A program made the position numbers and the translations under genes. Positions 1 through 33,169 of a DNA stretch of 33,169 bases are shown here, one piece after another. The notes under the pieces are model-generated. The model was not told where the DNA came from, did no database searches, and worked only from the letters and a program-made list of their open reading frames with translations. Source of the DNA: Deltaproteobacteria bacterium (GTDB taxonomy: Bacteria; Desulfobacterota; Dissulfuribacteria; Dissulfuribacterales; QOAL01); contig JALWNK010000071.1 in NCBI GenBank assembly GCA_026995935.1, positions 1-33,169 of the forward strand. Direction: 5' to 3'. The stretch's first letter is position 1; each line of letters opens with the position of its first letter.

Positions 1-673
1 TTCTCAAGGCCATCACCACGTCGGCATCCCTTACCGCCTGCCTCAAATCGTACAATGCGCGGCATCCAAGCGTTTCTATGCCAGGAGGCATCATGGTTGC
101 CGGGCCGCAGACCGTGACTTTTGCCCCCATTTTTGAAAAGGCCAGGATATCTGAATGGGCAACCCTGCTGTGGGCAATGTCACCTATTATGGTGATGTTA
201 AGCCCCTCAATCCTCCCAAAGTGCTCCTTTACAGACATAAGGTCAAGAAGTGCCTGGGATGGGTGTTCGTTTGTCCCGTCTCCTGCATTGATCACGGCGG
301 AATTGATGTATCTGGCCAGAAGGTGTGGCGCGCCCGACATGGAGTGACGCATAACTATTATGTCCGGCCTCATGGCCTCTATGTTCCTGGCGGTGTCTAT
401 GAGGGTTTCTCCCTTTACCACGCTGCTGGTGCTGGCAGAGATTCCTACTGTGTCTGCGCTCAGCCTCTTGGCGGCAAGCTCAAAGGAGAGCTTTGTCCTG
501 GTGCTTGGCTCGAAAAATAGGTTTACAATGGTCCTGCCCCTCAGGGGCGGCACCTTTTTGATGGGTCTTTCAAGGATCTCCTTCAGGGATTCGGCAGTAT
601 CGAGTATGAAGGATATCTCCTTACGATCCAGGTGGGATATGCCAAGTATGTGTCTGCTCTTCAGTTTTGTCAT
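1..673 (-). CDS. pyrB: Aspartate carbamoyltransferase catalytic subunit, 3' end missing
   Basis: This gene encodes the cytoplasmic enzyme that joins carbamoyl phosphate and L-aspartate to make N-carbamoyl-L-aspartate, the committed step of pyrimidine synthesis. The reading frame runs from the ATG at 673 off the left window edge, so about 224 residues of a roughly 310-residue family are visible. Translation shows the carbamoyl-phosphate loop FFEPSTRTK near residue 55, then SASTSSVVKGET, MRHSMSGAPH and INAGDGTNEHPSQALLDL, and the start of the second domain (IIGDIAHSRVAHSD). The N-terminal extension resembles the long bacterial form. The three bases before the ATG follow directly on the T-tract of a terminator hairpin, so expression probably depends on read-through from the por operon or on a controlled attenuator. 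Whether a dihydroorotase gene follows cannot be seen. Confidence 0.95.
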   Translation of the reverse strand, partial: MTKLKSRHILGISHLDRKEISFILDTAESLKEILERPIKKVPPLRGRTIVNLFFEPSTRTKLSFELAAKRLSADTVGISASTSSVVKGETLIDTARNIEAMRPDIIVMRHSMSGAPHLLARYINSAVINAGDGTNEHPSQALLDLMSVKEHFGRIEGLNITIIGDIAHSRVAHSDILAFSKMGAKVTVCGPATMMPPGIETLGCRALYDLRQAVRDADVVMALR

Positions 674-676
674 GCC

Positions 677-716
677 AAAAAAAAGCCCCCTTTCTTTTGA
701 AAGGAGGCTTGTTTTT
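677..716 (-). terminator. Intrinsic terminator between porB and pyrB; possible attenuator
   Basis: An 11-bp stem (arms 683-693 and 700-710, one G-U pair in the minus-strand RNA) closes a 6-base loop. On the minus strand it is followed by eight T residues (684-677), and then by GGC and the pyrB ATG. It should end porGDAB transcripts. The 3' arm carries a GGGGG run 11-15 bases before the ATG, which is the only Shine-Dalgarno-like stretch for pyrB. A T-rich stretch on the other side makes the hairpin potentially bidirectional. Confidence 0.85.
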
Positions 717-725
717 GTTTGCCCC

Positions 726-1664
726 TTAGTCCATTTCAGCGAGCCTCAGTAGCTTCTCGTATTCTGCATCCACCCTTCTTTGGATGTACTCGATGTGCTC
801 CTCGTCCAGGTGGCGGAAGCGCCTCTGGCCCTTGAGATACTCGGTAACGGGCTTTGGCTTGGTTATCTTCCTGCTGATTATGTAACGGCCTTCAATGACC
901 TCGTAGAGGGGGAAGACCTTGGTCTCAACGGCCAGCCTGGATATCTCAATGGAACGCTCACCTGCTGAACCCCAGCCTGTTGGGCATGGAGAGTATATGT
1001 GAACGTAGGCAGGGCCCTTGACCAGGGCGGCCTTCTTGACCTTGTTCATGAGGTCAACAAAGTAGGCAGGTGAGGCAGTTGCCACATATGGAATGTTGTG
1101 GGCCACCATTATGGCCGGAACATTCTTCTTCCAGGTCACCTGTCCGAAGCTCTTTTTGCCCGGTGGGCTGGTTGTTGTCATGGCGCCGTAGGGTGTACAG
1201 CCTGAACGCTGAACTCCTGTGTTCATGTACGCCTCGTTGTCAAGGCATACGTAGAGGAAGTCATGACCCCTTTCCATGGCACCGGAGATGAACTGAAGAC
1301 CAATGTCTCCAGTGGCGCCGTCACCGCCAACCGCCAGGATATCAACATGCTTCTTTGGTATCTTGCCCTTTCTGGCAAGTACTCTCCTTGCAGACTCCAC
1401 GCCTGAGGCAACGGAGGCGGCATTCTCGAAGGCAATGTGTATCCATGGCACCTTCCAGGCGGTGTGTGGATATGGAGATGTGATGATCTCCATGCAACCC
1501 GTTGCATTACAAACTATTACATCCTTGCCAAGGGCCTTCATGACCATCCTCAGGGCAAGCACCTCGCCGCAGCCCTGGCATGCCCTGTGCCCCGATGACA
1601 AGGGTTCATCCTTTGGTAGATTCTTTGCCTTAAAGCCTTTGAATTTTTCGAATTCTGGTATCAT
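726..1664 (-). CDS. porB: Pyruvate:ferredoxin oxidoreductase, beta subunit
   Basis: This is the thiamine-diphosphate-binding subunit of the four-subunit enzyme that oxidises pyruvate and CoA to acetyl-CoA and CO2 and reduces ferredoxin. At 312 residues it has the usual PorB length. The N-terminal part carries C29-x2-C32 and C52/C57 (motifs CQGCGE and CNATGC), expected ligands of the proximal [4Fe-4S] cluster, with a further cysteine in YSPCPTGWG. The ThDP/Mg motif is GGDGATGDIG followed by the LDNEAYMNTG segment. Its ATG overlaps the porA stop by 4 bases, indicating translational coupling. The phrase ITSPYPHTAWKVPW favours pyruvate over 2-oxoglutarate as substrate, but a related 2-oxoacid cannot be excluded by sequence alone. 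Confidence 0.93.
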   Translation of the reverse strand: MIPEFEKFKGFKAKNLPKDEPLSSGHRACQGCGEVLALRMVMKALGKDVIVCNATGCMEIITSPYPHTAWKVPWIHIAFENAASVASGVESARRVLARKGKIPKKHVDILAVGGDGATGDIGLQFISGAMERGHDFLYVCLDNEAYMNTGVQRSGCTPYGAMTTTSPPGKKSFGQVTWKKNVPAIMVAHNIPYVATASPAYFVDLMNKVKKAALVKGPAYVHIYSPCPTGWGSAGERSIEISRLAVETKVFPLYEVIEGRYIISRKITKPKPVTEYLKGQRRFRHLDEEHIEYIQRRVDAEYEKLLRLAEMD

Positions 1665-2839
1665 TTTTCCCGCACCCCAATCACTTCGTAGAGTTCTCTT
1701 GGACGTTTCTTGGCAAATGCCCTTGCCTTGTCCACGATTTCTTCAAAACGTTCCACCGTTACGTCCCTTCCGCCAAGACCGGCCACGAAGCTGAATATCT
1801 TCGGTGCTCCGGGGATCTTGTAGAAGAGGGAACGCAGTTCTGCCCCAACAGGACCGCACAGGGCCCCTGGTGGCAGGCACCGGTCTATGACTGCCAGGAC
1901 CTTGGCCTTTCCTACCGCCTTTCTGAATTCCTGGCCAGGGAAGGGCCTCCACAGGCGGATTCTCAAGAGACCAACCTTCTGTCCGGCGTCCCTCATGGCA
2001 TCCACTGCAGTCATTGCGGTTTCGGAGATACTGCCCATGGTTACAAGCAGCACCTCTGCGTCTTCTGTCCTGTAGGATTCCACGGGATTGTACTTTCTTC
2101 CAAAGATTTCCTCAAACTCATCCCATGCCTTGAGGATATATCTCTTGGCCTTTTTCATTGCCTTGTCATGGGCAACCTTGGCCTCGGTGTAGACCTCAGG
2201 AATTCCAACAGGCCCCATGCTTATTGGACGCCTTGGATCAAGCTTGTAACGGGGCTTGAACGGGGGAAGGAACTTGTCCACTTCTTCCTGGTCAGGAAGC
2301 TCTATTGGCTCAATGACGTGACTCAGGGTGAAACCGTCGATGTTTACGATCATTGGCAGGGAGACGTTTCTGTCCTCTGCCACCCGGAAGGCGTGAAGTG
2401 TAAGGTCCACTGCCTCCTGGCCGTTTTCTGCAAAGGTCTGAATCCAGCCGATATCCCTTTGAACCATAATGTCCTGGTGATCATTCCAGATGCTGATTGG
2501 TGCGGACATTGCCCTGTTGGCAACCACCATCACAATGGGAAGCCTCATGGTGCTGGGGATGTAAAGGATCTCGCTCATGAGGCTGAGCCCCTGGGAGCTT
2601 GAGGAGGTAAAGGTCCTTGCCCCAGCCGCAATGGAGCCGCAGCAGCAGCTCATTGCTGCGTGTTCGCTCTCTACAGGGACGAACTCTGCATCCACTTCCC
2701 CGTTTGCCACCATCTCTGACAAATGTTCCACAATATGGGTCTGGGGTGTGATGGGGTAGGCAGGTATGACCTCTGCCCTTGCCAGACCAACTGCCTCAGC
2801 GATTGCAATCGAAACTTCTATTCCCACGCGTTTTGACAT
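1661..2839 (-). CDS. porA: Pyruvate:ferredoxin oxidoreductase, alpha subunit
   Basis: This 392-residue protein is the pyrimidine-binding (PYR) and domain-II subunit of POR. The start reads EVIPAYPITPQTHIVEHLSE, the family signature for the substrate/ThDP side. It is followed by VESEHAAMSCCCGSIAAGART, the conserved glutamate and CoA-side region, and by SSSQGLSLMSEILY. The C-terminal half matches the transketolase C-like domain (VLLVTMGSISETAMTAVD; RPFPG). It lies 4 bases after porD and overlaps porB by 4 bases, as expected for subunits made in fixed ratio. Length and order match the porGDAB arrangement known from hyperthermophiles and several anaerobic bacteria, rather than the single-chain POR of many other bacteria. 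Confidence 0.93.
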   Translation of the reverse strand: MSKRVGIEVSIAIAEAVGLARAEVIPAYPITPQTHIVEHLSEMVANGEVDAEFVPVESEHAAMSCCCGSIAAGARTFTSSSSQGLSLMSEILYIPSTMRLPIVMVVANRAMSAPISIWNDHQDIMVQRDIGWIQTFAENGQEAVDLTLHAFRVAEDRNVSLPMIVNIDGFTLSHVIEPIELPDQEEVDKFLPPFKPRYKLDPRRPISMGPVGIPEVYTEAKVAHDKAMKKAKRYILKAWDEFEEIFGRKYNPVESYRTEDAEVLLVTMGSISETAMTAVDAMRDAGQKVGLLRIRLWRPFPGQEFRKAVGKAKVLAVIDRCLPPGALCGPVGAELRSLFYKIPGAPKIFSFVAGLGGRDVTVERFEEIVDKARAFAKKRPRELYEVIGVREK

Positions 2840-2843
2840 GATA

Positions 2844-3137
2844 TTACCCCTCCTCCGGAACCATCGTTATGGCATCTTTGGGGCACTCGTGGGCGCATAT
2901 GCCACAACCCTTGCAATATTCCAAGTCCACCACAAAGTATCCATCCTCGTCCTGACTGTAAGCCATATCCGGGCAAAACACCCAGCACATGCCGCACTTG
3001 ATGCACTTTTCCTTGTCAACCACTGGCCTCTGAGAGCGCCAATCCCCGGTCCTGAAGTTCGCAGCGTTGCCAGGCTCCAGGATATGGCATCCAAAGGTTA
3101 TTGTTTTCCAGCCTACTATGGCGTCTGAATTGGCCAT
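2844..3137 (-). CDS. porD: Pyruvate:ferredoxin oxidoreductase, delta subunit (2[4Fe-4S] ferredoxin-like)
   Basis: The 97-residue protein has two classical [4Fe-4S] motifs, CIKCGMCWVFCP (about residues 43-54) and CKGCGICAHECP (about 74-85). It therefore relays electrons from the catalytic subunits to external ferredoxin. The approximately 40-residue N-terminal extension (TGDWRSQRPVVD) is the usual lead-in of PorD rather than of a free ferredoxin. The gene sits 30 bases after porG and 4 bases before porA, so it is certainly part of the operon. A start at 3137 is supported by the upstream AAGGAG-like purine run. Nothing unusual is seen. Confidence 0.93.
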   Translation of the reverse strand: MANSDAIVGWKTITFGCHILEPGNAANFRTGDWRSQRPVVDKEKCIKCGMCWVFCPDMAYSQDEDGYFVVDLEYCKGCGICAHECPKDAITMVPEEG

Positions 3138-3167
3138 ATCACAAACTCCTTAATATTTTTGGTTTTG

Positions 3168-3716
3168 TTATCCAGCAATTACTGTCTCGTTATAGGCCCT
3201 GTCCAATGCAGCCTTGTTTTTCTCTGCCAACCTGCCGAAACGCTTCTCAAGGGCCTCGAAAAGGGCGTCCTTGTTAACAATGCCTGTTGCCTTTAAAAGG
3301 GCCCCAAGCATGGTGGTGTTGGTGATGGGCAGGCCCAGCTCCTCAGTGGCTATCTTAGTTGCATCCACCATGGCGAGCTTGGACTTGATACCAAACTTGT
3401 CCCTGATTTCATCTTCTGAAAGCTCTGTGTTGAGAACGACAATGCCGTCATCCTTGAGTCCCTCGGCCACATTGACTAGCGCTGGAAGAGACGGATCCAG
3501 CACCATGACGATGTCCGGATGGTAGACCTTTTCCCTGGTCCTGATCTGGCTGTCGCTAACCCGGATAAATGCTGCAACCGGTGCACCCCTCCTCTCAGGG
3601 CCAAAGCTGGGGAAGGCCTGGGCATACTTTCCTTCAGCAATTGCGGCGGTAGCAACAAGCTCTGCAGAGGTAACACCTCCCTGTCCGCCTCGGCCATGAA
3701 TTCTTACTTCTTTCAT
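3168..3716 (-). CDS. porG: Pyruvate:ferredoxin oxidoreductase, gamma subunit
   Basis: The first gene of the por operon encodes a 182-residue protein that opens with KEVRIHGRGGQGGVTSAELV, the glycine-rich signature of the POR/KOR gamma domain. It continues with AQAFPSFGPERRGAPVAAFIRVSD and ends with a helical dimerisation segment. In the related complexes this domain contacts CoA and the PorA chain. The ATG at 3716 is preceded by AGGAG at 3724-3728. A promoter and a structured leader lie upstream (separate entries), so control of the whole operon probably acts ahead of this gene. Confidence 0.93.
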   Translation of the reverse strand: MKEVRIHGRGGQGGVTSAELVATAAIAEGKYAQAFPSFGPERRGAPVAAFIRVSDSQIRTREKVYHPDIVMVLDPSLPALVNVAEGLKDDGIVVLNTELSEDEIRDKFGIKSKLAMVDATKIATEELGLPITNTTMLGALLKATGIVNKDALFEALEKRFGRLAEKNKAALDRAYNETVIAG

Positions 3717-3753
3717 TGGTGATCTCCTATGTTTTGTTATGGATTTCCAACGA

Positions 3754-3834
3754 CTGGTTCACGAGTGTATGATGTGAAATGCATCATCTTGTCTTTCCTG
3801 AAGGCCGACAGATGGCCTCTTTAGGGTGAACCAG
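3754..3834 (-). ncRNA. Candidate structured 5' leader of porGDAB (three-way junction)
   Basis: In the minus-strand RNA a perfect 9-bp outer stem (CUGGUUCAC at 3834-3826 with GUGAACCAG at 3762-3754) encloses two hairpins. One has a 5-bp stem and 7-base loop (3818-3802); the other has a 6-bp stem AUGAUG/CAUCAU and 7-base loop (3787-3769). The joining segments are CCUAAAG, a 14-base purine-rich strand and ACACUC. It lies between a good promoter and the porG start, 37 bases before the ATG. It does not match any riboswitch consensus I recall. Folding is by eye only. Confidence 0.45.
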
Positions 3835-3855
3835 AATTCAAAAAAACTGCCTCAC

Positions 3856-3884
3856 TGTTTACATGCCGCCATACCCTTTGTCAA
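3856..3884 (-). promoter_or_regulatory. Candidate sigma-70-type promoter of porGDAB
   Basis: On the minus strand a perfect TTGACA (3884-3879) is followed after exactly 17 bases by TAAACA (3861-3856). The -35 box matches the consensus fully while the -10 box is weak. This predicts a start near 3849 and an untranslated leader of about 130 bases before porG. Nothing else in the 208-base gap 3717-3924 looks as promoter-like. Confidence 0.5.
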
Positions 3885-3924
3885 GAGACTTTGGCCTCAA
3901 AAGTTTGGGTGGTAACCTTGTCAC

Positions 3925-4233
3925 CTACAACTTTTTTCTTTGGATGCCTGCCTGGGAAGGATCTGCCAGCATGTATATTCTCACCTTCCTGCTGCGAGGA
4001 AATTCCCGTTTCATCATGGCCTTCAGATGGCGCTGGAGCTCCTTTGACGTGCAGGATATTTCCCGGTTCTCATAGCCCCTTTCCCTCAAAACGAAAGAGT
4101 CAGGGGATTCCTTGAGCACCGTTATGCCCCTGTTGCGCTTGTAGGATAGCATCTCAAGCCCGCTTCCTTCCTGGGCCTTTTTGAGGCTGTTTAGAACCTT
4201 TCTAAGGGCGCTTTCAATGTTTACCAGGGCCAT
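3925..4233 (-). CDS. Small basic protein of unknown function
   Basis: This 102-residue frame begins 20 bases inside the end of the DUF166-like gene, with GGAAAG a few bases before the ATG, so it is likely translated with its neighbour. The protein is rich in lysine and arginine and starts with a probable amphipathic helix (ALRKVLNSLKKAQEGSG). A central strand-like part follows (GITVLKESPDSFVLRERGYENREISC), then a basic helix (KELQRHLKAMMKREF), ending in KVRIYMLADPSQ. There is no signal peptide, membrane segment or metal motif, and only one cysteine. I do not recognise a family. The basic surface would fit nucleic acid or an acidic protein as partner, but that is a guess. Confidence 0.7.
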   Translation of the reverse strand: MALVNIESALRKVLNSLKKAQEGSGLEMLSYKRNRGITVLKESPDSFVLRERGYENREISCTSKELQRHLKAMMKREFPRSRKVRIYMLADPSQAGIQRKKL

Positions 4234-4885
4234 GGTCTTTCCTTTTAAGTGCGTTGTCTATGGCCTTTTTAAGGGCTGCCTTATGGACCTCCCCTGCAAA
4301 GTGAAGGGCGCTCTTTCCGCTTACAGGGTCAAAATCAGACGGGTCTGAAAGGCAAAGGTACTGAACACGCCTGGAAATTTCTGTTGGGGCCTTTTCTATC
4401 TCGGTACCAATGAGCTCTCGCACCACCTGATAGGTTGCCCCGCAGGAGGCAGCCCTCTTTACGCGTACGTCCGAAATCCTGCCGTCTTCTATCTCCACCT
4501 CATACTCTGGCACTCCAAATTGCTGGCCGTAGGCCCCAAGCCCCTCTTTCTTGCCAAGGCCGCAGCAGGTAAATGGGCAGATGGCACCAGGTATTTGCTG
4601 TCCTGAGGCAATAACCGGAATGCCCTTTTTGTTGCAAAGTCTTACCAGATATTCGGAAAGATCCGGGTGCTTCAGAAAGTTGAGCACAAGGTCCCCATGA
4701 AAATCCTCGCTTATGTACTCGTCAGGCTCATCAATAATGGGGGGAAGGGGTGCTTCAATGTTAAAGACCTTTGCAATTTCCATGTCCCGTCCGTAAACCT
4801 CTATCCCAGCTATCTTGTAGTCGCCTGAGCCCCTTTCCTCAAAGATGACGAGCCTTTGGGGCCGTTTTGATCTTTCCTCTGCCAT
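4214..4885 (-). CDS. DUF166-like cysteine-containing protein
   Basis: The 223-residue protein resembles the DUF166 family (PF02593) of anaerobic bacteria and methanogens, whose function I regard as unsettled; some entries carry an old thymidylate-synthase label. Visible marks are VNLFLKHPDLSEYL-like helices and an ASGQQIPGAICPFTCCGLGKK segment with C103, C107 and C108. C148 in RAASCGATYQVVREL and C178 in VQYLCLSDPSDFD follow, a spacing that could hold an Fe-S cluster or another metal. No signal peptide is present, so it is cytoplasmic. It starts 4 bases after the VWA gene and overlaps the next small gene, so all four genes from 8087 down look like one operon. Family assignment is from recall of motifs and should be treated as probable. 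Confidence 0.65.
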   Translation of the reverse strand: MAEERSKRPQRLVIFEERGSGDYKIAGIEVYGRDMEIAKVFNIEAPLPPIIDEPDEYISEDFHGDLVLNFLKHPDLSEYLVRLCNKKGIPVIASGQQIPGAICPFTCCGLGKKEGLGAYGQQFGVPEYEVEIEDGRISDVRVKRAASCGATYQVVRELIGTEIEKAPTEISRRVQYLCLSDPSDFDPVSGKSALHFAGEVHKAALKKAIDNALKRKDHGPGKH

Positions 4886-4889
4886 GATG

Positions 4890-7265
4890 TCAGGTGGTCA
4901 GAATCCTGTATATCTCTGGCACCCTCTTGTGAAGAAGTTTTACGTCTGGCACCAGAATGAAGTTTGCAGCCCCATACATCCTTGGAAGGTACTGCCTTGC
5001 CTCCTTGTCTATGGTGATGCAAAAGGGCTTTATGCCCTGCTGCCGTGCCTCAAAGAGGGCCATTCGCGTATCCTCTATGGCGTATGGGCCCTTGTATTCG
5101 TCATAGTCTTCGGGTTTTCCGTCACTCAGGGTGAGAAGTATCTTTACCCGCGCATCCACCTCCTTGAGCTTTTCTGTTGAGTGCCTGATTGCAGGGCCCA
5201 TCCTGGTGTAGTCCTTTGGGCTTATCCCAGTGATCCTGGCCTTTACCTGATAGGAAAACTCATCCTTGAAGTCCTTTATTACGAAATACTGGCATCCTGT
5301 TCGCCTCATGCCTGAAAAACCAAATATGGAGTACTGATCGCCAACGCATTCCATGGCAGTTGAAAGAAGCACCAGGGACTCCTTTATGGCCCTGTTTATC
5401 CAGCCTTCGGTGGAAGCACTCATGTCCACCAGGAAGAGGACGGCTATGTCGCGCCTGTTCTGAATGAGCCTGTGATAAAGATTTTCAGACGGACTCAGCC
5501 TGGCCTTGATATCGGTGTAGGCCTCCACAAAGGCGTCTATGTCCACCTCCTGTCCATCCCTTTGTCTCTTCACCACCTTGTAGTCCTGCCGTATCATTTC
5601 AAACTGGCGCCTCAGCGCCTCCACCTGGCCCTTGTAGGTCTTAAGGACATCTCTTACAAAGCTTCCAGATGAGCCCTTGGCAGTCATCTCCTTGAGGGTG
5701 CACCAGTTCTGCCTGTAGTCCGAGCGCCTGAAATCCCACTCTGGATACAAATGAAAAGAAAAGGCAGGCGCCTGATCTTCTGTTTCGGTAACGCAAAGCC
5801 TTGGGTCGTAGAGACCTGTGGCAAGGTCAAGGGCGGATGAGACGTAAAAACTCGGAACCTGGCCAAGGTCCTGAACTATTTCCCTGGATACCTCTGCCAG
5901 TTTCTCAAGAAGCTCCTCGTTTCCCTGAAGCTGTAGATGGGAGATCAGCTCCTGCTGAAGGGCCTCGTCCCTTTCTTCCTTTTTTGCACCGCTTATTATC
6001 ATGGCCAGGGCCTCTTTCACATCTTCTAGGCCAAGGCCTGCTCCTTTGGCGGGCTCTTCTGCCTCTCCTCCGGCTTCGCCCTGGCGTTTGTCCGCCTTTG
6101 CCACAAGGCTTCCAAGTATCTGAACGAAGTTTTCTTCAAGCTCCTTTCTTCTCTGCCTGATCTTCGTATCAAGTGCTCCTAAATTCAGGGAGCCCACGTG
6201 GGGAAGAAGCCTGGATACGGGGCCAAAGTCAATGGGCCCAAAAAGGAGAAGTTGCCTGACAAGGCAAAAGGTGTCAAGGACGCTGCTTTCTGGACGGCAA
6301 AGGGCAAGGGCATGGCCCCTTATGTCCGGGTCCTGGATAAGCGATTCATCCTTAAAACCGTAAATTATGAAGCGCACAAGTTCACCAACAGGGCCTGAAA
6401 GCCCCCTGATTTCGCCTTGGTATCTTTCAAGAATGAGCTTCTTAAAAAGGTCCATGTCCCTGGCAATGCCCTTAAACTCCCTGGAAAGATGCTGCTCAAG
6501 GCGTATGAGATCTGCCAGGCAAAAGTAGGCTTCAACATCCGTTTCCGGGAACTGCTCCTTTAAAAGCCTTAAAAGGAGCACCACTGCCGGGGGCCTTTCC
6601 CCTTTTTCTGGCCATTTCAGTTCGGGGAACAGCCCTTTTAGCCTGTCTTCCGGGCACAGAAAGCTCTTGTAACGTATCTGGGCGCACTTATGTATGGCAC
6701 AGACGCGGAAAAAAAGGCGGTTATCCTGCCTTGAAGGAAAAAGGGAAAAGGAGCCGGGCATCCAGATGGTCTCTGTATCGGTAGAAGGCATCCTTGAAGG
6801 CTTGAAGACAACGCTTTTTCCAGAAAGTCCACAGGCAAGCATACTTAGTCCAAGGGAGGTCTCTTCAAGGGTTGCTACGCGCCTTTCCCCTCCATATCTG
6901 AGGGTCGTCTCCTGCGGATTTGAAAAGAAGTCCCTGGCTGGATGAAGCCCCTTTGACTCGTAGATGGAAAGGGCCTCTGTCACCCATTCTTCAAGCTGGT
7001 CAACGCTCAAGAAGGAAAGGGCCCTTTCAACGTTTTCCATGAAGCTAAAGGCCAAAAGATCAGACACGGAGCAGGCAATGAGTTTTACAAGCCTTAGAAC
7101 AGGCCCGATCTTGTCATTTGGCAGGGGCCTAAGAAATTCCACTGCATTTTCCACGTGGCAAGAACCAATGGTGTCTGTAAAAAAGATGTTCAAAAGGGCC
7201 TGCTTCAGGGCCTCGTCCCTCTTTTCTGTGGGTGTTGTTTCCTGTCTTTCTGTTAGAACCTGCAT
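4890..7265 (-). CDS. CbbO/NorD-like VWA-domain protein
   Basis: At 791 residues this matches the length of CbbO better than the shorter NorD. The C-terminal von Willebrand A domain (about 605-791) has a complete MIDAS: DMSAS at 614-618, the threonine of DYTRMGP near 687 and the aspartate of LSDGKPEDYDE near 715. The N-terminal 450 residues are mostly helical and lack signal or membrane segments; an acidic, lysine-rich linker (about 385-430) precedes the last third. In known systems such a protein binds a client enzyme through the MIDAS and is worked by a CbbQ/NorQ hexamer that remodels or inserts metal into the client. Its stop is 4 bases before the DUF166-like gene, and the ATPase gene ends 3 bases upstream. 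The client here is unknown. Confidence 0.85.
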   Translation of the reverse strand: MQVLTERQETTPTEKRDEALKQALLNIFFTDTIGSCHVENAVEFLRPLPNDKIGPVLRLVKLIACSVSDLLAFSFMENVERALSFLSVDQLEEWVTEALSIYESKGLHPARDFFSNPQETTLRYGGERRVATLEETSLGLSMLACGLSGKSVVFKPSRMPSTDTETIWMPGSFSLFPSRQDNRLFFRVCAIHKCAQIRYKSFLCPEDRLKGLFPELKWPEKGERPPAVVLLLRLLKEQFPETDVEAYFCLADLIRLEQHLSREFKGIARDMDLFKKLILERYQGEIRGLSGPVGELVRFIIYGFKDESLIQDPDIRGHALALCRPESSVLDTFCLVRQLLLFGPIDFGPVSRLLPHVGSLNLGALDTKIRQRRKELEENFVQILGSLVAKADKRQGEAGGEAEEPAKGAGLGLEDVKEALAMIISGAKKEERDEALQQELISHLQLQGNEELLEKLAEVSREIVQDLGQVPSFYVSSALDLATGLYDPRLCVTETEDQAPAFSFHLYPEWDFRRSDYRQNWCTLKEMTAKGSSGSFVRDVLKTYKGQVEALRRQFEMIRQDYKVVKRQRDGQEVDIDAFVEAYTDIKARLSPSENLYHRLIQNRRDIAVLFLVDMSASTEGWINRAIKESLVLLSTAMECVGDQYSIFGFSGMRRTGCQYFVIKDFKDEFSYQVKARITGISPKDYTRMGPAIRHSTEKLKEVDARVKILLTLSDGKPEDYDEYKGPYAIEDTRMALFEARQQGIKPFCITIDKEARQYLPRMYGAANFILVPDVKLLHKRVPEIYRILTT

Positions 7266-7268
7266 GAT

Positions 7269-8087
7269 TTAGAACACCGCCCTGATCATCTCCTTAAGGC
7301 CCTGGAGCAGTTCCTCATCGTCAGTAAGGGGCTGGCAGATTGACGTTTCACAAGCAAGCACGGGCTCGATACCAGAGCCAATGAGTTTTCCTGCATGGAT
7401 GAGAAGCCTTGTGCTTGCACCTTCCTGAAGACCCTGGTCCTTAAGGTTCCTGGTCATACGTCCAAGGCGCACAAGGCTTTCTGCAAGGCCGGCGTCGATG
7501 CGGGCTTCGTGGGCCACGATTTCTACCTCGTGTTCTTCATCCGGATATCTGAAGTCAAGGGCAATGAAACGCTGCCTGGTGCTTGGTTTGAGGTCCTTTA
7601 GTACGCTTTGATAGCCCGGGTTGTAGGATATGGCTAGCATGAACTCAGGCGGGGCCTTTATGACCTCGCCACGCTTTTCAATGGGAAGCTGCCGCCTGTC
7701 ATCTGCAAGGGGGTGGATCACCACTGTGGTGTCCTTTCTTGCCTCGACAATCTCGTCCAGATAGCATATTCCTCCGTTTCTGACTGCCATGGTGAGAGGG
7801 CCATCCATCCAGACGGTCTCGCCCCCTTTTATGAGGTAGCGGCCCACAAGATCGCTGGTTGAAAGATCGTCATGACAAGAAACGGTAAAAAGGGGCCTTT
7901 TTAGCCTCCAGGCCATATACTCCATGAACCTGGTCTTTCCACACCCGGTAGGGCCCTTTAGAAGGAGAGGGAGCCTGAACCTGTAGGCAGTTTCTGCAAG
8001 CTCCACCTCTTGCCCTTGCGGAAGGTAATATGGCATTTCCTCTATGAAAAAACTGGATAGGGCAGCCTTGTTTTCTGATTCCTTCAT
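7269..8087 (-). CDS. CbbQ/NirQ/NorQ-family AAA+ ATPase (MoxR type)
   Basis: The 272-residue protein has Walker A GPTGCGKT at 45-52, Walker B ICYLDE near 107-112, a sensor segment AISYNP and the STRQRF arginine-finger region. The family C-terminal domain follows. The motif SCHDDLSTSDLVGRYLIKG after Walker A is typical of CbbQ/NorQ. These ATPases form hexamers that, with a VWA partner, activate Rubisco or mature nitric oxide reductase. Only 3 bases separate it from the VWA gene, so the pair is certain. No Rubisco or NOR gene is in the window, so I do not assign the cbb or nor symbol. The RBS is weak (AGAG about 10 bases before the ATG). A promoter was not clear in 8088-8210. Confidence 0.9.
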   Translation of the reverse strand: MKESENKAALSSFFIEEMPYYLPQGQEVELAETAYRFRLPLLLKGPTGCGKTRFMEYMAWRLKRPLFTVSCHDDLSTSDLVGRYLIKGGETVWMDGPLTMAVRNGGICYLDEIVEARKDTTVVIHPLADDRRQLPIEKRGEVIKAPPEFMLAISYNPGYQSVLKDLKPSTRQRFIALDFRYPDEEHEVEIVAHEARIDAGLAESLVRLGRMTRNLKDQGLQEGASTRLLIHAGKLIGSGIEPVLACETSICQPLTDDEELLQGLKEMIRAVF

Positions 8088-8210
8088 GGATTTTCTCTGC
8101 TCTTTTTTAAGACACTTTAAACATGAAAGGGGCTCTTGCCAAATAAGGGCCGCTTGAAATTGTTTTCTCCGGGGTACCGATAGGTAAACGCAGGCAAGCC
8201 TTCCAGGATA

Positions 8211-8651
8211 CTACGGATAAGGTACGCCCCTTTGATAGAGCCCGTTTTTTATGAGTCTGCCTTCTGGGTGGTCATTAAAGTAAAGATAGGCATGCCAGAC
8301 AGTGCCGTCTTCCAGTACCACCTTTGTGAGGGAGCGTTTGTACCAGAAGGGATGCTCCTCAAGGCAGTCAATCCTTGAAAGGGTGTTTCTGTCAACAAGG
8401 TAGAGCTCCCCGCTTATGGGGCATATCCTTTTTCGGGCAGTCACGTATGGAAAACGGCCCACAAAGAGGGCAAGATTTTTCTTGGTTCGGGCCCGTCCAA
8501 GAAAGATCGTGTTTCTTCCAGAAAGAAAATGATGGTTGCAAAAGCCACGTTTAAGCGTCCCGTAAACAAAAAGTGGAAATAGTGGGCCTATGCCCCGCGG
8601 GTCTGTGCCGGTAGGCGGTTTGAAAACTGAGGGATTCTCTTGCTTTCTCAT
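8211..8651 (-). CDS. Gamma-glutamylcyclotransferase-fold protein (AIG2/GGCT-like)
   Basis: This 146-residue cytoplasmic protein contains LFVYGTLKRG (about 27-36), the glycine-rich substrate loop of the GGCT/AIG2 fold. It also has GELYLVDRNTLSRIDCLEEHPFWYKR (split here from a longer stretch), in which the glutamate of LEEHP is the likely catalytic base. The enzyme could release 5-oxoproline from gamma-glutamyl amines or peptides; the actual substrate is not predictable. The first 22 residues (proline- and glycine-rich) lie before the fold, and there is no good RBS before the ATG at 8651, so the true start may be internal. It is divergently placed from the small gene at 8758 and looks monocistronic. 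Confidence 0.8.
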   Translation of the reverse strand: MRKQENPSVFKPPTGTDPRGIGPLFPLFVYGTLKRGFCNHHFLSGRNTIFLGRARTKKNLALFVGRFPYVTARKRICPISGELYLVDRNTLSRIDCLEEHPFWYKRSLTKVVLEDGTVWHAYLYFNDHPEGRLIKNGLYQRGVPYP

Positions 8652-8692
8652 ATTTTTTTAAATTTGGACAAAATCGATTTTTAGCAGTTGAT

Positions 8693-8720
8693 TTGTAGTG
8701 AATGCTACCTAACTTATTAT
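8693..8720 (+). promoter_or_regulatory. Candidate promoter of the small acidic gene
   Basis: TTGTAG (8693-8698) and TATTAT (8715-8720) are separated by 16 bases in an AT-rich divergent gap. They match 4 and 5 of 6 consensus positions. The start would be near 8727, leaving a short leader with the strong site AAGGAGG (8746-8752) before the ATG at 8758. Confidence 0.45.
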
Positions 8721-8757
8721 AAAACACGCAACAAAAATAAGAGAAAAGGAGGGCGCC

Positions 8758-9030
8758 ATGGACAAAAAAGAACTTTGCAAGAAGATTCTAGAGATCTATC
8801 CAGACATTGGTCAGTGCGGCATAAACCTGGATGTTGATTACGATGATGAAAAAAAGACCTGGGTAGTACACCTTGAACGAAAGGGCAAGAAACTTGATCA
8901 CTATCTTGACGAGGAAGACATAAAGGCCTGTCTGGAAGGGCGTCAATGCGTGGCCCTGGGAATTCAGATAGGAGAGCTTAAGAAGGACGTGGAGGAGATG
9001 CCTCCAACCAGACAGTCAGAAGGGGTGTAG
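8758..9030 (+). CDS. Small acidic protein of unknown function
   Basis: The 90-residue frame has a strong ribosome-binding site (AAGGAGG, 5 bases before ATG), a candidate promoter and an intrinsic terminator, so it is very probably a real one-gene transcript. The protein is acidic at both ends and predicted as helix (KELCKKILEIYP), two strands (INLDVDYDDEKKTWVVHLERKG), then helices (LDEEDIKACLEGRQCVALGIQIGELKKDVEEM). It has four cysteines, at residues 7, 20, 59 and 64, in no classical metal pattern. No signal peptide or membrane segment is visible. I do not recognise the family. Size and strong expression signals suggest a regulator, adaptor or binding protein, but nothing in the sequence proves this. 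Confidence 0.75.
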   Translation: MDKKELCKKILEIYPDIGQCGINLDVDYDDEKKTWVVHLERKGKKLDHYLDEEDIKACLEGRQCVALGIQIGELKKDVEEMPPTRQSEGV

Positions 9031-9043
9031 TGCCTTTTCTGGG

Positions 9044-9076
9044 GAGGGCTCTCGGAGGGCCCTTCTTTTTTTGTGA
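9044..9076 (+). terminator. Intrinsic terminator after the small acidic gene
   Basis: An AGGGCTCT/GGAGGGCCCT type hairpin (8 pairs, one G-U, 3-base loop) ends in TTC and seven T residues. It stands 15-45 bases after the stop codon at 9030 and before the HAD phosphatase gene. Confidence 0.8.
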
Positions 9077-9171
9077 CTTTTCCTTTGCCAAGATTTCCGA
9101 GGCCTTTTATGTTTACAGGGCAAGGTAGATGTGTGCCTGAAAAGGCTGGCCGGAAAAGATGAATAAAAGAC

Positions 9172-9828
9172 ATGGCAAGATTTAAGGCGGTTATATTCGA
9201 TCTTGACGGGACACTCCTTGATACCCTGAAGGACCTCGCCCTTTCCATGAACAGGGTTCTTGAAAGAAACGGCCTTCCTGTTCATCCAGAAGACAGGTAC
9301 CGTTACTTTGTTGGAGACGGCGCAAGGACACTTGTTTACAGGGCAGTTCCAGAATCCCTCAGGAAGAACGAGGATGCCCTTAAGGAACTCCTGGCCCAGT
9401 TTCTTTCAGATTACAAGGAAAACTGGGACAGGAATACCAGGCTTTATGAAGGCATAGAGGAGATGCTTGATCAGGTAATGGAGAAAGGGCTTAAGATGGC
9501 CGTGCTCTCCAACAAGCCCCACGAGTTCACCCGTCTGTGTGTTGAGCGTTACCTTGGACAGTGGAACTTCCACAAGGTCCTTGGCGAACTGCCAGAAATA
9601 CCAAGAAAACCTGATCCAACAGGGGCCCTCACAGTGGCAAGGAATATTGGCATTGACCCGAAAGGGTTCCTTTACCTGGGTGACACCTCCATTGATATGA
9701 AAACGGCAAACCAGGCAGGCATGTATCCAGTGGGGGTGCTCTGGGGATTCAGGGACAGGGATGAGCTCAAGAATGCTGGCGCACAGACCCTTCTTAAGCG
9801 CCCTCAGGAAATTGCCTCCCTGCTATGA
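9172..9828 (+). CDS. gph: Phosphoglycolate phosphatase-like HAD hydrolase
   Basis: The 218-residue cytoplasmic protein carries all HAD motifs. Motif I is FDLDGTLLDT (about 9-18), motif II VLSNKP near 113-118, motif III the lysine in RKPDP and motif IV LGDTSIDMKTAN. The alpha-helical cap between motifs I and II is the Gph/PGP (subclass IA) type. The best-known reaction is removal of phosphate from 2-phosphoglycolate, a DNA-repair or oxygenation by-product; other small sugar phosphates are possible and the symbol is therefore tentative. No strong RBS precedes the ATG. It stands alone between a terminator and the permease gene, 90 bases upstream of it. Confidence 0.82.
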   Translation: MARFKAVIFDLDGTLLDTLKDLALSMNRVLERNGLPVHPEDRYRYFVGDGARTLVYRAVPESLRKNEDALKELLAQFLSDYKENWDRNTRLYEGIEEMLDQVMEKGLKMAVLSNKPHEFTRLCVERYLGQWNFHKVLGELPEIPRKPDPTGALTVARNIGIDPKGFLYLGDTSIDMKTANQAGMYPVGVLWGFRDRDELKNAGAQTLLKRPQEIASLL

Positions 9829-9918
9829 GCTTGGGCAGGCCCCAGTGTTCCATGTGAAACGTTTTTGTCTCCCATTGGTACAGGGAACAAAATAAATCAT
9901 ATTGGTTTATAAACGGGC

Positions 9919-10992
9919 ATGATCCATTTTATCCAAGAAGTCTTATCCTTTTCCTGGCTCCTTTTTCGCCAGGCAGCCCCATTTTTCGTGTTTGGTCTGG
10001 TTCTTGCTGGTGTAATCAGGATGTTTCTTTCTCCAGAATACATTGCAAGGCACCTGGGAAGGCAGGGGCTTTCTTCCGTAATGAAGGCGGCCCTTGCTGG
10101 CATTCCTTTGCCCCTTTGTTCCTGCAGCGTGCTTCCTGTGGCTGCCTCCCTTAAAAAACAGGGTGCCGACAAGGCGGCCGTGTCTTCATTTCTTATTTCC
10201 ACTCCTGAATCTGGCGTGGATTCCATTCTCATTTCCTGGGCCCTCCTTGACCCGGTAATGACAGTGGCAAGGCCCCTTGCCGCTTTCATAACAGCCGTTG
10301 CCGCAGGCTTGTTCCAGAACCTTTTTGGCAAGAGGCCTTCAGGGGAAACCTTGGTGGGCCCTGATGTCAGTGAATCGCCAGGTTGTACGTCGTGTGGCTG
10401 CAGCTCTGGCTGCTGTTCTGCTTCCACGGATGAAGGCCCCCAAAAGAAGGGTCTCCTTGGCGTCCTTAAGGGTATCTTAAACTATGCCTTCTTTGATCTT
10501 TGGGAGGAGCTTGCAGGTTGGTTTTTTGCTGGCCTACTGGTTGCTGGAATAATATCGGCCATTTTGCCCCAGGATTTTTTTTCGCAGCATCTTGGAGGAG
10601 GCGTAGAGTCCATGCTTTTGATGCTTGTGGTGGGCATTCCCCTTTACATATGCGCAACTGCCTCAACGCCCATTGCCGCAGCCCTTATTCTTAAGGGCAT
10701 GAGCCCGGGAACCGCCCTTGTGTTTCTTCTTGTTGGCCCTGCCACCAATGTCACCTCGTTGTCCGTGCTCCTTGGAATACTTGGCCGCACGGGCACTGTA
10801 ATCTACCTTGCCACCATTGCAGTTTTCAGTGTGGTATTTGGGCTCATCCTGGACGCATTTTATTCAGTCTCTGGCATCGTTCCTTCTGCTGTCATGGGAA
10901 AGGCTGCCGAGATAGTCCCTGATGGCCTTATGACATCTTCGGCGCTTTTGCTGGTGGTTATGTTCCTGGCTGCAAGGTATAAAAGCCGTTAA
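9919..10992 (+). CDS. SO_0444-type Cu/Zn efflux permease (DUF318/UPF0718)
   Basis: This 357-residue inner-membrane protein has two blocks of about four helices each, sharing a repeated pattern (PLPLCSCSVLPVAASL in the first, PLYICATASTPIAAALI in the second). That is the hallmark of the DUF318 permease family. The first repeat keeps the CSCS pair expected to face the transport path. The loop between blocks carries a cysteine cluster CTSCGCSSGCC (about 155-165) typical of the SO_0444 branch, which has been linked to copper and zinc export. An alternative for the wider family is arsenite or redox-related transport. The gene has its own short upstream gap and ends at a strong terminator, so it is likely a separate unit that may answer to metal. 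Confidence 0.85.
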   Translation: MIHFIQEVLSFSWLLFRQAAPFFVFGLVLAGVIRMFLSPEYIARHLGRQGLSSVMKAALAGIPLPLCSCSVLPVAASLKKQGADKAAVSSFLISTPESGVDSILISWALLDPVMTVARPLAAFITAVAAGLFQNLFGKRPSGETLVGPDVSESPGCTSCGCSSGCCSASTDEGPQKKGLLGVLKGILNYAFFDLWEELAGWFFAGLLVAGIISAILPQDFFSQHLGGGVESMLLMLVVGIPLYICATASTPIAAALILKGMSPGTALVFLLVGPATNVTSLSVLLGILGRTGTVIYLATIAVFSVVFGLILDAFYSVSGIVPSAVMGKAAEIVPDGLMTSSALLLVVMFLAARYKSR

Positions 10993-11022
10993 GAGGGCGA
11001 AACAGTGTTCGCCCCCTTTTTA
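10993..11022 (+). terminator. Intrinsic terminator after the permease gene
   Basis: GGGCGAA (10995-11001) pairs with TTCGCCC (11008-11014) around a 6-base loop, followed by CCTTTTT on the plus strand. It starts immediately after the permease stop codon. It also lies 12 bases beyond the stop of the convergent cytochrome gene, where it could act weakly on the minus strand. Confidence 0.85.
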
Positions 11023-11033
11023 GTCTCAGACCA

Positions 11034-11438
11034 TTAATGTTTCCCAGGGTCCAGAGGCTTGCCCTTTCTTTCATAGGTAATGTATGCCTCAAGAGCAATC
11101 ATCTTGGGGTCATCAAGCTTTAAGGGGTCCCCTTCAAGGGGATTTTGAATGCACCAGTTTATCATGTCCCTGAGGGCAACCACCTTGCCGATCTGTTTCT
11201 GGAACTTTGGATAGGTCTCCGGATGTGTATTCGCCCCATTTGGGTGGCACATGTCACAGGAGACCTTATTCTTCCCAAGGGCGCTGTGAAAAAGCCTTTC
11301 CCCTTCCTTGACCACACTCATGAACTCCTTGTTCCACTTCTCAAGGTCCTTTTTGGTAAATTCGTCTGCCTGGACTGCAAAGGCTCCTAAAATACTCAGG
11401 GCCACTGCAAGGGTCATGGCTGCAACCATCTTTTTCAT
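11034..11438 (-). CDS. Periplasmic mono-heme c-type cytochrome (SoxA/TsdA-like fragment type)
   Basis: The 134-residue protein begins with a Sec signal peptide (KKMVAAMTLAVALSILGAFAVQA, likely cut before D25) and has one heme motif, CDMCH at 61-65. The part after it (NTHPETYPKFQ, ALRDMINWCIQNPLEGDPL, KMIALEAYITY) resembles the SoxA/TsdA class of cytochrome domains. Met 113 or Met 92 would be candidate distal ligands, and C96 is an extra free cysteine. It is the third gene of the peroxidase operon, with AAGGAGG before its ATG and 15 bases after the phosphoesterase stop. It plausibly feeds electrons to the di-heme peroxidase. Thiosulfate chemistry is not supported by context. Confidence 0.85.
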   Translation of the reverse strand: MKKMVAAMTLAVALSILGAFAVQADEFTKKDLEKWNKEFMSVVKEGERLFHSALGKNKVSCDMCHPNGANTHPETYPKFQKQIGKVVALRDMINWCIQNPLEGDPLKLDDPKMIALEAYITYERKGKPLDPGKH

Positions 11439-11453
11439 GTCTTACTCCTCCTT

Positions 11454-12524
11454 TTAGTAGTGTTCCTGTGGCGGGATACGGTTTGCCGGATTCTGGTAAA
11501 GGGTGTCCACTGGATAGCCCAGTTTCTCATCATACCTGAGTATCCTGTCCCTGTTTTCCCACAGTTTGTAGTGGTTGGTTACCCTGCCGTTTTCAAGATT
11601 GAGAATGGACCAGCCTGTTGCATCCCTTTCGTGAAAGGGATCTGCCCTGTTCATGAAAACGGTTATCTTTGGAATCTGGTTGGGCTTCTTGATATAACTC
11701 AAGGGGTAGGGCCAGGGCCATGCAGTAGACATCATGGCCTGAAAGGTGATGTTGCCTATCTGGTTGTAGAGAATCTGGTGGACGTGTCCATGGAGCACTG
11801 TCACCTTGTTGAAGGGCTTTAGCACGGCCTGCACCTTCTCGGCATCGTCAGTCCAGAAATTCCAGGGCTTGAATATCTTGTAAAGGGGCGAATGGGACAT
11901 GACAACTATGGGGGTGTCCTTGGAGACCCTGGCAAGATCCTTTTTCAGCCACTTTATCTGTCTGTCACCTACCATGAAGGGCGAACCATTGGGGTTGTCA
12001 AGACGGGCCATGTTTGCCATTCGCTCTTCAGGGGTTTTCCACCTCTTTATCCAGGAGTCGTAGGTAAGAATGGAATTTAGCACCACGAAGTGTACTCTCT
12101 TGTGGTCGAAGCTGTAGGTGGTCTTTGAGATCTTGTCTTCCCAGAACCTGCCCATGTCCAGGTAGAAATCATGCTCTCCAATGACCCAGCGGACAGGGTG
12201 TCTAAGCTTGGACATTATTTCAAGGCCGTGCTCCAGCTCTTCTTTTTTCCCAAGCTGGGCCAGATCCCCACCGTAAACCACAAAATCGGGTTTGGGGGAC
12301 ATGAAATTGCATTCCATCACTGCCTTTTTTAGCCCCTTGTCAAAGTTTCTCACAAACTTCGTCCCCTTTATGTGGGTAAGATGTGAGTCTGAGATGTAGG
12401 CAAAGGTGAAATTTTGGGCATTTCCCTTGCCCCACGAAATCTCTACAAGGCTCAAGGGCAGGGTGGCTGCGGCAGCGGCCACAGCGCCCCGTTTTAGAAG
12501 TCTTCTTCTTGTAATCTTCTTCAT
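11454..12524 (-). CDS. Tat-exported metallophosphoesterase (calcineurin-like)
   Basis: The 356-residue protein has a twin-arginine signal (TRRRLLKRGAVAAAAATLPLSL) and therefore folds with its metals before export to the periplasm. The dimetal phosphoesterase motifs appear in order: SDSHL (about 45-49), GGDLAQLGKKEE, GEHD, MSHSPL and HGHVHQ. The usual GNHD has become GEHD, replacing a metal-ligand asparagine by glutamate. Tryptophan- and tyrosine-rich segments fill the C-terminal half. It lies between the di-heme peroxidase (13 bases) and the mono-heme cytochrome (15 bases), with AAGGAGG before the ATG, so it is co-expressed with them. The substrate is unknown; a phosphoester, nucleotide or lipid headgroup are all possible. 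Confidence 0.9.
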   Translation of the reverse strand: MKKITRRRLLKRGAVAAAAATLPLSLVEISWGKGNAQNFTFAYISDSHLTHIKGTKFVRNFDKGLKKAVMECNFMSPKPDFVVYGGDLAQLGKKEELEHGLEIMSKLRHPVRWVIGEHDFYLDMGRFWEDKISKTTYSFDHKRVHFVVLNSILTYDSWIKRWKTPEERMANMARLDNPNGSPFMVGDRQIKWLKKDLARVSKDTPIVVMSHSPLYKIFKPWNFWTDDAEKVQAVLKPFNKVTVLHGHVHQILYNQIGNITFQAMMSTAWPWPYPLSYIKKPNQIPKITVFMNRADPFHERDATGWSILNLENGRVTNHYKLWENRDRILRYDEKLGYPVDTLYQNPANRIPPQEHY

Positions 12525-12537
12525 GTGGTCCTCCTTT

Positions 12538-13659
12538 TTACTTTTTGTCCTTTAAAAGACCGGCATATTCAGGGCTTGTCAGGGCCTTTAAAAACTCAAC
12601 CAGGTCCGCCTTTTCCTGCTCCGTAAGTTCAAGGGGCCTGATTCCGCTGTCAAGCATGGGATTATCCTCGCCTCCCTGGTTATATAGCTCTATCACATCC
12701 TCCAGGGTCTCCACGCTTCCATCATGCATGTAAGGGCCTGTAACGGCCACGTTTCTAAGTGTTGGCGTCTTGAACCTTCCTATGTCCTCTATATTCAGGG
12801 TTACTACAAAGCGGCCAAGCTCCGAGATATCCTGTTTCTGAAGGATTGTCTCGTCAAGCTTAAGTCCCTTCTCCTTGGCCTTTTTCACCTTTTCCACAAT
12901 CTCCATAAGCCTTGGCTCTATGACTGAAAATCCAACTCCCAGATTGTGAAACTTGTTGTCCGTGAAGATGGCGCTTGTTTGACCAATGGGGTGACAATCC
13001 TGGCACCTTGCCTTTGTACGGTATAGCTTCAGCCCCCTGATGGCGGCCTCAGACATAGCCCCCTTCTCCCCTCCGTACATGTAACGGTCAAAGGGTGAAT
13101 CGCCTGATACTATAGTCCTTTCAAAGGATGCAATGGCCTTTACAACATGTTCTATCCCGATCCTGTCTGCGTCTATTCCAAAGGCCTTTTTGAAAAGCGA
13201 AGAATATTTAGGATCCCTTTTGATAACCTGCAGGATGGGGGAAAAATCCTTAAGCCCATGTTCCACTGGATTTACAAAGGGGCCCTTGGCCTGCTCCTCA
13301 AGGGATGGTGCCCTGCCGTCCCAGAACTGAGAGGTATAGTAGGCTGCGTTTATGACGGTTGGAGAATTGCGCGTGCCTTTTTTCTTCTTAATGCCTTCGG
13401 CAATGGGAAGACCGTCTGTAAAGGCCCTTTTTGGATCATGACAGGTTGCGCAGCTCACGGTTGAATCTGCACTGAATCTCTTGTCCATGAAAAGTTTCAT
13501 TCCAAGGGCGATTTTGGCAGCATTTTGCGGATTATCCGAGGGAATGGGCACTGGGGGAAGCCCCAAGGCCCTTGTCTTGCCAGCCAATACGGATGTGCTT
13601 AACCAAAGAGGCATCAGCACTAACACCAAGATAACCACTGGTATCAATCTGTTTCTCAT
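12538..13659 (-). CDS. Di-heme cytochrome c peroxidase (CcpA/MauG family)
   Basis: This periplasmic enzyme reduces hydrogen peroxide with electrons from small cytochromes. The start at 13659 is chosen because AAAGGAGG stands 8 bases upstream; a longer frame to 13707 would place that RBS inside the gene. From there the protein has 373 residues, a Sec signal (RNRLIPVVILVLVLMPLW), and two heme motifs, CATCH (70-74) and CQDCH (219-223). Family landmarks FWDGRAPSLEEQAKGP, NPVEHG and TPTLRNVAVTGPYMHDGS are present. The spacing of hemes fits bacterial CcP. It heads a three-gene operon with the phosphoesterase and cytochrome, downstream of a PerR-like gene and of a promoter with repeated Fur-family-like half-sites. 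Confidence 0.93.
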   Translation of the reverse strand: MRNRLIPVVILVLVLMPLWLSTSVLAGKTRALGLPPVPIPSDNPQNAAKIALGMKLFMDKRFSADSTVSCATCHDPKRAFTDGLPIAEGIKKKKGTRNSPTVINAAYYTSQFWDGRAPSLEEQAKGPFVNPVEHGLKDFSPILQVIKRDPKYSSLFKKAFGIDADRIGIEHVVKAIASFERTIVSGDSPFDRYMYGGEKGAMSEAAIRGLKLYRTKARCQDCHPIGQTSAIFTDNKFHNLGVGFSVIEPRLMEIVEKVKKAKEKGLKLDETILQKQDISELGRFVVTLNIEDIGRFKTPTLRNVAVTGPYMHDGSVETLEDVIELYNQGGEDNPMLDSGIRPLELTEQEKADLVEFLKALTSPEYAGLLKDKK

Positions 13660-13695
13660 TTCAATTCCTCCTTTCAAATATATTGTTTCTTTAAG

Positions 13696-13718
13696 TTTAA
13701 TTAGCATTAAAATTTAAT
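13696..13718. promoter_or_regulatory. Candidate PerR operator: three TTTAAT/ATTAAA half-sites
   Basis: TTTAAT (13696-13701), ATTAAA (13706-13711) and TTTAAT (13713-13718) alternate in direction, giving a 6-4-6 and an overlapping perfect 6-1-6 palindrome. The array covers the -10 box and spacer of the peroxidase promoter. Fur-family proteins commonly bind such AT-rich inverted repeats, and a PerR-like gene lies next door. Confidence 0.5.
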
Positions 13719-13727
13719 CGAAAACAA
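13698..13727 (-). promoter_or_regulatory. Candidate promoter of the peroxidase operon
   Basis: On the minus strand TTGTTT (13727-13722) and TAATTA (13703-13698) are 18 bases apart, predicting a start near 13691 and a short leader before the RBS at 13667-13674. The operator-like half-sites overlap it, as expected for repression. The region 13728-13844 upstream shows only AT-rich sequence and no further gene. Confidence 0.45.
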
Positions 13728-13844
13728 TTTTTAAGAAAAGCCCAAAGGCAAACCTAAGCTGGCATTGTAAGAACTTAAACTGTTTTCAGCAATGAACTAT
13801 TTAAGAATTATTCGCAAGTGGTTACAAAAAATTTTTGCCTTAAG

Positions 13845-14321
13845 CTATGTCTCAGTCCCTTTCATGCCTTCCTGACACTCCTTGCAAACGCCTCTAATCT
13901 CAACTTGATGATCCAACACCCTTCCAAGGTCCTGGAGATGTTCCGGCAGCGGAAATTTATCAAATTCGGGCCAGCTAAAGTCGACTATTTTTTTGCAAAC
14001 AGTGCAAATAAAGTGATGATGCCTTGAAATATCCGGATCAAACCTTATGTGATCAAATATCTGTACCTTTTTGATCAACCCCAGCCTTTCAAATGTAGAA
14101 AGGGTCCTGTAAACCGTGTCCAGGGATATGGTTGGGGCCTCCTTCCTCAGGCGCTCATAGACCGCCTCCGCAGACGGATGGTCCTTTGCGTGGCAAATGG
14201 CCTCGTAAATCATTATCCTTTGATGGGTAAGCCTTAAGCCCGCCTCCTCAAAGACCTTTTTAAGCTCTGAAAGAGACAGCTTTTTATCCACTGGTTTTAT
14301 TTTTTTCTTACGATTTTCCAT
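13845..14321 (-). CDS. perR: Fur-family peroxide-type regulator, PerR-like
   Basis: The 158-residue protein has the Fur winged-helix N-domain (LRLTHQRIMIYEAICHAKDHPSAEAVYERL; DTVYRTLSTFERLGLI, given here in parts) and a C-domain with two structural zinc pairs, CTVCKK and CKEC. The regulatory-metal side shows the histidine of HPSAEAVY, the FDPDISRHHHFIC cluster and IVDF. These are arranged as in PerR, where iron-catalysed histidine oxidation releases the protein from DNA. A basic, lysine-rich tail of about 20 residues precedes the domain. The adjacent cytochrome peroxidase operon is the obvious target. No strong RBS is visible before the ATG. Fur or Zur cannot be fully excluded from sequence, but the context favours peroxide sensing. 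Confidence 0.85.
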   Translation of the reverse strand: MENRKKKIKPVDKKLSLSELKKVFEEAGLRLTHQRIMIYEAICHAKDHPSAEAVYERLRKEAPTISLDTVYRTLSTFERLGLIKKVQIFDHIRFDPDISRHHHFICTVCKKIVDFSWPEFDKFPLPEHLQDLGRVLDHQVEIRGVCKECQEGMKGTET

Positions 14322-14322
14322 T

Positions 14323-14357
14323 TAATCTTTAATAAGAAATATTCTGAAATAAGATTA
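14323..14357. repeat. Inverted repeat before perR; possible autoregulatory site
   Basis: TAATCTT (14323-14329) and AAGATTA (14351-14357) form a perfect 7-base inverted repeat separated by 21 AT-rich bases, directly upstream of the perR-like ATG at 14321. The position suits an operator or a short leader stem. It does not match the half-sites before the peroxidase gene. Confidence 0.35.
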
Positions 14358-14393
14358 GCAAACAACTGATACCAGTGCAAGTATTATTTGGCC

Positions 14394-14430
14394 TCCAAAA
14401 GAAAAGGCCGGAACCAATGGTTCCCGGCCT
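14394..14430 (-). terminator. Intrinsic terminator of the cheW-MCP operon
   Basis: AGGCCGG-AACC and GGTT-CCCGGCCT (14405-14415 with 14419-14430, one bulged base) form an 11-bp stem with a 3-base loop. On the minus strand it is followed by TTTTCTTTT. It stands about 25 bases after the MCP stop codon at 14454. Confidence 0.85.
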
Positions 14431-14453
14431 GAAACGCTGGCTGTCCACGTTAT

Positions 14454-16796
14454 TTACTGGAAGGACGAAACCTTGAATTTTCTGATGATTTTTTCCACCT
14501 GTTTGGCCTTTCTCTGAAGGGCCTCCATAGATCCTAGGGCCTTCTCGGCACCCTGGGCATTTTGAAGCGCAACAGATGCCACCATATCCATGAGCTTTTG
14601 AAGTGACGCACTCCTCTCCTTCTGCTTGGATGTACGCCCTGTAATTTCGTTTGAATTCAACACCACCTTGTCCACTGTCTCCACAGCTGTCCTAGTGGTA
14701 AGGGTCGTGGAATTTGCAATGGAACTGATATCATCACTAAGCTTTTCAAGCTCAGCAATGGCCTGTTCGGCAAGCTTTCTCCTTTCGGCCTGTTTGTTCG
14801 TCATATCAACTATTGCCCCTGACCGCACCTTGAGGCTGTCCATGGAAGAAAGGAGTTTTTGAATGGACTGTGTCTGCCTTCCAGAAATGGCAGCAATACC
14901 CATGGTCACCTTACTGCTGTTTTCCACCGTGTTCAGAAGCTCTGAAAGGGTCCTTTCACTCTCAGCCGCAAGCTTTAATCCCTTTACCACACTTTCACGG
15001 CTCCCCTGAATAAGGCTTTCGATTTCCTTGGTTGATTCGCTGGTACGATCGGCAAGTTTCCTGATTTCGTCAGCAACCACGGCAAAACCTCTTCCGTGCT
15101 GGCCTGCCCTCGCCGCCTCAATGGCGGCATTAAGAGCAAGAAGGTTTGTCTGTTCAGCAATGTCAGAGATGAGGTCAACAATCTCCCTGACCTGTTCGGA
15201 ACTTCTGGCAATCTCTTGCATACCCCTGACCGTCTCAGCTATTGCTGCACGGCCCTTCTGGGCGCTATCCAGGGTATGCCTGGCCTGGGCAGCGGCATTG
15301 TTTGCCTCGTGAGCCATTTCCTCCAACTCCGCTGCCATGTTGTTAAGGGCCTTTGCTGTCTGTTCGGCAGCTTCCGACTGCCTTATTGCCTTTTCCTGGA
15401 CTTTCTTTGCAGTGGCGCCCATGGCGGCAACTGTTTGCGCAACACCTTCCGCCCCCTCCTTGTTCTGTGCGGAAACCTCAGTAATTTTGGCATTTGTCTT
15501 TGCCATTTCCTCAATCACCTGGGCAGCCTCCCTTGCAAGCCTTGCTGAGGATTCAGCGTGAAAGGCGACCTCCTGGGCAGTTTGCCCCATGAGCGCAACC
15601 TTCTGACGCACTTCGTCAGCCCTCTTTGCCTGCTGTGTGGCGTTTTCAGTGATTCTCTTTGCGACTTCAAAAACTTCGGAGCTTGCCTCGCTAAACTCGC
15701 CAGTGGTTTGAATAACGTCCTTGAATGCCTCCTGCAAACGGGCCAGGAACTTGTTTACAGACTCCGCCATCTCACCAACTTCGTCTCTACTGGTAACTTT
15801 TAATCTGCGGGTAATGTCCATGTTTCTCGCTGTTGTATTCAGGAACTTGGCAGCATCAACAATTGGCCGCACCACGTCCCTGTTGAGAAAATAGGCCAGA
15901 AGAAGGAGCATGAGAAATACAAGGCCATTTGCGATAATGGTTGGCTGTAAAAGTTCCTTCATGGATGAAAAGAGGGCATCCTCAACAACAAAGGATACGG
16001 CAAAAGCCTCCTTCCCGGTAAGGCGTTTCCAGACATCAACCTTCTTTGCGGCAAGAGCCATGTTGCCATCTTGAGCCTTTACAAGGGCACTCCCGGAAAC
16101 AGTACTGCGCAATCCAGAAAGTACCCAGGAAGGCGCCTTTAAACCTATTCTCCCCCTGTCAGGGGTCATCACAACGGTTCCGTCGCTGTTTACAAATAGG
16201 AAACCAGCCCCATGTTGCCACTTTTTTAGATGTGCGATCAGGGAATCAGGACTAATGGAGGCCACGAGATAGGCCCATTGTCCAGAGGCCAGTTTTATTC
16301 CCCTTACAAGGAGGTAGACTTTATTTCCTGGGCCAAAGGGGTTGTTTACAGGCCCTGCAAGGGCAGGACCAGTTCTCAGATAGGAATTGGGGGACTTGAA
16401 ACGCCTTCCAATCAACTTGGATTTGCTGGCAGAAATAATGGTACCACTTTTGATAATAGCAATGGTATTGTAATAAGAGTATTTTGAAACCATCTTGGTA
16501 AGAAGGCTGTTGGCTCCGGAAAAACCGTTTCCTTCCTTAGCTGAAGACCTGATGGTGTCCAGGGATGCCAGGGTTTCCATATCATTTAACCTGTTTTCCC
16601 AGTAACTGTTGAAGGATTCTGCAAGCCCCATTGAGACGAGCTCCAACTGCTTCGCCCCGTCCTGTTTCAGCAGATTATGGATTGCATAAAAGTGATAGGC
16701 CTGCGTTACAAGGGCTACAAGGCCGGTCAAAAATATCAGGAATAAAACCTTGTTCTGTATCTTCATATTTTTGAAATTTACTAAATGGCCTATCAT
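14454..16796 (-). CDS. Methyl-accepting chemotaxis protein with large periplasmic sensor
   Basis: This 780-residue inner-membrane receptor has a first membrane helix at about 16-38 and a periplasmic sensor of some 245 residues. The sensor looks like a double-Cache domain ([51 protein letters not shown]). A second helix follows at about 285-304, then a HAMP linker (305-360), a long coiled coil and the signalling tip around 537-590 with the family core [20 protein letters not shown]. The C-terminus ends in SSFQ with no CheR/CheB-binding pentapeptide. The ligand is unknown; Cache sensors often bind small organic acids or amino acids. ATGA overlap with cheW and AGGAGG before the ATG show tight coupling to that gene. 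Confidence 0.95.
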
Positions 16797-17323
16797 TGAA
16801 TTCCTCCTGCCTCTGAAGAAACTTCTTTCTTTTTACTTTGTTCATACAGGCTGTCCATAGCCTGAGTCTTAACGGACTCTATCGCCAGCTTGGCATCCAC
16901 CATGGGGGTTAAACCGGACTCAGAAAGATACACCCTGCAGGAAACGATCTCCCGCAAGGCCGTATCGTCAATTTCTGATCCAACATCAAAGGCATGTATA
17001 TCCTCGATGGAGCAAACCTGAGAAACCTTTAACCCCACATTTCCCTCATCGGACTTGAGTATCACCACGGTTTCCTTGTACCTGGAACGGGATCGTCTTG
17101 TGACAGGGGGGGTATCATTCCAGAAATTGAGGACCGGAACCACCTCGCCCCTGACATTAATGACGCCAGCCACCTTGTTCAGGGAATTGGGAAGCCCTGT
17201 GATTTGGGGGGAGCGGACGATCTCCTTCACCTTTGAAAGTTCACAGGCCCATTTCTTTCCCCCTGCCTCGAAAACAAGCGCCTTTCCAAGGCTAGGGGCC
17301 TCTTTCTTTTTGTCTGTACCCAA
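16793..17323 (-). CDS. cheW: CheW-like chemotaxis coupling protein
   Basis: The protein links chemoreceptors to the CheA kinase. The start is a TTG at 17323, with AGGAG at 17331-17335 seven bases before it; the frame is open further to a TTG at 17377, but that lies upstream of the predicted transcription start. From 17323 the product has 176 residues. The CheW fold is visible in [37 protein letters not shown] and [16 protein letters not shown] 30-residue charged C-terminal tail after the fold ([16 protein letters not shown]) is longer than in many CheW proteins. Its last four bases overlap the receptor ATG, so this looks like a dedicated coupler for that receptor. Confidence 0.9.
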
Positions 17324-17365
17324 TGATATTCTCCTGGAATCTAAATAAAAAATTTCCTTTTTTAC

Positions 17366-17392
17366 TTTTCGGTACAAAAAAAAAGAACTTAA
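17366..17392 (-). promoter_or_regulatory. Candidate sigma-28 (FliA) promoter of cheW-MCP
   Basis: On the minus strand TTAAGTTC (17392-17385) and ACCGAAAA (17373-17366) are exactly 11 bases apart. Compared with the sigma-28 consensus TAAAGTTT-N11-GCCGATAA each box matches six of eight positions. Transcription would begin near 17359, which supports the TTG start at 17323. Confidence 0.55.
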
Positions 17393-17491
17393 ACGGACTG
17401 GTGGAGAATCAAATAAGCAGGCCCATATCTGTGCTTTCTGAAAATTCCGGTGATATTAAAAGGACTCTTACTCAAAAATCGTAAAGATTCG

Positions 17492-17513
17492 TTCACCCTG
17501 ATATATTGGTGAA
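17492..17513. repeat. 6-base inverted repeat in the cheW-thpR gap
   Basis: TTCACC and GGTGAA flank 10 bases. It could be a factor-binding site or a weak stem after thpR, but no T-tract follows. The rest of the approximately 150-base gap (17393-17545) holds nothing else that I can identify. Confidence 0.3.
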
Positions 17514-17545
17514 GGTCAAAAGGGAGCGTTAACTTGTCTCATTGC

Positions 17546-18112
17546 CTATCTTTCCGATAATTGGAAAGTTGAAAGCACCTTGTAGATGGGCCCTGATGGC
17601 TTAAGTATGCTTTGATACAGGTTTACAGCGTTAATACTTGACCTGATGGGGGGGACCTCGGACTTCAAAAAATCATTGATGTCAAGCATGAATCCCCTTC
17701 TGGCCTTAATCCTGCCAACGGTAACATGGGGTACAAAACCCTTTTTTTCAGGCTCAAATCCAAGGGGTTCCAGTGCTGTCTCCAAGCTGTTTTGTAACTG
17801 CTTAAGTTTACCTGTTTCTCCCTTAAGGCCAATCCACAAGACCCTGGGGAATCTCGGATTGGGGAATACCCCTGGACTTGAAAGCTCTAACTCAAAAGGG
17901 ACATGGGAGGAGGCCGCAACAGAAACATTTTTTTCTATTTTGGCCACAAGGGACTCCTTCACCTCGCCAAGGAATTTTAAGGTAAGATGGCAGTTTTCAG
18001 GGCGAACCCACCTCACCTGCTTCCTGTATTGGGTGTGCCACGTTTTTACAGAGGCTGCCAGAAAGTCGTGGGTCTCAGTGGACAGGTTTATAGCCAGGAA
18101 GCAACGAACCAT
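17546..18112 (-). CDS. thpR: RNA 2',3'-cyclic phosphodiesterase (2H phosphoesterase)
   Basis: This 188-residue cytoplasmic 2H-superfamily protein opens 2',3'-cyclic phosphate RNA ends and was formerly called 2'-5' RNA ligase (LigT). The two catalytic H-x-T/S-x motifs are HLTL (about 42-45) in ENCHLTLKFLG and HVTV near 129-132 in VPHVTVGR, with the usual spacing. The start VRCFLAIN is typical. It begins inside the last 38 bases of cinA, an unusually long overlap that keeps both genes in one transcript and links their translation. It is the last gene of the long run beginning at 27222, and no clear terminator follows. Confidence 0.9.
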   Translation of the reverse strand: MVRCFLAINLSTETHDFLAASVKTWHTQYRKQVRWVRPENCHLTLKFLGEVKESLVAKIEKNVSVAASSHVPFELELSSPGVFPNPRFPRVLWIGLKGETGKLKQLQNSLETALEPLGFEPEKKGFVPHVTVGRIKARRGFMLDINDFLKSEVPPIRSSINAVNLYQSILKPSGPIYKVLSTFQLSER

Positions 18113-19349
18113 ATTTCAGATATCTTCTCAGCCAATCAAGGGCGGTCTCAACCGTGAGTCTTCTAACCTCGTTCCTGTCACCTGGGAAGAGAAAGCGGTG
18201 AACAAGGTTATTATCATCCACTGATATGGAGATATAGACTGTACCCACAGGTTTTTCTGGAGTGCCGCCACCAGGGCCTGCTATACCAGTGATGGCAATG
18301 GCAGCCTGACACCCAGACCTGGCTCTTGCCCCGGTTACCATCTCAAGGGCCGTCTGGCTGCTCACGGCACCGTGGGCAGCCAAGGTGGCCTTTGAAACGC
18401 CCAGGAGCTCCATTTTGGCACGGTTGCTGTATGTCACCATGGACCTGTCAAACCACTCAGAACTTCCAGCCACAGAGGTAAGTGTTCCGCCAAGAAGGCC
18501 TCCGGTGCAGGATTCGGCTGCTGCAAGCATGTAGCCCTTAAGCTTTAAGAGCTCCCCAAGGGTGGCTGCCAGGCTCCCCTGTTCGTCTTCAGCAACTATA
18601 AAGTGTTCAAACTCATTTCTAATGGCAGAAGAGGCATAATCAAGGAGACGTTTTGCCTCCTCTTGAGAGTCCTCGATTACGGTTATGCTTACGTGGACCT
18701 CAGGAAAGACGGGATAGTAGCCAAGCTTTACCCGGCTGTTGGAAACCCCCATTTCTTCCAAGCGGGTATTTATCTCTATCTCAGGAAGACCAAAGAGCTT
18801 GAACACCTTCTGGAGGACATAGGGGCGATCCTTGTCCAGATCGTTCAGCCTTGGAAGAACCCTTTTTACCAAATGTTCCCTGAGCTGCTCTGGAACACCT
18901 GGCAGGAAAAAGAGATGGACGTCATGGTAAAGGAGTTCATAGCCTGCTGCGTGGCCTTCTGGATTGAGCACCCTGGCGCCCTGCGGGAGCATGGTGAGCT
19001 TACGCCTGAATTGATCCGGGGTGGTCTCACCAAGATGCTCCTCCATCTCCCTTATCTGTTTTTCGATCTGGTGATTTTTTTCCAGGGGCAGCCCCAGGGC
19101 CATGGAGACGGATTCATTGGTTATGTCATCAGATGTGGGGCCAAGCCCGCCGCTTATTATTACAAACTGGTTCCTTTTGATTGCGTCAAGCAGCGCATCC
19201 TTGATTATTTCTGGCTCATCTCCAATCACGGTTATGCGCCTTACAGTGTGGCCTGCTGAGAAAAGGCGCGATGCCACAAAGCTGCTGGTGGTGTTTACCA
19301 CCCTTCCAGAAATGAGCTCATCTCCAATGGCAATGATCTCTCCAATCAT
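18075..19349 (-). CDS. cinA: CinA-type protein: competence/damage domain plus NMN amidohydrolase domain
   Basis: The 424-residue protein is a complete two-domain CinA. The N-terminal COG1058 domain (MoaB/MogA fold; GEIIAIGDELISG, IISGGLGPTSDD) has ADP-ribose pyrophosphatase activity in studied relatives. The C-terminal domain (about 255-415; LAAAESCTGGLLGGTL, AITGIAGPGGGTPEKPVGTV) is the PncC-like nicotinamide mononucleotide deamidase. Together they recycle pyridine nucleotide by-products, which fits the presence of nadB in the same gene run. Its ATG overlaps the pgpA stop by 4 bases, and its 3' end overlaps thpR. Nothing appears to be missing from either active site. Confidence 0.94.
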   Translation of the reverse strand: MIGEIIAIGDELISGRVVNTTSSFVASRLFSAGHTVRRITVIGDEPEIIKDALLDAIKRNQFVIISGGLGPTSDDITNESVSMALGLPLEKNHQIEKQIREMEEHLGETTPDQFRRKLTMLPQGARVLNPEGHAAGYELLYHDVHLFFLPGVPEQLREHLVKRVLPRLNDLDKDRPYVLQKVFKLFGLPEIEINTRLEEMGVSNSRVKLGYYPVFPEVHVSITVIEDSQEEAKRLLDYASSAIRNEFEHFIVAEDEQGSLAATLGELLKLKGYMLAAAESCTGGLLGGTLTSVAGSSEWFDRSMVTYSNRAKMELLGVSKATLAAHGAVSSQTALEMVTGARARSGCQAAIAITGIAGPGGGTPEKPVGTVYISISVDDNNLVHRFLFPGDRNEVRRLTVETALDWLRRYLKYGSLLPGYKPVH

Positions 19350-19816
19350 GACAAAATGAGCCTCCCGACCCTGAAAAGGATGTTTGCAAGAACACCTGCC
19401 ATGACGTCATCCATGACAATGCCAGCTCCTCCCCTAAATATCTCCTCCATCTGTTTTACAGGAAAAGGTTTGTAGATGTCAAACAGACGAAAGAGGACGA
19501 ACTGCACCAAAATCACCGTCATGGAACCAGGAAGAAGCCAAAGGGCCACGGTCATGCCGATTATTTCATCTATGACAACTATCTGGGGGTCCTTAAGGCC
19601 AAGCCCCTTTTCGGTAACGTGGGCACATGCGCAAGAAAAGACTGTCAGGAACAAGAGGATGAGGAAGGAACCCCCTGTGCTCTGCATCTGATTGATTGCC
19701 ATTCCAAGTGGAATGCCCAGGATTGCACCGGCGGTTCCTGGTGCCTTGGGAATAAAACCCACCCCGAAACCAGTTGCGAAAAACCTGCAAGTCCTTTCAA
19801 AAAGGTCCCTAGTCAT
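19346..19816 (-). CDS. pgpA: Phosphatidylglycerophosphatase A
   Basis: This integral membrane enzyme removes phosphate from phosphatidylglycerophosphate to give phosphatidylglycerol. The ATG at 19816 is preferred: it gives 156 residues starting MTRDLFERTCRFFATGFGVG, the usual PgpA opening. It also overlaps the larC stop by 8 bases; the longer frame to 19873 would run deep into larC. Family marks are IPKAPGTAGAILGIPLG (first loop), VIDEIIGM and the final RLFDIYKPFPVKQMEE with GIVMDDVMAGV, where acidic residues hold Mg2+. Three to four hydrophobic helices are visible. Gene order pgpA-cinA is common in proteobacteria. Confidence 0.93.
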   Translation of the reverse strand: MTRDLFERTCRFFATGFGVGFIPKAPGTAGAILGIPLGMAINQMQSTGGSFLILLFLTVFSCACAHVTEKGLGLKDPQIVVIDEIIGMTVALWLLPGSMTVILVQFVLFRLFDIYKPFPVKQMEEIFRGGAGIVMDDVMAGVLANILFRVGRLILS

Positions 19817-21005
19817 CTTGTTCCCCGTCTCCCCCTCTGGCCTCTTTGCTGCAAATAACCTCTTTGTAAACATCCCTTATGGGCACGTCAAAGCCTTCGG
19901 AGATGGCCCTGCACTCCTCAAACTCCGGAATTATCTCTTTTTTGCCGTCTGGCCTTATGACTGCCTTTGCCTTTATATCCCCCCATCTTGTAGAGACGGT
20001 CACCTCATGCCTTGGCAGAATAACCCTCCTGCTCCTTCTAGTGCGAAGGCCAAGGGATGTGGTATGTGAGAGGACAAAATCAATCAGCTCATGGTATTTT
20101 TCAGGGCGAAGGATAATGGAAATCTCAAAGCCGGGTCTGTTTTTCTTCATAAACACAGGTGTTATCCAGGCATCCAGGGCCCCTTTTAAAAGGACCTCCT
20201 TCATGAAAAGGCCTGCGTGTTCCGGATTCATATCGTCTATTACCGCCTTTAGTTCCAGCACCTCATCAGAAAGGATATTTGGGCCGTTCTCCTGACCCAA
20301 AACGATTCTGAGCAGATTTGGGCGCCCCTTTAATTTCCATGAACCGGCTCCATAACCCGTTCTTTTCACCTTAAATGCAGGAAATTCTTCCCAGGAATCT
20401 GAAAGTTCAACTGCCAGAAGGGCGCCAGTAGGTGTCACAAGTTCCTTTTCCTCATCAACGAAGTACACTTCCCTTTCAGTCAAGATTTCAAGCACCGCTG
20501 GTGCTGGAAGGGGAAGACGGCCGTGTTGGCACTGGACAAAACCCCTTGATAAGGGCAAGGGGGAACAGATGAGCCTTTCAAGCCCAAGGGCCCTCTTTGC
20601 CGCAAAGGCGCCAGTAATGTCAATTATGGCATCCTCTGCCCCTGTTTCATGAAAGTGCACCTCATCCACAGAAACCCCGTGGATACGGGCCTCCACCTCT
20701 GCAAGCCTTTTAAAGGCTGCTGTTGCCTCATCCTTTACTTGCGGTTCAAGTCCAGAGGAAGAGATCAGCCGGGCTATCTCCGAAAACCCTCTCTTGGGCG
20801 GATTCGAGGACTTTTCTGTTATTTCCACCTTTACAGCAGAGATTCCCTGCCTCTTTACCCTCTTTACTGCTATTTTAACATCCTTTAGCTTCAAAAGACG
20901 TGGCAGTTCCTTAAGTTCCTGCTCCTCCCAGCCTGCATCAATAAAGGCGCCAAGAAGCATATCCCCGCTTATGCCTGAAAAACAGTCAAGATATCCGGTT
21001 TTCAC
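19809..21005 (-). CDS. larC: Nickel-insertion protein LarC (pincer cofactor synthesis)
   Basis: LarC is the CTP-dependent enzyme that inserts nickel into the pyridinium dithiocarboxylate scaffold of the nickel-pincer nucleotide cofactor, used by lactate racemase and related enzymes. The 398-residue protein shows the N-terminal signature DCFSGISGDMLLGA (about 7-20), the histidine-rich VDEVHFHETGAEDAI near 115 and a C-terminal LarC2 domain in the same frame. No frameshift is needed, unlike the case in lactobacilli. Translation starts with GTG at 21005, overlapping the upstream TAG by one base, behind AAGGTGA. LarB and LarE, normally required to make the scaffold, are not in the window. Confidence 0.92.
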   Translation of the reverse strand: MKTGYLDCFSGISGDMLLGAFIDAGWEEQELKELPRLLKLKDVKIAVKRVKRQGISAVKVEITEKSSNPPKRGFSEIARLISSSGLEPQVKDEATAAFKRLAEVEARIHGVSVDEVHFHETGAEDAIIDITGAFAAKRALGLERLICSPLPLSRGFVQCQHGRLPLPAPAVLEILTEREVYFVDEEKELVTPTGALLAVELSDSWEEFPAFKVKRTGYGAGSWKLKGRPNLLRIVLGQENGPNILSDEVLELKAVIDDMNPEHAGLFMKEVLLKGALDAWITPVFMKKNRPGFEISIILRPEKYHELIDFVLSHTTSLGLRTRRSRRVILPRHEVTVSTRWGDIKAKAVIRPDGKKEIIPEFEECRAISEGFDVPIRDVYKEVICSKEARGGDGEQDD

Positions 21006-21703
21006 TAAAGGTCACCTTCTGTCTTGGACTCAACCCATGCGTATATCCTTTCCCTGTAGTACCAGGCAGGGGCAGCAACCAGCAGCGTGATCAGCAAAAT
21101 GGATATAAAGCCTGCCCAGTTGCCATTATAGATCTCTGCACCCTGCCAGCTGAGCATTAGGGTCCCGGGTATGCGCCCAACTGTTGATATGAACAAGAAT
21201 ATCTGCCAGGGCATCCTGGTAAGCCCGAGGAAGTAGCAGAGAAAATCCTTTGGAAAGCCCGGGAAGACATAAAGGAAAAAACAGATGAAGATTCCCTGGT
21301 GTTCAAGAAGCCCTTCAAGCTTCCAGTACCAATCGGACTTTTGCAGCCAGGGCTCTATAATACGGCGGAATCGGCGGGAAATGGAAAAGGCCATGATGGA
21401 GCCCAGGCCAAGGCCTATAGTGGAATAGAGGAGTCCAAGCCACTTTCCGAAGATAAAGCCTCCAACCACCCCCGTGGCCTCACCTGGAATGGGAGACAAC
21501 ACAACCTGAAGGGCCTGAAGAAGAATGAAACCAACCGGGCCAAAGGGACCTAGGGATAACACAAAGTCCCTGATGGCCTCCCTCTTTTCAAGAAGGGCCA
21601 GACACCAGTCCCAAATTCCGTGGAGTCTTGGACCGAAGACCAGAAAAATGAATGCAACCAGTAAAAGGATTCCGGTAAGGATCAAAAAATGTCCGTTTTT
21701 CAT
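21005..21703 (-). CDS. TVP38/TMEM64 (VTT-domain) membrane protein
   Basis: The 232-residue inner-membrane protein belongs to the VTT/DedA-like class. It has a first helix at about 7-25, the family glycine motif in GEATGVVGGFIFGKWLGLLY, then GLGLGSIMAFSISRRF. The conserved second half follows (FLYVFPGFPKDFLCYFLGLT, PWQIFLF, RIPGTLMLS). Members of this superfamily are thought to move or scramble lipids across membranes or to support membrane potential; the substrate of bacterial TVP38 homologues is not fixed. Its stop overlaps the larC start by one base. No strong RBS is visible before its ATG. Its neighbour pgpA suggests a membrane-lipid link, as inference only. Confidence 0.88.
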   Translation of the reverse strand: MKNGHFLILTGILLLVAFIFLVFGPRLHGIWDWCLALLEKREAIRDFVLSLGPFGPVGFILLQALQVVLSPIPGEATGVVGGFIFGKWLGLLYSTIGLGLGSIMAFSISRRFRRIIEPWLQKSDWYWKLEGLLEHQGIFICFFLYVFPGFPKDFLCYFLGLTRMPWQIFLFISTVGRIPGTLMLSWQGAEIYNGNWAGFISILLITLLVAAPAWYYRERIYAWVESKTEGDL

Positions 21704-21737
21704 TGGGAATGCAGTCTATTTCAGGCAGGACCTTGAA

Positions 21738-23354
21738 TCAACTTCTTTGAAGCAGGGTGTCGCGGCGCCAGTTCCAGTCGTCCTTTTCCGGATGGTCAAT
21801 TATGAAATGGCCACCCCTGCTTTCCCTTCGCATGGAGGCAGCCTCTATTATAAGGCCTGCCGTCATGGCAAGGTTTCTGAGCTCCAGGAAATCCCTGGTT
21901 ATGATGTAATCCCAGTAGTGCTGATTTATCTCTTCAAGGATGGGTTTGAGCCTCTGGGCCGCAAGCCTGAGCCTTTTGGAGCTCCTTACAATGCCCACAT
22001 AGTTCCACATTAGACGCCTGATGACGTCCCAGTTGTGGCTTATGAGCACTGCCTCTTCCATGTCCACTGCCCCTCCCGTATCCCACGGGGGCACCTGAAC
22101 CGAGGGATGGACCTTCAGCTCCTCGTGGAGCTCAAGGGCGCGTTTAGCCGCCCTGTAACCCATCACAAGCCCTTCCAAAAGAGAATTTGAAGCCAGCCTG
22201 TTTGCGCCGTGAAAGCCCGTACAGGCCGTCTCTCCAAGGGCAAAGAGGCCTGGAAGGTCCGTCTGCCCCCATACATCCGTAACGACACCGCCGCACATAT
22301 AGTGGGCGGCAGGCACAACGGGAATGGGCTCCTTGGTGATATCAATCCCGAATTTCAGGCATGTCTTGTATATGTTTGGAAATCGGTTTTTTATGAAATC
22401 TGCAGGCCTGTGGCTTATGTCCAAATAGACGCATTCCTTGCCCGTTTTCTTAAGCTCTGCATCTATGGCCCTGGCAACAACGTCCCTTCCGGCAAGCTCA
22501 CGCCTTACAGGGTCGTACTTTTCCATGAAGGGCCTGCCCTGCCAGTCTATGAGCCTTGCGCCCTCTCCCCTCAAGGCCTCTGATATGAGAAAATTTTTCG
22601 CCTTGGAATGGTATAGAATGGTGGGGTGAAACTGGACAAACTCAAGGTTTGCAATACGAACCCCTGCCCTGTACGAAATGGCTATCCCGTCTCCCGTGGC
22701 CACATCTGGATTGCTTGTGTATAGATAGACCTTTCCTGCCCCCCCTGTTGCCAGGAAGGTGATGTCAGCCAGGATGGCGTGTATCTTCCCAGTGGATGCA
22801 TCGAGGACATAGGCCCCAAGACACCTGTCTTGCGAGCAGGGACACCTGGCATCCTCTTGCGGACTGCTCTTTATCTTGCAGGTAGTAAGAAGATCCACCA
22901 CCACGAAGTCCTCGAGGATATCTATGTTGGGGTTTGAAGAAGCCTTATCCACCAGGGCCTTTTGTATCTCAAGACCTGTAAAATCGCCGCTGTGGGCAAC
23001 ACGGCGCCTGCTGTGCCCTCCCTCCTTGCCAAGGTCAAAGGAACCGTCCGGGCGCCTGGCAAACCTTACGCCCATCCTTTCGAGCTCCTTTATCCTTTCG
23101 GGGCCATCCCTTACTATGGCACGGACAACACCCTCGTGGCACAGGCCGTCGCCTGCAAGGATGGTATCATACTCGTGGAACACGAAATCATCGTCAGGGC
23201 CAAGGACCGATGCAATTCCCCCCTGGGCAAGCCTGGTGGCTGTGTCTGAACGGTTCTTCTTTGTAACAACAAGTACACTGCCCTTGCTGGCAAGGTTTAT
23301 GGCAAGGCTGAGACCGGCAATGCCGCTTCCAACCACCAGGAAATCCGTTTTCAT
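21738..23354 (-). CDS. nadB: L-aspartate oxidase
   Basis: NadB is the FAD enzyme that oxidises L-aspartate to iminoaspartate, the first step of bacterial NAD synthesis; under anaerobic conditions fumarate can be the electron acceptor. The 538-residue protein starts with the FAD-binding VVGSGIAGLSLAINLA. It shows RLAQGGIASVL, EGGHSRRRVAH, the substrate-loop FVQFHPTILY, the HYMCGGV segment and GETACTGFHGANRLASNSLLE, and ends with the helical C-domain. A stretch of cysteines near residues 165-180 (CKIKSSPQEDARCPCSQDRC) is an insertion not typical of all NadB. It lies one base after thyX. nadA and nadC are not in the window. Confidence 0.95.
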   Translation of the reverse strand: MKTDFLVVGSGIAGLSLAINLASKGSVLVVTKKNRSDTATRLAQGGIASVLGPDDDFVFHEYDTILAGDGLCHEGVVRAIVRDGPERIKELERMGVRFARRPDGSFDLGKEGGHSRRRVAHSGDFTGLEIQKALVDKASSNPNIDILEDFVVVDLLTTCKIKSSPQEDARCPCSQDRCLGAYVLDASTGKIHAILADITFLATGGAGKVYLYTSNPDVATGDGIAISYRAGVRIANLEFVQFHPTILYHSKAKNFLISEALRGEGARLIDWQGRPFMEKYDPVRRELAGRDVVARAIDAELKKTGKECVYLDISHRPADFIKNRFPNIYKTCLKFGIDITKEPIPVVPAAHYMCGGVVTDVWGQTDLPGLFALGETACTGFHGANRLASNSLLEGLVMGYRAAKRALELHEELKVHPSVQVPPWDTGGAVDMEEAVLISHNWDVIRRLMWNYVGIVRSSKRLRLAAQRLKPILEEINQHYWDYIITRDFLELRNLAMTAGLIIEAASMRRESRGGHFIIDHPEKDDWNWRRDTLLQRS

Positions 23355-23355
23355 G

Positions 23356-24312
23356 CTACTGTTCTACGCTGTCTATTATTTCCTTGAAAACAGGTGGAAA
23401 TCGCCTGGCAAATTCTGGAAGCATCATAAGCATTATCTCCCTCATGGACGGATCTGCTGCCTTTGAGGCCCTGAGTCTGAAAATGTGCTTCCACTCCTCC
23501 AGGGTGGCATGGACCATTATCTCCGTCTTGCACGAATTTGGAAGGACGGTTCTGGCCGCCTGGGGGGATGATGTCTTAAGTAACTCAAGATAAATGGCCT
23601 CGGTCTCCTCCATGGCCCTTTCCCACATCTCGTATTCCCTGGAGCCCTCATCAAAAAAGCATGGTTTTATGAAGGTGACTGCGCCACCAAATTTTTCTTC
23701 CCCATAGCGGCAGTATCTCTGGGATTCCTGAAGGTACGATGCCACCCGGTGACGCACAAGCTCATGGGTCACTGCCCTGTTGACAATGATATGGGCAAGA
23801 AGGCACCTGTGTTTTACAAGAAGTGGAAGCTCAAGGCTGTCAACCTCTTGGGGTGAAAGCAGCCTCACCTCAATATCTTGTCCGGCCTCTCCCTTAGTTT
23901 CTATATCCTCAAAAAGGACCGGGTAGGCACCTTTAAGTTTCGCCTTTATGGCACAAATTAGCGAGGCAGTGGGAAGGCGCCTTGCAAGGTCCCTGAAGGA
24001 TCTTGGATTTCCAGAAACAATGAATTTACCATCTGAAATCCTTGAGGCCTGGCAAAAGCGTGGAATATGGATGAAAAAGTCCTGGTAGAACCGTTCCTCA
24101 GGGGCGGAAACCTCCAGCACCAGGTTGGCCATCTCGATTACCGACTCATGCCCCCGCCTTATAATGCCCCTGATAAAGGGCACTGCACTTTCAGTACTTA
24201 TCTTGTCTTCGCTCTTGTAACAGACCCTTCCGCAACGCTCTATCTGCTCAAGGACCTTTCCCTTTTGGAAATAATCGTCCAGGACCTCGAAACCCGGTGA
24301 AATGACCCTCAT
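23356..24312 (-). CDS. thyX: Flavin-dependent thymidylate synthase, long form
   Basis: ThyX methylates dUMP to dTMP using methylenetetrahydrofolate and FAD. The protein has the ThyX motif as RHRVASYLQESQRY at 187-200, the typical RxHxS-like segment GHESVIEM near 54-61 and the C-terminal region NSCKTEIMVHATLEEWKHIFRLR. It is 318 residues long, whereas many ThyX proteins have 215-250. The extra length lies between the GHESVIE segment and the motif (about 70-165). Inside the insertion ISDGKFIVSGNPRSFRDL resembles the insertion found in some long ThyX. A strong AAGGAGG precedes the ATG. It sits in a long mixed-function run between a polysaccharide gene and nadB. Confidence 0.92.
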   Translation of the reverse strand: MRVISPGFEVLDDYFQKGKVLEQIERCGRVCYKSEDKISTESAVPFIRGIIRRGHESVIEMANLVLEVSAPEERFYQDFFIHIPRFCQASRISDGKFIVSGNPRSFRDLARRLPTASLICAIKAKLKGAYPVLFEDIETKGEAGQDIEVRLLSPQEVDSLELPLLVKHRCLLAHIIVNRAVTHELVRHRVASYLQESQRYCRYGEEKFGGAVTFIKPCFFDEGSREYEMWERAMEETEAIYLELLKTSSPQAARTVLPNSCKTEIMVHATLEEWKHIFRLRASKAADPSMREIMLMMLPEFARRFPPVFKEIIDSVEQ

Positions 24313-24344
24313 GGCGCCTCCTTCTTTTTAGGTACTGGTAATTT

Positions 24345-26252
24345 TCAACCGTCTTTTTTGAAAGGCACTACCCTAACATTTACCCGCCTGGCTCCATGCC
24401 CTTTTGAGCCTATTTCCTCAAAGGAGACCAGAGGCCTCATCTGAACACACTCTACGCCAAGCCTCTTGCACCTTTTGTACATGGAGTCAAAGAGAGGGAA
24501 GGGAGATGACAAAATGGCTATGAAAACCATCTTTATGCCGTATCTTTTGACCAGCCGTTCCAGGTCCTTCCCGGTTCCAATGACCTTGACTCCATGGATC
24601 TCCTGGCCAAGCTTGGCCACGTCGTCATCTATGAATCCCACGGGCAGGTAATCATGGTTCTTCCTCTTTCTAAGTTCTCTCAGGAAGAGGTCCCCGCCGT
24701 CGCCTGCCCCGTAAATGAGTATTGGAATGGAGTGGCCCTTTTCCGCCTGCCTTACAAAGTACTCGTTAAACATCCTGAGCAGGAACCGGATACCGCCAAT
24801 CAGCATGAAGGTCATTATGGCATCTATGAAAAAGACAACCCTGGAAAATCCCTGGAACCTGTAAACGAATACGAGAACCCCCACGATGATGGCAGAGCTT
24901 GCAAGGGTTGCCTTTATTATCTTGAATGTGTCATCCAGGCTGGCAAAACGCCATTGGCCCCTGTAAAGGCCAAAAAACCAGAAACAGCTCACCTTGACTC
25001 CAAGGACAAGGGGAAGGGTCTTTTCAATAAGGTCCTGATTAAAGGGGCTGATTTGCCCGTCAAATTTTACAAGATATGCCGAATAGTAACCCACTGTCAG
25101 AAGAAAAAGATCAACGCATACCTGGAGGATCTGCTTCTTGTTGAGTACCGTGGCCATGACACCTGCAACCCTGGAGCATTCCCCCCTGTTTTGACAGGCA
25201 TCGTACACATCCTTGTTCAGGTAACCCAGAAAGACACCAAAAAACATGGAAAACACTGCTGTAATGCTGAGTACAGCCAGAAGTCCCTCCATGGAACAGG
25301 CTGCCATGTAAAGGGTGACGGCAGAGACACAGGCAGCCGCTACCATGAGGGTAAGAACCGTACGTTTCTCAGAAAGCCCCAAGAGCACCAATCTGTGAGA
25401 GGTGTGATCCCTTCCGCCCTGGGCTATGGAACGGCCTGCCCTGAGCCTGGAAAGGGAGACAAATGCAGTATCAAAAATGGGAATTATCAATACGGAGACG
25501 GGTACTGCAAGCATGAGAAGTATGTTTGACAGTCCCGCAAAGGACTCGCTGCCTGCTGCAAGGGCCGAATGTTTTATGTGGGTGCTTATAATTGCCAAGG
25601 CCCCAAGTACAAAGCCCAGGAACAGGCTTCCACAGTCTCCCATGAAGATCTTTGCCGGGTTGAAATTATAGACAAAAAAACCAAGGCATGCCCCTGCCAG
25701 GATTACTGCTGGAACGGCAACGGTTGCCATATCAAACATCAGACCGTAGGCTGCAAGGGACAGAGATGCCACCATGGAAATACCTGCAGAAAGCCCGTCC
25801 ATGTTGTCCAGGATGTTTACCGCGTTGGCCATGCCTATAAGCCAGAACACGCTTAAACATATGGAGAGCACCGGATATCCAGAAAGGTTGACCTTGAGCC
25901 CAAACCCCACCAGCAAGACTGCGCAAACCAGCTGTGCAAGGAATTTGCTTTGCGGGGAAAACTCCAGGAAATCATCAAGCAGTCCTATAAGGAAAAAGAG
26001 TCCCGCCCCTGTAAGAAGTAGAAGATTTTCATTGGCCTGTATCTGGTTGGCTGCCAGGAAGGGAATAATAAAGGCGAAAAATATGGCTACTCCGCCATAG
26101 AGGGCAGTAGGACGCTCATGCCACCTGTCCTTTCTGGGCATGGCCACAAGGCCCGTTTTTCTTGCAAAGACTATAACTACAGGGGTGAAGGCCGCGCTCA
26201 GGACAAAGGAGATGAGAAGATATCCTGCCAGTTGCGCCACCATGGCGTACAT
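24345..26252 (-). CDS. Fusion: WecA/MraY-type sugar-1-phosphate transferase with CapD-type membrane and nucleotide-binding half
   Basis: The 635-residue membrane protein joins two parts. Residues 1-345 form a polyprenyl-phosphate sugar-1-phosphate transferase with about 10 helices and the family motifs GLLDDFLE, NILDNMDGLSAG, FMGDCGSLFLG and GGRDHTSHRL. It should load a sugar phosphate on undecaprenyl phosphate. Residues 370-500 resemble the four-helix N-terminus of CapD/PglF nucleotide-sugar dehydratases. They are followed by a Rossmann-like domain (ILIYGAGDGGDLFLRELRKR, GFIDDD, VIGTGKDLERL), ending without the SDR catalytic domain. The gene overlaps nothing but lies one base after a separate SDR epimerase. 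It probably starts O-antigen, capsule or exopolysaccharide units. The join was read in one frame with no sign of sequencing error. Confidence 0.88.
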   Translation of the reverse strand: MYAMVAQLAGYLLISFVLSAAFTPVVIVFARKTGLVAMPRKDRWHERPTALYGGVAIFFAFIIPFLAANQIQANENLLLLTGAGLFFLIGLLDDFLEFSPQSKFLAQLVCAVLLVGFGLKVNLSGYPVLSICLSVFWLIGMANAVNILDNMDGLSAGISMVASLSLAAYGLMFDMATVAVPAVILAGACLGFFVYNFNPAKIFMGDCGSLFLGFVLGALAIISTHIKHSALAAGSESFAGLSNILLMLAVPVSVLIIPIFDTAFVSLSRLRAGRSIAQGGRDHTSHRLVLLGLSEKRTVLTLMVAAACVSAVTLYMAACSMEGLLAVLSITAVFSMFFGVFLGYLNKDVYDACQNRGECSRVAGVMATVLNKKQILQVCVDLFLLTVGYYSAYLVKFDGQISPFNQDLIEKTLPLVLGVKVSCFWFFGLYRGQWRFASLDDTFKIIKATLASSAIIVGVLVFVYRFQGFSRVVFFIDAIMTFMLIGGIRFLLRMFNEYFVRQAEKGHSIPILIYGAGDGGDLFLRELRKRKNHDYLPVGFIDDDVAKLGQEIHGVKVIGTGKDLERLVKRYGIKMVFIAILSSPFPLFDSMYKRCKRLGVECVQMRPLVSFEEIGSKGHGARRVNVRVVPFKKDG

Positions 26253-26253
26253 T

Positions 26254-27222
26254 TCAGACAGCCCTTGACCTGAAATATTCTATGGTGTGCTGCAGGATTT
26301 CATCTAGCGGGGTTTCCGGAATAAAACCAATCAGCCCTTTTAGCTTATCGAGTGACGGAACCCTTCTCATCATGTCCTCAAAGTCCTTACCGTAGGCCTG
26401 ATCATACGGAATGAATACGATCTCGGACCTGCTTCCAACAAGTTCCTTAATCTTTTGGGCAAGATCCGCTATGCTTATCTCCTCGGTCCCGCCTATATTA
26501 ACCACTTCACCTGAGCCTTCCTGGCACTTTATGAGCTTGTAAATGGCCCGTACCACGTCTCCTACGTAGGTGAAAGTGCGGGTCTGCTTGCCATCTCCAT
26601 AGACAGTTATCGGGTCATCCCTAAGTGCCTGCTGGATGAATCTTGGCACGACCATGCCATACATGCCCGTCTGTCTTGGACCAATGGTGTTAAAACACCG
26701 GATAATGATGGTATCCAGTTTTTTGGTGCGATGGTATGCCAGGGCAGTAAACTCATCCACAAGCTTGCTGGCTGCATAGCTCCATCTCATGGTGCTTGGC
26801 GGGCCATAGATGAGATTGTCATCTTCCTTCAGCGGGGCATGCATGTGCTTGCCGTACACCTCCGATGTTGAGGCAACCAGGATCTTCTTCTTGTACCTGT
26901 TCGCAAGTTTAAGTGCCGTTTCCGTCCCCAAAATATTTGTCTCAATGGATGAAAGTGGATTTTCAAGAACATGTTTCACGCCAACTGCGGCTGCAAGATG
27001 CACCACGCAGTCGCAGGAGGAAATGAGATCATCCATCACTCTTTCGTTCAATATTGTATCTATGACGTAGCTGAATCTGGGATTATCGAAAAGGTGAGAT
27101 ATGTTATCAAGGCTTCCTGTTGACAGATCGTCTACTACCGATACCGTTTCTCCCTTTTCCAAAAGAAGGTCACACAAATTTGACCCTATAAACCCAGCTC
27201 CCCCTGTAACAAGGATATTCAT
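26254..27222 (-). CDS. NAD-dependent nucleotide-sugar epimerase/dehydratase (SDR)
   Basis: The 322-residue extended-SDR enzyme starts with NILVTGGAGFIGSNLCDLLL and has the catalytic set VASTSEVYGK and YAASK (Tyr-x3-Lys) with NTIGPRQTGMYGMVVPRF. TYVGDVVRAI and a C-terminal sugar-binding part also match UDP-glucose 4-epimerases, UDP-glucuronate decarboxylases and dTDP-glucose dehydratases. Which sugar it uses is not clear. The ATG at 27222 with GGGGAG at 27227-27232 is chosen over the TTG three bases earlier. It opens the run that continues through the WecA/CapD fusion, and the two products may act in sequence on the same nucleotide sugar. Confidence 0.87.
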   Translation of the reverse strand: MNILVTGGAGFIGSNLCDLLLEKGETVSVVDDLSTGSLDNISHLFDNPRFSYVIDTILNERVMDDLISSCDCVVHLAAAVGVKHVLENPLSSIETNILGTETALKLANRYKKKILVASTSEVYGKHMHAPLKEDDNLIYGPPSTMRWSYAASKLVDEFTALAYHRTKKLDTIIIRCFNTIGPRQTGMYGMVVPRFIQQALRDDPITVYGDGKQTRTFTYVGDVVRAIYKLIKCQEGSGEVVNIGGTEEISIADLAQKIKELVGSRSEIVFIPYDQAYGKDFEDMMRRVPSLDKLKGLIGFIPETPLDEILQHTIEYFRSRAV

Positions 27223-27225
27223 CAA

Positions 27226-27429
27226 TCTCCCCTGTGAAAAATTCGCTTACCTCGTGTTAAAAACGTTCATGAACAAAGTAAGAGAAATTTGACAGCTACT
27301 TTTGAAAATATCAACTATAACTTGTTAGTTTTAACGTAATACTCCTTGTCTTTCAATAACCACTATTTAAAATTGTAGCACGTTTTATACCGTTAATCAG
27401 CCTATCAATCAGATTATCAGATTGTTTTT
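27226..27429. other. Intergenic region between CODH and epimerase genes
   Basis: This 204-base AT-rich gap holds a low-confidence minus-strand promoter for the epimerase run, TTGAAA (about 27357-27352) and TAAAAC 17 bases later. Just after the CODH stop there are near-tandem AATCTGAT units (27405-27425) and a third CTGAT nearby. A weak CAATC/GATTG stem is possible, but no U-tract follows. No small gene was recognised. Confidence 0.35.
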
Positions 27430-29307
27430 CTAAACTGAAAGTCCAAGGGCCGCGCGTTTTTTAGATATCCTTGCATCAATGAGCTTTGCTGCCTTAAAAG
27501 GGTCGGGTTCGATGCAAAAACAGGCGCCCAGAAGCTCATCCAGCCCTTTTAAGGCAAGATCAGTTACAACGCTGGAACCCGTGATGTTTGGAGGATGGCC
27601 CAGGTGTGTAAAGATGCCCGAGGCCACTGCATAGGTCCCGATGGTCGCCGCCTTTTCCGAATACCATTCAGGGGAAGAGGCAGCCAGGGGCAAATCACTA
27701 ATGGAAACACCTAGCTCATTTGCCAAAAGCGAAGCAAGCTGAAGTATCCTGGCATTGTCAACGCAGCTTCCCATGTGAAGAACTGGGGGAATTTTAAGGG
27801 CCTCACAGACCTCTCCAAGGTTTGGACCTGCATATTTTGAGGCCTCGGGCAGGAGCAGACCTCCCTTTCCAGCTGCAACAGTAACGCAACCTGTTACTAT
27901 TACCAGGATATCCCTCTTAATCAGCTCCCTTGTCAGGTTGAGATTGCAGTAGTCATGCTTGTACTTGGGGTTGTTACATCCCACTATCCCAACGGCACCA
28001 CGAATCCTGCCAGACTTAATTGCATCTACCAAGGGCGAAAGGGAGCCTCCAAGTGCGGAGATGATTGCCTCTACTGAGAAACCGGTCATCAGCTCTACAG
28101 GCTCAGATGGTATGAGAACCCGGTCCTTGTTTCTTAGGGGATAGCGGTCTATGGCCATGCGCACCAGCTTTCTTGCCTGCTGCCCTGCGCTCACCATGTC
28201 AAAACGCACATGTTCTGCACCAGTAAAGCGTGCCTTGTCCGCAGTTGTCACCATCTTTGTATGGTAGCACTTTGCCACCTGAACAAGACTTGGCATTATG
28301 CACTGATAGTCAACAATGATGAGTTCGACCGCTCCCGTGACTATTGCAAGCTCTGTCATCAGGTGATTCCCTGCCATGGGAATGCCCTTTCTCATCATGA
28401 GCTCGTTGCCTGTGCAACACAGGCCAGCCAGATTGATTCCCTTGGCCCCCTTGTTCCTTGCCCTTGAAACAAGTTCTGGGTCTTGTACTGCCTCAAGGAC
28501 CTTTTCAGACACTATGGGATTGTGGCCGTGAACCAGTATATTTACATGATCTTCCTTGAGGACCCCAAGGTTCACCTTTGACATATGAGGTGTTGGGGTG
28601 CCAAAGAGAATATCTGACAGCTCAGTGGCAATCATTGAACCTGCCCAGCCGTCTGCCAGGCACATCCTGAGACCGTGAAGCAGGGTATTTGTAGCATCGT
28701 TATCACAACCCATGTGGGTCCTGTGCATCATCTCGGTAATCTCCCTGTCAACGCCCCTTGGAACAATACCAAGATCCTTCCATTTTTTTCTCTGAACAGA
28801 GGGGACGCGTCTTACAAAGGCCACTTCTTCCCTGCGGCTGCCAAAGCTTTCAAGAAATTCGTCAGCAAGATCCCTTGCCACACGGAGAGCTGACCTGCCT
28901 TCTGTTTCTATCCCCATCTCCCTTGCAATTCGGAGCATTTTATCCTGATCCGTGATGGAATAGTCAGATGTCTCCTGGTTGGCCACGGCGTGAAAGGCCT
29001 CAATGCAATCCCTGCCATGATCAGAATGGCCTGCAGCCCCTCCAGCCAGAAAACGTCCAAAATTCCTGGCTACGATAACATGTTCATCTGCGCCACAAAC
29101 GCCAAGGGGGGCCTTTTTGGATATCCTGCATGGGCCCATGGTGCAAATTCGGCAACAAACTCCGCTCTCCCCAAACTTGCAGTGGGGGCTTTGCTTCAAA
29201 AGCCTGTCCCAGGCCGTTTCAACCCCGTCCCTGGATGCCTTTTCAAGCATTATCCTGGCATCCTCCCAAACACTCTTTTCGCGCGCTTCCTTTTCCCTAT
29301 TTGCCAT
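27430..29307 (-). CDS. cooS: Anaerobic Ni-carbon monoxide dehydrogenase catalytic subunit
   Basis: CODH oxidises CO with water to CO2, two protons and two electrons at a Ni-Fe-S cluster. The ATG at 29307 gives 625 residues; an upstream start at 29340 is possible but less likely. The D and B cluster cysteines are in CKFGESGVCCRICTMGPC and GVCGAD. The C-cluster ligands are all visible: histidine in VHGHNPI, then cysteines in GLCCTGNE, VDYQCIMPS, GIVGCNNPK, VTGCVTVAAGK and HMGSCVDN. It is therefore a full active-site enzyme of the monofunctional CooS type. The usual partners (CooF ferredoxin, CooC nickel ATPase, acetyl-CoA synthase subunits) are not adjacent. The upstream gene is a radical SAM protein 40 bases away, probably co-transcribed. 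Confidence 0.94.
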   Translation of the reverse strand: MANREKEAREKSVWEDARIMLEKASRDGVETAWDRLLKQSPHCKFGESGVCCRICTMGPCRISKKAPLGVCGADEHVIVARNFGRFLAGGAAGHSDHGRDCIEAFHAVANQETSDYSITDQDKMLRIAREMGIETEGRSALRVARDLADEFLESFGSRREEVAFVRRVPSVQRKKWKDLGIVPRGVDREITEMMHRTHMGCDNDATNTLLHGLRMCLADGWAGSMIATELSDILFGTPTPHMSKVNLGVLKEDHVNILVHGHNPIVSEKVLEAVQDPELVSRARNKGAKGINLAGLCCTGNELMMRKGIPMAGNHLMTELAIVTGAVELIIVDYQCIMPSLVQVAKCYHTKMVTTADKARFTGAEHVRFDMVSAGQQARKLVRMAIDRYPLRNKDRVLIPSEPVELMTGFSVEAIISALGGSLSPLVDAIKSGRIRGAVGIVGCNNPKYKHDYCNLNLTRELIKRDILVIVTGCVTVAAGKGGLLLPEASKYAGPNLGEVCEALKIPPVLHMGSCVDNARILQLASLLANELGVSISDLPLAASSPEWYSEKAATIGTYAVASGIFTHLGHPPNITGSSVVTDLALKGLDELLGACFCIEPDPFKAAKLIDARISKKRAALGLSV

Positions 29308-29347
29308 GATTAAAGTCCCCCATATTCTAAAGACCTTCAAAACCTTA

Positions 29348-30403
29348 TTATCTTAAAACGACCTCTTCCTTTAGCATGCAGCAGGCTACCTTGTACATGG
29401 GTTCTCCCTGCGGGTCATACTCCAGGTTTCCTGGATGAAAAAGTTTGTTCATTACACACCCTTCTGGAATCTTCAGGTTGTAAAGCTCGGATTCCGTAAG
29501 GGGAGCCCTTTTCTCAAGACGGCCCTTTCTTATTTCATAGGAATGAAGGGGATAATCCTCACACAGGGGGCAGGTATAAACCCGACCGTTTGGAAAGACA
29601 AAGTAATTCTCAGCCACAAATCCGGCACATTCAAAGGGTTCATCCCTTTCCAAAAAGACCTTGGGATAGTGGCAGACAAGCCCCAGTTTTGCAGCCTCAA
29701 ACGCCGTCTCAGGAACAACAGATTCCCATACATCCCTTGTCAGTTGAAGTCTTGCGCCTCCTTCCCTGGCAGGATTGCCCCTTATGCCAATCACCTGGAT
29801 GAAAAAGCGTGAAACGCCAAGCTTTTGTAAGAGTTTTGGCATGTTTGGAAGATCATGAATATTGGCCGCACTTGCCGTAAAAATGGAACTTACTGAAAAC
29901 CCCCTTTTTACAGTGGCTCGAATCCCCTTGGTGCAGGTCTCAAAGGTCCCGCGCCCCCTGATGGAATCGTTTATTTCAGGCTTGGAGCCGTCAAGGCTGA
30001 AGCTAAAGTAGTCCACCTCCTCTGGAGTCACCTTATCCAAGATATTGTGAAAAAGGTAACCGTTGGTATCAACAGTTATGGAGGCGTATCCTAGTCTCCT
30101 TGCCTCCTTGATCCCAGTGGCAAGAGCGGGATTTAACGTGGGCTCACCACCCAGAAAGATGACATTGGTATCCTGCACCTTTTTTATGGCGCCTGAGCCG
30201 TGTTCAAGGGAAAAAAGTCTCAGCCAGCCATTTATGGTATCTTCGTCAAGGGTTCTTGTGCCGTGCTGATCGGGATTTATGTAACAGTGGGCGCACTTGA
30301 GATTACAGGCGGTGAGTATATGAAAAAAAAGGTTTCGACTGTGGGGCTGAAACTCAACAGTGCGCCTTAAAAAATTGTTGCCTTTTGTAGTTGTCTCTTT
30401 CAT
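29348..30403 (-). CDS. Radical SAM protein with cysteine-rich C-terminus
   Basis: With the ATG at 30403, seven bases after the deaminase stop, the product has 351 residues; a TTG at 30439 would overlap that gene and lacks an RBS. The radical SAM cluster motif is CNLKCAHC, followed by LGGEPTLNP, the VDTNGY segment and SFSLDGSKPEINDSIRG, so a working SAM-cleaving core is expected. The C-terminal 110 residues carry further cysteines in ECAGF, CPLCEDYP, EGCV and ACCML. This is a SPASM/twitch-like arrangement that could bind one or two extra Fe-S clusters. Such proteins often modify peptides or help mature cofactors. The substrate is unknown. Position between a deaminase-like gene and CODH hints at, but does not prove, a link to CODH. 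Confidence 0.88.
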   Translation of the reverse strand: MKETTTKGNNFLRRTVEFQPHSRNLFFHILTACNLKCAHCYINPDQHGTRTLDEDTINGWLRLFSLEHGSGAIKKVQDTNVIFLGGEPTLNPALATGIKEARRLGYASITVDTNGYLFHNILDKVTPEEVDYFSFSLDGSKPEINDSIRGRGTFETCTKGIRATVKRGFSVSSIFTASAANIHDLPNMPKLLQKLGVSRFFIQVIGIRGNPAREGGARLQLTRDVWESVVPETAFEAAKLGLVCHYPKVFLERDEPFECAGFVAENYFVFPNGRVYTCPLCEDYPLHSYEIRKGRLEKRAPLTESELYNLKIPEGCVMNKLFHPGNLEYDPQGEPMYKVACCMLKEEVVLR

Positions 30404-30410
30404 TAAAACT

Positions 30411-30953
30411 TCAAACCTCTTGCAGGGTATATCTTTCAAGAAGGGTATTTTTAAGATAATGGGTTTTAGGGCTTGAAAAAAAGGACTTGAAAAGCCGGAT
30501 GCTCTCTTTCCTCAAGACTCCTCCAATTATCTCAACCTCCGCACTGTTGTAAAGGCACCTTTCTGCCATATTCTTGCCTGATACGGAAAAGGGACCCCTG
30601 AACTCCATTCCGCAGGCACCGCCCATTACGTCTTCATAGGCAAAAACAATGCGTTTCACCCCGCTTATGATCAGGGCCCCGGTACACATAAGGCATGGCT
30701 CAAGGGTGGAATAGCAAGTAATCTCGCCCCCAGGTCTTCTAGCATCGAACCAGTTTCTAAGGGCAACCATCTCGGCATGGTCAAGCTCGTTCTGGAGCTT
30801 GCCGCTACTGTTCATCCTGCTTCCCCTTGCAATTATGCCACCTTCGCCAACCAGAACACATCCAACAGGAAACTCCCCGGCCTTAAGGGCCTTCTCAGCA
30901 AGGGCCAGTGCCTCTGCCATCCATCTTTCATGCATATGAAGGTACTTATTCAT
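30411..30953 (-). CDS. TadA-like nucleoside/nucleotide deaminase
   Basis: The zinc deaminase motifs are HAEMVALR (about 61-68, histidine ligand and catalytic glutamate) and STLEPCLMCTGAL (about 85-97, two cysteine ligands). The start ERWMAEALALAEKALKAGEFPVGCVLV resembles tRNA adenosine deaminase TadA. Against TadA, the motif VFAYEDVMGGACGMEFRG and the altered C-terminal part (SFFSSPKTHYLKNTLLERY) make the substrate uncertain; guanine, cytosine or a modified base are options. The ATG at 30953 overlaps the upstream stop by 8 bases; a TTG at 30962 is the alternative. With about 180 residues it is slightly longer than usual TadA. It lies within the cysteine-rich protein/radical SAM/CODH run. Confidence 0.82.
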   Translation of the reverse strand: MNKYLHMHERWMAEALALAEKALKAGEFPVGCVLVGEGGIIARGSRMNSSGKLQNELDHAEMVALRNWFDARRPGGEITCYSTLEPCLMCTGALIISGVKRIVFAYEDVMGGACGMEFRGPFSVSGKNMAERCLYNSAEVEIIGGVLRKESIRLFKSFFSSPKTHYLKNTLLERYTLQEV

Positions 30954-31473
30954 TTCTGGCAAGCCACATCTTTATGTACTCTTCCAGTATAAAGGCCCTC
31001 TCTGTCTCTTCCTGCATGGCGTGTTGCACCTTTTTTATGGCTTCGGGACTGAGCCTGTCATAAAGCCGTCTGCACATGAAGTTAACACAGATTACATGGC
31101 GTGCGGTAATAAGACAGCCCTTTTCACCCAGGAACCAGCAGCCTGTGGAATCCCAGGGCCTTGAAGGCAGCTTTACGCCCAAAAGGAGGTTGATTAGCAG
31201 ATTGACCACGTCAAACTTGTTTTCTATGCCGCTTCCGCAACAACTTCCTCCATCTTGGAGGGCACACCGGGTACATTCATCCACAACACCCGTTTCCGCC
31301 ATTTTTTCCCAATTGCTGGCTATGCTCTCTTTGTATTCCTCAAGAAGGCGAACCACTGTAGCATCCGAGAGCAACTCCTTTGAGCAGTTATCAAAGAGTA
31401 GGTGTGCCCATTTGAGTTTTACTTCAATGGGATGGTCCGTGCCCATGGGAATTTTTTTAAAATCCATTTCCAT
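30946..31473 (-). CDS. Cysteine-rich protein, YkgJ-like, unknown function
   Basis: The 175-residue cytoplasmic protein has two cysteine groups: CTRCALQDGGSCC with one more serine/glycine turn (about 67-79), then C111 in DSTGCWFLGEKGC, with C119, C128 and C133 in RHVICVNFMCRRL. The pattern C-x2-C...CC...C-x7-C...C-x4-C recalls YkgJ-type cysteine clusters (PF03692), thought to bind Fe-S or zinc, but I am not sure of membership. It heads the operon leading to the deaminase, radical SAM and CODH genes. AGGAAAA is before its ATG. A minus-strand promoter in the 132-base gap with purM is likely, but I could not settle its boxes. Confidence 0.8.
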   Translation of the reverse strand: MEMDFKKIPMGTDHPIEVKLKWAHLLFDNCSKELLSDATVVRLLEEYKESIASNWEKMAETGVVDECTRCALQDGGSCCGSGIENKFDVVNLLINLLLGVKLPSRPWDSTGCWFLGEKGCLITARHVICVNFMCRRLYDRLSPEAIKKVQHAMQEETERAFILEEYIKMWLARNE

Positions 31474-31498
31474 TTTTCCTGAGTCAGTTGCAAGACCT

Positions 31499-31504
31499 TA
31501 TAAT
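31499..31504 (+). promoter_or_regulatory. Candidate -10 box of purM promoter
   Basis: A perfect TATAAT lies 102 bases upstream of purM in the divergent gap 31474-31605. No convincing -35 box stands 16-18 bases before it. The leader that would result has no riboswitch pattern that I recognise. Confidence 0.35.
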
Positions 31505-31605
31505 TTACACTATCCATGGGGATTGCAGCACATCTAAATGGAGAATATCATATACAAGGCATGTTGATAAATTCTATTTTGAAAAGTTGCGATTGAGAGG
31601 AAAAG

Positions 31606-32670
31606 GTGAACGAAAAAAAATCCTTATATGCCAAGGCCGGTGTAGACATAGACAAGGCCAATCGCCTTGTGACAAGCATAAGGGACGTAGTGTCCTCCAC
31701 ATATACCAAGGGTGTTATCACGGAGATAGGTGGCTTTGCAGGGCTCTTCGCCCTTGATCATGACAAGTACAAAAACCCCGTGCTGGTTTCATCCACGGAC
31801 GGAGTGGGTACCAAGCTGAAGATCGCCTTTATGACAGGGACCCACAGCAGCGTTGGCATAGATCTGGTTGCCATGTGCGTTAACGACATAGTGGTGACAG
31901 GTGCGGCCCCTTTATTCTTCCTGGACTACTTTGCCACTGGCAAACTGAAGGAAGATATGGCAAAGGCAGTCATTCAGGGGATTGCAGAGGGATGCAAACA
32001 GGCAGGCTGTGCCCTTATTGGGGGAGAGACCGCAGAGATGCCTGGCATGTATCCTGAAAACGAATACGATCTTGCCGGCTTTGCCGTGGGCGTTGTTGAC
32101 AGAGACAGGATAATAGATGGCTCTGACATAAGCGTTGGTCATGAGATAATCGGGATCGCCTCCTCTGGCCTTCACAGTAACGGTTACTCCCTGGTGAGAA
32201 AACTCATCTTTGAGGAAATGGGTCTTTCTGACACGGATACCATTGAGGAGGTACCTGGTGGCACAATAGGCGACATTCTCCTTACACCCACAAGAATTTA
32301 TGTAAAAACCATCTTGAACCTGCTGAAAAGCTTTAGTATCCACGGCATAGTGCACATTACAGGGGGAGGGTTCCAGGACAACATTCCAAGGGTGCTGCCG
32401 GATCAGTGCAAGGCGGTAATCAACAAGGGAAGCTGGTACGTACATCCAATATTCAAGTTCCTTCAAAGAAAGGGCAACATTCCTGAGGATGAGATGCTTA
32501 GGACCTTTAACTGCGGAATCGGCATGATAATTATCGTGCCCGCCTCTGAGAGCCAGGAGGTCTTGCTTCAGCTAAAGGCCCTTAACGAGGAGCCCTTTCT
32601 TCTTGGCCACATAGAGGAGCGCTCCCAGGATGAACCATCAGTGGTATTTAAAGGAGAGGCACTCTTTTGA
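31606..32670 (+). CDS. purM: Phosphoribosylformylglycinamidine cyclo-ligase (AIR synthetase)
   Basis: PurM closes the imidazole ring of purine synthesis using ATP, giving aminoimidazole ribonucleotide. The 354-residue protein has VSSTDGVGTKLKIA (ATP/substrate loop, about 61-74), DLVAMCVNDIVVTGA and the signature IGGETAEMPGMY. HITGGGFQDNIPRVL lies in the second domain, and the length matches the family. Translation starts with GTG at 31606, behind GAGAGGAAAAG. The stop codon overlaps the DUF523 start by 3 bases, so the two genes are one transcript. No other purine genes are in the window. Confidence 0.95.
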   Translation: MNEKKSLYAKAGVDIDKANRLVTSIRDVVSSTYTKGVITEIGGFAGLFALDHDKYKNPVLVSSTDGVGTKLKIAFMTGTHSSVGIDLVAMCVNDIVVTGAAPLFFLDYFATGKLKEDMAKAVIQGIAEGCKQAGCALIGGETAEMPGMYPENEYDLAGFAVGVVDRDRIIDGSDISVGHEIIGIASSGLHSNGYSLVRKLIFEEMGLSDTDTIEEVPGGTIGDILLTPTRIYVKTILNLLKSFSIHGIVHITGGGFQDNIPRVLPDQCKAVINKGSWYVHPIFKFLQRKGNIPEDEMLRTFNCGIGMIIIVPASESQEVLLQLKALNEEPFLLGHIEERSQDEPSVVFKGEALF

Positions 32671-33071
32671 TCCTGGTAAGTGGCTGCCTCCTTGGTATCT
32701 GCTGCAGGTATGATGGTTTGTCCAAGCCGGACGCAGACGTAATGGCCCTTGTCCACAGAAGAAACATCTTGCCGGTTTGTCCAGAACAGCTTGGAGGCCT
32801 GCCAACTCCAAGAAAGGCGGCCTATATTGCAGGAGGAGACGGCTTTGAAGTACTTTCTGGAACAGCCAGGGTCCTTACTGTGGAAAACAAAAAAGATGTC
32901 ACAGATGCCTTTATAAGAGGGGCAAGGGAGTGTGAAAGGCTTGCTAGGCTATTTGGAATAAAAAAGGCCATACTTAAATCCCGCAGCCCATCCTGCGGCC
33001 TGACCATGCAGACAGGGGTTACGGCTGCCGCACTCATTCTTGCAGGATTAGAGGTGCTTGAGGCAGGTTAA
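32667..33071 (+). CDS. DUF523 family protein
   Basis: This 134-residue protein begins ILVSGCLLGICCRYDG and continues with VCPEQLGGLPTPR, then AILKSRSPSCGL. These three cysteine-containing motifs are characteristic of DUF523 (PF04463). The cysteines (C7, C12, C13, C38 and C109) suggest a metal or Fe-S site; recent work connects DUF523 members with desulfidase or thiouracil chemistry, but I treat the activity here as open. Translation begins with TTG at 32667, where TTGA overlaps the purM stop, with AAGGAG inside the purM end. The gene meets the HU-like gene tail to tail, their stop codons sharing bases. Confidence 0.88.
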   Translation: MILVSGCLLGICCRYDGLSKPDADVMALVHRRNILPVCPEQLGGLPTPRKAAYIAGGDGFEVLSGTARVLTVENKKDVTDAFIRGARECERLARLFGIKKAILKSRSPSCGLTMQTGVTAAALILAGLEVLEAG

Positions 33072-33081
33072 GTGCCTGCCT
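33061..33081. terminator. Hairpin at the convergent ends of DUF523 and HU-like genes
   Basis: AGGCAGG (33061-33067) pairs perfectly with CCTGCCT (33075-33081) around a 7-base loop that contains both overlapping stop codons. It could serve both strands as a weak terminator or transcript-end protector, but the following T-run is short (TTTGCC). Confidence 0.45.
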
Positions 33082-33169
33082 TTGCCATTACGCGTTCCTT
33101 GAGGTCTTTGCCCACCTTGAAAAAGGGCAGTTTCTTGGGTTTTACCTTGATCTTTTCTCCAGTCTTTGG
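33068..33169 (-). CDS. HU/IHF-family DNA-binding protein, N-terminal part missing
   Basis: Only the last 33 codons are inside the window. They read PKTGEKIKVKPKKLPFFKVGKDL followed in the frame by KERVMAKAGT and a TAA stop (here given in two pieces). This is the DNA-arm end and C-terminal helix of the HU/IHF class of nucleoid proteins, which bend DNA as dimers. The phrase LPFFKVGKDLKERV is the standard family ending. Whether it is HU or an IHF subunit cannot be told from this part. Its stop overlaps the DUF523 stop, and a hairpin covers the junction. Confidence 0.9.
   Translation of the reverse strand, partial: PKTGEKIKVKPKKLPFFKVGKDLKERVMAKAGT

What the first reader, a model, noticed from the sequence alone, without database searches (positions are those of the whole stretch)
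3717..3884. Candidate new cis-regulatory RNA in front of porGDAB
A perfect TTGACA with a 17-base spacer stands ahead of an approximately 130-base leader. In it a 9-bp perfect long-range stem encloses two hairpins, each with a 7-base loop, giving a three-way junction. The outer arms are 63 bases apart, so chance pairing of nine bases is not very likely. I recall no riboswitch consensus that fits; the shape is superficially like the purine riboswitch but the conserved junction bases are absent. A leader that senses a POR product or cofactor, or binds a protein, is possible.
Basis: partly seen in the sequence, partly recalled or inferred. Interest (0 to 1): 0.7.

Follow-up and report, generated by a model that had tools for sequence, protein, structure and literature searches.

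The report
Folded mRNA leader hiding porG start
In one genus of uncultured deep-sea-vent bacteria, the messenger RNA for a central carbon enzyme (pyruvate:ferredoxin oxidoreductase) begins with a conserved folded leader that appears to lock up its own translation start, which suggests a local translational control of the enzyme whose trigger is not known.

Summary
Seven of nine genomes of the genus carry the leader, once each, only before porG. In those seven the arms and the ribosome-binding block are 86-100% identical to the window's, while porG fourfold sites are 51-64% identical in five of the six comparisons. The junction folds better than shuffles in all seven (z -2.5 to -4.3). Hairpin 2 covaries (5 of 6 pairs); the outer stem is nearly invariant. 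The AUG is predicted almost always paired. A metabolite aptamer is unlikely: junctions and loops drift at about the neutral rate. Best reading: a genus-restricted structured 5' UTR that limits or gates porG translation by start-codon occlusion, trigger unknown (protein or ribosome rather than metabolite). A degenerate TGAA-N6-TTCA dyad in the 5' arm leaves a DNA-operator rival open. No Rfam match.

The parts
3879..3884 (-). -35 element TTGACA
   Evidence: TTGACAAAG kept in all g1 and g4 relatives inspected
3856..3861 (-). -10 element TAAACA (17-nt spacer); start inferred near 3848
   Evidence: TGTAAACAG conserved in genus and sister genus (one species TGTAAAGAG); no transcript data
3833..3840 (-). 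P0 5' strand UGAAUUCU
   Evidence: 8-bp perfect inverted repeat with 3697-3704; in RNAalifold consensus of 7 species
3827..3840 (-). TGAA-N6-TTCA dyad (TGAATTCTGGTTCA), possible DNA operator overlapping P0/P1
   Evidence: kept with diverged spacer in 12 of 13 leaders of two genera; weak match to the genome's TGAAT-N4-ATTCA sites (5.8 vs 19-26 bits)
3826..3834 (-). P1 5' strand CUGGUUCAC, outer stem of three-way junction
   Evidence: 7 of 9 pairs invariant in 7 species
3801..3819 (-). P2, hairpin 1 (GAGGCC..GGCCUU)
   Evidence: pairs kept in 7 species, one-sided changes only
3769..3787 (-). P3, hairpin 2 (AUGAUG..CAUCAU)
   Evidence: 5 of 6 pairs with changes on both sides across 7 species
3754..3762 (-). 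P1 3' strand GUGAACCAG
3747..3753 (-). P4 5' strand UCGUUGG (anti-start-codon)
   Evidence: invariant in 7 species; pairs with CCAAUGA 3719-3713
3741..3743 (-). P4 UCC (anti-Shine-Dalgarno)
   Evidence: pairs with GGA 3727-3725
3724..3727 (-). Shine-Dalgarno GGAG of porG
   Evidence: sequence; partly paired in P4
3713..3719 (-). P4 3' strand CCAAUGA, contains the porG AUG (3716-3714)
   Evidence: AUG P(unpaired) 0.07 or less in 7 species
3697..3704 (-). P0 3' strand AGAAUUCA, porG codons 5-7
   Evidence: codons 5-11 identical in 7 species
3727..3762 (-). possible 11-codon upstream ORF (GUG start, stop at the Shine-Dalgarno sequence), rival reading
   Evidence: my reading of the sequences: open in all 7 (shortened in G006), no Shine-Dalgarno sequence of its own
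3168..3716 (-). porG, POR gamma subunit, first gene of porGDAB
   Evidence: NF006321 225.8 bits over cut-off 225
726..3137 (-). porD, porA, porB

Best explanation
The porGDAB mRNA starts near 3848 with a structured 5' UTR. P1 encloses hairpins P2 and P3 (three-way junction). Immediately downstream P4 pairs UCGUUGG with CCAAUGA and UCC with GGA, so the AUG and part of the Shine-Dalgarno sequence are base-paired; P0 joins the 5' end to porG codons 5-7 and closes the whole start region into one multibranched fold. The most likely function is control of translation initiation: the default state is closed, so POR synthesis is held low or gated, and the ribosome (standby on the U-rich 5' end) or a trans-acting RNA-binding protein opens it. 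Shown: conservation well above neutral, a consistent predicted fold in seven species, compensatory changes in P3. Inferred: that P0, P1 and P4 form in the cell, that they repress, and what opens them.
For: Arms and anti-start/SD block are 86-100% identical to the window in six other species; fourfold porG sites are 81% identical in the closest and 51-64% in the other five, hairpin region 53-64% in those five. RNAalifold returns P1+P2+P3+P4 without being told and P0 when the first codons are added. Covariation score and paired cells exceed all but 2 of 500 shuffles, pairs with double changes all but 7, and slid registers pair 27-51% against 97%. Junction z -2.5 to -4.3 in every species. AUG P(unpaired) 0.00-0.07 in all seven; shuffling the upstream part reaches 0.01 or less in 0.7%. 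Blocking P4 costs about 8 kcal/mol in all seven. P1 and P4, and mostly P0, persist in the model to 60 C. Codons 5-11 identical in all seven (one codon-12 change aside) against 38 of 146 degenerate aa-invariant codons overall. One copy per genome, only before porG.
Against: P0 and P4 never vary and P1 varies only at its end pairs, so they have no covariation and rest on complementarity, conservation and energy. G007 breaks both end pairs of P1. P3 alone is weak in several species (p 0.002-0.42). Two same-genus species (G003, G005) lack this leader and the sister genus folds no better than chance. A second identical run in porG (nt 67-98) shows that codon identity alone is not specific. The invariant block includes the unpaired P4 loop, which pairing does not explain. 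No RNA or expression data.
Confidence: 0.55

Rival explanations
1. Transcriptional operator: the conserved 5' box TGAATTCTGGTTCA just after the start is bound by a repressor as DNA, and the RNA fold is secondary. The same box could also carry both codes.
For: TGAA-N6-TTCA occurs in 12 of 13 leaders of two genera with different spacers (TTCTGG, CAAGTG, TTTTGA), expected 0.005 per upstream region; the genome holds an enriched TGAAT-N4-ATTCA palindrome, 16 sites against 1 control, some before sulfate-respiration genes; the porG box is the best match in the 33-kb window.
Against: The porG box scores 5.8 bits against 19-26 for those sites. It does not explain the invariant 3' arm, the anti-AUG/anti-SD complementarity or the covariation of P3. 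No ArgR in the genus.
Confidence: 0.15
2. Protein-controlled translation by CsrA: a CsrA dimer bridges the two GGA motifs 20 nt apart (UUGGAAA and the Shine-Dalgarno AGGAGA) and blocks ribosomes.
For: CsrA is found in 8 of 9 genomes of the genus; both GGAs are invariant in the seven leaders; bridging is reported for sites 10-63 nt apart with an optimum above 18 nt (PMC7652899).
Against: The GGAs lie in or beside P4 stems and not in hairpin loops as CsrA prefers (PMC7652899); the ACA of the SELEX consensus is misplaced; the upstream GGA is lost in two sister-genus leaders while AAUUCC stays.
Confidence: 0.12
3. Metabolite riboswitch: the three-way junction is an aptamer for a POR substrate, product or cofactor and P4 is its expression platform.
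For: The architecture (junction followed by a start-codon sequestering hairpin) looks like a translational riboswitch.
Against: Junctions and loops are the least conserved part (0.34-0.57) while P1 is nearly invariant; no Rfam riboswitch matches; single locus, single genus.
Confidence: 0.06
4. Upstream ORF control: a GUG-started 11-codon ORF (VNQSLEIHNKT) overlapping the P1 3' arm ends at the Shine-Dalgarno sequence and couples its translation to porG.
For: Open in all seven species; in G007 the start is AUG and CAG became CAA (synonymous) although both changes break P1 pairs; G002 AAC became AAU (synonymous) (sequences).
Against: No Shine-Dalgarno sequence before the GUG; G006 stops two codons early; other starts in hairpin 2 enter different frames in different species; G008 has two non-synonymous changes.
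Confidence: 0.08
5. Passive leader: the fold only protects the mRNA 5' end or sets a constant translation rate and nothing regulates it.
For: No trigger or clear alternative conformation was found; blocking P4 gives no competing fold of similar energy.
Against: Invariance of the whole start block, unpaired loop included, is more than mere stability needs.
Confidence: 0.15

Closest known systems
Translational riboswitches with direct RBS occlusion in a three-way junction (SAM-III, preQ1-II)
   Same: Junction RNA at the 5' end of an mRNA with the ribosome-binding site drawn into pairing (reviewed in PMC10907184)
   Different: No Rfam match; here the start site lies in a separate hairpin beside the junction; junction and loop bases are not conserved
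Purine riboswitch (RF00167)
   Same: Outline of a stem enclosing two hairpins with 7-nt loops in the window
   Different: No Rfam match even at E 10; loops and junctions vary; P1, variable in purine riboswitches (from memory), is the nearly invariant part here
tisB-type structured 5' UTR with ribosome standby
   Same: Sequestered start site about 100 nt downstream of a partly unpaired 5' segment (PMC7708055)
   Different: No pseudoknot or antisense RNA identified; not related in sequence
Autogenously controlled leaders such as those of ribosomal-protein operons
   Same: Structured leader of an operon for a protein complex that could bind a protein and hide the start site
   Different: No binding protein is known and no mimicry of another RNA was looked for or found

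Membership tests
Any Rfam family (4227 models) | Covariance-model score above gathering threshold | tested here: not met
   No hit in the window at gathering; only a chance CRISPR-repeat model hit at E 4.7 on the other strand in 3600-4000
Purine riboswitch (RF00167) | Conserved junction and interacting loop nucleotides | tested here: not met
   Rfam scan; junction/loop identity 0.34-0.57 within one genus
Metabolite riboswitch in general | Conserved ligand pocket of unpaired nucleotides | tested here: not met
   Least conserved elements are J1/2, L2, J2/3, L3, J3/1
Metabolite riboswitch in general | Ligand binding changes structure | not testable with these tools
   needs probing with ligands
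RBS-occluding structured 5' UTR | Start codon and/or Shine-Dalgarno sequence base-paired in a conserved structure | tested here: met
   Predicted in all seven species; pairs are invariant, so without covariation
RBS-occluding structured 5' UTR | Covarying helices | tested here: inconclusive
   P3 5 of 6 pairs; P0, P1, P2 and P4 none
RBS-occluding structured 5' UTR | Measured effect on translation | not testable with these tools
   no expression data
CsrA target | GGA in hairpin loop, ACANGGANGU-like, CsrA in genome | tested here: inconclusive
   CsrA in 8 of 9 genomes; GGAs invariant but partly paired
TGAAT-N4-ATTCA operator regulon of this genome | Match to the operator palindrome | tested here: not met
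   5.8 bits against 19-26 for members; 15.2 in sister-genus L013

The most novel reading that the evidence does not exclude
A two-layer control element: the same 14 nt serve as a DNA operator (TGAA-N6-TTCA) linking porGDAB to a sulfate-respiration regulator and, once transcribed, as strands of P0 and P1, which with P4 lock the porG start codon.
Probability: 0.08. Interest if true: 0.65.

Novelty: new member of a known kind. Interest (0 to 1): 0.42.

Why it matters
POR joins pyruvate and acetyl-CoA metabolism to ferredoxin in anaerobes. My literature searches found no RNA-level control of POR. If true, this gives a defined, testable case of post-transcriptional control of POR in vent bacteria, with helices whose disruption and compensation give clear predictions. 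Its restriction to one uncultured genus limits its reach.

Tried and rejected
Rfam at gathering and at E 10: nothing. Covariance-model search of 46 genomes of the order: seven strong hits, all at porG; weak hits in other genera rest largely on the shared start-codon region. A homologous fold in the sister genus (GAGGG..CCCUC stem, P0 with AGACUUCAC) was considered and dropped: folding z about 0 and P0 probability 0. ArgR operator: no ArgR in the genus. Intrinsic terminator in the leader: none on this strand. A conserved peptide starting in hairpin 2: frames differ between species (my reading). RNA thermometer: predicted closed to 60 C, partly open at 70 C; growth temperature unknown, so not pursued. 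Literature: no POR leader RNA found; a large structured-RNA survey I looked for was not held.

Full report
WHAT WAS CHECKED. On the minus strand the sequence reads TTGACA (3884-3879), 17 nt, TAAACA (3861-3856), then a leader of about 132 nt from an inferred start near 3848 to the porG AUG at 3716. porG, porD, porA and porB follow at 3168-3716, 2844-3137, 1661-2839 and 726-1664.

RELATIVES. The genome is a draft genome; named relatives of its porG are Deltaproteobacteria/Thermodesulfobacteriota MAGs, several from vents or seeps by their names, and UBA5754 and a SeepSRB2 MAG fall in the same order by matching contig positions. From memory this points to Dissulfuribacterales; I did not confirm the name. 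Nine genomes of the genus are held; all have porG. Seven carry this leader; two (G003, G005; PorG 88% identical) have another leader. A covariance model found one strong copy in each of the seven, always at porG; elsewhere in 46 genomes of the order only weak hits, many again at porG starts. Pattern searches with the two conserved blocks agree.

SELECTION. Against the window, the closest species has 81% identical fourfold porG sites and the other five of this leader type 51-64%; the promoter, 5' arm and 3' arm/SD block are 86-100% identical, the hairpin region 53-64% in those five. By element (mean pairwise identity): P1 0.94, P2 0.91, P4 strands and start block 0.95-1.00, P4 loop 0.91, but J1/2 0.51, L2 0.56, J2/3 0.57, P3 0.61, L3 0.34, J3/1 0.43. 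So ends and start block are held, the inside of the junction drifts.

STRUCTURE. RNAalifold on seven leaders, with no structure given, returns P1, P2, P3 and a fourth hairpin P4: UCGUUGG with CCAAUGA (containing the AUG) and UCC with GGA of the Shine-Dalgarno sequence. With 60 nt of porG added it also returns P0, UGAAUUCU with AGAAUUCA. The junction folds better than dinucleotide shuffles in all seven (z -2.5 to -4.3). P3 has changes on both sides in 5 of 6 pairs, with G008 replacing the hairpin by ACACAC/GUGUGU in the same place; 97% of cells pair against 27-51% for slid registers, and covariation exceeds all but 2 of 500 shuffles. P1, P4 and P0 show no compensatory change because they hardly vary; they rest on complementarity, invariance and energy. 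P3 taken alone is weak in several species.

START CODON. The AUG is unpaired with probability 0.00-0.07 in all seven, against a mean of 0.28 when the upstream leader is shuffled (0.7% of shuffles reach 0.01). Forbidding P4 costs about 8 kcal/mol in each species. P1 and P4 persist at 60 C in the model. porG codons 5-11 are identical in all seven, while only 38 of 146 degenerate, amino-acid-invariant codons are; a second run at nt 67-98 is at least equally conserved, so this is supportive only. The two species with the other leader also have a largely closed AUG, by a different pairing (5' UCUUUUAUU with AAAUGAAAGA), and in them GGAAAUCC can pair either with the Shine-Dalgarno region or with UGGAUUU: the predicted best folds of the two siblings take different options.

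MECHANISM. Shown: a conserved leader under purifying selection with a consistent predicted fold and covariation in one helix. Inferred: in the cell P4 and P0 hide the start site, so porG translation is limited until something opens it. I favour ribosome standby on the U-rich 5' end or a trans-acting protein over a metabolite, because no conserved pocket exists. CsrA is present in 8 of 9 genomes and two GGA motifs are invariant, but they are partly paired; it is a lead only.

RIVAL AT THE DNA LEVEL. The 5' box contains TGAA-N6-TTCA, which recurs with other spacers in the two divergent same-genus leaders and in three of four sister-genus leaders. The genome has 16 palindromic TGAAT-N4-ATTCA sites against 1 for the reversed control, among them sites before ATP sulfurylase, a sulfite-reductase-domain protein, a DsrM-like gene by eye, and a TetR-like gene by eye; a related TGAAT-N4-GTTCA site lies before a PPDK/PEP-synthase domain gene. 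The porG box scores far below them (5.8 against 19-26 bits). An operator at this place is possible but would not explain the 3' arm, P4 or P3.

KNOWN OR NEW. No Rfam family matches and I found no paper on a POR leader RNA (the library is partial). It works like an RBS-occluding 5' UTR; it belongs to no family I could test. Hence a new member of a known kind.

INDEPENDENCE. Seven sequences of one genus, some closely related, carry the argument; they count as support, not proof.

Noticed in passing
G000 genome, e.g. L166 (C39:35009), L175 (C67:51712), L176 (C67:61371), L169 (C45:54236): TGAAT-N4-ATTCA palindromes are enriched (16 sites vs 1 control), mostly intergenic, before ATP sulfurylase, a NIR_SIR protein, a DsrM-like gene, a GATase_2 gene and a TetR-like gene: a possible sulfate-respiration/energy regulon, different from the HcpR motif TTGTGA-N6-TCACAA of Desulfovibrio (PMC545781).
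   Followed up: partly
L008 and L010, leader upstream of porG: Two same-genus species have an unrelated leader with mutually exclusive pairings (AAAATCCA/TGGATTTT versus TGGATTT/AAATCCA next to the Shine-Dalgarno region); the predicted folds of the siblings choose different ones.
   Followed up: partly
L009, L011, L012, L013 leaders: The sister genus has its own conserved leader (GAGGG..CCCT, GTGAATTTT, AAWTCCMAAAA) without excess folding energy.
   Followed up: partly
window 3619-3650: porG nt 67-98 is identical in all seven species (32-nt run), more than codon constraint elsewhere in the gene; no explanation sought.
   Followed up: no
window 4214-4885 (-): DUF166 family (seleno)protein DfsP, two genes upstream of porG; here an open frame without an in-frame TGA.
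   Followed up: no
porG upstream regions across the order (L015-L046): A TTGACAA..GTTAACA-like promoter core recurs before porG in many families although leaders differ in length and sequence.
   Followed up: no
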